A stretch of DNA of 64,000 nucleotides from Chrysophaeum taylorii (lineage: Eukaryota > Sar > Pelagophyceae > Pelagomonadales > Pelagomonadaceae): positions 52,984 through 116,983 of the forward strand of contig JAQMWT010000172.1 of the NCBI GenBank assembly GCA_029834535.1. Reading direction: 5' to 3'. Position 1 is the stretch's first letter. Each line of letters starts with the position of its first letter. Shown piece after piece: positions 1 through 64,000 of the stretch. The notes under the pieces are model-generated. The model was not told where the DNA came from, did no database searches, and saw only the letters and a program-made list of their open reading frames with translations. Made by a program: the position numbers and the translations under genes.

Positions 1-2
1 GC

Positions 3-1172
3 GGGTCGTTCGACGATGACCCTCACGACCCGACGGAGTCGGTTCAAGTGTACAACATCCCGTGGGCGCGGGCAGAAGTTTGTAAGCTGGTCATTACGTA
101 CGAGGATGGAAGCCAAGCTTTGTGCAGTGGGACGTTGGTCGGGCCGTACCACCTGCTCACGTCGCGGCACTGCGGACAGTCGGCGTGCGTCGGTCTCGCG
201 ATCTCCATGCAGATCGCTTGCGGCTTTGGGTACGACGCGGACGTGTTTGCTGCCGATTTGTTCGACTTCGCGCACCTCGGGACGGCCTACGTGGTGGATT
301 TGGCGACCAACTGCTATTCCATGGAAGAATACACGGACACGTGTATCGACAACGTGTCGTATCTTACCCAAGAGCGCGGCTACGACATTCAGCTGTGCAA
401 GGTCGACCGCGAGCTTGGCCAGAACCTCGGATGGTTCGAGATGAGCGACGAAGATGTGACGAATGCGGGATTGAACATCATGGGGTACCCGGGGTACTTA
501 GAAGCGTTGGAGGAGTACATTCCATACGCGTTCCTCTCTAGGCTATTGCGGTACTCGTTCGTGACAAACCTTATCGAGCGAGAGATCAGATTCGACGGCG
601 CGTACGCCTGGCCCGGCGAGAGCGGGGGGCCATATTACCGGTTTACAGCGTCGACCGATGAACGCGCGGTTGTTGGCATTCACGGTGGAGGCCCGACGGG
701 GTGCTACGAAGAAGGCGCCCGGGTGACGACTCGTTGGGTCGAGGTTCTCGCTGCCCTCAAAGGCGAGGAATCATTATACACGGACACGATGGCGGCGTGG
801 ACAAACCCTGATCCGTATTGTCAAATCATACAGTACCAGGCGGACGTGTTTGGGTTGTACGATGCATCGCCAATTTTGGGTATCGCTTACAACCCGACGA
901 CTGGCGAGTACGACGCGACGGTCACGCTCTTCAACGTCGGGACCAAGGAGACGACGATGGTGGTCGCGTTTTACTTGAGCGAAGACGATATCGTCGTGAC
1001 CGAAGACGTCTACCTCGACGAGACGACGATTGACATGCCGGCCTATACGGTCTATCGCCTCAAAGTTTCTATAAATCTGGGGGGCAGCGCGGGCTTCGTC
1101 GGTGCGGTGTGGACGACCCCGGACTGCTACACCAACGACGGCACGACGGCGCTCATCGGCTTCGCCGGTTGA
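3..1172 (+). CDS. Trypsin-like (S1/V8-type) serine protease, 5' partial
   Basis: The frame is open from the left edge of the window, and the first candidate start (GTG at 48) is not convincing, so the gene begins outside. A chymotrypsin-fold protease is indicated by a His box reading LLTSRHC (His codon 168-170), a YDIQL segment with a candidate catalytic Asp (384-386) and a nucleophile box GESGGP (Ser codon 621-623). The spacing of the three fits the S1 family. Many cysteines (in GTLVGPYHLLTSRHCG, ACVG, ACGFG and the C-terminal TPDCY) suggest a secreted, disulfide-bonded protein. About 150 residues after the protease domain look like a beta-sandwich accessory domain of unknown type. The triad appears complete, so activity is plausible. 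Substrate is unknown. A glutamyl-endopeptidase/V8-like subgroup is equally possible. Confidence 0.75.
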   Translation, partial: GSFDDDPHDPTESVQVYNIPWARAEVCKLVITYEDGSQALCSGTLVGPYHLLTSRHCGQSACVGLAISMQIACGFGYDADVFAADLFDFAHLGTAYVVDLATNCYSMEEYTDTCIDNVSYLTQERGYDIQLCKVDRELGQNLGWFEMSDEDVTNAGLNIMGYPGYLEALEEYIPYAFLSRLLRYSFVTNLIEREIRFDGAYAWPGESGGPYYRFTASTDERAVVGIHGGGPTGCYEEGARVTTRWVEVLAALKGEESLYTDTMAAWTNPDPYCQIIQYQADVFGLYDASPILGIAYNPTTGEYDATVTLFNVGTKETTMVVAFYLSEDDIVVTEDVYLDETTIDMPAYTVYRLKVSINLGGSAGFVGAVWTTPDCYTNDGTTALIGFAG

Positions 1173-1779
1173 TTTTGCTCTTTTTTTCGTGGGCGACGTT
1201 CGCAAGGCAATGACAGACATCTCGATCTTTTGTGATGATCGCCGACGACGCGAGGTCGCGCATTTCCTTTTTTTGCTTTCCTACATGTCTCCTCAGCGCT
1301 GGATGAGAAGACGAGCTCTCGCGCGAGTCAGTCAGTCAGTCAGTCACCCGCGCTGCTTCCTTTTTGGATTGGATTGGATTGGATTGGATTGGAAACCCCC
1401 GTCAGGCGGCCAACGACACTCTCAGAGTACGCGACTAGTAGTTTGACCAGGTAATGAACGCCGGCCCAGGGCATGCATCATGGGGCATACATAGGCTAAT
1501 AAGAAACCGGCGCCGGGGCGCGTCAGAGTCACTGGGCGTTCTGACGGGTGGTGGTCTGTCGCCAGTTGTCACGGGTTTGAGCGAGGTACATACTAGGCCT
1601 CCCTCCGCCAGAACGTGCCGGTATGCCTTTAGACCCCGGCCGCACGTGAAGCGTGGGGATCTTATCTTCACGCCGTGCGTTTGGAGGGAGACACACCAGG
1701 AGGTGAGCATCATCATCCGGGGGAGCCAGTGCATGCGGGCAACACGGCCTGCCCAGGGTGGTAGTTCAGGGTCAAGGGG

Positions 1780-1814
<35 letters not shown>

Positions 1815-1844
1815 CTCGTACCTAGCTACGTCGCCGAGAGGGTC
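1173..1844. repeat. Intergenic stretch with microsatellites, no gene recognised
   Basis: Spacer between the protease gene and the convergent alpha-SNAP gene. It holds a GTCA run (about 1327-1346), a GGATT run (1366-1393) and a CT run of 30 nt (1783-1812). Open frames in it are short, biased and resemble nothing I know. Confidence 0.6.
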
Positions 1845-2789
1845 CTAGGTAAGATCAGGGAGGTCTTCGGCGTCGTCGGCGTCCGGGGGACCGTCGGGAG
1901 CGGCGGCGGTGGCCTCGTCATCGTCGAGGGGGGAGACGGAACTTTTGATGGTCAAGAGAAGCTTGGTCATCCAAGGGTCGAGGCGCTTGATTTTGTCGTA
2001 GTCTGCCGCCGCCGTGGCGACAGCCGCGTCGTCGTTTGATTCGCAGGCTGCGACGAGCGCTTCGCACAACTGGGCCTCGCGCGTGCCCTCGAGAGTATAG
2101 TCGATCGCTTTGAATTCGACGAGCTTGTTCGAGGCCGCGACGGTGTCGGTGCGAGCGAGCGCGCAGAGGACCGCGTTGGTAAACCATTTTTTTGCGTTGA
2201 ATTTGCCGAGATTTGACTGCAGGGAGGCCCTGCCCATCTCCTCGAAGGCCTGCTGAGCTTCCTTGAGGTCGCCGACGTCGGCAGACAAAAATGCCGCGCG
2301 TTCGCGACACTGCGACGCGCTCTGCGGTCGACCCTCGGTCTCGTAGAGGTCGATCGCCTGCTGGAAGGCCTCGATGGCACGGCGGAGGTCGCCCTGGCCC
2401 TCGAGGATGTCGCCCAGCTTTTTTGCATTGTTAGCAGCCATCGAGCACTTCCCGATACCCGCGTATACGGCGACGGCTTGCTCGTACGCCTCGGCGCACT
2501 TTTCCATGTCTTCCGCCTTGTGCCAGGCTTCGGCCGCCTTGGTATACGAAGACCCCGCGTCGAACTCGGCCTTGGTCTTCAAGTGGAGCTCGGCCGCGCG
2601 CTCGTATGTTCGTCCGCCGTCTCTATAGCTTTTCGCCATCACGTACATCTTCCCAGCGTCGTTCATCAGCTCCGCAGCCTCCTCGAACTTGGACCCGCTC
2701 GCGAAGAACGAGAACTTAGTCAACGCCTTCTCGCCTTTTGCTTCGAGCTCCTGCGCCTTTTTCAGAGACCCGCCCAGAGCTGCCGCCAT
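1845..2789 (-). CDS. Alpha-SNAP (soluble NSF attachment protein)
   Basis: Adaptor that links SNARE complexes to the NSF ATPase for disassembly after membrane fusion; cytosolic, peripheral on membranes. The 314-residue product has the family length and an all-helical TPR-like layout. Features include an N-terminal FSFFASGSKFEEAAEL segment (membrane-binding loop plus first helix), then repeated helical pairs such as KMYVMAKSYRDGG, YTKAAEAWHKAED and YEQAVAVYAGIGK, and IEAFQQAIDLYE. The C-terminus DPWMTKLLLTIK resembles the end of SNAP proteins, where a conserved Leu stimulates NSF. It is extended by an acidic DDDEATAAAP-type tail. The frame is open further up to 2810, but that start is GTG; the ATG at 2789 (MAAALGG) is chosen. 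Same strand as the PLP enzyme upstream. Confidence 0.9.
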   Translation of the reverse strand: MAAALGGSLKKAQELEAKGEKALTKFSFFASGSKFEEAAELMNDAGKMYVMAKSYRDGGRTYERAAELHLKTKAEFDAGSSYTKAAEAWHKAEDMEKCAEAYEQAVAVYAGIGKCSMAANNAKKLGDILEGQGDLRRAIEAFQQAIDLYETEGRPQSASQCRERAAFLSADVGDLKEAQQAFEEMGRASLQSNLGKFNAKKWFTNAVLCALARTDTVAASNKLVEFKAIDYTLEGTREAQLCEALVAACESNDDAAVATAAADYDKIKRLDPWMTKLLLTIKSSVSPLDDDEATAAAPDGPPDADDAEDLPDLT

Positions 2790-2926
2790 GATCTTCTCGC
2801 CTTCACACACGCCTTACCCTGCTGCTGCTGCTTGCTGCTGCTAACGCTGATAAGATCGTTGGGTAGTAGTAATGATATGATGGAAGTTTCGCTTCTTCGC
2901 TGCTGCAGGTGGTGGTCGTTTTCTTT

Positions 2927-4117
2927 TCAAAGCTGGTCGAGGGCGAGCTGGAGGGCCTTTATGAGGTCTTTGGAATCCTCGATGCCGCAGGAGATGCGGA
3001 TGAAGCCGTCGGTGATGCCAACCTTGAGGCGGTCCTCTTTCAACATGTTGGCGTGGGTCATGACGGAGGGGCAAGTAATGATGGACTCGACCGCGCCGAG
3101 GTTCTCGCAGAGGCTCCAGGGGCGCTGGACGGAGTCCATGAGCTTGCGGCCGGCGGCGATGCCTCCCTTGACTTCGCACCAGAGCATGCCGCCGTGAAAG
3201 CCGTTGAGGTGCTGCTTGTCGGCGAGGGCCTTTTGGGGAAAGGAGGCGAGGCCGGGGTACTGGACCGTGTCGACCTTGGGGTGGCCCTGGAGGAACTCGG
3301 CGACGGCCGTGGCGTTTTCGGCCTGCTTGAGGCAGCGGATCTGCATCGTCTTTGAGTTCTGGAGGGTGACGAAGGCCGTGTAGGGGGTCATGATGTTGCC
3401 GTGCATGTTCTGGACGAAGTGGAGGCGCTCGTCGAGTTCTTTTGTTTTGGAAGCGACTACGCCTCCGACGGTCATGTTGTGTCCGTCGAAGTACTTGGTG
3501 GTCGAATGGAGGGACATGTCGCAGCCAAGATCGATGGGCTTGAGCATCAAGGGCGTCGCGAAGGTCGCGTCGCAGACGTGGAGAATGCCGTGCTTCTGAG
3601 CGATGGCCGAGACGGCGGCGACGTCGGTGAGGGTGAGCGTGGGATTCGCGGGGGTTTCCGAGAAAATAAGCTTGGTCTTGCCCGGGATGATCGCCTTGGC
3701 GACGTTATCCGGGTCGCGGAAGTCCACGAAGCTGAACTCGATGCCGTAATTCATAAATTGCTTGCGGGCGACGCGATTGGTTCCGCCGTAAGAGCAGTCG
3801 GTCAGCACGCAGTGGTCGCCCTGGTTCAGGAAGGCCGACATCACGGTCACCGTCGCCGCCATCCCGGTGGAAAAGCAGCACGCGCCTTCCGCGTTCTCGA
3901 GCGCAGCGATCTTCGCCTCGAGGACGCGAACTGTCGGATTCGTCGTGCGCGAGTACGAGTACCCCTTGGCCATGTACTTGTCGATCGACTCCTGCACGAA
4001 GGTCGTCGCCTGGTAGAGCGGGGTCAAGATCGCCCCCGTCTCGCCGTCGGGGACGACCCCCGCGTGCACGAGCTGAGTTTCGAACCCGACCTCTCCATCG
4101 ATCCACGTCCCAGACAT
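2927..4117 (-). CDS. Trans-sulfuration PLP enzyme (cystathionine gamma-synthase/lyase family)
   Basis: Fold-type I PLP enzyme of the Cys/Met metabolism family, about 396 residues as usual. Seen: ETQLVHAG near the N-terminus, YSRTTNPT (cofactor phosphate contact from the neighbouring subunit), FSTGMAA, CDATF (Asp contacting the pyridine nitrogen) and SLHSTTKYFDGHN, whose Lys (about residue 208) is the expected Schiff-base lysine. The C-terminal RISCGIED box is also present. All catalytic residues expected for the family are visible. Family members include cystathionine gamma-synthase, cystathionine gamma-lyase, methionine gamma-lyase and O-acetylhomoserine sulfhydrylase, and I cannot separate these by eye. 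The open frame begins with GTG at 4144; the ATG at 4117 (MSGTW) is preferred. No obvious plastid transit peptide is left after that start. It is divergent from PEN-2, 95 bp away. Confidence 0.88.
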   Translation of the reverse strand: MSGTWIDGEVGFETQLVHAGVVPDGETGAILTPLYQATTFVQESIDKYMAKGYSYSRTTNPTVRVLEAKIAALENAEGACCFSTGMAATVTVMSAFLNQGDHCVLTDCSYGGTNRVARKQFMNYGIEFSFVDFRDPDNVAKAIIPGKTKLIFSETPANPTLTLTDVAAVSAIAQKHGILHVCDATFATPLMLKPIDLGCDMSLHSTTKYFDGHNMTVGGVVASKTKELDERLHFVQNMHGNIMTPYTAFVTLQNSKTMQIRCLKQAENATAVAEFLQGHPKVDTVQYPGLASFPQKALADKQHLNGFHGGMLWCEVKGGIAAGRKLMDSVQRPWSLCENLGAVESIITCPSVMTHANMLKEDRLKVGITDGFIRISCGIEDSKDLIKALQLALDQL

Positions 4118-4212
4118 CGCCGTCGTCGATCGGGGGATACGCACGTTCCTTTCGGAAACAAAGCTCTCGGTCCGTTTAAGACTTCTTCACCATTGTAACG
4201 GATATTATTCCT

Positions 4213-4570
4213 ATGGAGGAATACCTCAGCGCGCGCGAGGCTCAGCGTCGGAGGTGCGTACGCGTGTTCTGTCTGTCTTCTTCACCACCCCGTCGTCGAC
4301 AGCAAGCAGGGGGTTCTCCCCGAGGAGACCCTCCCCGCGGCGGACATCGCGCGGCGCATGTTTTTCGCTGGGTGCGCGTGCCTCCCTATATTCTGGATTC
4401 TCGCGACGGCGACCTATTGGCACGACGCCAAGGAGGACCCGGATCTGAGGTATTGGGTGAGGCGATGCGCCGTGGGCGCGGCCACGTCGACCCTTCTCTT
4501 CGTCACCTGGGTCGCCGTCTTTCGGTGCAAGTACGAGGACTGGCACCTCGAAGGTCTGTTGGTTGACTAG
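4213..4570 (+). CDS. PSENEN: PEN-2, gamma-secretase subunit (two exons: 4213-4253 and 4303-4570)
   Basis: Small hairpin membrane subunit required for presenilin endoproteolysis in the gamma-secretase complex. Joining 4213-4253 to 4303-4570 removes a 49-nt intron (GTGCGT donor, CGACAG acceptor) and gives 102 codons; human PEN-2 has 101. The frame is consistent: exon 1 leaves two bases (AG), completed by C at 4303. Recognisable features are an ARRMFFAGCACLPIFW segment matching the family's RKYYLGGFAFLPFLW region, a first hydrophobic hairpin, RYWVRRCAVG matching the YVWRSAVG box, and a second TM LLFVTWVAVF. Exon 2 alone appears as a 70-residue ORF beginning at an internal Met, so a simple ORF call would miss the N-terminus. 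Conservation of the LPxxW motif and length make this call strong despite low overall identity. Confidence 0.87.
4254..4302 (+). other. 49-nt GT-AG intron in the PEN-2 gene
   Basis: Begins GTGCGTACG and ends GTCGACAG. Its removal fuses two frames that differ (1 and 2) into one PEN-2-length protein. It sets the scale for the other short introns inferred in this window. Confidence 0.8.
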
Positions 4571-4662
4571 AAGGTAAGAGACGACGACCGGAGGAAGATC
4601 AGTCTGTTATTGCACGTCAGGCCGAGTGCTGTCGATGATGTTTCACAATTGCTATACCCAAA

Positions 4663-5298
4663 TTACTGACGGTCGTCTTTCTTTCCTCCGCAGGCGGCAG
4701 TATCCATGAGGACGCGGCCGCAGGACGTGGCGAGGCGCGGATCTTTGGTCGGGACGGCGAGGCCGGCGGCGAGGCCCGTTGGCCCCGCGTCCTTGCCCTG
4801 AAACGTAATGATGGTCGACGAGGGGGGGAAGCGGCCGAGGAGAGAGGCCTCGAGGAGAGATTTGAGGGCGTCGACCGACGAGGTCCCGGCGGCGTGGTCG
4901 GTATCGAGGTCGACGCGGAGAAAATCCTCGTCGAGGGACACGATCCTCGAGGGGACCTGGCGGCGTACGACCAAGACGGGAAAGACGACGAACTCTCCGG
5001 GGACCTGGGGGGCAATGCACTTGAAGGTTTTGATGTTCTTCGTCGCCTCGAAAAGGTGCTTTGCGAGCCAGAGGTCGCGGCGCCGCGCAAGTCCGAGCGC
5101 GAAGAGGACCGCAACGCCGACGCAAAACGACACCCTTCGCGCGATCCGCGCGCTGCCCGCGACATCCAAGGCCTCCAAGAGTTCGCGGAGCGACCACGGA
5201 AGCAAAAAGCAGACGCTCGCGGCGAGGGCTGCGAGCATCGCCGGGAAGGGCGCGACCCGCCAGCACTTCCTTGGTCGATCGACGAGCGGTAACGCCAT
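4663..5298 (-). CDS. Hypothetical protein with two N-terminal TM helices
   Basis: 211 residues, ATG at 5298. Two hydrophobic stretches lie near the N-terminus (about residues 17-36, APFPAMLAALAASVCFLLPW, and about 54-71, RVSFCVGVAVLFALG). A soluble domain of about 130 residues follows, with alternating hydrophobic pattern (FVVFPVLVVRR, SRIVSLDEDFLRVDLD, SSTIITFQGKD), suggesting a beta-rich cytosolic or lumenal domain. No family recognised; the layout of two helices plus a beta domain recalls small ER/GPI-pathway or PH-like membrane proteins, but no diagnostic motif is present. The plus strand has no better frame here and codon-position composition fits the minus frame. It is convergent with PEN-2 and divergent from the gene at 5403. 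Confidence 0.6.
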   Translation of the reverse strand: MALPLVDRPRKCWRVAPFPAMLAALAASVCFLLPWSLRELLEALDVAGSARIARRVSFCVGVAVLFALGLARRRDLWLAKHLFEATKNIKTFKCIAPQVPGEFVVFPVLVVRRQVPSRIVSLDEDFLRVDLDTDHAAGTSSVDALKSLLEASLLGRFPPSSTIITFQGKDAGPTGLAAGLAVPTKDPRLATSCGRVLMDTAACGGKKDDRQ

Positions 5299-5402
5299 AA
5301 TAATAATAATAGTACTCTAAAAATAACCAAAAACCCCTTTTTTTGTTCCTTCCATTCCAGAAACGCCGAACGATTAACGGATCTGGGTTGTTTGTTGTTG
5401 TC

Positions 5403-7460
5403 ATGAGTCGGGACTTTGACTCGTGCCGCGGGAACGAGGAGGCCGAGGCGGCTCTGAGCGTGGTGTGCGAGGATGTGGATGACGTCGTGAAAGAAAACTG
5501 GTACTGCATGCGGGACGACAGCTTCCTCGTGAGGCGGGAGGCCACCATGTTCTACTACACGACAGGGTGCCCCGACCACGAGATCCTCGCGGACACGTCG
5601 GGGCTTCGGTCGCCTCGGTACCAACGGTACCGTTGGCGCGTCCCGAGGGTCCCGAGGGTGATGGGAGTCATCACGTACCTCGACCCGAAGGAGCCGATCG
5701 GCGTCGCGGTGAACGGGGTCCCTTTTTTTACGGCGAACTCGACGACGCTCGAGCCCGACGCTTGCGGCGGGATCGTGGACGACTTCCACCGCTACGGGTA
5801 TGCCGCGATGCCCTCGTGTCTGTTGAGGTTGATGGGCAACAGCACGCCGAGCCCTTTGGTGGGATTCGCGCGGGACGGGTTCCCGATATTCGGGCCGTAC
5901 GACGCTTCGGGTTGGCTCTTTTCGAACGCGACGCTCGACGACTGCAATTTCGCCGGCGACCGGTACCACGTCATCCCGACCCCGCCCTACGTCCCGCAGT
6001 GCCTCGTCGGCGAGCATCTGGGGTACTACGAGAGCGCGGTCACCTCGCGGTCGTGTGCCCTCGACGGTCTCCCGACGGCCTATTGCCGGAGAACGGCGTG
6101 CGCTCTCGACCCGCCGAACGCGATTGACGTGTGCGCCAAGGACCGCGACCGGGAACCCTTGGTCCCGTTGTGGGCCCTCGTCGGCCTCTTCGTCGCCCTC
6201 GCGATCTTCAGCATCTACAAGGGCCGCGATACGGTCTATTTTCTCTTCCATTGCCGCGCGATGCCGCCGCCCCCCGGCCCGCGCCGCAAGCTACCGCCTT
6301 CGGCCGTCGCGGCGACGTCGGTGATGGGATCGGTCATCCTCGTCGCCTTTCAAGAAGAGTTCACGAAATTGTTCTACAAGCGGAACGCGAACAAAATCGA
6401 GACCTACGCCAACGACGCCGTGGCAAACTTTCTGGCCGTGGCCGGCGTGCTGTACGCGCTGGTCGTCGCGCAGGTCCTCGGCACGGCCTACGAGCGTCGC
6501 GGCAGCATCCAGGCGTGCCTCAGCGACGAACTCGCCGGGATCCACTCGTTGGTCATGCTGGTCGCTTCCCTGGATGCGGTCACGCCCGAGGCCAAGGCGA
6601 AGAAGACGGAAGCTTTTGATATGCTTCACGCTTACGTCGTCGGCGTCGTCGGCGAACTCTCGAGAGGTCGGACCGAACCCCACGACATCGCCGTCCTCTG
6701 GTGCTTCGCGCCCCTCCTCCAAGAAGCCTGCAGACTGTGCCATCCGATCCATTTGTCGCAGGAGGATATCGGCGCGCGAGCCCTCGACGCGGCCTCGGAC
6801 GTGGCGCGACAGCGCTACGCCCGCAGCTCTCACGAGCGCAAGGGCCTCGGCGTCATTTTCTACGCGCTCAACCTCTTCTTGTGCAACGCCATGTTCTTTG
6901 GCATTCTCTTGATATACTCGGGCTCGATCGCCCTCAACCTCACCTTTTGCAGCATCAGCGTCCTCAGCATCGGAGCGATGTCCTACATGATCGCCTGCCT
7001 CGACGAACCCTATTCGGGGATATTGAGCCTCGATCTCGCCGACGTCGACGTCCTCCTCGAGACCATCGCCGAATGCAAGCGCTCCTCAACTCCCTACATG
7101 CAGGAGACCGCCATCAAGGCAAAGCAGACCGTTTCCACCATTGTGCACGCGACCCGCGGCGACGGCGACGACGAAAACCAGAGCGCGATGGAAGAAGAAG
7201 ATCGTATTCGCGTAGATCCTCCAAATGCTGACGCCGAGGCCCCGCCCGACGCCGTCCGACCCCCTCTCACCCCCGCCCTCTCCTACCACGACACGCTCCG
7301 CAACCGCCTCTCCACGCGCAAGACCTGCGTCCAAGCCTGGCACCAAGTCCACTCCAACGCAGCAGCACCAGCAGCAGCTAGGGATGTCGAAACAACGACG
7401 ACGCGGAGGACCCGCCGCGACAACACGACGGCCAACGCCTACTGCTCCTGGATCTACTAA
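5403..7460 (+). CDS. YHYH-domain plus DUF4239 (bestrophin-like) membrane protein
   Basis: 685 residues from the ATG at 5403 (the frame is open to a TTG at 5343). The N-terminal ~270 residues are cysteine-bearing and contain VGVAVNGVPFF and VGFARDGFPIFGPYD, the hallmark of YHYH-family extracellular domains. A first TM helix follows (LWALVGLFVALAIFSIYKG). Next is a unit with TMs at VMGSVILVAFQEE and VANFLAVAGVLYALVVAQVLG, then a long helical cytosolic region, paired TMs (LGVIFYALNLFLCNAMFFGIL and NLTFCSISVLSIGAMSYMI) and the closing LDEPYSG motif typical of DUF4239. The tail is low-complexity. DUF4239 proteins are bestrophin-like and possibly anion channels, but their role is not established. 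No signal peptide is visible at the chosen start, which is odd for an exported YHYH domain; an upstream exon is possible. Confidence 0.75.
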   Translation: MSRDFDSCRGNEEAEAALSVVCEDVDDVVKENWYCMRDDSFLVRREATMFYYTTGCPDHEILADTSGLRSPRYQRYRWRVPRVPRVMGVITYLDPKEPIGVAVNGVPFFTANSTTLEPDACGGIVDDFHRYGYAAMPSCLLRLMGNSTPSPLVGFARDGFPIFGPYDASGWLFSNATLDDCNFAGDRYHVIPTPPYVPQCLVGEHLGYYESAVTSRSCALDGLPTAYCRRTACALDPPNAIDVCAKDRDREPLVPLWALVGLFVALAIFSIYKGRDTVYFLFHCRAMPPPPGPRRKLPPSAVAATSVMGSVILVAFQEEFTKLFYKRNANKIETYANDAVANFLAVAGVLYALVVAQVLGTAYERRGSIQACLSDELAGIHSLVMLVASLDAVTPEAKAKKTEAFDMLHAYVVGVVGELSRGRTEPHDIAVLWCFAPLLQEACRLCHPIHLSQEDIGARALDAASDVARQRYARSSHERKGLGVIFYALNLFLCNAMFFGILLIYSGSIALNLTFCSISVLSIGAMSYMIACLDEPYSGILSLDLADVDVLLETIAECKRSSTPYMQETAIKAKQTVSTIVHATRGDGDDENQSAMEEEDRIRVDPPNADAEAPPDAVRPPLTPALSYHDTLRNRLSTRKTCVQAWHQVHSNAAAPAAARDVETTTTRRTRRDNTTANAYCSWIY

Positions 7461-7525
7461 AGCGCCAGATCTATACGATCGAAATCGAATCGACGCCAGC
7501 CCCATACGCAGTAGTATACAGAGCA

Positions 7526-7557
7526 TCACAACGCAAACCCGAAGACGAAGGGCTCTC

Positions 7558-7589
<32 letters not shown>

Positions 7590-8890
7590 TTGGTCCGCTT
7601 TGTATTTTTTTTGCTCCTCGAGCACGCGTCGTCGTCGTCGTGGTCTTGGAGGAGGAGGAGCTTGTCCCAGAGGGTGGCGGGGCGGCGGAGGCTCGCCTCG
7701 GCGCTTTCGAGGAGGTCGGGCCGGTGTCTCCGCAGAGTATCCACGAGCTGGTCGTGGAGCGCGGCGCCGCGTCTCCTCCGGCGATCCCCGTCGTCCGCAC
7801 CCGGCGGCAGCTCGAGGCCGCTGGCGAGGTGGGGCCTCGTGCGGAGAAGGTTGAGGGCATGCGGCAGGCCGCTCTCCGAACAGAAGTTGTGCGTCACCGC
7901 CACGGTTAGATTCGGGTCGAGGTTGACGACCATGTGCCACCAGCCCCTCGGGACGAAGACGACGTCGCCCGGGCCCGTAGTGGCCGCGAGCGGTTTAGAA
8001 TGCGCGAGGTAGCGAACGAGCCATTCGGCCAGCGAGGGCGGGGCGACGACGTCCAGGCCGTCAGCAGAAGGATGCACGCCCGGCGGCGGCTCTCGCGAAA
8101 AGAACCATCTTTTCCGGCCCGTGATCGTCGCGTTCCAGGCGCTCGTACCGTTGGGGTCCACGTGCCACGCCGACCCCGACCGCGGCCCCCCGACCGCGAG
8201 CCACCGGTACTGCGGCCGCGGCTCGCACCATCGAAAAAGGTCGTCGCGAAACATGGACGGCGGCTCGTATTTCGCGAGGTGGGGCGCTATATCGGCGAAC
8301 CGGTCGTCGAAGAGGTACAGGGGCTGGAGGTCGGCGTTCGCGGCCGCGTATTCGAGATAGTCGGCCATCGCGAACTCGAACGCCCCGGCCCGGAACGTCC
8401 CCTTCGTCTCTCCGAGGTCGGCCCACCGCTCGTCGACCGCGAACCCGCCTTCCAGCACGACGGGAATACCCGGCTCGTCGTACTTATCCCAGAACTCGCG
8501 GTCCGAAATCCCGCGCGCGCGCGCGACGCTCTCGGTCGTCCAAAAGCTCGCCGGTTCCGGCAAAACGAACGGCAGGTACAGCAAATCGGAGTAAATGCAC
8601 GTGCGACGCAGCCGGCACGCCTCGCGCCCGAGCACGGTCGTCTTCCAGCTCGACTTGAACCGCACGCGCCCCACAGCAAACGCTTTCCACAGCTCCTCGA
8701 CCGACGCGAACGCGCGGAGCCCGCGCGACGCGCAACAGGCGGCGGCGAGCGTTCCTGCGTCCGCGGAGAAGAGGCACTCGAGGATAATCTCGTCGCTCAG
8801 CCGCGCGATTCTCCCGAGCTGCTGGGACCGCAGCCCCCGGTCTTCCTTCAGCAGCTCGTTACCCAGCGGCTCCACGTTCAGAGGGTGCAT
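7526..8890 (-). CDS. F-box plus JmjC-domain oxygenase (JMJD6-like)
   Basis: 454 residues, ATG at 8890 (the open frame starts at a TTG at 8899). Residues ~30-72 form an F-box-like segment (LSDEIILECLFSADAG...VEELWKAF). A cupin-type JmjC domain follows: an EFWDKYDEPGIPVVLEG entry strand, SAWHVDPNGTSAWN holding the iron ligands His243 and Asp245, GRKRWFFS with a candidate 2-oxoglutarate lysine, GDVVFVPRGWWHMVVNL with the third ligand His319, and THNFCSE. The order and residues match the F-box/JmjC group related to JMJD6 (lysyl hydroxylase or arginine demethylase; function debated). The C-terminal tail has an Asp run and an Ala run encoded by a GCC repeat (7556-7587). It converges on the YHYH gene with a 65-bp gap. 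Confidence 0.85.
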
Positions 8891-8968
8891 GACACCCAAA
8901 CAAAAGAGGGGAGCGGCGCTCTGTGGCTGCGAAGCCCACCACCGCGAGCAGCTCTTCCGCGCCCGTGT

Positions 8969-8998
8969 TTACTCACTCACTCACTCACTCACTCACTC
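8969..8998. repeat. (ACTC)n microsatellite in a divergent promoter
   Basis: About seven copies of ACTC in the spacer between the JmjC gene (minus) and the SWIB gene (plus). Confidence 0.85.
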
Positions 8999-9117
8999 CT
9001 AGAGGGGCAAGCAGGGTTACTACCGCAAACGCGCGGACGGCCGTTAGCTGCGTATAGGGGGGAGGAGTTCTTAATTATAGGGTTTCTAAAAACTGGTCGG
9101 GCGGGGCGTTGCAGGGG

Positions 9118-9879
9118 ATGATGGATGCCGCTGTGAAGAAGCGGGTCAAGGTGTTGGTGCAGGAGGGGGACTTGTCTGTGCTGACGTTGCGCAGCGTGCG
9201 GCAGCAGCTCGAGGAGGAGTTTGGGGTGGACTTGTCGGAGGACAAGGCCGAGCTGAAGGCGTGCGTCGAGGAGGCGACGAAGACCCCAACCAAGGAGTCG
9301 GCGTGGAAGAAGAAGACGACGAAGAAGAAGTCTTCTCCAAAGTCGGAGTCGAAGAAGCGTAAGAAGAGCGATGAGACGACGACGGAAATGTCCGGTTTGC
9401 CCGAGGTGAGCGAGGTGCTGAGGGAAGTGGTGGGCGTCGCGCGGGCGAATCATTTTCAGGCGGTCAAGTTGCTGTGGGAGTATATAAAGGGGAATTCGCT
9501 CCAGAGCGAGACAAACAGAAACGTCATCGTTTGCGACGACAAGCTCCGCGCTGTTTTTGGAACTGAGAGCGTGACGTCGTTCGGGATGAACAAGCTCATC
9601 GGGAAGCACTTGACGAAGACGACGACGCCTTCAAAGCGGCCGCGCGTATCGGAGGTCGAGTACCGGGGATCCCCCGAGCTCGCGGAATTCTGCGGCACCA
9701 AGACGAACAACCGGTTCACGATAACCAAGCACCTCTGGGCCCACATAAAGACGAACAACCTCCAAGATCCGGGCGACAAACGGCGAATTGTCTTCGACCA
9801 GACGCTACAAGATCTTTTTAAGGTGAAGGAGTGCACGGCCTTCTCCCTCTCCAAGCTCCTCGCCCAGCACTTTGAGTGA
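9118..9879 (+). CDS. DEK-C plus double SWIB/MDM2 domain protein
   Basis: About 253 residues; paired ATGs at 9118 and 9121 (the open frame starts at a TTG). The N-terminal ~55 residues (VKVLVQEGDLSVLTLRSVRQ then LEEEFGVDLSEDKAELK) fit the DEK C-terminal fold, a DNA-binding winged-helix-like module. A lysine-rich linker (KKKTTKKKSSPKSESKKRKK) may be a nuclear signal. Two SWIB/MDM2 domains follow: HFQAVKLLWEYIKGNSLQ...VIVCDDKLRAVFG...MNKLIGKHL, and RFTITKHLWAHIKTNNLQD...IVFDQTLQDLF...SLSKLLAQHF. SWIB domains occur in chromatin remodellers and, in algae and plants, in plastid nucleoid proteins. The architecture resembles UAF30-like RNA polymerase I upstream factors (DEK-C plus SWIB). A nuclear/nucleolar role is plausible because the next gene is a ribosome-biogenesis helicase. 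Confidence 0.88.
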   Translation: MMDAAVKKRVKVLVQEGDLSVLTLRSVRQQLEEEFGVDLSEDKAELKACVEEATKTPTKESAWKKKTTKKKSSPKSESKKRKKSDETTTEMSGLPEVSEVLREVVGVARANHFQAVKLLWEYIKGNSLQSETNRNVIVCDDKLRAVFGTESVTSFGMNKLIGKHLTKTTTPSKRPRVSEVEYRGSPELAEFCGTKTNNRFTITKHLWAHIKTNNLQDPGDKRRIVFDQTLQDLFKVKECTAFSLSKLLAQHFE

Positions 9880-9907
9880 GTGAGTGAATGAATGAATAAG
9901 ACCCCCC

Positions 9908-9935
9908 CGCCAATTTATGACGTCATAAATTGGCG
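9908..9935. promoter_or_regulatory. 28-bp perfect palindrome with a CRE core (TGACGTCA)
   Basis: Every base from 9908 to 9935 pairs with its mirror. The centre is the cAMP-response-element octamer TGACGTCA (9918-9925), flanked by A/T-rich arms ending in CCAAT on one side and ATTGG on the other. The palindrome ends on the base before the ATG of the DBP3-like gene (9936) and lies 28 bp after the stop of the SWIB gene. It could be a bZIP operator, an mRNA hairpin around the start codon, or a terminator hairpin for the upstream gene. Confidence 0.7.
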
Positions 9936-11312
9936 ATGAAACGGAGTGCGGCCATCGCGAAGCTCGAGGCGAAGCTCGGTCGCGGGCCGACCGATGCCGA
10001 GGTCGATGCCTTCGTCGAGCGGCGCAAAGAAAGAAAAAAACGGCGCAAGAAGGCTGATGATGAGAGCGCCCGGACGTGGGGCGAGGCGCGGTCGTGCCTG
10101 GCCGAATCGCTGGTCGCGGCGTGCGAGGCCAAGGGGTGGCCGGCGCCGACGCCGATCCAGGCCTTGTGCTGGCCGGTCCTCGCTTCCGGGCGCGACGCCG
10201 TCGCCGTCGCCGAGACCGGGTCCGGAAAGACTCTGGCCTTCGCACTCCCGGCGCTGTCCCGATGCGACGCGTCGAAGCTATCGATGCTCGTGCTATCGCC
10301 GACGCGCGAGCTCGCGCAGCAGTCGTTCGAGGTCGTCGACGAAATGGCCCGGGTGGTCGGAGCGCGGGCGGCCGTCGCCTTCGGCGGCGTGGCCAAGGCG
10401 CGCCAGGCGTCGGCGATCGAGAAATGCTCGATCCTCGTCGCGACGCCGGGCCGACTCTGGGACCTCGTCGAGCACTCGACACTCCTCGGTGACTGCTCGT
10501 TCGTCGTCCTCGACGAAGCCGACAGGATGCTGGACATGGGATTCGTCCAGGTGGTGCGATCGATCCTCTCGAAAACACCGCCCGAGCGCCAAACGGCCAT
10601 GTTCAGCGCGACCTGGCCGCCGGAGGTTCGCGCGATCGCGGCCGAGATGATGCGCTCTCCGGTCAAGGTGAGTACGGCCCCCGAAGAGCCGACCGCGAAC
10701 GCCGCCGTGAGCCAAACAGTCGTCGTCTGCGAGGAGCGGCGCCGCGACTCGAAGCTTCTGGAAACTCTCTCGCGCTTCTACTCGGACCGAGACTTCGACG
10801 GCTCCAAGACGATCGTTTTCGGGCTCTACAAGAAGGAATGTGCGCGCCTCGAAGGCTATTTGAACCGGAACGGCTGGACCTGCGTCGCGATACACGGCGA
10901 CATGACTCAGGCGAGCCGGACGAAGGCATTCGACGATTTTAGATCTGGCAGGGCTCCGGTGCTAGTAGCCACCGACGTCGCCGCGCGAGGCTTGGACATT
11001 CCCGCTGTCTCCCTCGTCCTCAACTACTCCTTTCCCCTCACGATCGAGGACTACGTCCACCGCGTAGGTCGCACCGGCCGCGCCGGCAAATCCGGCACGG
11101 CGATCACATTCTTCCACGGCAATCAACACGAAAAGGCTCTCGCCGGCGCGCTCCAGAACATTCTCCGTCAGAACGACCAGCCTATTCCCGACGACCTCAA
11201 AAAGTTTGGAAACACCGTCAAAAAGAAGTCCCACGCCCTCTACGGCGACTTTGGACCAAAAGCCACCGCAGCACCTCTTAAAAAGCCTACGAAGATCACC
11301 TTTGACGATTAG
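9936..11312 (+). CDS. DEAD-box RNA helicase, DBP3-like
   Basis: ATP-dependent RNA helicase, 458 residues from the ATG at 9936. All core motifs are present in order: Q motif WPAPTPIQ, motif I AETGSGKT, Ia PTRELA, GG region, Ib TPGRL, motif II DEAD, motif III SAT, motif IV IVFG, motif V ATDVAARGLD and motif VI HRVGRTGRAG. The N-terminus is a basic, Lys/Arg-rich region (RRKERKKRRKKAD). The C-terminal KKFGNTVKKKSHALYGDF closely resembles the end of yeast Dbp3 (KFG-TVKKK-H--YG), a nucleolar helicase in pre-rRNA (ITS1) processing. The gene lies 56 bp after the SWIB gene on the same strand, with the palindrome between them. The frame is open to a TTG at 9930. Confidence 0.92.
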   Translation: MKRSAAIAKLEAKLGRGPTDAEVDAFVERRKERKKRRKKADDESARTWGEARSCLAESLVAACEAKGWPAPTPIQALCWPVLASGRDAVAVAETGSGKTLAFALPALSRCDASKLSMLVLSPTRELAQQSFEVVDEMARVVGARAAVAFGGVAKARQASAIEKCSILVATPGRLWDLVEHSTLLGDCSFVVLDEADRMLDMGFVQVVRSILSKTPPERQTAMFSATWPPEVRAIAAEMMRSPVKVSTAPEEPTANAAVSQTVVVCEERRRDSKLLETLSRFYSDRDFDGSKTIVFGLYKKECARLEGYLNRNGWTCVAIHGDMTQASRTKAFDDFRSGRAPVLVATDVAARGLDIPAVSLVLNYSFPLTIEDYVHRVGRTGRAGKSGTAITFFHGNQHEKALAGALQNILRQNDQPIPDDLKKFGNTVKKKSHALYGDFGPKATAAPLKKPTKITFDD

Positions 11313-11430
11313 TAGCGAGTCTACTTACCGAGACCGAATCGACGCCGCCGCCGCCGCCGCCGGTTAGTATAGGCGACGACTTTTTTTTCTTCTTGCCGAC
11401 ACGGTGTAATTTCGATCGATCGACGTCCAG

Positions 11431-11474
<44 letters not shown>

Positions 11475-12137
11475 GGCTGTTCGGGAGGAGGATGAAATGA
11501 GGAGGAGGAGAGGCATGGGCTATTGGTCGCGAAGCGTGTGGCGCGCGCCGATGACGAGAATAATGGCGACGGCGAAAACCACTTAGGAGGATAGGAGCCC
11601 CCGCATGGAGGTGTGCCAATTACCCCCGGATATTCTTCAATGCGACCGGTGTGGGGTCGGTCGTCGTCCGATTTCACCGGTCCGAAAATGATCAGGTGGC
11701 ATCCAGAGGGGGGGGTCTTTCCGGTTCTTGAATGATAGTCGTCTCCACGGACTCCCCCCCGACACCGGACCTTCCGTAGAGCTCTGCTATCCGGACATCC
11801 TGCACGCCCAAACTTTTTAGTTTAGATGAGGTGTCTGCGTCCTATACCTCTCTCCCACAGGCGTTTTGATGTAGTGTCGGGAGCTTGAATGAGAAGGAAA
11901 GCGGCACCCGATGAGCGACCGAAGCGCGCCTTGAGCCCGCAACGCCCTTGTCCTCCTGGGCTTTGAGTGTGTGACTACGTCTACATCGTCGGCTTTCTTC
12001 TTCTTCTTGGGAGGTGGTGGTGGTGGTGGCGCGCAGGCAAGCCGAGCTCCAGCAGCTCGAGGTCCACGCCCAGAGTACTGGATTCGTGCACGTTCGCCGC
12101 CTTCCGCCACTTAGCCCGCTGCGCGTCCAACGGCCGC
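11313..12137. repeat. Intergenic stretch with (CTG)14 tract, no gene recognised
   Basis: Contains a GCC run near 11341-11364 and a CTG/CAG run of about 14 units (11432-11474). On the minus strand the latter reads as a 14-Gln tract in a 118-residue frame (11321-11677) that otherwise shows no familiar sequence. The block 11700-12000 has no convincing coding signal. Confidence 0.55.
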
Positions 12138-12857
12138 TAGCTGCCCGTGCCGCCGACCTCGTCGCGCCTGAGGAAGTGCCGGTAGTTGTCCAGCTTCTTC
12201 GCGTCCCAAACGGCGCGGCCGTCCGAGTTCTGCATCACGTCGCCCTGCTCGTCGAGCTTGGCGAACTTCGGCGGATGATGGACCGTGCCCTCAATTTGCG
12301 CTGTCGCAAGGTCCAGAACGAGCTCCTTGTTGACCGGAAGCTTCGTCTCCCGCATTTTCTCGACGAGCGAGACGATCTGGTCTCTCGCGGGTAGTAGCAG
12401 GTCGGGCCCTGGACTTTGCGCTCGAAATCGTCGTTGGAAGTATTCTCGGCGTATGCCCTGACCGAGTTTTCCACCCACTTCGCGTCTTCGCCGTAGAACT
12501 TGTAGTTGCAATCGTCCATGATCTTCTTCTCAACGCCCCGATTTGATTTCCCCCGGCAGCCAGGACGACCGCCCACTTCTCGCTCGTCTTCTTGATCCAC
12601 AGGCGCTCCTCGAGCGGCAACTCCGGCGGCGCGTGCCCCTTGATCATCTCCTCGGCCCCGGCATCCTTCAGCTTCTTAACCCGCTTTGCGACCGCTGTGT
12701 AGCTGACGTCCAATTGCGCGCCCGAGTTTTCGGACTGAGCCTTTCTAAAAGCACGCTTCAGTCCTCCACCAAGCCCTATGACTCGGATGGCGGCATCGCG
12801 GACGAGCTGAGACTTGTCCACGACGATGGGTTTTGGCGCCTCAACCTCCATTCGCAA
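12138..12857 (-). pseudogene. Frame-broken gene of an unrecognised family
   Basis: Three overlapping minus-strand frames read as one protein interrupted by two frameshifts. 12857 down to ~12550 starts with MRMEVEAPKPIVVDKSQLVR and contains SYTAVAKRVKKLKDAG and ERLWIKKTSEKW. A second frame continues with MDDCNYKFYGEDAKWVEN. A third holds LVEKMRETKLPVNKELVLDL and ends with KLDNYRHFLRRDEVGG and a stop near 12138. The YTAVAKRVKKLK part could be a helix-turn-helix. The product is not recognised. It abuts the hAT-like element (from 12921), so it may be another decayed transposon gene, though it lies outside the terminal repeats of that element. Confidence 0.5.
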
Positions 12858-12920
12858 GCATTTTCGACGCCAGGCAGAGATTTTTTCCTTACAAATTATT
12901 TCTGCGAAGCCTAAAGTAAT

Positions 12921-15865
12921 CAGCGTTTTGGGAACTCACTTCAGCAAGTGAACGTGAACCACTTCACCAGCCACGCAATATTGGTGAAGTGATTTGAAGT
13001 GAACACGTCACCCTACGTGGCCAACCTTTGTGAAGTGAACGCCACTTTTTTTTTTTTTTAACGCCAGCGTCGTCGGTCCCTGCCGCGCCCCGTCAGTTCC
13101 GCGCCCCCCGCGCGCTGTTGCCTAGGTCTGGTGCTCTTAGATTCATTCGCGTTTTGGGGCCAAGGAGGAGTTGCCCTGGATGGGGTTCAGTGTTTCTTAC
13201 TTTAGGCGATGTGAACGACCTCAGTATCTTCGTCTGGTTCTTCCTCATCAACCTCCATCTCAAAAGAGTCTTCGCGGATGGAGATCCCGGCGTTTTTGGA
13301 AAACTCGGTCTCGTGTCCGAGGTCCCTGTACTTAACCAGTGCCGCCGCAATGAAGAAATTCTTGTTCGTGCGCAGTATACTGGCAACTTTGTCCGTCTCG
13401 TCCGCGCCGAGCAACGTGTTTCTTTCCCTCGGTCAGGACAAGATTTCCAATGCTCAGGCAGCGCTCGCAGTAGCTCTGCGCGCCATGTGTACCAACTGAA
13501 CCCTTATAGGCTCTCTCCACGTCCGGAAGGAAGGAACCCATACTGCTGCATGGTGAGCGGTCAATACAGCTTTCAACATCGTCGAGCACAGCCAGATCTG
13601 TGAAGCCGACTTCATCCTTCTTCTCAAGTTCAGGATAATGCTCTTTCCAGTTGAGCGATCTCGAGAACCTGATCCTTTGAGTGTTTGAAGACCTGTTCAA
13701 ACTCCACATTGAAATCGGGCATCTGGTTCTCAGGCATAGCAAAAGAAGGCACGTCGCCACTGATGTCGTCGTCCCAAGCGTTGGGTGCGTCGAGTGCCGC
13801 CAAGAGGCTGCGGACAGGCGCAGACTCGGAGGAAGCCTTTGCGTTTTCGTGGTGGAATGCAGTCCGTGCGTAATCACATATTCTTGCTTGCGCAACTTCC
13901 TGGCCTGAGCTCTCTGATTGGACGACGACAGGTGCCGGCAGTTGATAGTCCGAAAGTCAAGAAGGAAGGTAATCAGCTCGCGGTCGTTGAATTCGTAGTT
14001 GAAGTGACGCACGTAGTTTTCATTATTCCCGCAAAACCGACGCTCACATTCGAGAATAGCCCGTTCAAGACAGATTTTGCCGGTCTCGCTGAGGTCGTCA
14101 ACATCGAGACAGTCTTACGTGGCATGGATTTCGCAGTTATGTTCGGGAGATCAATGACTTCTAGCGTCCCAGCTCGCAGAGACTCGATCATGTTGTGCTT
14201 GATCAATGCGGCTCACGCCCCCAGGTATAAGTGTTCATGTTGCACGAATACAACGGCCTCGTCCGTTATAGCAAAAATCGCCTCGAATTCAGCCAACGCC
14301 ACCCATTGCTCATCACTGATTTTCCAGGGTAGTCCAATGTTGGTAGCCGTGTACAGTTTAAGCACGCGGTGCATACGCCGCAAGGAACGAATAAGTTGGT
14401 ATCGCGCCCGGAACCTCGTCTTATTGAGGTCGAGCTTGAGCTTCGGCGATTTATTCCCCCGGCTGTAATGGCAAAAGCGCATGCAGATCCTTCAAACGTG
14501 TGCCGCCGTAAGAAAAGTACTTGGCTCCATCGTGGGCACTGTCAGCAGCTCGTGGCCAGCTGGGAATGGAGTGATCACCTGCTTGCCTCTGGATCGTGCC
14601 ACATGCCGCTGCCGAGATTTTTGAGATATCATGCATGTCACATGCTTCGACCTCAACAAAAAATTCTTCGGCGACGCCAATTTGGGAGCCCGGTCTTGAA
14701 CAATGGTTGCGGTTGCCAAATCGATGTCCATTCCCGCACGCTCCGCGACCACAGAACGGAGCAGAGAAGCCGTGCCGGAATCGGTTCCTTCGTCAGCTGG
14801 AACGAGGCCCACGCACACCGTCTCAACGCCACTCTAATCGGGCCAGATGAAGGATAGGCCAATGGCCTGTCGCTCGAACTTCTTATCCTTGAGTGTCCCG
14901 CCGTCATGCAGCACACACCTGGGCGAATGGATTCCCGAAAGCCGCTTCATAAATAACACTCCGTAACGACGTGCTTCAAGATTCGAACAACAAAACAACG
15001 ATATTCCGCGTCCACCCATTCAAACAGTGCCTTTCGAGTCATGAACGGGCATTGCCTTTCCCGCCACCGCCGCGGCAATACGCCTCAATTAGGTTGCGAT
15101 GATCTTCGTCGTCGAAGGTGCGCTTGGAAATCCGCTGCGACGTGTACACGTAGTGCCGAGCCGAGAACGCCATCTGGGAAGAGTGCTTTGCCTGGCTGGG
15201 CATGGCCATGAAGTATCTCTTAATATCCGATTTACCCTTCGAGGCTGCCACAACGCCCACGGCCGTTATAAAAAACGCCCTCCTTTTCTTGGTCTGTCTT
15301 CTGTTTCTTGGTGAGCTGTTGACGTCCCAGCTCGTCGAATCCTCCTCCTCCGGATGCGCAGCCTTGAAGTGGGCCGGCCCCAAGAGGGCTTGGTCGTCTG
15401 TCTGCTACGTGCCTTTCTTGAAGTCTCTCGTCACCTTCAGGCGCTCCCAGCACCGGATACACACATGCGTCGTCGCCTTCCCACTGGTCAGTCAACGCGG
15501 TGGTCAGGATGATGTTCCTTCAGTCGACGCACGCAGTCCCACCACACCTTGGAAAAACCTGGTTGTTGATCGTCCTTTTTTGGTGCCGGGCGTGTTTTCC
15601 ACGTCACAACATCGACGTCGCAATCGGCTCGTTCTTGTGAACTTCCTCCATCTGTTAACACCGCGTTTAAATTCCTCCTCATCATCAACATTATCCTCCA
15701 CCTCCAGGTAGCGCGGCTCGACTTCGCTCATCAGCAGACGGGGTCCCGGTCAGGCCGTCAGCCAAAGTGAATGAACGTGAAGAAGTGAACATTGGACTTC
15801 GGACGAAAATTTTCGGTGAAGTGAAGTGAAGTGAAGTGAGCCCAGTGAATTAATTCCCAACGCTG
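12921..15865 (-). mobile_element. Decayed hAT-like DNA transposon
   Basis: The left end starts CAGCGTTTTGGGAACTCA at 12921 and the right end, read in reverse, starts CAGCGTTGGGAATTAATTCA at 15865, a hAT-type imperfect terminal inverted repeat. Subterminal regions on both sides are dense in the motif TTCACTT/AAGTGAA, a typical array of transposase-binding repeats. The interior carries only a broken minus-strand gene (separate entry). An 8-bp target duplication is not clear: the left flank AAAGTAAT and the right flank one base out, TTACTAAT, match at 5 of 8 positions. Both ends are shared with a much smaller element at 35303-35655. Superfamily assignment rests on the end sequence and on a BED-finger remnant in the interior. 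Confidence 0.75.
13200..15731 (-). pseudogene. hAT transposase remnant with BED-type zinc finger
   Basis: Minus-strand fragments in several frames follow each other in the order expected of a BED/hAT transposase. First is an acidic N-terminus (15731-15504). Then come SKVWWDCVRRLKEHHPD and a finger with THVCIRCWERLK...HFKAAHPEEED (C-x2-C and H-x4-H), interrupted by an in-frame TAG at 15405-15407. A helical domain follows (15383-15039), then HDISKISAAACG near 14630 and a C-terminal part ending with EVDEEEPDEDTEVVHIA near 13205. At least five frame changes or stops separate them, so no full transposase is made. Nothing here allows autonomous movement. Confidence 0.65.
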
Positions 15866-15904
15866 GTTACTAATAATGCAGCAGCAGGTGACACGCGACG
15901 CAGT

Positions 15905-16426
15905 TTGTTGGGTTGCGCGAGGGAGTTCGAGGTAGGGCTCGCCGCGGGGCTCGTCCTCGCGATGGCCGACCCCGCGATGCTGCGGGCGGCGGCGGCGTGT
16001 GGGTCGTCGTTGTATCGCGGCGAGGCGCACCCTCACGGAGTACTCCGCTTAGCCTTGGATCGGCGGGGGATCTTTTGGATCCGGCGACCTACGGGAGCGC
16101 GGCGGCGGCGGCGGCGTACTTCGCCGAGCTCGACTCGAGGTTTCCTGTCTCGAGGTCGCACATCGCGACCGCCGACCCCGAGGTGGCCGCCGCCTGGGGT
16201 TACGTCGCGTCGGCGCGGCCGCTCGCAAACCCGCTTCGCTACGCGTGGCCGACTCGATGTGCCCAATTAATTCTGGGGGGAGGGCGTCGGGGCGACCGAA
16301 TTACGGATCGACGAGGGTCTCGCGGACGCGCTCCGCCTGGGGAGAGAGGTGATGTTCGAAGGCCCCTTTATCGTGGTTCCGCGGCAACTCGAATCCCGAT
16401 TCCGCCGCCTCGTGCTCTGCCTTTGA
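15905..16426 (+). pseudogene. 5'-truncated, frame-shifted gene fragment beside the hAT element
   Basis: Three plus-strand frames join as one coding remnant. The first is FEVGLAAGLVLAMADPAMLR to HPHGVLRLALD (15905-16060). The second is LLDPATYGSAAAAAAYFAEL to ANPLRYAWPTR (16070-16258). The third is GATELRIDEGLADALRLGRE to RLVLCL and a TGA at 16424-16426. Either two small frameshifts or two tiny introns separate them. The 5' end stops 40 bp from the right end of the transposon, which may have removed or displaced the start. Family not recognised. Confidence 0.45.
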
Positions 16427-16430
16427 TGAA

Positions 16431-18518
16431 CTAGAGGGCGTAGGAGGCGAAGGCGCAGGGGTAGCAGACGCGAACGGGGGAAAAGTAGCCCATGGAGGGG
16501 AGGGAAATGCGCCTGTCCTGGAGTTTGAGGGTCTGGGCGATACCGTCTCCCGCGACCGCGTCGCCCGCCGGCGCGCAGAACGCGCAGACGACCTCGCCGC
16601 ACGCGCGGCAGTGGTGGGTTGCGGATGCGCGGGCCGAGTCGGAGCCGGGCGAAATGTTGGTCCAGGTGACATCCGAGCCGCAGCACGCGCAATTGGTGGT
16701 GGCAGGCCTTTTGAAGGAGGGCGGGGTTCGGCGAGCGGGGGTGCGGCCGCGGGCCCAGCGCGCCGCGCGGAGCGCGTCGAGGTGGGCCTCGATGTGGTGG
16801 TCGTCGACCGCTCTCGGCGCTACGATGATGTGGTTCAAATGGGTGTTGAGGGAGTTGTGGTCCCCGAGGACGGGGGCGTACGAGGCATCTTTCTGTCTGA
16901 GGTAGAGAATCCTCCCGGGCACTACGAGACGCTCCTCGTCTCGAGCCGGCGGTGACTCCAGCTCCAAATATTTGTCGTCGTCCTCGGGGGCCTCGCTCGG
17001 CGATTCGTCCGCAAGGGGGGTATTATTCTGATCGTGCATCATGGCGTTGGCCTTGCCGAGGTCCTTGAGGTGCTTGGCGAGCAAGGCCTTATCTTCGGCG
17101 AGACGGCGCTTAAAATTGGCGTCGTCGGAAACGAGGTCCCTCGCCAACGCGGCGCAGTTCGAGTCCGAGAGCCGCGGGACCAGATCGTCTCTGTGGACGA
17201 CGCTGAGGACACGGTCCTTCAATGCGTCGGCGAGGCAAGGAGAGACGCAAGCAGGAGGCGCGAAGCAGACGCAGGTCGCTGGCTTGTCGAGAAGCGCGGC
17301 CAATACCGCGGCGACGCCCGCGCCCATCGAATGTCCCACGATCTCCAGCTCAAACCCGGCATCGAAGAGGGTCTCCAGCACCTTCCGTGCCCCGCACTTG
17401 TCGAGGATCGCGCGCGCGGCCGCCAGCATGCCGCAGTGCGCGTACCCGCCGTTCGTTCTGGCTCGAGACGCGTCCGAGTTGATCAGCCAATCGGTCGAGG
17501 TCGCCGACCCCCGCACGCTCAGGAGGGCCTTGTCTTTCCGGAGGGCGAGGCACCACGCGGGGAAGGGCGTCGGCGGCGCCGAGGGAACGTAGCATTTCGC
17601 GTCGGCGCGGGAGGCTCCGACGCACGCGACCAGAGTCCAACCCGCTCGACGACAGACGCGGCTCGCGTACCACGCCGACCAGTCCTCGCCGTCGTGGGGC
17701 GCGCGGAGCTGCCGGGCCACGTAGAGCCACTGTGCCGCGCCGATCGCCGCGGCCGCGGCGTCGAGGGCCGCGTCGATACCCCCCTCCTCCTCGGAAACTT
17801 CCGGCGCCGGAAGCGAAAACAGTCTCTCTAACGCGGTCGCGCACCCAAAGTAGTACAGCTGTAACGCCAGCTCCGAGGCCTCGCGCGTCGTGCTCAGCTT
17901 TCCCGCGAGCGTCGTGCCTTGGGCCTTGAAAAAGTGGCGCCGCAGAACGGGGACAACGCGGTCGCACACGACGCGAGTCTGCGGCGAAACGAGAGTCGCC
18001 GCGAGACCTCCCGCCTCGAACGCCCTGTACGCGTACGTCGCCACGCTCCCGTATGACGTCAGCCGCAAAGCCTGCACGGCGAGGGGCGCGAGCCGCCGCG
18101 CCGTCGCGCCCGCGCCCGTCGGGGCTTCGGCACTGTCGGGTCGCGGAAAACACTCGACCCGAGAATCTTCGAAATAGGCCTCGACGTTCGCGAGGTGACT
18201 CCGCGACAACGCATCGCGGAACTCGCTCACGTTCGCCGCGACGCAGGTCGCGAGGCACGGAACCCGGCATACGGTCTGCTTCCCGCGCGACGACGACTCG
18301 CCGGCCCGCGCGTCCACGACGGCGTCGGACACCTCGATCCGCGCCTTGCAATTCCCGCACACGCGTCGCATGCACGCGCGGCACGTCGTCAGGGACAACG
18401 CGAGCGCGAGGCTTCCGCACCGCCCGCACGGCTCCGACCCGACCAAACTCTTCGCGCTCTCCGCGCCCTCCAGCACCTGCTTGGAGACATTCGCAGCGTG
18501 CTCACGAAGCCGACGCAT
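16431..18518 (-). CDS. Class 3 lipase with FYVE-type zinc fingers
   Basis: About 695 residues from the ATG at 18518; the frame is open another 76 codons to a TTG at 18746 and includes a hydrophobic stretch (DWGFLFYFL), so an upstream exon is possible. An N-terminal Cys-rich region (EPCGRCGSL, TTCRACMRRVCGNC) looks like a partial FYVE/RING-like finger. The middle holds a lipase-3 alpha/beta hydrolase domain: LRKDKALLSVRGSAT, DWLINSD, GYAHCGM and the nucleophile elbow VGHSMGAG (near 17322-17340), then CFAPPAC. Possible catalytic partners are in HRDDLVPRL. The C-terminus is a FYVE-like finger (NCACCGSDV, HHCRACGEVVCAFC, RVCYPCA), expected to bind phosphatidylinositol 3-phosphate on endosomes. 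Family members hydrolyse tri- or diacylglycerols. The combination suggests an endosomal lipid hydrolase. Confidence 0.82.
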   Translation of the reverse strand: MRRLREHAANVSKQVLEGAESAKSLVGSEPCGRCGSLALALSLTTCRACMRRVCGNCKARIEVSDAVVDARAGESSSRGKQTVCRVPCLATCVAANVSEFRDALSRSHLANVEAYFEDSRVECFPRPDSAEAPTGAGATARRLAPLAVQALRLTSYGSVATYAYRAFEAGGLAATLVSPQTRVVCDRVVPVLRRHFFKAQGTTLAGKLSTTREASELALQLYYFGCATALERLFSLPAPEVSEEEGGIDAALDAAAAAIGAAQWLYVARQLRAPHDGEDWSAWYASRVCRRAGWTLVACVGASRADAKCYVPSAPPTPFPAWCLALRKDKALLSVRGSATSTDWLINSDASRARTNGGYAHCGMLAAARAILDKCGARKVLETLFDAGFELEIVGHSMGAGVAAVLAALLDKPATCVCFAPPACVSPCLADALKDRVLSVVHRDDLVPRLSDSNCAALARDLVSDDANFKRRLAEDKALLAKHLKDLGKANAMMHDQNNTPLADESPSEAPEDDDKYLELESPPARDEERLVVPGRILYLRQKDASYAPVLGDHNSLNTHLNHIIVAPRAVDDHHIEAHLDALRAARWARGRTPARRTPPSFKRPATTNCACCGSDVTWTNISPGSDSARASATHHCRACGEVVCAFCAPAGDAVAGDGIAQTLKLQDRRISLPSMGYFSPVRVCYPCAFASYAL

Positions 18519-18759
18519 GAGAAAATAGAAGAGAAACCCCCAGTCGACCAAAAAGGCCCGATGGGCATATTTCCACAAAATCGACGCCAGTATAATACCG
18601 CGAGGAACGCGGCGGTTCCTCCGGGAAAGCGCTCGAGAGCCTCCTCCAAAAGGCTCGAGAGACGCAAAGACCGTCTGTTGCGTTACCAAGCTTGAGAGAG
18701 AGCCGCTCGACGACCTGACCTCGGACGCATCATGAACCAACCTCAAGGGACACGACGAC

Positions 18760-19960
18760 TTCTTTTATGTTTGCTCTCCCCCACGTAGACGAGACTTAGC
18801 GCCCTGCGATGCGTAAAAGCAGGGCTCTCATCCTCTCTCGCATCTCGGACGACCAAGCAACACACTGACGCGAGAGCACGGAGAACTCGGCGCGCGTAGA
18901 GGTATTTTGATGCTCGCGACGTCAACCTCGTCCGATCGATGCGCCGAGCCCGTCCTCCATATTGTCTCGGAATTAGAGGACAAGATCATAAACAGTCTCA
19001 AGGTGGCCAAGGAGACGCAGCAGCAGCGGCGCACGGTCGCAGCGCGGGACGGGGATAGCACGCTACGACGCCTTCGCGGCCGAGGAGGCCTCGGCTACTA
19101 CTACTACGGAGATTGAAGAAGCGCGTACGTCTGCCGAGAGGAAAGACGAGGAGCTCCGGGTCCTCATCGAACGCCACCAGGCCCCAAAGGTGAAGCAGCG
19201 CGAGCTCGGCGAATCTGCAAAGCGCGATACACAAGTTCGAGGCGGCGAAGGAGGATGCCAAAATGGCGGCGGCGGCCGACGCTGGGAAATTAAGGCCCCC
19301 GCTGTCAATATCGCGCACGCTCTCTCCTTTAATGAGGTTGTCGGCACGCACCTCGCGAAGTCGGGGCGTCGTCATCCGCGACAAGTTCACCTTGCCCTTT
19401 AGCTTCTTCGCCGCCTCTCACAACGTCTGGTCCGTCCTCGAAATGGCGCGATTCAACGAGCAGGCGCATTATTCTTCATTAGGCATGCTGGAACTCCGGG
19501 AGTTGACTGCCCACCCAGACGCCAGCTGGATGCGCATCGAGGAGGGGACGGTCTCGTCCCTCGAGTGCTAAAGAGGGACGCCGAATTCAAGATGAGGCTG
19601 GGTATTTGTCGAGTACAACAACGAGCTTTGCTGCTGGATTCGAGGCAGATCGCCCAATGTAATGTTCTTCGAAAGTACCACGCCCGGCTCTTGTTGGCGC
19701 TTCGAGGACAGCGAATGACGACGAGGACGAGAAGAGCAAGGAAGGGAAAAAGGACGCGGGAGTCCCGGGTTCGCGAATGGACGACGACGCTGATTGACGA
19801 GACGGCGAATGTCCCGCCGCCGCACCAGTCCAACTATTCGAAGTTCGACGCAAGCGACGTCGCGTGGATGTGCGTGCCGCTAATCTTACCCGTTCTTCTT
19901 TTCGCGCGCGGCGGGCCATAACATATACGCGGGCCGTCATTTTTTTACCGAGGGGGGCGG
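18760..19960 (+). pseudogene. Decayed coding stretch, family unknown
   Basis: Plus-strand fragments in shifting frames look once-coding: HIVSELEDKIINSLKVAKET (18958-19020), EELRVLIERHQAPKVKQREL, VIRDKFTLPFSFFAASHNVW (19373-19432), WMRIEEGTVSSLEC and FVEYNNELCCWIRGRSPN (~19605). Stops and frame changes separate them, and they may belong to one former helical/coiled-coil protein. No family recognised. The antisense frame at 18998-19390 is judged a shadow. Confidence 0.35.
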
Positions 19961-19977
19961 GATCCCCATGCAGTTAG

Positions 19978-21309
19978 TTAGGATAAAGTGGGGGTCGCAG
20001 CTTTTTGCTCGATGAGCTCAAAAGCCTCCTGGATTTGGTGGAAGCGCAGCGTCCATTCGGCCTCCTCGGCCTCGTCGAGGGCGGGGCGCTTGTCGGGGTG
20101 GTACGTCAAAACGAGCCGACGCCAGTTGCGGCGGGCGAGGTCGAGGCCGGTGGTCTTGTCAATCGAAAAGTCGGCGGCCAGGGCCGGGTCGAGGTCGAGG
20201 CGCTCGAATGCCGTCTCGAGGTCCGCGGCGACGCGGCGAGCCACGCGAGAGGAGGGACGGGGCTTGGCGGCGGCGGCGCGCGGCGGCGGCGCGGGGCGAT
20301 CCTGGAGGAGGAGCGTGCCGTCCATATACGCTCCGAAGAGCTCGGCGAGGTCCTGGGTGCGGCAGTAGTCGGCGGCCATCATGCACTCGCCGTTGCGGAC
20401 GAGGGGGTCGGCACCGAGGTCCTCGACGAGGGTCTGGACGAGGTCGATCCGTTCGGCCGCGGCCGCTGCCATCAGCGGCGTCTTGTCCCAGCATCGCGCG
20501 TTGACGTCGGCGCCCGCCTCCACCAGCAGCCGCGCGACGGCTGGGGACCCGACGCCGTCCTCGCAGCACGCGAGCTGGAGCGGTGTCATCAAATGCTTGT
20601 TCTTTTCTTGGACGACCGCGATCGCCTTGTCGCAGTCCAGCAACTTCTCCAGCACGAGAGCGCGGCCGCACAGCGCCGCGAGCCCGATGGGCGTGTTCAG
20701 CTCGTCGTCGAGCGCGTCCACAAGCACGCCCCCGCCCAATCTCGCGAGGTCTTCGCACAGGAGCGCGTCGCCGCGGGTCGCCGCCGCGTGCAGGAGCGTG
20801 CGACCGCGGCCGTCGACGCAGGCGATCGCAGTCTCGGCGTCGGTTGCCGCGATCCAGCGCGCGGCCTCCTCGCGGATCGCTTCGGGAGGGGCGCTCGCGT
20901 CCTCCAGGAGCTCGTGGATGCGGTGTCCCGGACCCACCAACGTCGAATCCGGCGCGCGCCACTTGGCCAGCTGATGCCCAAAGCCGGACAAGTTCTCGCG
21001 GCCTCCCATAAGCCTGCGCCGGCCCCACGGGGCGACGGCGACGAATTCGGACCCGCAGATCCAGAGATCGCGGTCCTCGAGCCACGCCAGCACGGGCCCG
21101 ACTTCCTCCGAACCTTCGACGCCATAACCATCGACCGTCCGGCACCGCAACCCGAACGCGTCCAAGTTTCGGCCGAACTTGGCATTGAACCGTTTAACGA
21201 AGGGCTCGATCACGGCGCTCCGCACGGGCCGCGACAACCACTTGGGCCCGATCGTGATGCTCAAGGCCATCTCATCGTGCCTGACCGTCACGCTCTTCTT
21301 ACCCTCCAT
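19978..21309 (-). CDS. Ankyrin-repeat and J-domain protein
   Basis: 443 residues, ATG at 21309. The N-terminal ~130 residues are unrecognised (ALSITIGPKWLSRP, FGRNLDAFGLRC, DRDLWICGSEFVAVAP). Residues ~145-320 hold about four ankyrin repeats: GRGRTLLHAAATRGDALL, LNTPIGLAALCGRALVLEKL, LMTPLQLACCEDGVGSPAVA and DKTPLMAAAAAERIDLVQTL. The C-terminal ~75 residues form a J-domain with WRRLVLTYHPDKRPALDEAE; the HPD tripeptide needed to stimulate Hsp70 is intact. Most J-proteins carry this domain first, so the C-terminal position is notable. Likely a client-specific Hsp70 co-chaperone in the cytosol, with ankyrins choosing the partner. It shares a 38-bp divergent spacer with the glycosyltransferase gene. 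Confidence 0.83.
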   Translation of the reverse strand: MEGKKSVTVRHDEMALSITIGPKWLSRPVRSAVIEPFVKRFNAKFGRNLDAFGLRCRTVDGYGVEGSEEVGPVLAWLEDRDLWICGSEFVAVAPWGRRRLMGGRENLSGFGHQLAKWRAPDSTLVGPGHRIHELLEDASAPPEAIREEAARWIAATDAETAIACVDGRGRTLLHAAATRGDALLCEDLARLGGGVLVDALDDELNTPIGLAALCGRALVLEKLLDCDKAIAVVQEKNKHLMTPLQLACCEDGVGSPAVARLLVEAGADVNARCWDKTPLMAAAAAERIDLVQTLVEDLGADPLVRNGECMMAADYCRTQDLAELFGAYMDGTLLLQDRPAPPPRAAAAKPRPSSRVARRVAADLETAFERLDLDPALAADFSIDKTTGLDLARRNWRRLVLTYHPDKRPALDEAEEAEWTLRFHQIQEAFELIEQKAATPTLS

Positions 21310-21347
21310 TTGATAACGTTAGTTGTTCTTAACGCCGCCACACACGA

Positions 21348-22349
21348 ATGATGTTGTTGTTGCTGCTATTGCTCGCGGTGGCGGCCGGCGAGCGCATCGG
21401 GATCGCCATCAACTCGGACGGAGACGGGTCGTCGCTGGAGCGCGTCCGATTTGCCTTGAGCAGCGAGGGCTGGGCCAGCCCATCGAATGTCAACAAGAGC
21501 GGCCTCGTCGTCTCCAACGTGGTGGTCTACTCCTCGAGCCATCGCCGCAGCAGCAGCAGAGGCTGGCTTCCATGGGGAACGACCGGGACCTGCGTGCTCG
21601 TCGTTCCGTCCCCCGAGGACCGGGTTCTCACCTTTGGTCGCATGCTCGAAACCTTCGATACGTACTGGTACGTAAGCACCGAAGACGATGCCTGGTGGAA
21701 CCTCGCCGCAACGGCGGAGATGATCCGCGACTTCCGGAGGCTTCCGGGGGGCGACGACCCCGCCAACCCCATGTTTGTCGCGGTCGGCTGGTACCAGTAC
21801 GAGGCCTACGGCGCCTTTTTCCTCTTGAACCGACCGCTCTTAAGCATGTTTTCAAACCAGACGCTCCTCGACGGCTGCCGCGCCGATCTCCTAAAACGAA
21901 GACGACAGCCCGACTTTGATGATACCCTCATCGCCCACTGCTTGTTCCATTACTTCCCGCGAAAGACTCGCGCCGTCTTCGTCGGTCAACACTACTGGCC
22001 GCTCTACGCGAAGTCGCGACGCCCGAAGCGCTTTTGGTACAACGGCCCGCGCGGTTGGAACTACAGCCGCCGCGTCCCCGACCTCCTCGCCGAAATGACC
22101 GACCTCGAAAAGAGGGATCTCGCGGGGGTCCACCACGTCACCACCGACGACATGTTCCGCCTCGAGCACCGCGAAGATGATGATGCTCTTTCTTTTGGGA
22201 GCGAAACGCCTACGCTGCCGCCTCCTGGGGACCTCCAATGCGCGGCCTGGATCAATCCCCAAGCCGCACACGCCGCCGACCCATCGACCCTCTGCGACGT
22301 GGGCTTGGACGACTGCGCTGCATCCTTTAGCCAGCAACAAACGGAGTGA
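21348..22349 (+). CDS. Fringe-like (GT31-type) secretory glycosyltransferase
   Basis: 333 residues, ATG at 21348, starting with a cleavable signal-like stretch MMLLLLLLLAVAAG. A VLVVPSPEDRVLTFGRMLET segment leads to YWYVSTEDDAWWN, in which the acidic EDD is the metal/nucleotide-sugar DxD-type motif of fringe and GT31 enzymes. Then come FVAVGWYQYEAYGAFFLLNR (matching the fringe YGGAGYALS-type acceptor region) and DDTLIAHCLFHYF. The N-terminus is short, suggesting a lumenal rather than a type II Golgi protein. The tail ends with several cysteines. Sugar and acceptor are unknown. Confidence 0.65.
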   Translation: MMLLLLLLLAVAAGERIGIAINSDGDGSSLERVRFALSSEGWASPSNVNKSGLVVSNVVVYSSSHRRSSSRGWLPWGTTGTCVLVVPSPEDRVLTFGRMLETFDTYWYVSTEDDAWWNLAATAEMIRDFRRLPGGDDPANPMFVAVGWYQYEAYGAFFLLNRPLLSMFSNQTLLDGCRADLLKRRRQPDFDDTLIAHCLFHYFPRKTRAVFVGQHYWPLYAKSRRPKRFWYNGPRGWNYSRRVPDLLAEMTDLEKRDLAGVHHVTTDDMFRLEHREDDDALSFGSETPTLPPPGDLQCAAWINPQAAHAADPSTLCDVGLDDCAASFSQQQTE

Positions 22350-24475
22350 GTGATCTTCGATCTCTTCCGCGCGCGCGTGCTGCGAGCCACCGCTACTCTC
22401 TGTCGAGAGCAACACCTTCTTTTAGACGACGAGCACTAAGAGTTTCCAAGCTACATCTTATAGAAGCTGCCGGGTAGAAGAAGTCGACGAAGGGGTGCCC
22501 AGACTGCAATTTCCGGAGGCGCAGTTCAACTACGTATGGCGCGCAGACGTTTTTTACTTCTCTCTTGCGCGCGAGGCGAGAAGACGTCCATTTGCACGAC
22601 CCGGTGATCGCCCGTCGTCAAGAGCCTGACAGCCCGGCCAGTCAAAATCTCGGTACAATTCCCGTAGTCGGGCTAGTTTTTGTACATGCCTTCCTTGAAG
22701 CACGGCATTGCGAAGGTGTGGACTGGTTCTTTCGTCGTCGCATTACTAGAACCGCTTGAAATGCAGCAGCGATAAAAGTTTGCTGAGCGCGTCGTCGGAA
22801 CTGCGAGAGCGGAACACGTGACATCCGAATCGCCCGGCGACAGACTCGTCGCGCCGTATTGATGATATAACTGCCGTCACTCTTGAAGCACAAAAACAAT
22901 TAATTACGAAGAAGAACCGAAGTTAAAAAATTCTACGATTTTAACAGATTTGCCACACCCAAAAAAAAAGGTGAGAAGATCCAAGCCGCGGATCTCCCAA
23001 AGGACTGGATCCACCATGCACCAACGCCACCCCCTACTACCCGCCTGCGTCGTCGCGGTCGGTCTGGGTCAAAGCATGCGAATTAAACAAAATATGGAGT
23101 TGAGTCTTCGACTTGGGCAATCGATCTTTTTCTCGAGAGGCCGATATGGCGGCTCACCGGCGACGTCAACTACATCTTCAACATTGGCTTGTGCCTTGTC
23201 ACGCAGCAATGCCGTCTCACCGGACGATGAGCGCATTGCGCTCAACTGGCTGGATTTCAATACGATGTTTGTTTGTCGTGGATCGTCGCCGGAGTTGTTG
23301 TCCCGCGAGGCGCACCGAGCGTCGCGGTGGCGGCGCGAAGGTCGGCTCTATCGACAGAGCGGTCGCCAGCGCTGACACATCGGAGATCGCGATCGTCTAG
23401 ACCATCAACTGGAAATTTAGGACGGAGGGCTTCCTGCTCGCCTCGAATATCTACGTTTCGAGGGCGTTGCAGTCGGTCCACGGCGTGGGTCGCCACGTTC
23501 ACGCCGACCTCGATGGATAGCCCAATGCTGCGCCATCCGGAGTCCCTGCTCGTAGGCCACGACAGACACGTGTTCGGTCGGGTGGACGTCCGGCGCGTTA
23601 AAATTGACCTCGGGGTTGGACACGCCGGCGTGAAGACTCGAGCTTCCGCCAGACTGGACCGACGCCCAGTTGCTTGTAGGAGGCGAGCTTTTTGATGTTG
23701 GTAGCCTTATCTCGCGCGTCGCATAGGTCAATCTGCATCTTTCCGCTGATCTTTGCGACGCTCGCAGTCCAAAACGGTCTCGCCAAATTTTCGGCCTACT
23801 CTCTTCGACGTCGGGCAGCGTGAACTGGTACGCACGTTGGACGACGACGACACAGGGTTGGAAATCAATCAATCATGCTTTGGAATTCATCGCAATTGCA
23901 GAAGCGGGGTGTCGCGTGGTCGGTCGGCGAAGCGATTGGCGCGACCGTCGCGTTTGTTCCACCGGCGAACGGCCATGCAGTTGTCAGCGGGTTCCGACTC
24001 GAGCGACATTTACATTCGTGTACCGAAGTATACATCGTGTCGAAGTCGCACTCTCGGGGTCTTCGTCGTCGAGAGAGGCTCGGCTTTCAGGGACTCACGT
24101 ATGGGACGTCGAATGCACCATTGTGCAGTTTTAAGGATTTTTTTATGGATTTTTTTTATGAAGCAATATCAGCCAGCCACTCTCGAGTCGAGACTTGGCC
24201 GGAAATCGATATCCCAAACTGGATTTGCTCTGCATCATCAGCCATGATGAGAGAGAGAGAGAATGCCGCTTGTGGCCATCAGGGCGGATCAACTTGATGT
24301 AACAGTCAGTCAGTCAGTCAGTCAGCCAGTCAGGTTTGTACTACTATCCACAGGATTTTTAGGCTAAATTTAGCGCGCAGCCCCTCCAAAAAAAGCAATG
24401 ACAGTGAATTATTAGAGTTTGTGGCGCGAAGAAACCGTTCTTGTTCTTCTTCTTCGACCCCGGGGCCCGCGGCGT
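22350..24475. other. 2.1 kb of decayed DNA without an intact gene
   Basis: Only short frames are open. On the minus strand several pieces read like one former gene: MADDAEQIQFGISISGQVST (from ~24244), DFDTMYTSVHECKCRSSR (~24045), KIWRDRFGLRASQRS (~23790), IDLCDARDKATNIKKLASYK (~23735) and ALETSIFEASRKPSVLNFQ (~23450). Their frames differ and stops intervene. The family is not recognised. A CAGT run lies at 24303-24333. AT content and stop density are higher than in the genes on either side. Confidence 0.4.
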
Positions 24476-25369
24476 CTATCGTCGCAAACCCGATGACCAC
24501 ACTACGTGAGTCAAGTCCTGCATCGTCGGGCGCAGGAGTTCTAAAGCGAGGAGGAGGAGCGTGGCGACGGCGAGGAAGAGGCCGAGACCCGCGAGATAGG
24601 CGCCGTGGTGGCAGCGCGCGAGCGTGGAGACGTGGCGGTCGAGGGGGGCCGTGTCGGGGTACTCCTCTTGGAAATGGAGGAGGGTGGCGGCGGAAAGGGT
24701 AAAGCAGAGCGCGGAAAACGCGATGTCGAGGTTGGTCGCGTCGTCGAGCTGCGGGGGAAAGGACGCCCAGAGCTTCTTCGCCGCCCGAAAGCGTTTCTTC
24801 TTCTCGCAGTGGAGGAAGAAGGCGCCGAAGACGAGGCCGACGCCGACGGCCGAATGTCGCGCGGCGAGTCCGAGCGTGCGCTGGGGGTGCGCCAGGAAGA
24901 TGAGACCCGCCGTGGCCATGTTGGCGAAGTAGAGGGAGTGGGGCCAGGCGCTGTGTCGCTTCGCGGAAAAGAGGTCGCAGGCGCCGGCGGCCACGAGGAG
25001 CGCGGCGATCGAGAGATGCTGTCGCTGGACGAGGTCGGCAGCGACGAAACTCCAGAGACCGGGGTCATCGGAGAGCAGGGATACCCAGGCGAAGAGGTAG
25101 AGGCCCGCGCATGCCGTCGAGCACCCCGCGAGGACGTGGGCCGTTGCGACCGAGTCGTCGTCCGTTTGGGGCCGCTTGCGGCCGCGGCACAGAGAGGCGA
25201 GCTCGTGGGGTACGACGGCGGGGGTCCAGGCAAGAATGGTCGCAAGGATGAAGGCGCCGAGGACGCGATGCACGCGTTCGGACCGCTCCGCGTACTCGGC
25301 GGCGTTCCAGAGCCTCGTTTCGAGAGCTTGTTGGCACCCATGAGCAGCAGCCACCACCACCACACGCAT
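24476..25369 (-). CDS. Polytopic membrane protein, possibly TMEM45/DUF716-like
   Basis: 297 residues from the ATG at 25369 (MRVVVVAAAHG). The frame stays open to 25573, but only antisense to the next gene. About seven hydrophobic helices: HRVLGAFILATILAWTPAVV, HVLAGCSTACAGLYLFAWVS, LSIAALLVAAGACDLF, SLYFANMATAGLIFLAHP, AVGVGLVFGAFFLHC, IAFSALCFTLSAATLL and YLAGLGLFLAVATLLLLAL. His-bearing motifs (QHLSIA, HPQR, ARHSAVG) recall the TMEM45/DUF716 pattern, but I see no decisive signature. A short KKKRFRAAKK loop is probably cytosolic. It is divergent from the C2 gene with only 32 bp between start codons. Confidence 0.6.
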   Translation of the reverse strand: MRVVVVAAAHGCQQALETRLWNAAEYAERSERVHRVLGAFILATILAWTPAVVPHELASLCRGRKRPQTDDDSVATAHVLAGCSTACAGLYLFAWVSLLSDDPGLWSFVAADLVQRQHLSIAALLVAAGACDLFSAKRHSAWPHSLYFANMATAGLIFLAHPQRTLGLAARHSAVGVGLVFGAFFLHCEKKKRFRAAKKLWASFPPQLDDATNLDIAFSALCFTLSAATLLHFQEEYPDTAPLDRHVSTLARCHHGAYLAGLGLFLAVATLLLLALELLRPTMQDLTHVVWSSGLRR

Positions 25370-25401
25370 GAAAGAGAGGAGGTCCGTTGAGAAGAAGAAG
25401 A

Positions 25402-26763
25402 ATGATAGTAGTAGTAATTCTGGTGCGCTTCTTGCTGGTCCTTGGCGTGTACTGCGCACTGGACCACATTCTGGGGTTGGTGGTGACGTTGGCGTTGCGG
25501 TGGCTGTTCCGGGACTACCTCGAGCTGCCGTCGTTTGATTGGACGGTGCGATCGATTTCGCTTGGGTGGGCATGGTTCGAGGACGTTCGCCTCGAGATCA
25601 ACGGGTTCGTGTGGCAGAACCCGGCGAAATATTCGTCGTACTTCGTCGCGGTGAAGCGGCTCGAGACCCGGTTCCCGCTGCGAGATCTTTTGGCGATATA
25701 CGTGTTCGGCGAGCGCAAGCCGCTGCCGGTGTCGTCGATCGAAGCCGAAGACATTACCGTCAATCTGGAGCGGCGCAAGGGCGAACTCAGTCTCTGGGCT
25801 GCGCTGGGGCTCACCGAGGCGGAGGGCCGCGAACAGATCGAGGAGGCCCACGCGGCCTACGGGAAGGACAAATTCGACGAGGACGACTTCGACGATTTTG
25901 GCGAGGACGAATACGCCGGCGAGGAGTCGGCGCATCACGGGCTCGAGGTGCTGGGTCAGTTCGAGGTAAAGCGGCTCACGCTCCGGAACGTCAAGGCCCG
26001 CGTCGGCGCCTTTCTCGCGACCTCGGACACCAAAGTTCAGGAAGAACCTCTTAAGGTGTTGCGATTCGAGCTCGTCAAGCTCCGAAAGGGAAAACGTCGC
26101 GGATTGTTCCTCGACGAACTCGTTTGGAAGTCCACGCTCGCTATCGTGCGCAAGTTCTCGGCCGATAACCCTTTCGGATTGCTGCGGCGGGGGGCGGCCG
26201 CCGCGGCCGACAAGACAAAGCACGCCGCCAAGTCGGCCGCGCGCGCCGTCGACAACCTCGCCCTCAACGCTACCCAAACGACCAGAGTTCGAGTCAACGA
26301 CCGCATCGATCGGAATATTGGATCCCTCGATGTCGTAGTCAAGGAGGCCAAGCACGTCTCGCTTCCGAACGAGCCCAAGCCCTCTACTTACGTCAAGCTC
26401 CAGCTCGGCAAGAAGGGCGTCAAGGCCAAGACGACCGTCGTTTCGTATACGCGGAACCCATCCTTCCAACAGTCTTTTGTCCTCGCGCCCGTCGAGAGCC
26501 TCGACATTGACCTTCGCGTCCAGATCTTCGCGAAGCACGCCTTCTCGAAAGACCCCAGGGTCGGGGGGACTCTCAAGCTTCCGCTGTCCAAGATACGGCC
26601 CGGCGAATCCTGGTACCCCATTCCCTCCGAAGACAACGAGGACCCCCAAGACAACGACGACGACGACGACGACGATGATGACATCGCCGGGCGAGCTTCG
26701 GTGGTATCCTCGTCGAAGCAACCCCAAGTCCTCCTTGCCCTGAACCTCCGACTCGACGATTAA
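25402..26763 (+). CDS. Membrane-anchored C2-domain protein with VPS13/chorein-like N-terminus
   Basis: 453 residues, ATG at 25402 (the frame is open to a TTG at 25387). An N-terminal signal anchor (IVVVILVRFLLVLGVYCALDH, continuing into LGLVVTLALRWLF) is followed by LPSFDWTVRSISLGWAWFED and VSSIEAEDITVNLERRKG, alternating strands that recall the chorein/AsmA-like beta groove of lipid-transfer proteins. Acidic insert near residue 160. The C-terminal ~130 residues form a C2 sandwich: GSLDVVVKEAKHVSL, STYVKLQLGKKG, VSYTRNPSFQQSFVL, DLRVQIFAKH and VGGTLKLPLSKI. Few of the calcium-binding Asp loops are evident, so binding may be calcium-independent. A poly-Asp run precedes the tail. The layout suggests a membrane-contact or lipid-transport role; this is inference. 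Confidence 0.65.
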   Translation: MIVVVILVRFLLVLGVYCALDHILGLVVTLALRWLFRDYLELPSFDWTVRSISLGWAWFEDVRLEINGFVWQNPAKYSSYFVAVKRLETRFPLRDLLAIYVFGERKPLPVSSIEAEDITVNLERRKGELSLWAALGLTEAEGREQIEEAHAAYGKDKFDEDDFDDFGEDEYAGEESAHHGLEVLGQFEVKRLTLRNVKARVGAFLATSDTKVQEEPLKVLRFELVKLRKGKRRGLFLDELVWKSTLAIVRKFSADNPFGLLRRGAAAAADKTKHAAKSAARAVDNLALNATQTTRVRVNDRIDRNIGSLDVVVKEAKHVSLPNEPKPSTYVKLQLGKKGVKAKTTVVSYTRNPSFQQSFVLAPVESLDIDLRVQIFAKHAFSKDPRVGGTLKLPLSKIRPGESWYPIPSEDNEDPQDNDDDDDDDDDIAGRASVVSSSKQPQVLLALNLRLDD

Positions 26764-26772
26764 AACCGAGCA

Positions 26773-26813
26773 TCTTCTTCTTCTTCTTCTTCTTCTTCTT
26801 CTTCTTCTTCTTC
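26773..26813. repeat. (TTC)n microsatellite between convergent genes
   Basis: About 13 TTC units just after the C2 gene stop and before the end of the oppositely oriented oxygenase gene. Confidence 0.9.
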
Positions 26814-26832
26814 AAGTTATTATACCTACCTA

Positions 26833-27807
26833 TTACCAGGCATTCGGGTCGCCGTCGACGAGGGTGGTGGAGACGAGTTTCTCGAAACCTTTCCCCTCGT
26901 CGGCCTCGAGGCGTAAAATGTGGGGAGCGACGAAGGGCGCCGTGAGGAGGTCTGTCTTCGCCTTTGGGTGGAACAAAACCATGCACCGGAGCTCGATCGA
27001 TTCGCGCGCGGGGGCGTCGTCGCCCTTCGAAAAGAACCACGAACTCGAATCGACGAGCTGGGGTGCCGCGTGGATCGCGAAGCGCGAGCGACCATCCCCC
27101 GGCGAGTCCCAGGTCTTGAGCAACACCGCCTCCCCCGGCTGCATGCGGGGGAAGAAGACCCACTCGTGCCTATCGTTCCGGTACGCGAGCGAGGTCTCGC
27201 CGTCGCGATCGGTATACTTGAGCTTGACAACAACAAGATCTTTGGGATCGGTGGTTCTCCAGTCGACAAAGGCGAGCGGATCACGTTTCACGGGCGACAA
27301 CGGACACCAGACGTTGACGATAGCGACTCGGTCTCTCAACACCTCTTCGAGCACGCCCGGGTCAGCCGAGTCCTTCAAGAGCGCCGCGATCCGCGGGCGT
27401 CCCGAGTCGACCGAATAGTCGTTGTGCACGTAGTGAACAGGCCCCTTGCTCAACGGCGACTTGGTCGGCATCCGAAGGATGTGGTCGAACGCTAACGCTT
27501 TCGCGCCGGGAAACCGTGCCTCCAAGATCCGCTCGGCCGCGGGGAACAGCTCGCTCGCCACAGCCCGCGGATCCAACCACTTCTCCTTCTCCCCGATCTC
27601 GATCTTGCTCAGCTCGAACCCGTGGCGGTCCACGTCGCACTCGCGCTGTCGCCCATCGGTCAGATCGACGTCCACCAGGCTGCGCCACCGAGGCCCCATC
27701 CCGAGGTAGTAGCTCGCCACGACCCGCGGATCGTACGCGGCGAGCCGTTCGGTGTAGTACACCTTGCCCTTTGTTTTATTCTTCGTCTCGTCGTCGTCGC
27801 GTGCCAT
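26833..27807 (-). CDS. AsaB/CmcJ-family Fe(II)/2-oxoglutarate-type oxygenase
   Basis: 324 residues, ATG at 27807. It carries the signature blocks of the CmcJ/AsaB/GA4-desaturase-like family: PVHYVHNDYSVDSGRPR with His128 and Asp130 as likely iron ligands, VAIVNVWCPLSPVKRDPLAFVDW (the NxWRPL...PLA..D box), DLVVVKLKY, EWVFFPRMQPGEAVLLKTWDS and GRSRFAIHAAP with His246 as the third ligand and nearby Arg for 2-oxoglutarate. Members hydroxylate or desaturate small secondary metabolites in fungi and bacteria. The substrate here cannot be told. No targeting peptide seen. It is not in an evident biosynthetic cluster; the neighbouring cupin gene is divergent, 360 bp away. Confidence 0.82.
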   Translation of the reverse strand: MARDDDETKNKTKGKVYYTERLAAYDPRVVASYYLGMGPRWRSLVDVDLTDGRQRECDVDRHGFELSKIEIGEKEKWLDPRAVASELFPAAERILEARFPGAKALAFDHILRMPTKSPLSKGPVHYVHNDYSVDSGRPRIAALLKDSADPGVLEEVLRDRVAIVNVWCPLSPVKRDPLAFVDWRTTDPKDLVVVKLKYTDRDGETSLAYRNDRHEWVFFPRMQPGEAVLLKTWDSPGDGRSRFAIHAAPQLVDSSSWFFSKGDDAPARESIELRCMVLFHPKAKTDLLTAPFVAPHILRLEADEGKGFEKLVSTTLVDGDPNAW

Positions 27808-28167
27808 TGTTTGCTTATATTAGGACGACAGAAACGCCTCTCCTCAGGCCTCCTTCGCGTTCCGGGAACATGTCTCAGAGAAGAAGAACGTTCCGTTTTC
27901 GAACGAACTCCTGTCGTCGACGCCGGAATTCTCCTCGAGAAGCACACATCTCGGATCAGTTGTAGTGCACCTCTACGTACTGGTCCGTAATCTCCATAAT
28001 TCTGTAGTAGCACAGTACATCTCGATCGACCCCACGACGCTTGCGTCGTGGTGGTGAGCCATAAAAAAACGAACGCTCTCAAAAGGTTGTGGCAGGCACA
28101 TATTAATTACTTACTTACCCTTATGTTCGTCGTCGTATCTTGACGAAGAAGACGTCAAGGCCAAACG

Positions 28168-28560
28168 ATGGATCTCTCCAAGTTTCCCGTGCATCTCGGG
28201 TGTGGTGCGACGGCCGTCGCTGAGCCTGAATTTACGGGCATGGAGTGGTACGCCGCGTACGGGGAGCGGCACGCCCCGGATGGCAGGGAGGGTCGGTTGG
28301 TGTCGATGCACAAGTTTTCTGGGTCCTGGGATTCTTGGGAGGTTCACCCTGCGGGGGGCGAGGTGGTCCTGTGCACGGGCGGGAGCATGACGATCATCCA
28401 GGAGGTGAATGGCGCGGAGGTCCGCACGACGCTCAAGGCTGGCGAGTACGCGATCAACGAGCCCGGCGTGTGGCACACGGTCGACGTGGAGCGAGGGGAA
28501 GCCACCGCGGTGTTCATCACGGCCGGCGTCGGCACTCAGCACCGCCCCCGGTCGGGATGA
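28168..28560 (+). CDS. Small single-domain cupin protein
   Basis: 130 residues, ATG at 28168. One cupin beta-barrel: WEVHPAGGEVVLCTGGSMTI carries the first conserved box (G..H....E...v..G), with His and Glu as likely metal ligands, and LKAGEYAINEPGVWHTVDVE carries the second (P.g..H). The protein resembles small bacterial cupins in length and motif spacing, so a prokaryotic origin is possible but not shown. No signal or transit peptide. It could act as an isomerase, dioxygenase or sugar-binding protein; the fold does not decide. Confidence 0.8.
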   Translation: MDLSKFPVHLGCGATAVAEPEFTGMEWYAAYGERHAPDGREGRLVSMHKFSGSWDSWEVHPAGGEVVLCTGGSMTIIQEVNGAEVRTTLKAGEYAINEPGVWHTVDVERGEATAVFITAGVGTQHRPRSG

Positions 28561-28625
28561 TGAGGAGGTCCTCACGGACGGACGGAGGGGGGGAGGGGGG
28601 GAGGGGGTAAAAAAAATCCTTACTA

Positions 28626-30627
28626 CTAACGGCGACGGTGTTTTCTCGACTGATTTTTGTGCTTGTCGACGTAGGCTTGGAAGGAGGCGGCCTTTTTGAC
28701 GGCGTTTTTGGCGACGACCCAGCACTCGTCGGCGACCTGGGAGACGAAGAAGATGTCGTGGCTGACGCAGACGACGGCGCCCTCGAATTTTCTGACGCAG
28801 TCGGCGAGGGCGGCGACGGACTCGAGGTCGAGGTTGTTGGTAGGCTCGTCGAGGACGAGGACGTGGGGGGCTACGTAGGAGACGGCAGCGAGGGCGACCC
28901 TGGACCGTTGGCCACCGGAGAGGGCCGAGGCGGGGACGTTTTGGAGGTCGGGATTGGTGCCGGTGACGCCGCACGAGGCGAGATGGGCTCGGAGCTTGAG
29001 ATCGTGGTCGTAGGACCCGTCGCCGGGGAACTTGCCGCGCATGAAGTCGAGAGGGGTCTTCGAGAGGTCGATCTGGTCGGCATGGTGCTGGTTGACGAGG
29101 GCGAGGCGCGCGTGCGGCGAGCGCAGGACCTCGCCTCGGGTCGGGTCGAGGAGGCCCAAGATGAGCTTGACGAGGGTCGTCTTGCCGTTGCCGTTCTCGC
29201 CGACGAAAACAATTCTGGAATTCGCGCGCACCGCGAGCTCGGCATTCAGGAAGAGGGGCCCCGCGCCCGGGTAAGCGAACCCGACCGCCCGGAGCGAGAC
29301 CAAGTTCCCCGGGACGTCCGTTCCGCCCGCGCGCAGCGTGATCGGGAGCTCGGCGTCCTCTTGGAGGGCGGCGAAGTCGCCGGCGAGAGCTTCTGTCTCG
29401 GCCCGCAGCTTGTCGGCCTGGCGCTCCTTCATTTTCATCTTGGCGATCTGCGACGAGCTCCCGCCATACCTAAACCCGTGGCCGGCGTACTCGTCGAGCT
29501 TGTCGATCTCGGCTCGGCGCCGCGAACGTTCGCGGTCCCAGGCCAGCTTTTGCTCGGCCCGGCGCGCGGCCCACACCCGGTACGAGCCGTGGGTCTGCGT
29601 GAGGCGCCTCGCCGCACCCGATATGTGGAGAACGTCGGTGCAGACGTCTTCCAGAAAAACGCGATCGTGCGAGACCACCACCACGATCCGGTCAGCCCAT
29701 ACGGGGGAGGTAGTGAGCTCCTCGGCCAGCCACAGGACAGCCGAAATCGAGAGATGGTTCGTCGGCTCGTCGAGGAGCAAGAGGTCGGGCTTGGAGAAGA
29801 GAGCCGCCGCCAAAAAAGTGCGTACGCGCCACCCGCCCGAGAGCGCTTTCATCGGCCGCGACCGGAGCTCTTTGGAAAACCCAAGATCTGCGAGAAGAGT
29901 CTCGGCGCGCTCCTCGGCCCCCGCGCACAACTCGAGCCGTTCGAGCGTGAGTTCTAGCTCGCGCGCGTCCTGGCCCCCGCGGGCCTTGTCCTCCAACAGC
30001 ACGCGTCGCTCGACGTCGGCGCGCGCCACCACCTCTACGGGACGCAGCTCGCCCTCTTCCTCGCTCAGCGTCACGTCCTGCGACGCGTAGTGGACTGAGC
30101 ACGCGACCGGAATGTCGCCGACCCTGCGCGCGGCCAACGCCTGCAACAGCGTCGACTTCCCCTTGCCGTTCCGCCCGACCAGAGCGTACCGCCGTCCCCG
30201 CACCAGCGCGAGTCCCGCCTCCTCCAGCAAGTCGCGTCCACCCCCGGGATTCGCCAGCGTGAACGACTTGGCCTCGATCGCCCCCTTGAATCCTCCGCTC
30301 CGCCACCGCTCGCGCACCGACCGTTCTTTGGCCGCTTCCATCTCCGCGCGAAGCTCGACCTGCCGCGTCTTCTCGGCCGCTTTGCGAGTATTCTTCGTCT
30401 TCTTCTCCTTCTCGGGACGACGACGCTGCTGCTCCTGCTGCTTCGGAGGACCCTCAACAATCCTGCTGCTGCAGCTGCTTGTCGTTTGATTGACGGCGAC
30501 CTTTGGCCTAGACGCGTCCCACGACACGTCCCGCGCCGCGAGCAGCGCCGCGTTCGACGTCGTCATGCCCGCCGCGACCACCTCGCTGCTCGCGCTGATT
30601 TTCGGCAAGCACACCTCCTCTGCGGCG

Positions 30628-30659
<32 letters not shown>

Positions 30660-30869
30660 CTTCTTCTTCTTCTGGTCGCGGCCCAAGGCCCGCCACAGCT
30701 CCGACACCTTCGAGGCCGCCGCCGCCTCGTCCGCGCAGTACTCGGCACTCAACAGAAATTCCGCGACCTGCTCCATCACCTCGTCGTCCTCGGCGTCCTC
30801 GACGAGACCGCTGATGTACTCGACAAGCTCCTCGTCGAGCCCCGCCAGCACCTCCGCGAACACCGCCAT
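28626..30869 (-). CDS. ABC-F ATPase, ABCF3/GCN20-like
   Basis: 747 residues, ATG at 30869. The N-terminal ~70 residues (LVEYISGLVED, EVMEQVAEFL) match the helical N-region of ABCF3/GCN20, which contacts GCN1 in amino-acid-starvation signalling and ribosome quality control. An Asn run of 11 encoded by a TTG/CAA microsatellite (~30637-30660) and a charged linker follow. Two nucleotide-binding domains without TM segments: NBD1 with LVGRNGKGKSTLL, ALSGGWRVRTFLA and LLLLDEPTNHL; NBD2 with FVGENGNGKTTLV, LSGGQRSRVALA and VLVLDEPTNNLD. The inter-domain linker is the charged helical pair typical of ABC-F proteins. Both Walker B glutamates are present, so ATPase activity is expected. Cytosolic and ribosome-associated. 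Confidence 0.93.
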
Positions 30870-30951
30870 TGCTTCTTGAGTTGTTGCTTGCTCTCAAGTA
30901 GTAGTAAGTAGTAGCACCACCACCACCCAGACCTTTGTTATTGATTGTTAG

Positions 30952-32991
30952 TTATCCGTTGTGGTGCTGTTTGCGGCGGCGACGGGGGGGTGTTCTGGTG
31001 ACGACATGGTTGTAGAGGTAAACGAGGCTCGCGGGCGTGATGCCAGCGATGTTGGAAGCGTCGGCGAAGGTCTTCGGCCGGTGCGCCCGGAGCTTCTCGA
31101 GCTCCTCGGCCGAGAGAGCCGGGAGGGCTTTGGGATCGTAGTCGAGGTCGGGGGGCAGAAAGAGCTGCTCGTTGCGGCGATAGACGTCGAACTCCTTGTC
31201 GAAGCGGTCGAGGTAGGCCCGGTACTTGCAGACGGCGGCAACCGTGTCGCGAGCCTCTGCGGCAACTACTCCTCCTTGATCATCGTCAGACAAGGTATTG
31301 GCGGCTCGTTCGACGGACGCGAGGTCGGCGTTGGGCATGGCGAGCATCTCGGCGGCCGACTTGACGACGCCGCGCGCGGCTTTCTTGCCAGTTCGATCGT
31401 CGTCGGGCGCGAAAGGGACGTGCCGGTACCAGTCGGCCGCGCGGAACCTGAGGCGGTCGAGGCGACGGAGGCCGTCGTCGACACACCTCTGGCGGCGCGC
31501 GCAGGCTTCCGCGCGATCGTCTCCCACCAAGCCAACCTCGAAAGCCCGCGGCGTCAACCTGAGGTCGGCGTTGTCGGCCCGCAACGAGAGGCGGTACTCG
31601 GCGCGAGACGTGAACATGCGATACGGCTCTCGCGTGCCGCGCGAGACGAGGTCGTCGACGAGGACGCCCGCGTACCCGTCTCTGCGCGAGAGAACGAATC
31701 TGTCGCGTCCGAGCGCGCTCAAGCCCGCGTTCGCGCCCGCGATAACACCCAGCGCCGCGGCTTCCTCGTACCCGGTCGTCCCGCAGATCTGGCCGGCCAG
31801 GTAGAGTCCGGGCGCCGCGCGCACCCCTAAACAATGATCGAGGCTGCGCGGGTCCACAAAATCGTACTCGACGTCGTACCCGGCTTGCAGGATCTCGGCG
31901 CGCTCTAGACCTCGGATCGACGCGACGATCTGCCGTTGCACCTCGAGCGGAAACGCTCCCGACAGCCCGTTCGGGTACACGACGTGCGTTCCGAGTCCTT
32001 CTGGCTCGAGCCAGACGCCGTGCGAGGGCCGGTCGAACCGCTCGACCTTTTTGTAGAGCGAGGGACAGTAGCGCGGCCCGACCCCCGTCGTCGACGGCGC
32101 CGCGAGGGTATGAGCGTTCGCGACGACGATCTCGTGCGTCCGAGGGTTGGTCGCCGTCCGGTGGCACCGGATCAACGGGTTCGACGCCGGGGGACCGTAG
32201 GAACTAAAGGCGAACGGCTCTTCCGAGGGCTGCACGACGCACCGATCCCAGTCGATCGTGCGCCCGTCCAGCCGCGGAGGCGTGCCAGTCTTAAGCCGCG
32301 CCAACGGTAACCCTAATGTCTCCTCGAGCAATTTCGCGAGCGCGTTCGACGGAGGCTCGACAATTTCCGAGTTCCGGACGTGCCTCCCGGCCTCGTAGCT
32401 CTCGTGACCCACGTAGCACCGTCCCCGGAGGAAGGTCCCCGTCGTGATCACCGCCGCGCTACACGTCAGCGTCTCTCGTCCGAGTCGGACGCCGCGCACG
32501 ACGGAACCCTCGAGCTCGACGTCCAAAGCCGAGTCTTCGATAATCTCGAGGTTCGGAATCTCGCCCACGAGCTCAAAGATCGCCGCCTTGTATAAGTCCC
32601 GGTCCGCCTGCGCGCGCGGGCCCCATACCGCCTGACCCTTGCGCCGATTCAACATTCGGAAGTGGATTCCGCCTCTGTCGATCGCCAGACCCATCAGCCC
32701 CCCCAGGGCGTCCACCTCGCGCACGAGGTGGCCCTTCCCGATTCCTCCAATCGACGGATTGCACGACATTTCCCCAATCGTGTCCTTGCGCTGCGTCACG
32801 AGCGCCGTCCGCGCGCCAACGCGCGCGGCCGCGGCTGCGGCTTCGCACCCGGCGTGCCCGCCACCGATCACCACAACGTCGAACTCCTTATGCCCGATCA
32901 TTCGCAGACTACTCCTCGTCGCCCGGAACGTCATGGTCATCACCCGACGCAACAACAACACCAAAACTACAAACAACAATCTTCGCCTCAT
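30952..32991 (-). CDS. tRNA uridine 5-carboxymethylaminomethyl modification enzyme MnmG/MTO1
   Basis: FAD/NADH enzyme that, with MnmE/GTPBP3, modifies U34 of certain organellar tRNAs. 679 residues from the ATG at 32991. A ~35-residue basic, hydrophobic leader (MRRRLLFVVLVLLLRR...FRATRSSLRM) fits a mitochondrial or plastid targeting peptide. The FAD-binding motif VVIGGGHAGCEAA follows, then CNPSIGGIGKGHLVREVDAL and RGGIHFRMLN, all GidA hallmarks; also GTFLRG, GTPPRLDGRT, YCPSLYKK, LYLAGQICGTTGYEEAAALG and FTSRAEYRLSLRADNADLRL. The C-terminal helical region for MnmE binding ends with TFADASNIAGITPASLVYLY. All family blocks are intact. The frame stays open 135 codons upstream to 33396 but lacks homology-like sequence there. 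Confidence 0.94.
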   Translation of the reverse strand: MRRRLLFVVLVLLLRRVMTMTFRATRSSLRMIGHKEFDVVVIGGGHAGCEAAAAAARVGARTALVTQRKDTIGEMSCNPSIGGIGKGHLVREVDALGGLMGLAIDRGGIHFRMLNRRKGQAVWGPRAQADRDLYKAAIFELVGEIPNLEIIEDSALDVELEGSVVRGVRLGRETLTCSAAVITTGTFLRGRCYVGHESYEAGRHVRNSEIVEPPSNALAKLLEETLGLPLARLKTGTPPRLDGRTIDWDRCVVQPSEEPFAFSSYGPPASNPLIRCHRTATNPRTHEIVVANAHTLAAPSTTGVGPRYCPSLYKKVERFDRPSHGVWLEPEGLGTHVVYPNGLSGAFPLEVQRQIVASIRGLERAEILQAGYDVEYDFVDPRSLDHCLGVRAAPGLYLAGQICGTTGYEEAAALGVIAGANAGLSALGRDRFVLSRRDGYAGVLVDDLVSRGTREPYRMFTSRAEYRLSLRADNADLRLTPRAFEVGLVGDDRAEACARRQRCVDDGLRRLDRLRFRAADWYRHVPFAPDDDRTGKKAARGVVKSAAEMLAMPNADLASVERAANTLSDDDQGGVVAAEARDTVAAVCKYRAYLDRFDKEFDVYRRNEQLFLPPDLDYDPKALPALSAEELEKLRAHRPKTFADASNIAGITPASLVYLYNHVVTRTPPRRRRKQHHNG

Positions 32992-33611
32992 AGGCGACCT
33001 CTCTGGGGGGGGGGGGGTCTTCGATTCGATGATGGTCAGGGAAAAAAAAACAAAACCCCAGGCGTGATTGCGACTCTGTTTCTGGTTAGGATCGTTGTAT
33101 GCTGTCCTCGAAGCGTCGACGCAGCACAGCTCGGTGGTTAAGACGCGGGCTGGCGCGTTCGCTGGAACCACCAATTTTCGTGTTGTGCGTTGTTGTTGTC
33201 CGGTTGGTTGCGAGCAGTCGGGGCCGAAAAGGTCGTCGGCGCCGACGAAACGCGTCCCCCCGCAGCCGCCGCCGTCGTCGTCCGAGATGCCTCTCCGGCT
33301 CGAAGAAGAACACCACAAACGTTCCCGCGCAATGATCCACACACACACGCGCGAGTGGCGATCGAATGTTAAGCATGCACAGCTGGCGAAGGCCATTTAA
33401 CTAACTACTCGTCTTAAACGGGCGACTTCCGCTCAGCGCAGGCGCACCACACCAGTAGTGGCGACGAAAGGGAGGCGCCGCCGCCGCGCGCGTGAAATGA
33501 TGATGAAAACCGCCGCCGCGGGGTCATAATTAAGTAATTAACTCTGATGATGTAATGATGATGATGATGATGACATAGCCGAATGATCTATCTCGCAATG
33601 ATGAAAGTACC
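32992..33611. other. Intergenic stretch, no gene recognised
   Basis: Holds a G run at 33006-33018, the in-frame upstream extension of the MnmG frame (to 33396) and ATG-rich AT repeats near 33540-33575 (TGA units). Other frames are short and Arg-rich in a way that suggests antisense noise. Confidence 0.5.
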
Positions 33612-35282
33612 TTAACATGTCCGGCTTATTAGAAAGGCGTGGAGCGCCGGGCGGATGGCGTCGAGGCAGCGCTTAGAAAGGGTGGGGTTCTCGGGGACGG
33701 CGATAACGAGCGTCGTTCCGCGGAGTGCGGCGAGGGGCTGCTGGAGGGGGTCGGCGAGGGCGGTGGCCATGGCCCTGGCGAGGGCGGGGGCGGGGCGGTC
33801 GCAGACGAGGTCGATTTGGCGGGCCGCGCTTTGGACGAGGCCGATGCCGCCGCAGACGACGATAAGGGAGACGTTGTCGTCGGAGAGGCGGATGTTGTCT
33901 GCGAGATGGTCGTCGGCCGGGAGAAGGTCGGTTCGGGGGAGTTTGAAAAGGTCGTCGTCGGAACGAAGGTGTGTCGTCGTCTCTCGTTCGGGAAAGAAAA
34001 AGCTCGGGCGGGCGGGGGGAAGCGGCGAGACGAGAAGCGCAGAAACCCGCGCGCCCGCCCGCAGGGTCGAGGTGGCAGCCGCGCGCCGGTCAGGGAGCCA
34101 CGCGAGGGCGTCGGCGCCGTGCATGGAGACGAGCCTCGACGAGCGTTGGAAACCCGTGCTTCGCACGACGCGGAAATCGTCGACGCGAACCCTCCGATAC
34201 TCCGGACGAATTTCGTCGAGGGTAACGTCCTCCCCGAGGTCGCACTCGAGGTGTGGGGGCACGCAGCGGTCTCTCGGGAAGCCGCGAAGCTTTTTGAGGG
34301 CGGGTACGACGAGGAGCAGCGAGGTGACGACCGCGGAGACGGGGTTCCCGGGGAGGCCGAAATAAAGCGAGCCGTTTTCTAACGTCGCGAACGTCGTAGG
34401 TTTGCCGGGTTTCATGTGGAGGCGTCCGAAATGGATCTTGGCGCCTCGGGCCTCGAGAAGAGGTTTGGCAAAGTCGGCGCGACCAACCGAGACGCCGCCA
34501 GTCGTGACGAGGACGTCGCAGTCGGCGTCGAGAGCCGCTCCGAGAGCCTCGGGCGAGTCGGCGACGATTCCGCCGTCGACGACGATAGCGCCGCCCTCGT
34601 GGTCGCCCGCGCCTCCCAATAGTGCTTCGAGCGCGGGCCTGTTCGCATCGCGGACCTTGCAGGCAGGATCGTAGGGTCCTCGAAGTTCGTCGCCGGTCGA
34701 GAAGAGTTTCACGCGCGGACGCCGGCGGACTCTGACGCGATCGCGTCCGACCGTCGCGAGGATGCCTAGGTCCCAGGGCCGCAGCACCGCGCCGCGCGGG
34801 ATCAGAACCTCGCCTGCCTCGTGATCGGACCCTCGTCGACGCACGTCTTTGCCTTTTGGCACGACAGGAACGCGAACCGAGGAGGAGGTCGCCGCTTCCG
34901 CCGCGCTCTCGACCGAGGAGGAGGTCGCCGCTTCCGCCGCGCTCTCGACGTCGCACACGGCGTCGGCACCCTCCGGGAGCGGTGCGCCCGTCGCGACGTA
35001 GCAGCACTCGCCGGGATCGAGGGGTCTTGGGGGCTTGTTTCCGGCGAGGACCGCATACCCCACCCTCAGCGTGCAGGGGGTCTCGGCCGACCGCACCGCG
35101 TAGCCGTCGCTGATCGTCGTGTCGAAGAAGGGGTACGGCGCCGGGGCCACCACGTCCTCGCACACCACGTACCCGCAGGCATCTTTCGCAGGAACCTCAA
35201 TCTCCTCGAGGGGCGCGCAACAGGCGAGGACAGCGCCGAGCGCCTCGTTCACCCCACGCATCGGATACGTCGTCTCCTCCAT
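33612..35282 (-). CDS. Cnx1-like molybdopterin insertase: MoeA (E) domain plus degenerate MogA (G) domain
   Basis: Final step of molybdenum cofactor synthesis: the G domain adenylates molybdopterin and the E domain inserts molybdate. 556 residues, ATG at 35282 (the open frame starts with GTG). E domain: FDTTISDGYAVR, CCYVATGAPLPEGADAV, VRRRGSDHEAGEVLI, VKLFSTGDEL, DVLVTTGGVSVGRADF, HFGRLHMKPGKPTTFA and FGLPGNPVSAVV, all MoeA signatures. The last ~100 residues align in order with a G domain (VSLIVVCGGIGLV, LARAMATALADPLQQPLAAL, TLVIAVPENPTLSKRCLDAI), but the usual GGTG and TPRDVTPEA boxes read GGIG and VQSAARQ, and the domain is short at its start. The order E then G is as in plant Cnx1; gephyrin is G then E. 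A 36-bp tandem duplication (34876-34947) doubles a 12-residue Glu/Ala/Ser segment. Confidence 0.88.
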   Translation of the reverse strand: MEETTYPMRGVNEALGAVLACCAPLEEIEVPAKDACGYVVCEDVVAPAPYPFFDTTISDGYAVRSAETPCTLRVGYAVLAGNKPPRPLDPGECCYVATGAPLPEGADAVCDVESAAEAATSSSVESAAEAATSSSVRVPVVPKGKDVRRRGSDHEAGEVLIPRGAVLRPWDLGILATVGRDRVRVRRRPRVKLFSTGDELRGPYDPACKVRDANRPALEALLGGAGDHEGGAIVVDGGIVADSPEALGAALDADCDVLVTTGGVSVGRADFAKPLLEARGAKIHFGRLHMKPGKPTTFATLENGSLYFGLPGNPVSAVVTSLLLVVPALKKLRGFPRDRCVPPHLECDLGEDVTLDEIRPEYRRVRVDDFRVVRSTGFQRSSRLVSMHGADALAWLPDRRAAATSTLRAGARVSALLVSPLPPARPSFFFPERETTTHLRSDDDLFKLPRTDLLPADDHLADNIRLSDDNVSLIVVCGGIGLVQSAARQIDLVCDRPAPALARAMATALADPLQQPLAALRGTTLVIAVPENPTLSKRCLDAIRPALHAFLISRTC

Positions 35283-35302
35283 ATTTTTTTTCACAACTAA
35301 CT

Positions 35303-35655
35303 AAGTGTTGGGAACTAACATATTTATTTATTTATTTATTTTTTATTTATTTATTTATTCACTGGGTTCACTTCACTTGCCTCGCTGCTGAATTTGGTTC
35401 ACTTCACTTCACTTCACTTCTTTTCACCGAAGTTTTGTCTCTCCGACGTGTTCGTTCACTTCATATTCATTCACGTTGGCTGACAGAGCGGCTCTGGCGA
35501 TTTTTTATAAAAAAAATGTAGCGTTCGCTTCACCGACGACGACGTTCACGACATGGCCGGGTGTTGTTGTTCACTTCAAATCACTTGGCACAAATATTGC
35601 TGCGTGGGGGGTGAAGTGGTTCACGTTCACTTGCTGAAATGAATTCCCACCGCTG
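35303..35655. mobile_element. MITE-like non-autonomous element related to the hAT at 12921-15865
   Basis: Left end AAGTGTTGGGAACTAAC (35303) and right end, reversed, CAGCGGTGGGAATTCA (35655) form a hAT-like inverted repeat. The right ~110 bp matches the first ~110 bp of the 12921 element in inverse orientation, including TCAGCAAGTGAACGTGAACC and GTGATTTGAAGTGAAC. The left part matches that element's right end: ATTCACTGGG, CACTTCACTT arrays, CACCGAA, TTCATTCAC and TTGGCTGAC. It has no coding capacity. An ATTT run (35321-35361) sits inside the left end. No clear target duplication. Confidence 0.8.
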
Positions 35656-35713
35656 ATTTTTTTATTTTTCACGGCAAAAAAAGAGTTGTAGAATACTACT
35701 ACTACCACCACCT

Positions 35714-38700
35714 ATGGGGGCTGACGACGATACCTATACTGACGACGACCGGCCCCCGCAATCGGTGGTCCCTCTGGACATCCAGGCCGTCGTGATGGTA
35801 CTGGGGCTCGGGCTCGTCGCGGGCGTCGTGGTCGTCGGGTGCTGCCTCTCGCGAGGACGACTCGAGCACCTTGATCCGTGCGGATCGCGAAGAAACGCGA
35901 AGAATCATCGGCGGAAGCGCCGCGGCGCGGGGCTCGGGTCGCCGAACCCCATCCTCCTGTTTCCCCCGAGATTTTTCTCGATGGGGCAGCCGTCCTTGAT
36001 GGTCTGGAAGGTGCTGACCGAGCGACGGCGCGACGCGAAAGGCGCCGCGACGTTTTTCCTGCTTCCGACGACCGTCCTCTTGGCCGTCTGGCTGCTGTAC
36101 GCGTGCTTCAGCAGCAAAAAATCGAGCGGCGAGATCGAACAGTTTTTGACTGTGCTGTCTTTGGTGTTTGTGACGCAGTCGACCTGCGCGAACGTGGTGC
36201 ACGAGAAAGCTTCGAAACTGAGAGAATCTCTGAGGCAAATGGGTCTCCGCGCCGCGCCTTACTGGTGGTCGATTTTTGTCGTCGACGGTCTGCTTTTCGG
36301 CACCCTGCTGTCGGTCCTGGTCGCATCGGTCGCCGCGCCGCTCCGTCTCTTCCACAACGCGGGCTCGGGCTACGGCGACGGCGACGTGTACGCGTGGCCG
36401 ACGCTCTTTGGGTTGGCGTGGTGCTACTGCGCCGCGTCGACGGCCGTCGGGGTTTTTTTGTCCACGCTCTGCGGCTCGACCTCGACGGCCTCGCTTTCGT
36501 CGTTTGCGGTGACGATCGTCGCGATTACCACCTTCGTCGTCCTCAAGATGTCGGCCCCGAAGGCTCTGGAGGAAGGTCGAATCGGCTTTTTCCTTTGTCC
36601 GCCGCTCGCGCTCACCCTCGCCGTCGCCGGCATGAGCTCGACCTTTGCGCGGTACCCCATGACTCTCCGCATTGGTGCAGCGACCGTTTCGCGGTGGCTC
36701 CTGGTGGACGCGCTTTTGTACGCGGCCTTGGCGGCGTACTTGGCGCGCGTCCTCCCCACCGAGGACTTTGGCCGACGCGACCCGTGGTGGTTTCCCGCCG
36801 CGTGTTTGCTCGAGAAAAGGACGAAAAAATGTGGAGGACAGCAAGATCCTCCTCCTCCTCCTCCTCTCACGAGCGAGAACGCCACGGCGCCGCTGATGGA
36901 CGAGGAGGCGCCGCCGCCGCCATCAGGCGGGGGCCCGACCGTGTCTATCCGGAACCTCCGCAAGTCGTTCGGGAAACACGTGGCGCTCGACGACGTGTCG
37001 CTGGACCTCGAGGAGAACGAGACGGTCGCGCTGCTGGGCCACAACGGCGCGGGAAAGAGCACGCTCCTCAACCTGTTGACGGGGCTCGTGCCCGCCGACG
37101 CCGGGACGGCCGCCGTTTACGGCGGACGCGATAGGGGGGTCCTCGGGGTATGCCCGCAGCACGACGTCCTTTTCGAGCGGCTGACGACGCGCGAGCACGT
37201 CGCGCTGTGCGCGGCTATAAAGAGCGGTCGCGTCGACCCCACCAACGCCGAGGGCGACGAGCTCCTGAGGACCTTTGGGCTCGCGCACCGCGAGGACCAC
37301 CTCGGCCGCGAGTTGTCGGGCGGCATGCGCCGCAAGCTCTCGACGGCGTGCGCTTTGGTCGGCGGCTCCAAGTTCGTCATCCTCGACGAGCCGACGACGG
37401 GCTTGGACGCGCTCGCCCGCCGCGAGCTCTGGGATCTCCTAGCCAAAATCAAGCGCGGTCGCACGGTCCTGCTGACGACCCACTACATGGACGAGGCCGA
37501 CGCGCTGGGCGATCAGATCGCCATCCTGCGCCACGGCAAGATCGCGTGTCACGCGCCGCCGGAGGACCTCAAGCGCGACCTCGGCGCCGACGCCTACAAG
37601 CTCACTTGCGATCTTCATCCTGCCCCCGGGGATGACGCGATGAGCGGGCACTCCTCGGACGACGACAACATCGAGCTCACCGTCTGCAGCAGCAGCAAGC
37701 CTTTGGACGACGACGACGACGACGAGGAGGACGAGCTGTCGCGCGTCGTGGCTGCCCGCGTCCCGGGGGCAAAGTTGTGGCACGACGGGCGCATCGACCC
37801 GACGAGGCGCGTCTACGCGCTGCCCGCCGACCGCCCGACGGAGATCGGAGGTTTGGTCGCCGAACTCGAGCGCGACGCCAAGGAGGGCGGTCCGCGCTTC
37901 GGCGTAGCCGCGGTCGGCATCGGGCCCTCGGACCTCGAGGACGCCTTCGTCAGCCTCGGCGGCGATTCCCGCTCGCCACAACAAGAACAACAAGAACAAC
38001 AAGAACAAGAAGATCATTTGGAGGAGGAGAAGGAGGAACCCGCGTACAAGGTCCACCACGAAGACGGCGGGTCGTTGTGGGCGAGCTTCTCGACGCGGGT
38101 GCGCGCCCTGTGCCGGAAACGGCTTTTGACGGCGCGACGCGACCTCAAGACGATCCCCTTGTTGCTGATCCCCGTGGCCGCGGCCGTCGCCGCGCTCGTG
38201 CTGAACGCCGAGGACGAGTTTGGGAAGCGCGGCACGTCGACGGCCAACGTCGCCACGGCCGTGATCGTGATGCTGGCGTTTATTCCCGCGGCCGGACTCG
38301 TCGCCGAGCACGTTGTCGCCGAGCGTTCGAGCAAGCTGCGAGACGTCCTGACGGTCGCGGGCTGCGACGCGAAGTGCTATGTTTTTGGCACTTTTGTCGG
38401 GGACGCCGCGCTTTTTTCGGCGGTGGTGCTGGCCGTCGCGGTAATAGCCGCCGCGACGGGCTCGGCCGTCGCGACCTACCGGAAAACCACCCCGTACAAA
38501 TTTCCCCGGGATCTCGCCGACGCCCCCGATTCGATGGTCGAAGAGGTGGCCTCGCAGGTTTTGCATTCGGTGTGGGTCGACGATCGGTGGGAGAACGACG
38601 ACTGGATCCCCGACCGCGTCCCCCAATGGATCCTCGACCTCACCGACGACGCGGTGAAGGCGGCCGAGGCGAAGTTGAACGTGACCGACGACGACTGGAG

Positions 38701-40684
38701 GACCTACGAATACGAGGAAATAGAACGCGGAATTCGAAAGTGGGCAGCACCGGGCCTCTGGCTGTGCCTCCCGCTCTTCGGGATCGAGCTCCTCTTTTTC
38801 TCGTACGCGGCGAGTCACTTATTTTCGGGTCCGCGCGAGGCCGTCGTCCTGCTGCCGATGGCCGCGCTCGGCCTCCTCTTCGTGCCGTTGATCCTCGTCT
38901 CCCTCGTGAATCTGACCGTCGGCAAAGACGGCATCGGCATCGTCCGCGTCTCGAAGTCGACGTTCTTGGGCGTCTTGTTCTGGGGCCTCGCCCTCTGCTC
39001 GCCGCACGGAGCCCTCGTCGTCGCGCTCTGCCACCTCACGACCAGCCTCGACCGCCGCTTCGCCGACGACGCTCCCCCCTTCGAGGCGACTTGCGCGATC
39101 GCCGCGATCGAGGCGCTCTTATACGCGACGATATCCTACGTCCTCGACCGTCGCGCGGCCGGAACGAAAATCCCTAGAATTATGTTGGCTCCCCCTTGGG
39201 GTAGTACCGACGAGGACGAGGACGTGACGCGAGAGCGCGAACGCGTCGAGGCGTCGTTTTCGACGGCGGCGAAGAAGAAGAAAGATCGCGGCCTCATCGT
39301 CGCGGGCTTGCGCAAGGTCTACCGCGCGACAAAAACAAAATCAAACGTCGTCGCCGTCGACAATCTCAGCTTCTCGGTAGCACCGGGCGAAATTTTCGGA
39401 CTCCTGGGCGCGAACGGCGCCGGCAAGTCGTCGGCCGTATCGTGCGTCGTGCGGGCGACCTATCCGAGCGCCGGCGATGCCCTCGTCTGCTCGCGCTCGA
39501 TCCTCGACGATTTCGAAGAAGCGGCTCGCCACCTCGGCGTCGTCGCCCAGACAGACACCATCTACGACGGACTCACCTGCGGCGAGCACTGCGCTCTCTT
39601 CGCGTCGATCCGCGGCGTCCGAGACGCCGGGCTCGCCGCGACCGTCGACGCGGCCCTTTCCGAGCTCGGCCTCGATACCCCCCTCGTCAGATCCAAGCTG
39701 GCAAAACACCTCTCGGGAGGACAAAAGCGGAAGCTCTGCTCGGCGATGGCCATCATCGGCGATCCGCGCGTCGTTCTTCTCGACGAACCATCGGCCGGCC
39801 TCGACCCCCTCTCGCGCCGCGCTCTCTGGACTGCCCTCCGACGCGCGACGAAAAATCGCGCCGTCGTCCTCACCTCCCACTCGATGGAGGAGTCGGAGGC
39901 CCTCTGCACGCGCGTCGCCATCCTCGTCGCCGGACGCGCCCGCGCGATCGGAACTTCCACCCGCCTCAAGCGAAAATTCGTCTCCGAGTACCGCCTCTCG
40001 CTGCGCCTCTCGAACGACGACTCGAAGAACCCCGCACTCGCCGCCGACCAACTCGTCGCCCTCCTCCCCGCGGCGACCCCCCGCCCCTCGACCAAAGCTC
40101 GGACCCTCGACTTTACCCTCCGCTGCGACGACGTCGACGTCGGACTCCTCTTCTCTACTCTCCGAGACGCCGCGACCGACTTACCCATCCACTCCTACAC
40201 CCTGTCGCAGCCGACCCTCGAACAGGTCTTTCTCGCGGTCGTCCGCCAAGCCCGCCAAGAAGACGAGGAGGAGGACGATCATGACGCTACTAGCCGCCGA
40301 GACGATCGCGCGTCGACGACGACTCCTCGGCGGCGGCGTCGTCCTGACGCCGCGGCCATCCTCGAGGCCAAGCGCTGCTGCGGCCTCGACCACAAGAGCC
40401 ACCGCTTCGTCTCCTTGGCCGCCTCTCTCGTCGCGCTCCTCACCTTCCTCCCCCTCACCGGCCTCCTCGGCGAGAGCCCGAGCTACGACGACGACCGCCG
40501 CCCTTACGACGACGACGACCGCCGCCAAACTGGCTGCCACCACGACCCCGGCCACCAGCCGCCCTGCTCGACCTCGGCCGTCACCCTTTCCTCCTTTCCC
40601 TTTCTCCTCGCCGTCCTCGTCGCCGCCGTCGCCTGTTGCGGTTGCTGCTGCTTCCTCAAGCCGCCACCCCGCTCTACCACCTAG
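35714..40684 (+). CDS. Full-length ABCA-type lipid transporter
   Basis: 1656 residues, ATG at 35714. Two half-transporters. The first TM domain starts after a basic region with RNPILLF-like sequence at residues 80-95, then about six helices (FFLLPTTVLLAVWLLYACF, FLTVLSLVFVTQSTCA, WWSIFVVDGLLFGTLLSVLVA and others). NBD1 has Walker A LLGHNGAGKSTLLNLL, signature ELSGGMRRKLSTA and Walker B FVILDEPTTGLD, with the ABCA-typical TTHYMDEADALGD. The second TM domain begins with the ABCA exporter pattern and a large extracytoplasmic loop with several W and D residues. NBD2 has LLGANGAGKSSAVS, LSGGQKRKLCSAMA and VVLLDEPSAGLDP, with TSHSMEESEAL. Regulatory C-terminal domain, then an extra TM-like tail rich in Asp/Arg/Cys (40260-40680). 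ABCA proteins move phospholipids or sterols. The tail is unusual. Confidence 0.92.
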   Translation: MGADDDTYTDDDRPPQSVVPLDIQAVVMVLGLGLVAGVVVVGCCLSRGRLEHLDPCGSRRNAKNHRRKRRGAGLGSPNPILLFPPRFFSMGQPSLMVWKVLTERRRDAKGAATFFLLPTTVLLAVWLLYACFSSKKSSGEIEQFLTVLSLVFVTQSTCANVVHEKASKLRESLRQMGLRAAPYWWSIFVVDGLLFGTLLSVLVASVAAPLRLFHNAGSGYGDGDVYAWPTLFGLAWCYCAASTAVGVFLSTLCGSTSTASLSSFAVTIVAITTFVVLKMSAPKALEEGRIGFFLCPPLALTLAVAGMSSTFARYPMTLRIGAATVSRWLLVDALLYAALAAYLARVLPTEDFGRRDPWWFPAACLLEKRTKKCGGQQDPPPPPPLTSENATAPLMDEEAPPPPSGGGPTVSIRNLRKSFGKHVALDDVSLDLEENETVALLGHNGAGKSTLLNLLTGLVPADAGTAAVYGGRDRGVLGVCPQHDVLFERLTTREHVALCAAIKSGRVDPTNAEGDELLRTFGLAHREDHLGRELSGGMRRKLSTACALVGGSKFVILDEPTTGLDALARRELWDLLAKIKRGRTVLLTTHYMDEADALGDQIAILRHGKIACHAPPEDLKRDLGADAYKLTCDLHPAPGDDAMSGHSSDDDNIELTVCSSSKPLDDDDDDEEDELSRVVAARVPGAKLWHDGRIDPTRRVYALPADRPTEIGGLVAELERDAKEGGPRFGVAAVGIGPSDLEDAFVSLGGDSRSPQQEQQEQQEQEDHLEEEKEEPAYKVHHEDGGSLWASFSTRVRALCRKRLLTARRDLKTIPLLLIPVAAAVAALVLNAEDEFGKRGTSTANVATAVIVMLAFIPAAGLVAEHVVAERSSKLRDVLTVAGCDAKCYVFGTFVGDAALFSAVVLAVAVIAAATGSAVATYRKTTPYKFPRDLADAPDSMVEEVASQVLHSVWVDDRWENDDWIPDRVPQWILDLTDDAVKAAEAKLNVTDDDWRTYEYEEIERGIRKWAAPGLWLCLPLFGIELLFFSYAASHLFSGPREAVVLLPMAALGLLFVPLILVSLVNLTVGKDGIGIVRVSKSTFLGVLFWGLALCSPHGALVVALCHLTTSLDRRFADDAPPFEATCAIAAIEALLYATISYVLDRRAAGTKIPRIMLAPPWGSTDEDEDVTRERERVEASFSTAAKKKKDRGLIVAGLRKVYRATKTKSNVVAVDNLSFSVAPGEIFGLLGANGAGKSSAVSCVVRATYPSAGDALVCSRSILDDFEEAARHLGVVAQTDTIYDGLTCGEHCALFASIRGVRDAGLAATVDAALSELGLDTPLVRSKLAKHLSGGQKRKLCSAMAIIGDPRVVLLDEPSAGLDPLSRRALWTALRRATKNRAVVLTSHSMEESEALCTRVAILVAGRARAIGTSTRLKRKFVSEYRLSLRLSNDDSKNPALAADQLVALLPAATPRPSTKARTLDFTLRCDDVDVGLLFSTLRDAATDLPIHSYTLSQPTLEQVFLAVVRQARQEDEEEDDHDATSRRDDRASTTTPRRRRRPDAAAILEAKRCCGLDHKSHRFVSLAASLVALLTFLPLTGLLGESPSYDDDRRPYDDDDRRQTGCHHDPGHQPPCSTSAVTLSSFPFLLAVLVAAVACCGCCCFLKPPPRSTT

Positions 40685-41203
40685 TACCCATCTCCCTTTT
40701 CTTTTTACACCATTCTCTGATGGGAGATTCGGGCGCCGCGCACTCTTTCTTTCTTTCTTCCTTACACTTTGTTCCCTCCATCGCCCGCTACCAATGGAGA
40801 AATTATCCCAATGTCAATGTCGTCGTTGTTCCCCCCGGTCCGCGCAACCATATCCATCATATGCCGAGATCGGAATACCCTCGTATAGTAAAAGAGAGAG
40901 AGAGAGAGAGAGGAAGAGTCCCCCGCCACCCAAGTCGGCGGCGGCAAGTGCACTTTCCTTGCTTGCTGAAATTTTATGACGACACGACACCCCTCTGCGG
41001 CGGCTGGGGCAATTTATGTTTGTTCTAGGCTCCTCCTCTACTACTGGAGTCTGTCTCCTGGAAGAATATTCCAACCTTCTTCTTCGTCAGTGTGGTAGGT
41101 AGGCACCACCATCATCATCGTCGACCTGACTGACCTCTGGCCCGCTTTTTTTTTTCGTCGAGTTACGTCGAAGGCTTCTTCTTCTTATTATTATCGTGCC
41201 TAC

Positions 41204-41274
<71 letters not shown>

Positions 41275-41341
41275 GGGGCTAAGGAACCACCTTGAATTTG
41301 ATTATTGAGTAGTGAGACGATAGCTGCCGGCGGCCGTTCAG
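40685..41341. repeat. Intergenic stretch with (GA)n and a long (GACA)n microsatellite
   Basis: GA run at 40891-40911 and an uninterrupted ACAG/GACA run of about 18 units at 41205-41275. No gene recognised; the + frame 40636-41028 is mostly repeat and antisense-like. Confidence 0.85.
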
Positions 41342-43243
41342 ATGTTGCCTGATACTGTCGTCATCGAGCCGCCCCCCGAGGCAGTGGGCTCGCAGAATCG
41401 GTCATCAAAGAAACCGACCGAGCGGCGCGTACGCCGGTCAAACCTCCGCGAAGGAGAGTGTTGCTGCTGCGTCGCTGTGCTACCGAAGGATCCGGGCAAG
41501 GCCATTGACCTGGAACGAGTGCTCGGCATCGAGGGCGAGCTGCCCCTTCAATTCTTCGTCTGCAGTAGGCGCTGCCGCAACGACTTTGCCCCGATGCACG
41601 CCAACCTCCGGCCTGTGCTCGAGATCAAGAAACGCATCTCGGCAGCGTTGACGACGTGCTTGAAGACGGACATCCGGCCCGGCGATCGAGTCGAGGCGAT
41701 AGGCAACCTTTCGGCGGGCGTCAGAGTCTACGCTGAGGCGGTTACCATCCAGAGGCTCCACTACAACGCGGCAACGAGCTCGGTCACTCTCACGGTCAAG
41801 GGCGTCTCCAACGGCACCATCAAGGTGGGCTTGAGCGGCGTCCGCGCGGCGCCGGACAAGGAGAACGCCGTCGCCTGCCGCGATCGATCGCCCGCTTTTT
41901 CGCACCGGCGACCGCCTGCGTTGCCGCCAGCACAATCGCAGTCGCCTGAGCTCCGGTGGCAGTTGGTGGCGGAACGGCTCAAGGTCCTGCAGCTCGAGGC
42001 AGCAATCGCGTCCCAGCAACACCGCGCCTCCGCGGCCGAGCGTGCCGTTATGATGGCAAGCGAAGAGGCCTTCGAGGCGGCCGAGAAGGCCGATGCCATG
42101 GAGGCTACGGCACCTGTCGCTGCCCGAGCTGATGCCGATGCCTGGGAGGCGGCCCGTCGAGAGCAACAACTCGATGTCCAGCGCGACCGGAGCGAGGAGG
42201 CTACGGCGGCGAAACGGAAGCGCGCTTTGCTAGCGGTGGCTGAAGAGAAGCGGGCGGCGGCCGACGCCCGCGCCGAAGTGAAGCGACCAGTGACCGAGGC
42301 GGCGGAAGCGGCGACGGAGCGGACCAATGCGCAGCTGGCTGAAAAGTGCGACCTCGCGAAGACGCGCGAGCTCCGCCGCAGCCACGCCGACGTTAACAGG
42401 GATGATGCGAAACAGCTGGCCCTGGAGCTCGACAAGGCCGAGGCCGAGCTTAAATCGCGGGACGAGGAGATCGATCGTCTACGGGCGCGCGTCGCCGAGC
42501 TCGAGAAGCGAGACGCCACTATTCGAGTTCCATGCCGGCCGGCAGGCGTCGGTGCTCGCGACAGCCAGGCCTGGCCTCCGTGGGTGCGACACCTCTGTAT
42601 GCGTCTGTTGGCGTTGCGCGTCGCACCGTCCGAGGTCTCTGAAGTTATCGCCTCGATCGTCATCGCGGTCATCGGGGAAGAGCGCGCCGCCGAGATGGAG
42701 CTCCCGTCCTTACGTTTCGTCCGCAACCTGCCAAGCGAGATGGGACGTCTCCACGAGCTTCTCTTGGCCCTCGACCTCAGCGAGGGCGAGGTGCGCGCGT
42801 TCCGATCGGACGCGTCGCCGCTCGACGGCAAGGAGCTCGTCGGAACGCAACTCGGAATCGACGGCGACCGTGGAGTTCGAGATTGGACCGTGGTGGGCGC
42901 CACCGAGCTCGCCGACCTGACCGCGCGCGGCGAATCCAAGGCTATCGTAGCCCGCGACATCCAGAGCACCCTCGATCAGTTCCGTGGCGTGTACGCGAAG
43001 CTTCATGGTTCGGTGGACGGAATTTCAGTGATTGGTGACGTCGGCGTTCGCAGTCTTGTAGGTGCTGTCGGGACGACCGACAACGCAGCGGCGGCCTTGG
43101 CAAGCATCCGAGAGCGGCGGGCCGATGTGCATGCCATCAAGCGTCAGCGCCGAGCCACCGCCGCTGCCGAAGGAACAGACGAAGGTGGTAGTGGTGGAAA
43201 TCCGCCCCCGGTCGTCTCGACCAGCACGACGACAAGACTGTGA
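41342..43243 (+). CDS. Coiled-coil protein with N-terminal Cys finger, transposase-like
   Basis: 633 residues, ATG at 41342. Residues ~39-80 hold a four-Cys finger-like pattern (GECCCCVAVLP ... QFFVCSRRCRNDF), in spacing similar to zinc-finger-associated domains found in transposon-encoded proteins. A long Ala/Glu/Arg helical coiled coil covers residues ~200-400. The C-terminal part has WPPWVRHLCMRLLALRVAPS, LPSLRFVRNLPSEMGRLHEL and FRSDASPLDGKELVGTQLG, then GDVGVRSLVGAVGTTDNAAA. The order helical block, LPS box, then D-x-T/D-G box is what I know from some eukaryotic transposon proteins with an RNase H-like core. The last residues (Pro/Ser/Thr run) seem to come from a frameshift near 43190, because the alternate frame continues coding-like sequence (TVTAILKQREWGLPLDSEAK). 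Probably a decaying element; host function not excluded. Confidence 0.5.
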   Translation: MLPDTVVIEPPPEAVGSQNRSSKKPTERRVRRSNLREGECCCCVAVLPKDPGKAIDLERVLGIEGELPLQFFVCSRRCRNDFAPMHANLRPVLEIKKRISAALTTCLKTDIRPGDRVEAIGNLSAGVRVYAEAVTIQRLHYNAATSSVTLTVKGVSNGTIKVGLSGVRAAPDKENAVACRDRSPAFSHRRPPALPPAQSQSPELRWQLVAERLKVLQLEAAIASQQHRASAAERAVMMASEEAFEAAEKADAMEATAPVAARADADAWEAARREQQLDVQRDRSEEATAAKRKRALLAVAEEKRAAADARAEVKRPVTEAAEAATERTNAQLAEKCDLAKTRELRRSHADVNRDDAKQLALELDKAEAELKSRDEEIDRLRARVAELEKRDATIRVPCRPAGVGARDSQAWPPWVRHLCMRLLALRVAPSEVSEVIASIVIAVIGEERAAEMELPSLRFVRNLPSEMGRLHELLLALDLSEGEVRAFRSDASPLDGKELVGTQLGIDGDRGVRDWTVVGATELADLTARGESKAIVARDIQSTLDQFRGVYAKLHGSVDGISVIGDVGVRSLVGAVGTTDNAAAALASIRERRADVHAIKRQRRATAAAEGTDEGGSGGNPPPVVSTSTTTRL

Positions 43244-44400
43244 CGGCCATTTTGAAGCAGCGCGAATGGGGCCTTCCTTTAGACTCCGAGGCGAAAGCCG
43301 CCGCCGCCGCTCGTTGCCAAGCAGCGATCGATCGGCACCGCGCGCGAATGCCGAAACGATCGCGGCCGCGCTCGATCGAACCGTAAACAACGTGACGATT
43401 ACCATGGATGCCATCGAGAAGGTGCCCCTTGTCAGCGAGCAACCAGGAGCTGGAGGGACAAACCACGCTCGTCGTCGCAAAGTTTTAAAGAAAGCTCGAC
43501 GCCAAACTCGCCAAGCTCTTTAGCAACAACGGTGGTCGATGCAAGACGCTCGTCGGCAACATTGCTCGCTACGAACACGGAATGAATGGGCACGGGTTGT
43601 GACCTCGAGCCCCCAAGTCCTTCACTTCGACAAAGGACGCACTGGTCGGCCAGTCTTGTTGTTCAGAAGAAAAATTTTGAATTTTTAGCCGAGCATCTCT
43701 CGAGCAGATCTACGGCAAAAGATCAAAATGTAGAGGGAGGTGTTGGCGGATGAGCCTGTTGTTCCGCAGCGACAGCCGCCGCCCGTGCTTGGTACGGCAA
43801 CACAGGAGCGCAGCAGGGCAGCCCTGGACGCTCGGCGCCTTGTGATCGACGCTGAGCTCAAGAAGGGAAAAGCCCGGGGGCTGATCTGGCCGCCGCAAAG
43901 CGAGCTATGCGCAAGCGAGTGGCGAAACGAGACCAGCTGCCTTCGATTGTCGACTCTCTTGTTGGGCGCCGAGTCTCGACGTGTTGTGGGAGCTCGAGGG
44001 AAAATCTTGGGTTTATTGGATGCGAGGCGAGATTGAGGCAAAGCAAAATGTCCGACTTTTTTTTTAATCGAGGCACCAAAAAAACCTGGCTCCTGGCGAT
44101 TTTTTCGAGCTCGACACCAACGAATACGACGACGACGATGTGGTGGTGGATAAAACGGCGGGAAGCACCTTTGTTTTAAAGAGAGGACATATGGGCCTTT
44201 ACTATCACCGACGACGACGACGACGACGACGACCTCGCCGATTGCGGGCCGACTGTCGCCGACGGCCACCCAGCCGCCAGCCAAAATGGTCGACTTCGCA
44301 CCGCGGGCTGGTCAGGAGAAGGTTCGTCGGAGGAACCACATTTTCGGGTGGTGGTGGTGGTGGGTTCGCTTTTAATATGCTTTTTTTTTTACCTGGATTC
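43190..44400 (+). pseudogene. Frame-broken downstream part of the 41342 ORF
   Basis: Plus-strand pieces in changing frames continue the preceding ORF: KQREWGLPLDSEAKAAAAAR to RHRARMPKRSRPRSIEP (43255-43383), KLAKLFSNNGGRCKTLVGNI (~43510-43570), LWELEGKSWVYWMRGEIEAK (~43986-44045) and NLAPGDFFELDTNEYDDDD (~44080-44136). Stops and frame changes lie between them. A CGA run follows at 44208-44237. No function assigned. Confidence 0.4.
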
Positions 44401-44593
44401 ATTCCTACGTACACTCTCGGTTCCTGACTTGACGCTCATCAGCGGGGCTCTGTCAAATAAAGCAGCATAGAATCACGAGTAGTGCGGGAGTTACGACTCG
44501 GGTGGCCTCAGGAGCAAAACCCTGCGTTTGCTTGTCCTGGTCATTCATTCATATTCATTCAGAGTTGGCGCGGAGAACCCGTGCTGGTGGTTC

Positions 44594-44622
44594 CTTAATT
44601 AATTAATTAATTAATTAATTAA
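44594..44622. repeat. (TTAA)n microsatellite
   Basis: Seven TTAA/AATT units just upstream of the HIT gene start (44640). Confidence 0.9.
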
Positions 44623-44639
44623 CCCTCCCTCGGCGCAAT

Positions 44640-45449
44640 ATGATGATAAGCGCGTCGCTGGTATTTGGGAGCCTGCGGCTGTCGCCGTCCCAGATCGAGC
44701 GGTACGACGCGTGGAGCTTCGTCGCGCAGCTGCGACCGATTTTAAGAGGGCACGTCGTGGTCGCTCCGCAGCGCAGCGTGCGGCGACTGGGCGAGCTGAC
44801 AGACCAGGAGTTGGACGCGTTGTTTGCGATGGTGCGGAACGTCCAGGCGGCGTCGATCGCGCGCGACGCGTCGGTGACGGCCTTCAACGTGGCGATCAAG
44901 GACGGTCCGGAAGCCGGGCAGCCGGTGCCGCACGCGCACGTCCACGTCGTGCCGCGGAGGCCGAACGACGTTCGTCGGAACGACGACGTTTACGGCATGC
45001 TCGACGCGTGGTCCCCAGACGAAAGCGTGGTGGTACCCCCCACGGCGCCTCTGGAGGTCCCCGACGACGATTCCAGAGAACCCCGCACGCCCGAAACGAT
45101 GGCCGACGAGGCGCGCCTTTACGGCGCGGCCTCCGGAAGAAAGACCGTTAGTTTCGGCCGTTTCGAAGTCGACGGCCGCCAGGTCTTCTACGAGTCGCCG
45201 AAATCTCTCGCCATCGTAAACCTCAAGCCGATCGTTCCGGGGCACGTCCTCGTCATCCCGAAACGGGTTGCCCCGACCCTCGCCGACCTCGACGACCTAG
45301 AGTACGTCGACCTCTGGCGTTCGGCGCGGGACGTCGCGAAAGTGGTTCTCGATTATTACGGCAAGGACGACGCCAACTTGGCGGTCCAGGATGGCGTCGA
45401 CGCCGGCCAGTCGGTGCCCCACGCCCACGTCCACATCCTTCCCCGCTAG
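44640..45449 (+). CDS. Tandem HIT-domain (FHIT-like) nucleotide hydrolase
   Basis: 269 residues, ATG at 44640. Two complete HIT domains. The first (1-~125) has LVFGSLRLSP, ILRGHVVVAPQRSVRRLGEL, FNVAIKDGPEAGQPVPHAHVHVVPR; the second (~160-269) has VFYESPKSLAIVNLKPIVPG, HVLVIPKR, NLAVQDGVDAGQSVPHAHVH and ILPR. Each keeps the H-x-H-x-H triad with the upstream Gln-Ser/Pro-Val-Pro-His pattern of FHIT, which cleaves diadenosine polyphosphates. Single-domain FHIT is about 150 residues, so this is an internal duplication joined by an acidic linker. Both sites look active. The gene ends 12 bp before the 3' end of the giant convergent gene. Confidence 0.9.
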   Translation: MMISASLVFGSLRLSPSQIERYDAWSFVAQLRPILRGHVVVAPQRSVRRLGELTDQELDALFAMVRNVQAASIARDASVTAFNVAIKDGPEAGQPVPHAHVHVVPRRPNDVRRNDDVYGMLDAWSPDESVVVPPTAPLEVPDDDSREPRTPETMADEARLYGAASGRKTVSFGRFEVDGRQVFYESPKSLAIVNLKPIVPGHVLVIPKRVAPTLADLDDLEYVDLWRSARDVAKVVLDYYGKDDANLAVQDGVDAGQSVPHAHVHILPR

Positions 45450-45461
45450 AGAAAATTAAAA

Positions 45462-47130
45462 TTAGCGTCGCCGCCCGAGGAGCTTGAGATTGCAGGCTCG
45501 GACGAGGAGCCGCGCGCGTTCGAGGGTCGCGTAGACGACGCCGATGATGAGGACCGCGAGCCCCAGGATGAAGACGGTGATGACGACGTTCTCGGCGCGC
45601 CGTAGGGAGTGGGACGCGAACGCGCGGACCGGCCCGGGCAAGAGGTGAGCCGACAACGTTGGAACGATGCCGATGAACTCCTCGAAGATAATCTCCTGGA
45701 GTTCGTCCGGCAGCGATAGGAAGAGCCCGACGACGAGCAGGAGAATCCGCGTGTCGATGGTCGGATACCATCGCGCGTCGCTCGCGATGTCGGGAAGCGC
45801 CTCGACGACCCGCTTGATATCGTCGGTTTTTTCGGGCGTAGCGTACAGCTGCTGGGCTGCGCGCGTGCGGGCGAGATCGGGTTCGAGCTCGAGCAGCAGG
45901 GTCGCGGCCGACGGGGTCTGCGCCTTGAAGGGAAACCGGCGCCGGGCCCTCGGGTGGTCCACGTCGAGGCGGTCGATCACGAGTCTCGGGAGCCAGACGG
46001 CGAAGAAGAAGAGCTCGCAGGGCATCGCGATGAAGTATATTAACACGAAGGAAATAGCGCACGAGAGGAGCCAAGCCCGGCTCTTCGCGTGTCCCCAGAT
46101 AGCCGCCGACGCGATCAAATAGTAGCACATGAATCCCGCGAGGATAAGGACCAGCGTCCACGCCGTCGCGAACCCCAACGCGCCCGGCGGCGCGTCGGGG
46201 GCTTCGAGGTCGCTCTCTACTCGGGACCGACACGCGTTCAACACTTTCCGCTCGAGAAGACTCATCCGAGACACGTGCTCCACCGACGCGATCGTCTTGC
46301 TCGCTTCCTCCATAAAAGCTTCGTCGTCCCCGGCGTGCTTCTCGCGCAGCGCGCTTATCTCGACGCGCCACGCGACCGCCTCCTCTGCCTGTTCCCTCAA
46401 AACGCTCGCCACGTTCTCCTCGAACAACTCGCGGTCCTCGACCCACTGCCATCGCCTCAGGATGTCGTCGGATAGCTCGCGCAACAACGCGACTTGAACC
46501 TGCCGCGCGTCCTCGTCTTCGCGCCGGCGACGGCGGCCGCCTTCCAGATTGCTCATCAACGTTCGCAGCTCGGAGAGCTGCGCGATCACCAATTCGCACA
46601 CCTGCGGCGCCAACGACGACGATCGCGCGACGACGACCATAGCCTCCTCCGCCGCCACGTCCTCCGACATTCCTACGCTTTTCTTCGTCTCGTCGAGGCA
46701 TAGGTCTGAAATTTTGCGGTAGAGCGAACTCGATCGACCCAAAGCCGCCGCCGCCGCCGCCGCCGCGTACCGGGCTACGCTCGACGGCGCGCGGCCCGCC
46801 ATCGCGAGGATCGTCGATCGGCCGACGGGCTTTTTTTTAACCGGGGTGGTCTCTCCGGCTTGCCGAGGTCCGAACGAAGGAGACGGTTGCTCCGTCGTCG
46901 TTATCATCGTCAATTTATCTTTTCCTTCGATCCGCGTCGACGCGACGAACGTCACGGCGTCGACGTCGGTTATTTGTTCCGAAATGAGATCCTCCACGCG
47001 AATCTCGTCCAAGCTCACAGCATCATCCTCGCTGGCTGGTTCGTCGGAACGAGATGGGGCACCACCACCATTTGGCACAGCTCTGACGAGCCGAGACAGC
47101 GCCTCTGGCAGCGGCGCGACGAGATAGTTC
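45462..47130 (-). CDS. Giant REJ-family receptor gene, last exon: multi-TM C-terminal region
   Basis: Stop at 45462; the block begins after an inferred acceptor (CGCAG) at 47131. About 556 residues. An acidic, low-complexity cytosolic part is followed by a helical region with charged heptads (LLRELSDDILRRWQWVEDRE, MEEASKTIASVEHV). At least four TM helices come next: LGFATAWTLVLILAGFMCYY, LLSCAISFVLIYFIAMPCEL, ILLLVVGLFLSLP and VVITVFILGLAVLIIGVVYA. The first residues (NYLVAPLPEALSRL) continue naturally from PITKLYTYLFE at the end of the previous exon; without splicing the upstream frame would stop. No polycystin channel-pore motif was recognised. The open frame alone starts at 47144, but its first five codons lie in the intron. 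Confidence 0.7.
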
Positions 47131-47212
47131 CTGCGACAACGCAACTTTCATCGACAAACATTGCGACAACAACAACAACAAAGATGTACTAGGACGCCGG
47201 GGTTGTACTCAC
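47131..47212 (-). other. 82-nt GT-AG intron joining two ORFs of the REJ gene
   Basis: Reading on the minus strand the donor is GA|GTGAGTAC and the acceptor TTGTCGCAG|GAAC. Splicing turns a Glu-stop into Glu-Asn and keeps the frame. Confidence 0.75.
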
Positions 47213-50200
47213 TCGAAGAGGTAGGTATACAGCTTGGTTATCGGCAGCGAGACGAGCAAAACGAGAGCGATGATAAAGTAATGCTCTGGCGAAGTGGCCG
47301 CTCCCGTCGACGGCTCGTTAATGCCGCACTCCTGGGCGCAATTATGCCACACGCAGAGCGAATGTCCTCCAGCAAACTGGGACACCTTGAGGGCCTCGCA
47401 GTCTTCCTTGCTCGTCTTGGTGATGCACCCGGGGTGATTCGGGTAAGATATGTTGTATTCGACGCACAGACCAAACGCGAACGTTAGAACGTCGAAACAG
47501 ACGTTCCACGCTCGACAGGACCGCGGCACCGTCTTGGAATAGGTCGAGTACCACGCGCTCAGCGGATGCGCTTGCACAACGGCATTCTTGATGCTTGTCC
47601 ATTTCTGCGATTCACACAGAGTGTCATAATGCGTCGAAACTCTGCGAGTTTGATCTTCTTCTTCTTCCGGCGGCGGCGGCGGCGTCGTCATCGATTGGCG
47701 GCGGCCTCGCTCGTCTTCGCGAGCTCGATCGCGACGATCGAGGACGCAACCGGCGGCAACGAGCAAAAGGCACGCGACCAGGAGGATACCCAAGGCCATG
47801 AACATGTATAAGGCGCGGCCGACGTCTGGCGCGCTATCGAACTGACTCGTGTACGCCGTAGCCATCGCGCTGAGCTTCTGGCCTGTTGCCATCGAAGCTT
47901 GCGCGGTCGAAGGGACGCTGCAGCGACAGGTCGTCACGTTCGATACCGTCGAGATCGCAGTGCACCCAGTCGACCAAGAACCTTCTTGCCAGAAGCGGCA
48001 GTCCGTCGTCGAGGTCGGACACGACACCCAATACGTCCCCGGTAATCCGTCACATTCCTTCACGAGCACAGTTCCATCTGCACACTCGTATGTGACGTTG
48101 CCGTAATATTCGCACGCGCACGTCACGTTCGCGCTTTCTGCCTCGGTCTCGTCCAGAGTGTCGTTGCTGAAAATGTTCAGCTCCACCGATATCGTCGTCG
48201 TCGTCGTCGTCGTCGAGGTATCGAGCCTTCGCCGCCGACGACGACCGTCGGAAGATGACGAGATGCCCCAGCGCACGACGTTCGACGTGACGTTCCCTGA
48301 GACATAGGGATTGACGCCGAGTTCAGCGAACCAGACGTTGTACTCTTCTTCGCTGTCGTCGTCGAGAGCCGCGGGAAGATCGATGCTCGATTCCGACTCT
48401 CGCGGTTGGAGCGACCGGGACGACCCGGTCGTCGAGTTTTGCGACGATACGAGCTGCGCGGCCATCTGGAGGTTGCCGGTCGTGACATAACTGGCGTACT
48501 GCCCCAGAGTTGCATCGCGGAGCTGTCCCGCACCGATGGCATCGAGCGACGAGACCAGAGTGTCGCCCGCGACGGTCGAATTTCCTCCTCCGGCGTCGTC
48601 GTTGTCGTCGTCGGAGCTGAAAAGGTCGGTGTCCAGAAGCGACGACACAGCCGCGCCCAAGTTTGTCGAAGTTGTCGAGGTAGCGCCGATTTCCGAGCCC
48701 ATGAGAGCCATGGTATACGTCAAGTTGTTCAAGGCCAATAGTGCAGTGTCGTAGCTGAGGTGCTCGGGCGCCGCGACGGTCGCCTTTAGGGCAGACGTCA
48801 TTTGCTGCACGATCAACGTGTCTGAATCCATGAGCGCCGTTGCCTGCGTGAGTCCGCTTACGAGCCGGCTGAAGACGGATGCCGATTCCGAGCTGTTCTG
48901 CTTCGTCGCCGACCTCGCGCTGGAGAAGACTACCTGACAAACCGATTCGAGCGAATTCGACGTAAACGCGCTCTCGAGCAGACTCGTCACGGCTGTGAGG
49001 TTCAGTGTTGCCGAGGAGACAGTGACGTTTCGCGAAATACTCGTCTCGCTTCCGAGGTCGTCGTGCGCCGTAACCGTAACAGTTACGTTCGGGTCGCCCG
49101 CTGCCAGATAAACCGACGACACCGAGACGTCAACGTCGGCCGTACGTAGCGTGCTTTCGGACAGCCCAGCAGTGGAATAGAACGAGTACTTCAGCGGCAG
49201 GTAGTCGGCAGACCAACCATCGGTCGTCAATGCGAACTCTGTTTCCAAGTCGACGCCCGCGGCAGGTTTGACCTCCAGGCTCCCCGGCGTCGGAGGGAAT
49301 GCTGCTCGGACTCGGACGACCGAATATCCGACCTCGCCTTCCAGCGTTCGCGCCTCTAACGTGAAGGTATAAGTAGCGCCAGAGACAAGCGCTCCGCTAG
49401 CAAGGACCAAATTGTGGGTCCACACTGCGGAGGTCGACTGCCCGGAGAGAGCGACGGCCGTACTCGCCCAGTTCGCGAGGGTCTCCCCGTTGGTCAGCGA
49501 TCCGCGCGAGACCGACCACGTCGACGTAATCGTCTCCACTCCGGCGAGCGTTGCAGTCCCGTAGAACGTGACATCCTCGCTGTTCACTACAGTCGTACCA
49601 CCACCGCTCGTGGAGATGGCTACCGCGGGAATCCGTTCAGAATTTACGAACCAGAGTGTGGCGGACGTCGTCGACGTCCGACCGTCGGTCGCCGTCACGG
49701 CGAGCATTATTGTCACGTTACTCGCAATGCCAGAGGTCGTCTCGGTGGCATTGAGTGTGATCGTTTCTTTCGCCGGCAAGGACCACGGGCACGCCGTCCC
49801 GCCAGTCGTCGTGGCGCAGTTCCACGAAAAAGACAAGCCAGCAGCGGCGCCCGTGACCGAGTCTTCTACGTCGTTGTCGTAAGAGCTTTCCCCCGAGAGC
49901 TCGATCGACTCGTACGACGATACGGCTCGATCGGCGCCCGTGATCTCGGCCGCGACGTACGATTTTGTGATGTTCAGGACGGTGTACGCGGTGTTGTTTG
50001 CCTCGGTGACCCGATCACTTACGGTAGCGAGAAGAAGATACGTATTGATCTCCAAAGCGTACGACGCAGTCTTGAAGAAACGCGGGTCGTTCGAATTCGA
50101 GACGATCCCTGTCGGGGTGATGCGCTCATCTTTCTCTTCGTAGTACGTCAAATTGTATAGTTGCCATTCGTAGTTGACTCCTCCATTCGAGTCGCCGGTG

Positions 50201-50631
50201 CCGCCGTCGTCGTCGCAAGAGGAAGCGGCTCCGTCTGCCTTGATTGAGATCTCATCAGAACGATGATATTCCTGGTAGACGCCGCCCGCGATAGCAACCG
50301 CGGGGATTTCGTCGTCGAGAATGGTTACGCCGAATGGGTCAGACGTGGAGCTGAACCCCAAGAAGTTTTCGAGAGTCAAGAGGACCTCGAGGGTTGTCGT
50401 AATGTTGACGTTCAGCATTGCTCGAAGCTCGTCTGACGTCGCCTCGAACGTCGACCGGCCGTATTTTCCTGCGTTTGCGCGCGCGAGAACATCGTCGAGC
50501 GCCTCTCGCGCGGGCGGCTCGGAGTTCATCGCCGCCGGAAAGAGTGTAACATTCCAAGAGTAATAGAAAGCTCGCCCACCACTTCCAGACGATAAAGACG
50601 ACGATACGGTCAATCCGTCGCAAGCGCCCAC
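47213..50631 (-). CDS. Giant REJ-family receptor gene, central exon: REJ module, GPS-like region and TM
   Basis: About 1,139 residues. It opens with ACDGLTVSSSLSSGSGGR then FYYSWNVT, the diagnostic start of the REJ (receptor for egg jelly) module of polycystin-1-like proteins. Immunoglobulin/PKD-like beta repeats follow (IELSGESSYDNDVED, LSFSWNC, VTFYGTATLAG). A Cys-rich segment before the membrane (VTCACEYYGNVTYEC, WSTGCTA, NVTTCRCSVPSTAQ) resembles a GPS/GAIN site. A TM helix (MALGILLVACLLLVAAGCVL), a Pro/Glu cytosolic loop with a DRRDRAREDERGRR stretch, and a last helix (YFIIALVLLVSLPITKLY) complete it. Many N-x-S/T sites fit an ectodomain. The block begins at an inferred acceptor TTTAG (50632) and ends at an inferred donor (47212). 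The GTG at 50631 is not a start codon. Confidence 0.75.
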
Positions 50632-50689
50632 CTAAAGCCGACAAATTTTTTATGCGACGCGCCCAAACTCTACTACTAAAAATGCTCAC
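50632..50689 (-). other. 58-nt GT-AG intron before the REJ module
   Basis: Donor ACGACG|GTGAGC, acceptor GGCTTTAG|GTGGGC on the minus strand, phase 0. It joins KLSGSTT to VGACDGLTVSS, restoring the sequence expected just before an REJ module. Confidence 0.7.
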
Positions 50690-50772
50690 CGTCGTAGAAC
50701 CCGAGAGCTTGGCGCTGGGAACGAGCGCAGTGCTCGACGCCTCGACGGCGACTGTCGACGAGTTCGCGTATT
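50690..50772 (-). CDS. 83-nt internal exon of the giant REJ-family gene
   Basis: Encodes about 28 residues (YANSSTVAVEASSTALVPSA then KLSGSTT). It is in the same frame as the PS-repeat ORF but separated from it by an in-frame TAA, so the exon needs the 57-nt intron at 50773-50829 (GTGAGG donor, CGCAG acceptor). Phase fits on both sides: one base carried in, 84 bases total. Too small for a simple ORF scan. Confidence 0.6.
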
Positions 50773-50829
50773 CTGCGCGGAGTTACATTCTACGCGTTGC
50801 AGACAGACGAGGACGCTGACGGGCCTCAC

Positions 50830-53800
50830 GATAGCAATCCCAATATTCGTTCGTACGCTCGGCCTTGACGACCGAGGGAAGAAGAGTCATGTTGCTCTGT
50901 GGTACCACGGTGGTAGCCGTCACATCTGCGTTTATGGAAGCACTGTCGATCCAATAGCAGGATGCTTCATCAACATCAGCGAAGTGAAGCACGAGGTCGC
51001 ATTCGAACGTGTCGCCGGCGGTCAGAGAGGCCTGGTCCGTCGACGCGTCGAAGGAAACCACGACGTTGGCGCCAGTGGCGTCGAACACCGCAGACATCAG
51101 CCGAGGCGCGGCAGGAATTTTGTCATGAGGGCATGCTTCAGCAGCGACTGTTGGGTAACGGGTTGGAATGATTGTCTTCCGCGTTGGCGTCGCGGCGTCG
51201 CTAGTTGGTACCGTAGACGGTGCTGCTGACGTGGTAACCAACGCCGTCGCCTCCTCGAGGGTTGGAAAGCTCTGTGGAGCCGACGATGGTACCGGTAAAG
51301 GCGCGAGTATCGATGGCGTCTGGTGGGTCGGCTGGTCGGGCGCTCTGGTTGATTTTGCGCTTGGGCTTGGAATCGTCGGCATCGATGTCGCGGCGGGAAT
51401 TTTCGATGTCGCAAACGGGGTGGGTTCACTAATTGGAAGCTGCGTAGTAGTAGTATTAAAAACGGATGTGACTGGCGACGGCACGGAAGTTGCCCCAGCT
51501 CCATTTATGGTAGGACGACGCGATGTTGTTGTCAAAAACTGCGTAGGTCCGAACGAAGGACGTACTGTGTTCGGGCAAAGTGAAGGGGACGATGTCAGCG
51601 ACTTTTGTATTGCTAAGCTGACAAGATCGTTCGTGGGCTCTAATGACCGTGTAGCCGGCTGCGTAGGCTCAAAAACTGGCGTGCCCGAACGAAAAATCGT
51701 TGGTTCAAAAGACGGATCGCTTGCAATAAAAGGCACTGGCGCCAGCGACGGCAGATTTGTCGGAACCAACTCGAAGGTCGGCCTCAGGGTCGGATGTGGC
51801 GAGATCGAACTCGGTGCGCCCGAAGGCTGCGCCGACGTAGGCCCTGCCATTGTTGGCAAGGATACCGGGCGGCGGACAGTTGAAGAACCTGATGGTTTTG
51901 CCGTTGGCCTCGTAGGTGCTGAATGTGGTAGCACTGCCTGTGTCGGTGGACGCGACGTCGTGATCGTGGGTTCGAGCGTTGGCTGCTCGGAGAGGAAGTT
52001 ATTTGACGGATGAAGCGACGATGGTGTCAACAAAAATCCGCCACCTTCACTCGTTTCACTCGGTGGAATTGACACCAGAGTGGGCACCGACGTTGGCACG
52101 GATATCCGCGACCACGTCGGCACTAAAGATGGCGTCGTCGACGTAGGCGCGAAAAAAGGGATCAAGTTGGGCCCAGGACTAGGCACGACTGTCGGAGACG
52201 TCGACTGCCTGATCGACGATGACGCTGATGGGCACACACTCGACGGAGCAGCATGAGGCATTCTCGACGGCAGTCTTGAAGGACATGGCAAAGGTTTAGA
52301 CGACGGAATACTCTGTGGAAGACCCGATGGCGCGAGTGTTGATGAGTCGCTGGGAAGTAAACTTGGAAGCTTAGAGGGTAAACGTGATGGCATGGAGGCT
52401 GGCCCACCGACTGGCATTGATGTCGGATGACCGTGCGGGAAGCCCGACGGCGAAATAGGTGGCCCAAGACTCGGATTCCGCGTCGGCATAACAGGTGGGG
52501 ACTTTACTGGCACGGGGCTTGGCCGCGACGTCGGCAAAATCGAGGGGTTAGAGAAAGGTAGCCACGACGGCATGCTCGACGGACATGAAGAAGGTTGTGA
52601 CGATGGAAGCCCCAATGGCGCCAAGCTCGGAAAATGACTCGTGAGCTGAGAGGGAAGCGGTAATGGCTTGAGAGTGCCAGTCGGTACTGAAGTTGGAAGG
52701 ACAGATGGAACAGACGATGGCGCGCTCGACGGGTCGACACTTGGATTCAACGTTGGCATTAGGGTTGGCGCCATCGCTGGCCCGAGACTCGGCGACACTG
52801 ATGGGGTATTCGCAGGGATCAAGGAAGGCACCAATGATGGCGTGCTCGATGGACGCTCCGAAGGTTGAAACGATGGAAGTGCCAGCGGAACACTCGTGGG
52901 AATGTGAGTCGGCACTTTGGTTGGCATAACGATCGGAAGTAGGCTTGGAGGCTCTGTGGGAACTGCAGAAGGCCCAAGAGTCGGCACGTCGTTCGGCTCT
53001 GGTGCCGGAAACGCTGATGGCACATCCGTTGGTACCCCGGTGGGTCCGAGACTGGGATTCGTCGTCGGCAAATTCCAGGGACAAGAAAAAGGCATTAACG
53101 ACAGCATGCTTGACGGAGTTGTCGAAGGTTGCGACGATGGAAGTGTCAGCGGAATACCGGTGGGAATGTGAGTTGGCACTTCCGTGAGTACATCGACCGG
53201 AAGTATACTTGGGAGCTCTGTGGGAACTGCTGATGGCACAAGTGTAGGCGCATCGGTCGGTTCTGATGCTGGAAGCACGGATGGGGCAACCGTTGGGACC
53301 CTGGACGGCCTGAGACTGGGACTCCTTGATGGGGGATTCGAGGGGCTAGAAGAAGTCAACAACGACGGCAAGCTCGACGGACACGCCGTAGGTTGCCAAG
53401 TTGGAAGTGCTAGCGGTGCACTGGTGGGAATGCGAGTTGGCACTTCAGTTGGCACATCAATCGGAAGTAGGCTTGGAAGCTCTGTGGGAACTGCTGATGG
53501 CACAAGTGTAGGCGCATCGGTCGGTTCTGATGCTGGAAGCACGGATGGGGCAACCGTTGGCACCCTGGACGGCTCATGACTGGGTCTTTTCGTCGGAAAA
53601 CTTGAAGGGCAAGAAGAAGGCAACAACGACGGCATGCGTGATGGAGACCTCGAAGGTTGGGACGATGGAAGTGCCAGCGGAACACTGGTAGGAATGTGAC
53701 TTAGCACATCGTTTGGCAGCGGTGATGGAAAAGGTGATGGCCCCAAAGTTGGCGAATCAGTTGGCTCCGAAGATGGAAAGACAGGTGGAAAAGGGGACGG

Positions 53801-56800
53801 CGCGCTTGACGGGCAGCCGCTTGGATTCGTCGTCGGCGCAAGGCTTGGTGAAATTTTTGGCCTGTGGCTGGGTGGCGCCGACGGGGATTTCGAGGGGCAA
53901 GAAGAAGGCAACAATGATGGCGTGCTGGACGGATACGCCGAAGGTTGAAACGATGGAAGTGCTAGCGGAACACTGGTGGGAATGTGAGTTGGCACAAGAG
54001 TCGGCGCATCGATTGGAAGTAGGCTTGGAAGCTCGGTGGGAACTGCTGATGGCACAAGTGTAGGCGCATCGGTCGGTTCTGATGCTGGAATTGCGGATGG
54101 GACAGCCGTTGGCACCCTGGACGGCCCATGACTGGGACTCGCCGACGGGGAATTCGAGGGGCAAGAAGAAGGCAGCAACGACGGCAAGCTTGACGGACAC
54201 GCCGTAGGTTGCCAAGTTGGAAGTGCTAGCGGTGCACTGGTGGGAATGTGACTTGGCACAAGAGTCGGCACATCGATTGGAAGTAGGCTCGGAGGCTCTG
54301 TGGGAACTACTGATGGCACAAGTGTAGGCGCATCGGTCGGTTCTGATGCTGGAAGCACGGATGGGGCAACCGTTGGCACCCTGGACGGCTCACGACTGGG
54401 ACTTTTCGTCGGCAAACTTGAAGGGCAAGAAGAAGGCAACAACGACGGCATGCTTGATGGAGACCTCGAAGGTTGTGACGATGGAAGTGCCAGCGGAACA
54501 CTGGTACGAATGTGACTTGGCACATCGTTTGGCAGCGGTGATGGAAAAGGTGATGGCCCCAAAGTTGGCGAATCGGTTGGCTCCGAAGATGGAAAGACAG
54601 ATGGAAAAAGTGACGGCGCGCTTGACGGGCAGCCGCTTGGATTCGTCGTCGGCGCAAGGCTTGGTGAAATTTTTGGCCTGTGGCTGGGTGGCGCCGACGG
54701 GGATTTCGAGGGGCAAGAAGAAGGCAACAATGATGGCGTGCTGGACGGATACGCCGAAGGTTGAAACGATGGAAGTGCTAGCAGAACACTGGTGGGAATG
54801 TGAGTTGGCACAAGAGTCGGCGCATCGATTGGAAGTAGGCTTGGAAGCTCGGTGGGAACTGCTGATGGCACAAGTGTAGGCGCATCGGTCGGTTCTGATG
54901 CTGGAATTGCGGATGGGACAGCCGTTGGCACCCTGGACGGCCTGAGACTGGGACTCCTTGATGGGGGATTCGAGGGGCTAGAAGAAGTCAACAACGACGG
55001 CAAGCTCGACGGACACGCCGTAGGTTGCCAAGTTGGAAGTGCTAGCGGTGCACTGGTGGGAATGTGACTTGGCACAAGAGTCGGCACATCGATTGGAAGT
55101 AGGCTCGGAGGCTCTGTGGGAACTACTGATGGCACAAGTGTAGGCGCATCGGTCGGTTCTGATGCTGGAAGCACGGATGGGGCAACCGTTGGCACCCTGG
55201 ACGGCTCATGACTGGGTCTTTTCGTCGGAAAACTTGAAGGGCAAGAAGAGGGCAACAACAACGGCATGCTTGATGGAGAGGTCGAAGGTCGTGACGATGG
55301 AAATGCCAGCGGAACACTGGTGGGAATGTGAGTTGGCACAAGAGTCGGCACATCGATTGGAAGTAGGCTTGGATGCTCTGTGGGAACTGCTGATGGCACA
55401 AGTGTAGGCGCATCGGTCGGTTCTGATGCTGGAATCACGGATGGGGCAGCCGATGGCAACACGGATGGCCTGAGACTGGGACTCGCCGACGGGGAATTCG
55501 AGGGGCAAGAAGAAGGCAGCAACGACGGCAAGCTTGACGGACACGCCGTAGGTTGCCAAGTTGGAAGTGCTAGCGGTGCAGTGGTGGGAATGTGACTTGG
55601 CACAAGAGTCGGCACATCGATTGGAAGTAGGCTCGGAGGCTCTGTGGGAACTACTGATGGCACAAGTGTAGGCGCATCGGTCGGTTCTGATGCTGGAAGC
55701 ACGGATGGGGCAGCCGATGGCAACACGGACGGCCCGAGGCTGGGACTTTTCGTCGGCAAACTTGAAGGGCAAGAAGAAGGCAACAACGACGGCATGCTTG
55801 ATGGAGACCTCGAAGGTTGTGACGATGGAAGTGCCAGCGGAACACTGGTAGGAATGTGACTTGGCACATCGTTTGGCAGCGGTGATGGAAAAGGTGATGG
55901 CCCCAAAGTTGGCGAATCGGTTGGCTCCGAAGATGGAAAGACAGATGGAAAAAGTGACGGCGCGCTTGACGGGCAGCCGCTTGGATTCGTCGTCGGCGCA
56001 AGGCTTGGTGAAATTTTTGGCCTGTGACTGGGTGGCGCCGACGGGGATTTCGAGGGGCAAGAAGAAGGCAGCAATGATGGCGTGCTGGACGGATACGCCG
56101 AAGGTTGAAACGATGGAAGTGCTAGCGGAACACTGGTGGGAATGTGAGTTGGCACAAGAGTCGGCACATCGATTGGAAGTAGGCTTGGAAGCTCGGTGGG
56201 AACTGCTGATGGCGCAAGTGTAGGCGCATCGGTCGGTTCTGATGCTGGAATTGCGGATGGGACAGCTGTTGGCACCCTGGACGGCCCATGACTGGGACTC
56301 GCCGACGGGGAATTCGAGGGGCAAGAAGAAGGCAGCAACGACGGCAAGCTTGACGGACACGCCGTAGGTTGCCAAGTTGGAAGTGCTAGCGGTGCACTGG
56401 TGGGAATGCGCGTTGGCACTTGGGTTGGCATATCGATCGGAAGTAGGCTCGGATTCTCTGTGGGAACTGCTGATGGCTCAAGAGTCGGCGCATCGGTTGG
56501 CTCTGATGCTGGAATTACGGACGGGACAGCCGTCGGCACTCCGGACGGCCCGAGACTTGGACTCGACGACGGCGAACTCGAGGGAAAAGAAGAAGGCAGC
56601 GACGACGGCACGATTGATGGACACGCCGTAGGTTGCGAAGTTGGTAGTCCCAGCGGAATACTGGTAGGAATGCGAGTTGGCATAAGCGAGGGAAGAGGTG
56701 ATGGTCGGAAGGTTGGCGCAACGGTCGGTTCTGGTGTCGGAAGCGCGGAGGGGCTCGACGAAGGCACAAATGACGGCGTGCTCGATGGCGAGCCCACCGG

Positions 56801-57012
56801 AACACCGGAGGGGATGCTACTCGGCGAATTGCTCGGATCAAGGGTCGGTAGAAAGCTCGGGATCCGCGTGGGAGCAGGCGTTGGCAGCGGACTCGGGGCA
56901 CCGGTTCCCAACGTTGGGAGCGCGGATGGTGCAGCCGACGGCGCATTGGAAGAAGAAGAAGAAGAAGAAGAAACTGGCCTAGGAGTCGGACTGGCTATTA
57001 TAACCCTGCGCG
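50830..57012 (-). CDS. Giant REJ-family receptor gene: PS/PT-repeat stalk exon and pre-REJ domain
   Basis: About 2,050 residues; the frame is open from 57274 to a TAA at 50783. The N-terminal part upstream of ~57012 contains hydrophobic, AT-rich sequence and is probably intron, so the exon start is approximate (acceptor candidates at about 56970 and 57012). Nearly all of the rest is a Pro-Ser/Pro-Thr stalk in which P is followed by S or T every third to fifth residue (e.g. PTELPSLLPIDVPTLVP, SVPLALPSFQPSAYPS), including 88-residue (264-bp) near-identical tandem repeats. The last ~105 residues before the exon end are a beta-sandwich with paired cysteines (FDATGANVVVSFDASTDQAS, FECDLVLHFADVDEASCYW). 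This domain normally precedes REJ in stramenopile proteins of this kind. The stalk is likely extracellular, rigid and O-glycosylated. Confidence 0.7.
53080..56900. repeat. 264-bp coding tandem repeat array (three-unit higher-order pattern)
   Basis: Within the stalk exon, units of 264 bp (88 codons), some slightly different in length, follow in tandem. Three types are visible by their opening words: A (APLALPTWQPTACPS), B (VPLALPSFQPSAYPS with KISPSLAPTTNPSGCPS) and C (VPLALPSSQPSRSPS). They often recur in A-B-C order, giving a ~0.8 kb super-repeat. Copies are nearly identical at DNA level, so recent unequal exchange and assembly collapse are both possible. Confidence 0.85.
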
Positions 57013-57207
57013 AGTGCATTGTTAAAAGGGAAGCGTCAAAAGTGAGATGAACAGACACCGGAATCGCGCGAGCCGTCGTCATAATAATAAAAATCGTCGT
57101 CGTAAAAATAATAATAAAAATCGTCGTCGTAAAAGTAAAAAAAAGGGAAGTAGAAGTCATCGTCGAAAAAAACTGTTTTTGTCGTAGGTCAAGAACACGC
57201 ATTCCAG

Positions 57208-57942
57208 TCAAAAACAAGACGCGGGTTGAGTACAGGACGAGGACGATGCCGAGAAGCCGGAGGGCGCGGAACACGCGAGGAATTCATAGTCATCGTAGGT
57301 GCGGCCGTCGGCAGTAACGAGGTCGTCCGGCGAGTTGTCGGAAATCGAGGAGCAGTCGAGGACAAGGCTGCTGTCGTCGTCGACGACGAAACCGCCACCA
57401 AATTCGGTGGCGGTGTTCGCCGCGACGAGCGAACCGTTGCGTAGGTAGCCCTCGGACCCAGCCTCGAGGTAGACTGCTGCTCCGTAGGCCGCGATGTTTT
57501 GCGCGAGCGTCGAGTCGTAGGCCTCGAAGACTCCATCGTAGACGTACGCGAACCCTCCCGCCGAGGCGGCGACGTTGCGCACGGCCTCGACGTTGACGAG
57601 GACGAGCGTCGCTCTGACGACGCGGATAGCGCCGCCGTTCGACGCGTTCTTTGGTGCGAAGCCGGAAATAGTCATGTCGACGAGCCTCACGGTTGCGGCG
57701 TTCTCGATTGAGAAAAGCCGGTGCGTCGCGCCCGACATTGTCCGTCCGTAGCCATCTAAGGTGAGCGATGTCGAGAGCGTGATGGAGGCATTGGAGGAGA
57801 TGTTGGAGGCCAAGCCGATCGCGCTGCTGCCGCGGCCGATCGCCGCCTCCAGCGCCTCGAACGACGAGACGAACGTCTCGGCGCGCGCGGCACCGCCCAC
57901 CACCCACATCAACCACGAGCCCAAGAGGCGGCCCGCCGTCAT
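57208..57942 (-). CDS. Right-handed beta-helix protein, likely first exon of the giant REJ-family gene
   Basis: ATG at 57942 with a good signal peptide (MTAGRLLGSWLMWVVGGAAR, cleavage near ARA-ETF). About 210 residues of parallel beta-helix follow: SSAIGLASNISSNASITLST, LTLDGYGRTMSGA, FSIENAATVRLVDMTISGFA, NGGAIRVVRATLVLVNVEAV, AYGAAVYLEAGSEGYLRNGS and EFGGGFVVDDDSSLVLDCSS, a pectin-lyase-like/POMP repeat pattern. The frame closes at 57208 just after EFLACSAPSGFSASSSS, overlapping the 5' end of the PS ORF in another frame. That ORF has no signal peptide of its own, so I infer that an intron of about 200-260 nt joins them. The exact junction is not resolved; donor candidates lie near 57225-57290. 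If not joined, this is a secreted 244-residue beta-helix protein. Confidence 0.6.
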   Translation of the reverse strand: MTAGRLLGSWLMWVVGGAARAETFVSSFEALEAAIGRGSSAIGLASNISSNASITLSTSLTLDGYGRTMSGATHRLFSIENAATVRLVDMTISGFAPKNASNGGAIRVVRATLVLVNVEAVRNVAASAGGFAYVYDGVFEAYDSTLAQNIAAYGAAVYLEAGSEGYLRNGSLVAANTATEFGGGFVVDDDSSLVLDCSSISDNSPDDLVTADGRTYDDYEFLACSAPSGFSASSSSCTQPASCF

Positions 57943-58207
57943 CCAAGTGGTGTGGCGTAATTTTGAGACCCTTGACCGTCGTCCGTTGTCTCCTTTTTTG
58001 ACACAAGTTCAGATAAAGAAGAATTGTCCGCCCGAAATTTTTATGTGCCTGCCCGAAATTTTTATGTAGGTGCTCCCTGCTGGCCTGCTGATGATGAGTT
58101 GGTTAAGTTTGGGGGGCCTAGAGGCAGGCAGGCAGGCAGGCGGGCGGGCGGGCAATAATAAGTGGTGAATAATCTTCGGAGGTGATCGATCCTGCCTTCT
58201 CGAGAGA

Positions 58208-58243
<36 letters not shown>

Positions 58244-58362
58244 CGGGAAGGGAACCGCCCATGATGGTGATGCGGTGGTCTACGAGAGAGAGGCAGGGCG
58301 CGGCGACATTTTTTTTTATAGTTGGTTCCGACTGGTGGTGGTCGAGGGTGATCATCTAGAGC
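57943..58362. repeat. Intergenic stretch with CAG run and short duplications
   Basis: A 21-bp direct duplication around CCCGAAATTTTTATG (58031-58067), a GGCA/GGCG run (58124-58153) and a CAG run (58209-58238). No gene recognised. It separates the divergent 5' end of the beta-helix gene from the 3' end of the hydrolase gene. Confidence 0.7.
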
Positions 58363-59928
58363 CTAGCGGGAGGGCGGGATTTGCCAGAGGCCGGGTTTGA
58401 CGGGGTCGTGGAGGAGGTGGCGGTTCTCGGGGAGCGTGCCCTTGAGAAAGTCGCGCTGGTCGGCGAGGCAGAGGGGGTCGATGCGGCCGTAGTCGTGGTT
58501 GCCGTAGGAGGCCTTGGCGTTGGAGCAGTCGACGCTCTGGACGCCGAGCTGGCCGGCGGTGACGCAGCCGTTGCCGGGCGCGGGGTAGTCGAGACCCCGA
58601 CGCTGTCTCGCGAGTTCGACGGGCTCGTCGTTGGGGTTGAAGTAGTGGAGGAAGCGGACGTCGTGGGCCGAGGTGCGGGCGATCGCCTGCTGGAAGAACC
58701 AGGTAGGCGTGTCGGGGGCGTCCAAGACGACGCGCTGCGCGACGCGAGACGCGTTATTCTCCTGGAGGACGGCGTCGAGGGCGGCGAGGACGAGATAACA
58801 GCCCATCGAGTGGGCCTTCCAGTGGAGGTGTGTCTGGCGCGGGAGGGCGTCGCGAACGAGTTTCGCGGTCGCGGCCAGGACGGGGACGGACCGTTGCAGC
58901 ATCTGCTCAGCGGCCGTGTAGTTTCGCTCGGCTACCGAGAGGACGGCCGAGATGGCCCAGGTTTTGGGAAGCGGGGGGTTCGAGGGCCAGGCGAAGCAGA
59001 CGACCGTCGGGCGGTCGAAGGCCCGCGAATACAAGGCGGCGGAGCGCGCGGCGAACTGCAAGTTGGTGTTGAAGCCGTGGACGTAGACGAGGCAGTCGCC
59101 GTCGAGGCTCGCCGCGTGCGACAGTTTGTGGAGCGCCCGGTCGCGCGCGAGGGGTTCCCAGGAGACGAAGCGGAATTTCTGGATGTCCCCGATCAAGGGA
59201 CCGCGAAAGCCCTCGTCGATCGCGATCGTCGCTATCCCCCACGTCGTCGAATCGTCCAAAGTTGGAGAAAATCGCGCGAGGCCTTCTTCGTCGACAATTG
59301 GTTTGCGGTTGGTCGCGACGATCACCTGCTGCAACCAGGTCTCGGAGTACTCGGGAGCCGCCCGCGGGGTCACGAGACTGGGCGGCACGTAGTGCGCCGC
59401 GTCGCACAGGTGAACGTACGCCGGAAACTGATCCCGTCGCGCCGACCGTCCGAGCTGGGACAACACCACGTCCAGGGATGCGGGCGGCGGGGGCTGGAGC
59501 GCGACGTGCCGTCGCCGGGCTACCGCCACCACGGCGAGACCCGCGGTCCCGCCGTCGTCGGCGATCGCCGACTCGTCGTTCACCCGGCTCACGGTCAAGA
59601 CCGGGTGCTCGTGCTGCTTCCAGCTCTCGATCGACACCTCGATCGCTCCGGGCTGGGTGGCCACCACTTCCACGCACGGCTGCCTGCGCCGGATCGGTTC
59701 CACCGACCGCAGCGACGGCCCGCGAAACACCGACCGCTCGATCGCTGACTCCTGCGACACGACCTCGTCCCGCACCGCCCGCGCCTGCGGCGTCAGTACC
59801 TTCGACGACGACGGAGTCCCGCTCAGCAACGACGACAGCACATCCCCGCGGACATCCCTCGTCGTCGTGCTGATGCCGCTCGTGTTCGACGCGCGCGCCG
59901 GGACCCGCGGCTTGGGTAGAGGAAGCAT
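58363..59928 (-). CDS. Alpha/beta hydrolase of the DUF900 type
   Basis: 521 residues, ATG at 59928. The N-terminal ~150 residues are Ser/Arg/Val-rich without a recognised domain. Residues ~240-450 form an alpha/beta hydrolase: FVSWEPLARD, CLVYVHGFNTNLQFAARSAA (the DUF900 HGFN-x-F/L signature), FDRPTVVCFAWPSNPPLP, HLHWKAHSMGCYLVLAALDA with the nucleophile Ser in AHSMG, and VVLDAPDTPTWFF with a likely acid residue. A His for the triad may be in YGNHDYGRIDPL near the C-terminus. DUF900 proteins are presumed esterases or lipases of unknown substrate. No TM segment or signal seen. Confidence 0.82.
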   Translation of the reverse strand: MLPLPKPRVPARASNTSGISTTTRDVRGDVLSSLLSGTPSSSKVLTPQARAVRDEVVSQESAIERSVFRGPSLRSVEPIRRRQPCVEVVATQPGAIEVSIESWKQHEHPVLTVSRVNDESAIADDGGTAGLAVVAVARRRHVALQPPPPASLDVVLSQLGRSARRDQFPAYVHLCDAAHYVPPSLVTPRAAPEYSETWLQQVIVATNRKPIVDEEGLARFSPTLDDSTTWGIATIAIDEGFRGPLIGDIQKFRFVSWEPLARDRALHKLSHAASLDGDCLVYVHGFNTNLQFAARSAALYSRAFDRPTVVCFAWPSNPPLPKTWAISAVLSVAERNYTAAEQMLQRSVPVLAATAKLVRDALPRQTHLHWKAHSMGCYLVLAALDAVLQENNASRVAQRVVLDAPDTPTWFFQQAIARTSAHDVRFLHYFNPNDEPVELARQRRGLDYPAPGNGCVTAGQLGVQSVDCSNAKASYGNHDYGRIDPLCLADQRDFLKGTLPENRHLLHDPVKPGLWQIPPSR

Positions 59929-62900
59929 TCTGCCTGGACGTGACGTAAGGACGACAAAAAATTACACATCCTTACCCCATATATTATTGCCCAAAAAAAC
60001 AACAAACCACGATGATGGATGATGATGATGATGATGACCACGAGCGTCCTGGTTAGCCCTCAGAATGTCGCATTTCTCCTTATTAGAGCCACGTGCTAAA
60101 CAATCGCTTTCGGTCGCTCGCTCTACGGTCAAAACCGCAAATGTCCGGAGGCTTGCTTGCTCAATATTACCAAAATTGGTCGTCGCGCATTTGCTATTAC
60201 ATCAATCCCAATCAGCAGGTCGCGACAAGAGCGTCGAATTATATTAGCCGGCACTTCTGCGATGAGATTGAAGATTGAGATGTGGATCTCGCACCGAATA
60301 AGGCGACGTCCGCCGATTTCGAGCGGGCTGCCTCGACCACCGCGCCGTCGATCGAGGCTGATGCTCCTGGAAGAAGAGCGCGCGTCGGCAAGGCGCAAGA
60401 TTTCCAGAGAATTCTGCTCCTTGGAGGCGGCGTGCTTCTCCAAGAAGCGTTCGCGGTGCCTCGTAATAATAAATGCCTCGAGTTATCTTTTTCTATCGGA
60501 TCTCGAAGCCTCGTAACCTCTGCGCCGCTGGCCGACGCAACATGCTCTGGACCCTGGTGTTCTGATTAGTCGCAACAGCGTGCCTGCTTCTCCGCGAAAA
60601 TTATATCTTCGGGCGAGAGCGCACGTCTGCGCCGCACGAGCGGCGATTCTAGATAGCTTCGCCGCTGCTCTTGAAGTGGTTTCGACGCGCGGCTCGCAAC
60701 ATTACACCTGGCAATCGAGGTGCGACGTGAATCGAGCATACTTTTGTTCTGACGTGTTCGACGCCATTCTCGTGGGGATCTCGTTGAATGGAACCATAAT
60801 TCTGTCGCGCGACGCACAAAAATACGAGGCGACGTAAAAGCTGCCAACTCGCGGAACGAACGAGAGTCGCGAATCACGTTAGAATTTTTAGCAGGGCGAC
60901 GATCGAGATACGCCGCGAATCGAGTTTGAGTATGCGCCGAAGGCTGCCACACGAGTCCAATCAAACCACTCGAAGTTTGGATCATGTCGTTTCGTCGTCG
61001 TCCATCTACCCACTTTGGCGGCGGTGCAGCCCAATGGCTCAAGGGGTCATCGCTTGTTTATTGGATCAAAAATAATGCCAACAAAAATGATAATCGTAAC
61101 GCGACGTTACAGAGAGATACTCTCTTTTTTCGCGGCTGTGCGGTCCTCTATCACGCTCCTGTTCTAGTAACTACCACCACCCAGGCCGCTGGCGAACTCA
61201 TCACGAGTCGAGGGAAAAGCTGCGCCACGATTGGCCCCAAAGCACAGTGCTTCTTCTGAAGTCTCGAAAAATTGATCTCGCAGCAGCATTCTGAACGTCG
61301 CCTTCGATAAGCCTCCTACGTAAGTGGCCCCGGCGAATACATACATACTCGTAAAGAAAACAGGCGGGCGAATAATAACCACAAGAGGCAGAAGGACTCG
61401 CAGCGCAAACGGCGAAACCGAGCGGGATTCGATGCCAGCACACAACGATGGCGTCGAACCTCAAAAGAAATATAGTAGCAGTTGATCTTCGAAAAGGCAC
61501 TGATAATAAGTATTTCGAGGTCAAAACAGTTGTGAAACGAAGAAGTGTCTGACCGCAAATTCGACGAGCCCGCTTGGGCCACCATCATCACGTAGCACCG
61601 GCTCGACACGCGCGGTGTAAGGGCGAAGTGGTGATCGACCTGGAGACCAAGTATCATATCCGTGAAAAACCACCTCAGGACATTGCTCACTCGGGTTGAA
61701 ACGGAGTCGCTTGTAGGTTGTGGGTGGAGTCTAATCGCGCGAGCGATCCGAAGAGGTACGCTGAGATTAGGGTAAAGGTGCGCGAGATCCTGCTACTCGT
61801 GCCGCACTTTCGAAATCTAAAGAGTCCTTCCTACACAGGCACTTTCGCCGCACACCCTGCCCAAAAAGGTCAAGCAAAAGATCGAAGCTCGTGGCTGCAA
61901 ATTGCGACGAGGCGGTCAAAGAACATTTTAAGGGCATTGGGCGGCGTGCGCAAAGAGTGTGTCGACGGAGGAGGAGGTATCTTACACGAGGTCACCAGGA
62001 AATCATCGATCTGCGCCGCATCTTAAAAGTCAACGAGACGCATCCATTCATCGAAGGAGCCGACAACGAAGTAGGCTTGAACGCGAAAAACAAAAAGTGT
62101 TGCGGCTGGCAAAGGACGATATGTCGCGGTTGCGATCGAGAACCCCTAATGCAGATCGACGAGATCAAGGAGTTCGACGACCATGTGTGTCGCGCGTCCA
62201 CGCCAGTGATCGGCATATCGCTAGGCCATGCTATCGAATCTAAAGCGACACGCTAGATTGAATTCAAGCACGAGGAAGACGACGACATAAGATTATCGCC
62301 GGCCTCGACGGCGACGATGGAGACAACGACGACGAACAACATTAGCCACTTGTACATGGTCTTCAAAGCTCATAGCCGTCGCATTTCCTGCTTCTCCCGT
62401 GCGACTCCGGCAATTGTATGCTCCCAGCAGCCGCACCCTGACGTCGATACGTGCGAGAAAAAAATAGCCCGGCAATCTCGCCTTGGCGCGGAGCTTCGCC
62501 CATCCCAATGCACCAAGAGCCTCACTTTTGCTTTGGCCGGGAGAACCCTCCAGGCTCCCACCCAACAGATACTCGTTTATCCGACGCGTTCAGCGCGCCG
62601 CTACTGCCCATATTGAGTCGGCCCAACTGAGCACGCACTTGCATTCCCCTTCCGACAGATACCAGCATCGGATACTCTCCCCGTTCGCTGTCTTTGCCTG
62701 GGACCGCTGCAGCGCAAACGTGAAATCTGAGTTGATTGCGGATTTTGTAGAAAAACGTCGCTTGGTCTCCGAACAACTACCCGCCGTCATTCTCGCGACC
62801 TTGACGCGCACGCTGGCCTCCCTGGTAGCAATGGCACCCCTGGAGCCGTCCAACTGCGCCCCTTAGGCTAAGGCCGCGGTGAAGGAAGGAAGTTTCATCC

Positions 62901-63442
62901 CCGACGACAACTTGGGCGAACGTAGCACCGTCCTCCTCGACCTCGTCCCTCTCATACCTTATCTTGATTGGCGACGGGTTGATGCTTGCATCGTCGGAGA
63001 TGCATACTCCGCGACAGCGACATGCCTCTTCCGTAGCACGCTCAACATCTCCACCATCGCACCCGCATACTCCTCGCCATTTGTCCCATCGTTGACCCTC
63101 ACCAGCGCACCCTCGATTTGTCCTCTAAACGCGGGCGCTTTGCGCCGGTTCTTCTTCTTCTTCTCCATGGACCGGCAGGCAGACTTTCTATGGTTGGTCA
63201 GCGCTCTAGTGATGGGCTCTTCACCCCCTAAGGGAGGCCTTCTTAAAACTCCTCACCTCCTTTAACTGTGTACCACCCGAGGTCGCCCTGGACCCTTTGT
63301 GTCCAACCACTCTCGTGCATTCTCGTCAGCGTCATCACCGCCGTTGACTTCCATGAACCCGGGCATATAGGCCAGTCCGTCCGTCCTCCTAGAGCTCTAT
63401 TTCTAGAAGGGAAATCACAAGAAAAGTCGCACATATAATTAT
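59929..63442. other. 3.5 kb without an intact gene
   Basis: Only short frames occur. Coding-like but broken pieces include 61891-62256 (+), reading DEAVKEHFKGIGRRAQRVC and RILKVNETHPFIEGADNEVG, and 62590-62853 (-), reading AINSDFTFALQRSQAKTANG, plus 63243-63434 (-) and 62959-63168 (-), which may be parts of one older minus-strand gene. Family not recognised. GC content is lower and stops more frequent than in the genes before 59.9 kb. It is either old transposon/pseudogene matter or a poorly conserved gene with several introns. Confidence 0.4.
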
Positions 63443-63711
63443 TAGGGCAGGGTCGGATAAGAAAGTTCGTACGAGCCGTTAACTATGTTTCAGTTTGTAC
63501 TAAGACATACTCAACGGATCGCTGAGCTATGTTCATTTGTACTCAAGCAGTATGTGCCGCCACGCCGCGAGATCGTCGCGATGGAACTAGTCCCCATAGT
63601 GAAGTCGGCATCCTTTCGTCCCCTCACGCAAAAAAAGGAAAAAGCCCACGCGTTGTAGGACCCGTCGTTGCGGCGCGGGCTAGTCTCGTTTTCTTATCCG
63701 ACCCTAATTAG
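63443..63711. mobile_element. MITE-like element with 16-bp terminal inverted repeats
   Basis: AGGGTCGGATAAGAAA at 63449-63464 is repeated exactly in inverse at 63690-63705. ATTA lies outside both ends (63441-63444 and 63707-63710). The interior of about 225 bp has no protein-coding signal of note. Length and structure fit a miniature inverted-repeat element; the superfamily cannot be named from one copy. Confidence 0.65.
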
Positions 63712-64000
63712 GGGGCATTAAGAAACGCCGCCGGTATTTCGAGGCCGCTAAGTGTTAGTGACAGCGCGCCACAACCCTGAAACCGCGGCACTTGCTAAAG
63801 TTTGCGACGTTGCCGCATGCAGCGCCGATGCTGTGGTCGGCACAGAGCTTGCGCTGCCGCGCTTAGTGTTGATCGAGAGGCGCGCGTTGGGCTCGCCCTG
63901 TATCTTTTTCTGTCGTCGTTTAGAGTTGCGAAGCATATGGAGCACGGTCGTCGCTACTGGAACCGGCATCGGCGGGGACAGCTTCTTCGTCCCTTGTGGT
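63712..64000. other. Right edge, no gene recognised
   Basis: A short minus frame (63748-63969) is open and Ser/Ala-rich. In another minus frame a Cys/His stretch reads KLCADHSIGAACGNVANFSK. The window ends before anything can be decided. Confidence 0.3.

Follow-up and report, generated by a model that had tools for sequence, protein, structure and literature searches.

On the minus strand of the window (the whole 64,000-nt stretch of DNA analysed here), a single large gene most likely runs from 57942 down to 45462 and encodes a cell-surface receptor, whose binding-type head is carried by a very long stalk on a membrane base of the egg-jelly-receptor type. The coding span was delimited from ORFs, splicing and paralogue alignment. 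Four minus-strand ORFs, whose coordinates agree with those in an initial annotation of this DNA, supply the head (57208–57942), the stalk (50783–57283), the REJ exon (47209–50631) and the transmembrane (TM) exon (45462–47147), and a short exon (50690–50772), placed by splicing and paralogue alignment, lies inside a further ORF on the same strand (50339–50782). As that annotation proposed, three short GT-AG introns join them in frame: intron A (57 nt, 50773–50829), intron B (58 nt, 50632–50689) and intron C (82 nt, 47131–47212). With all three removed, a single reading frame stays open from the stalk ORF down to the stop codon at 45462. When the spliced protein was aligned with open frames from nine paralogous loci in the same genome, junctions A and B were read through at all nine and junction C at seven, the loci on C330 and C40a being the two that gave no alignment across it. 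At junction A, for example, the alignment with C65 reads 'CSCY|QYANSSTV' versus 'WDCY|QYANSSTV'. Gaps occur near the junctions in some of these alignments, the largest (at least 14 residues) before junction C in C523. Since the paralogous frames are unspliced at these points, there is good support for introns A–C and for one frame from the stalk to the last TM segment. The proposal that all four ORFs form one gene therefore stands from the stalk to the TM exon, and the head would be added by a fourth splice, considered below. Counted with the preferred head–stalk intron (56974–57233), the full product has 4,007 residues, compared to about 4,100 estimated initially, and the domain order head, Pro/Ser stalk, conserved module, REJ, GPS-like motif and multi-TM region is supported.

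The Pro/Ser/Thr stalk (51143–56932, minus strand; PF04886 PT, E 2.1e-44, with composition and period) spans 1,930 residues, slightly fewer than the ~1,950 given before. It contains 25% Pro and 20% Ser, its prolines recur with a period of four residues and larger repeats appear at offsets of 88, 272 and 448 residues. The start of a conserved post-stalk module, described initially as a beta-sandwich, follows at 50830–51142 (minus strand) and aligns in nine paralogous loci. The REJ domain is at 48967–50178 (minus strand; exon residues 152–555), where the predicted REJ module was borne out by a PF02010 match at E 2e-39 and 135.9 bits, against a curated cut-off of 25 (E 4.6e-40 in the genome-wide search); compared with the PDB, the REJ exon gave no match at E 1.

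Ahead of the first TM segment, a cysteine pattern marks a GPS-like motif at 47920–48000 (minus strand), reading CRFWQEGSWSTGC...CRCSVPSTAQ. The pattern C..W..C..CxC before TM1 was found in the window gene and at nine paralogous loci; a version in C178 whose first Cys is not followed by the Trp was seen by eye, that of L037 was found through a looser pattern, and the short stretches L003, L005 and L007 had none that could be recognised. The tripeptide HL[ST] after CxC is the GPS autoproteolysis triad. The window gene has no HL[ST] after its CRC, and neither does any of the 11 paralogous loci with a recognised motif; because this tripeptide is missing, self-cleavage of the receptor would be unlikely. 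The Pfam GPS profile (PF01825) had no match in the window exon and a GAIN profile none in the exons scanned, so the GPS-like Cys motif of the initial annotation is present as a pattern but lacks both a Pfam match and the cleavage residues. Genome-wide, five Pfam GPS places were listed at E 1 or better; four of these (on C40, on C330 and two on C524), among them the two over the cut-off, lie ~1.1–1.3 kb downstream of a REJ place, and the fifth, on C14, does not.

The membrane module comprises TM1 to TM3 with a Cys-rich TM2–TM3 loop (47224–47808, minus strand), in which five cysteines are invariant among seven aligned members, and then, beyond intron C, a 324-residue loop, TM4 to TM7 and a basic C-terminus (45465–47130, minus strand), assigned by alignment and hydropathy. 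Hydropathy averaged across the seven aligned members, with the threshold lowered to 1.25, gave seven hydrophobic regions, TM1 (2.55), TM2 (1.67), TM3 (2.31), TM4 (2.27), TM5 (2.18), TM7 (2.78) and a weak TM6 (1.3–1.4, three overlapping peaks). The region is thus multi-TM as noted initially, with seven segments, the sixth weak, in place of about six. Five K/R in the 15 residues flanking TM1 on its far side and seven in the 21-residue tail both fit the cytosolic side, and the hydropathy, the Cys-rich TM2–TM3 loop and the basic tail together suggest an N-out, C-in topology; loop charge backs it in part, since the TM3–TM4 loop is net acidic (41 K+R, 56 D+E). Against the PDB, a profile of the TM module retrieved no relative and no polycystin (best E 0.58), and single-sequence fold prediction of the C-terminal TM part (45465–46637) reached a mean pLDDT of 46.

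At the other end of the gene, a probable signal peptide read by eye, MTAGRLLGSWLMWVVGGAARA (57877–57942, minus strand), precedes a head at 57234–57876 (minus strand) that is likely, judging from a related protein, to be a right-handed beta-helix. In a genome search the head matched C188:34495–34848 at E 1.7e-5, with 27% identity over about 120 residues, and a protein on C267 at E 8.6e-5. Both Chlam_PMP (1.4e-10) and PF13229 Beta_helix (3.4e-10) match the C188 protein over their cut-offs. Where its helix ends, this protein has 'DN.PDD' in common with the window head, and, like the proposed receptor, it goes on directly from beta-helix to Pro/Ser stretch within a single frame; its contig has no REJ or TM-module match. 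The C267 protein exceeded no relevant cut-off (Chlam_PMP 18.6 bits, 20.6 required). For the window head itself, Pfam gave no Beta_helix with an E-value of 1 or below and just a chance-level PF05354 (0.076), NCBIfam a chance-level NF008256 (0.18; two other exons had no match) and the PDB two matches, at E 1 and 1.2, and its single-sequence fold prediction had a mean pLDDT of 33. The pectin-lyase-like beta-helix of the initial annotation is therefore likely but indirect, being reached through the C188 relative and not through a Beta_helix match of the head. Self-repeat within the head was dropped as evidence for a beta-helix, since 16% of 1,000 shuffled versions scored at least as high by identity, and 9% by residue classes.

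We then placed the gene in its genome (70.8 Mb in 697 contigs, the window being on contig C172), where it is most likely one of about forty genes that share a base and of which several bear other heads. Searches found 45 REJ places, which make up 42 loci once merged, that of the window included; one of these loci (on C2) has internal stops. The TM exon as query gave 41 matches, itself included. A TM module follows no more than 8 kb downstream, on the same strand, at 37/42 REJ loci, with REJ and TM module in an open frame of equal length at 19/42; at the other five loci, among them C479, which has a GT8 head, there was no TM-module match. At least 16 of the 42 loci are preceded on the same strand, at up to 17 kb upstream, by a match to FG-GAP_2, GT8 or LamG3, a count that covers these three families and, for FG-GAP, the best 150 of 213 candidate places scored; the other 26 loci include the window's. 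Individual heads were FG-GAP_2 in C65, LamG3 in C667 and GT8 in C186 and C594. Head match and REJ fall in an open frame of equal length at a minimum of six of the 42 loci, namely C65, C492, C315 and C524 with FG-GAP and C186 and C479 with GT8, the frames of C65 and C186 having been read and the other four resting on equal frame lengths and coordinates. The expectation by chance for such frame sharing is about 0.5, a rough figure that uses head ORFs counted by hand (34, 30 and 40, the last recounted as 41). C186 is the clearest case, with a GT8 head, a Pro/Ser stalk, REJ and the greater part of the TM module in one unspliced frame of 4,193 codons, outside which the last TM segment falls. The ORF parts scanned with Pfam at C178, C40b and C523 contained no head family, and with the window head and the C188 protein as queries no beta-helix head was found at another REJ locus of the genome: the window head matched two other places, neither on a REJ-bearing contig, and C188 gave 21 matches, of which those on REJ contigs (C9 and C330) are more than 30 kb from any REJ place. 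The base from REJ to the seven TM segments is thus most likely kept in a lineage-expanded family in which the heads (FG-GAP propeller, GT8, LamG, beta-helix) and the length of the stalk vary. The architecture that had seemed striking at first has the order proposed for it but is not singular, being one of some forty.

Altogether, we consider it probable that the locus is a single gene coding for a giant surface receptor within this lineage-expanded family, which would probably act in cell–cell or surface recognition or adhesion, gamete recognition included. The signal peptide would send the receptor to the cell surface, where the beta-helix-like head is predicted to offer a probable carbohydrate- or matrix-binding surface and the Pro/Ser stalk, which is probably glycosylated, could hold it up to several hundred nanometres away. 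Force or ligand occupancy might then pass via the post-stalk module and REJ to the uncleaved GPS-like Cys module near TM1, and signal or load would from there reach the seven-segment bundle, in which a large loop links segments 3 and 4; ligand and signalling are both proposals. Somewhat unlikely in comparison is a structural role, as a cell-coat or adhesive protein whose head anchors the cell to the matrix and whose TM bundle is a mere anchor. The very long mucin-like stalk, the lack of the GPS cleavage triad in all members with a recognised motif and the differences in head among members would all suit such a protein, but the conserved seven-segment bundle, the 324-residue loop and the invariant residues are more than a plain anchor needs.

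A receptor with this head presupposes that head and stalk are joined, which we infer to occur by splicing. The head ORF ends at 57208 in a frame different from that of the stalk, so that the length of a joining intron must equal 2 modulo 3. Enumeration of candidate introns found no GTGAG-type donor at this junction, all donors being weak, and the candidate 57233–56974 (260 nt, minus strand, boundaries uncertain), assigned from frame and low GC with a weak donor, scored 5.3 in a simple splice score in which four other candidates scored 6.3. It was ranked first for its low-GC stretch (0.42 overall, with 60-base steps that drop to 0.28–0.50 versus about 0.6 in the head) and for the continuity of a serine run, its removal leaving '...SGFSASSSS|FSSSSSSSSNAPSAAPSALPT'. 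The same region could instead be read as the border of two genes, one for a small secreted beta-helix-like protein (57208–57942) and one for a headless stalk–REJ–7TM receptor starting from a Met at 57160 in the stalk ORF. After this Met, T-rich DNA encodes a hydrophobic stretch that might be taken for a signal peptide, and no strong splice donor is present where the head ORF ends. We nevertheless regard two genes as unlikely. Only 47 nt separate the head stop from that Met, a tight fit for both terminator and promoter, whereas the nearest upstream ORF ends roughly 420 nt before the head ATG; the T-rich stretch, with GC down to 0.28, is more like an intron; and heads share one open frame with REJ at the six or more loci described above. 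Moreover, the LamG head exon of C667 extends into PT repeats, and two short introns seen by eye, with GTGAGC and GTATGT donors, separate it from the long stalk frame, so that introns at the head–stalk border do occur in this receptor family. A single spliced gene remains our preferred reading.

REJ and GPS modules have been studied mainly in animals, in connection with fertilisation and kidney disease. SpREJ, PKDREJ and polycystin-1 have 11 TM segments, compared to seven in the window gene, which shares with them an extracellular REJ adjoining a GPS-type module before TM1 but differs in having no PLAT, PKD channel or C-type lectin match and no HL[ST]. That the gene is a true PKD1/PKDREJ member, with PLAT and a PKD cation channel, is very unlikely: REJ and a GPS-like module do precede the first TM segment as in the PKD1 family, an order summarised for SpREJ and human PKD in the accessible text of PMC4700764, but Pfam found neither PLAT nor PKD_channel in the window gene or in the ORFs of seven paralogous loci, the nine PF08016 matches in the genome are on other contigs and the TM-module profile retrieved no polycystin from the PDB. 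For the receptor proposed here, a comparison of how it may work is offered by adhesion GPCRs, which likewise have a large modular ectodomain, a GPS-type module and seven hydrophobic segments with the N-terminus outside; the window gene differs from them in the 324-residue loop between segments 3 and 4 and in having no GAIN match, no cleavage triad and no 7tm_2 match, a profile that was also without a match in the ORFs of seven paralogous loci.

The closest published relative that we found, set beside the window gene by its description, is Esi0130_0068 of Ectocarpus, which, as far as the accessible text of PMC4700764 describes it, has male-gamete-specific expression, GPS, REJ and 6 or 7 TM helices, and positively selected sites within and beside REJ; its GPS match is at E 3.78e-05, a polycystin-channel match falls inside its REJ region, and it has 1,427 residues and no lectin domain upstream of REJ. 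This published brown-algal protein was not mentioned in the initial annotation. Both proteins, so far as that description goes, are algal and place REJ and a GPS-type module outside, ahead of 6–7 TM segments, the window gene having this order with a GPS-like motif rather than a Pfam GPS, and the two bases are of the same kind. The window product differs in its 4,007 residues, its beta-helix-like head and its 1,930-residue stalk, and in having no counterpart to the polycystin-channel and GPS matches reported for the Ectocarpus protein in that text. Since Esi0130_0068 combines GPS, REJ and 6 or 7 TM helices, the base is of a kind known already; new are the beta-helix-like head, the giant stalk and a family with differing heads. 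A literature search, with subscription journals and preprints mostly outside its range, returned no REJ together with a beta-helix or, in algae, with a pectin lyase, and no pelagophyte genome paper on REJ. For the REJ domain together with FG-GAP it returned a paper on ice-binding proteins.

Among possible uses of the receptor (others would be recognition of prey, surface or self), gamete recognition would be the best founded, by analogy with Ectocarpus, for which the accessible text of PMC3879662 reports five polycystin/REJ-like proteins expressed in males only. The link to Ectocarpus concerns the gametes of a brown alga. We further put forward, as a tentative proposal that could well prove wrong, that the roughly forty receptors form a combinatorial recognition repertoire, in which a constant REJ–uncleaved GPS-like–7TM base is combined with stalks varied by repeats and with unrelated heads that are swapped. 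If so, propeller, lectin-like, glycosyltransferase-like and beta-helix heads would be available for the recognition of mating type, species and prey or surface, and GPS-type modules would signal without cleavage.

As to the organism itself, 84 light-harvesting (PF00504) places were among the genome matches listed, so the genome is that of a photosynthetic alga, for which a stramenopile identity is plausible. For a single PF00504 match compared with the PDB, the closest chains are named LHCI, FCPI and VCPI, a likeness that would point to a red-plastid lineage.

Matches to domain profiles in the genome contigs placed four REJ loci within C349:57970-142384, each lying ~8-11 kb downstream of an FG-GAP match, and a further five on a single other contig (C322:400453-487497), clusters that probably reflect local expansion of the receptor family. 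GT8 glycosyltransferase-like heads, one of the upstream domain types in this family, occur on receptors of contigs C186 (L027, L028) and C594 (L025). Because a simple pattern search for hydrophobic-DxD found a single instance, LDLD, in C186 and none over residues 1-1,400 of the C594 ORF, these heads may, from their sequence, be lectin-like rather than enzymes. At the base of the receptors, a DYST-like motif (DYST, DYGT, DISS, DFAS) lies roughly 8-12 residues past the CxC that ends the GPS-like Cys pattern before TM1 in the paralogues L012, L015, L020, L023, L026, L027 and L006, near the HL[ST] site of canonical GPS; neither the window gene nor C65 shows such a motif after its GPS-like CxC.

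A beta-helix relative of the window head, followed in the same frame by a Pro/Ser stretch, is encoded at C188:34111-35199, on a contig with no match to REJ or to the multi-TM module shared by the receptors. On C106, C293 and C44, all three without an REJ match, LamG3 domains are repeated in long tandem arrays, and the open frames that hold them reach 7,082 codons. Since PKD_channel (PF08016) matches occur elsewhere in the genome, on C392, C362, C552, C390, C317, C345 and C578, channels of the polycystin type are probably encoded in this alga as well, distinct from its REJ receptors.

The 3′ neighbour of the window receptor gene (45462..57942, minus strand) is a plus-strand gene with two HIT-domain stretches (44640-45462 region), which ends 12 nt short of the receptor stop codon, and hence the 3′ ends of the two genes converge or overlap. 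Upstream of the receptor and on its strand is a DUF900 alpha/beta hydrolase (58363-59928), and an ABC-transporter ORF of 1,656 residues lies on the plus strand at 35714-40681.
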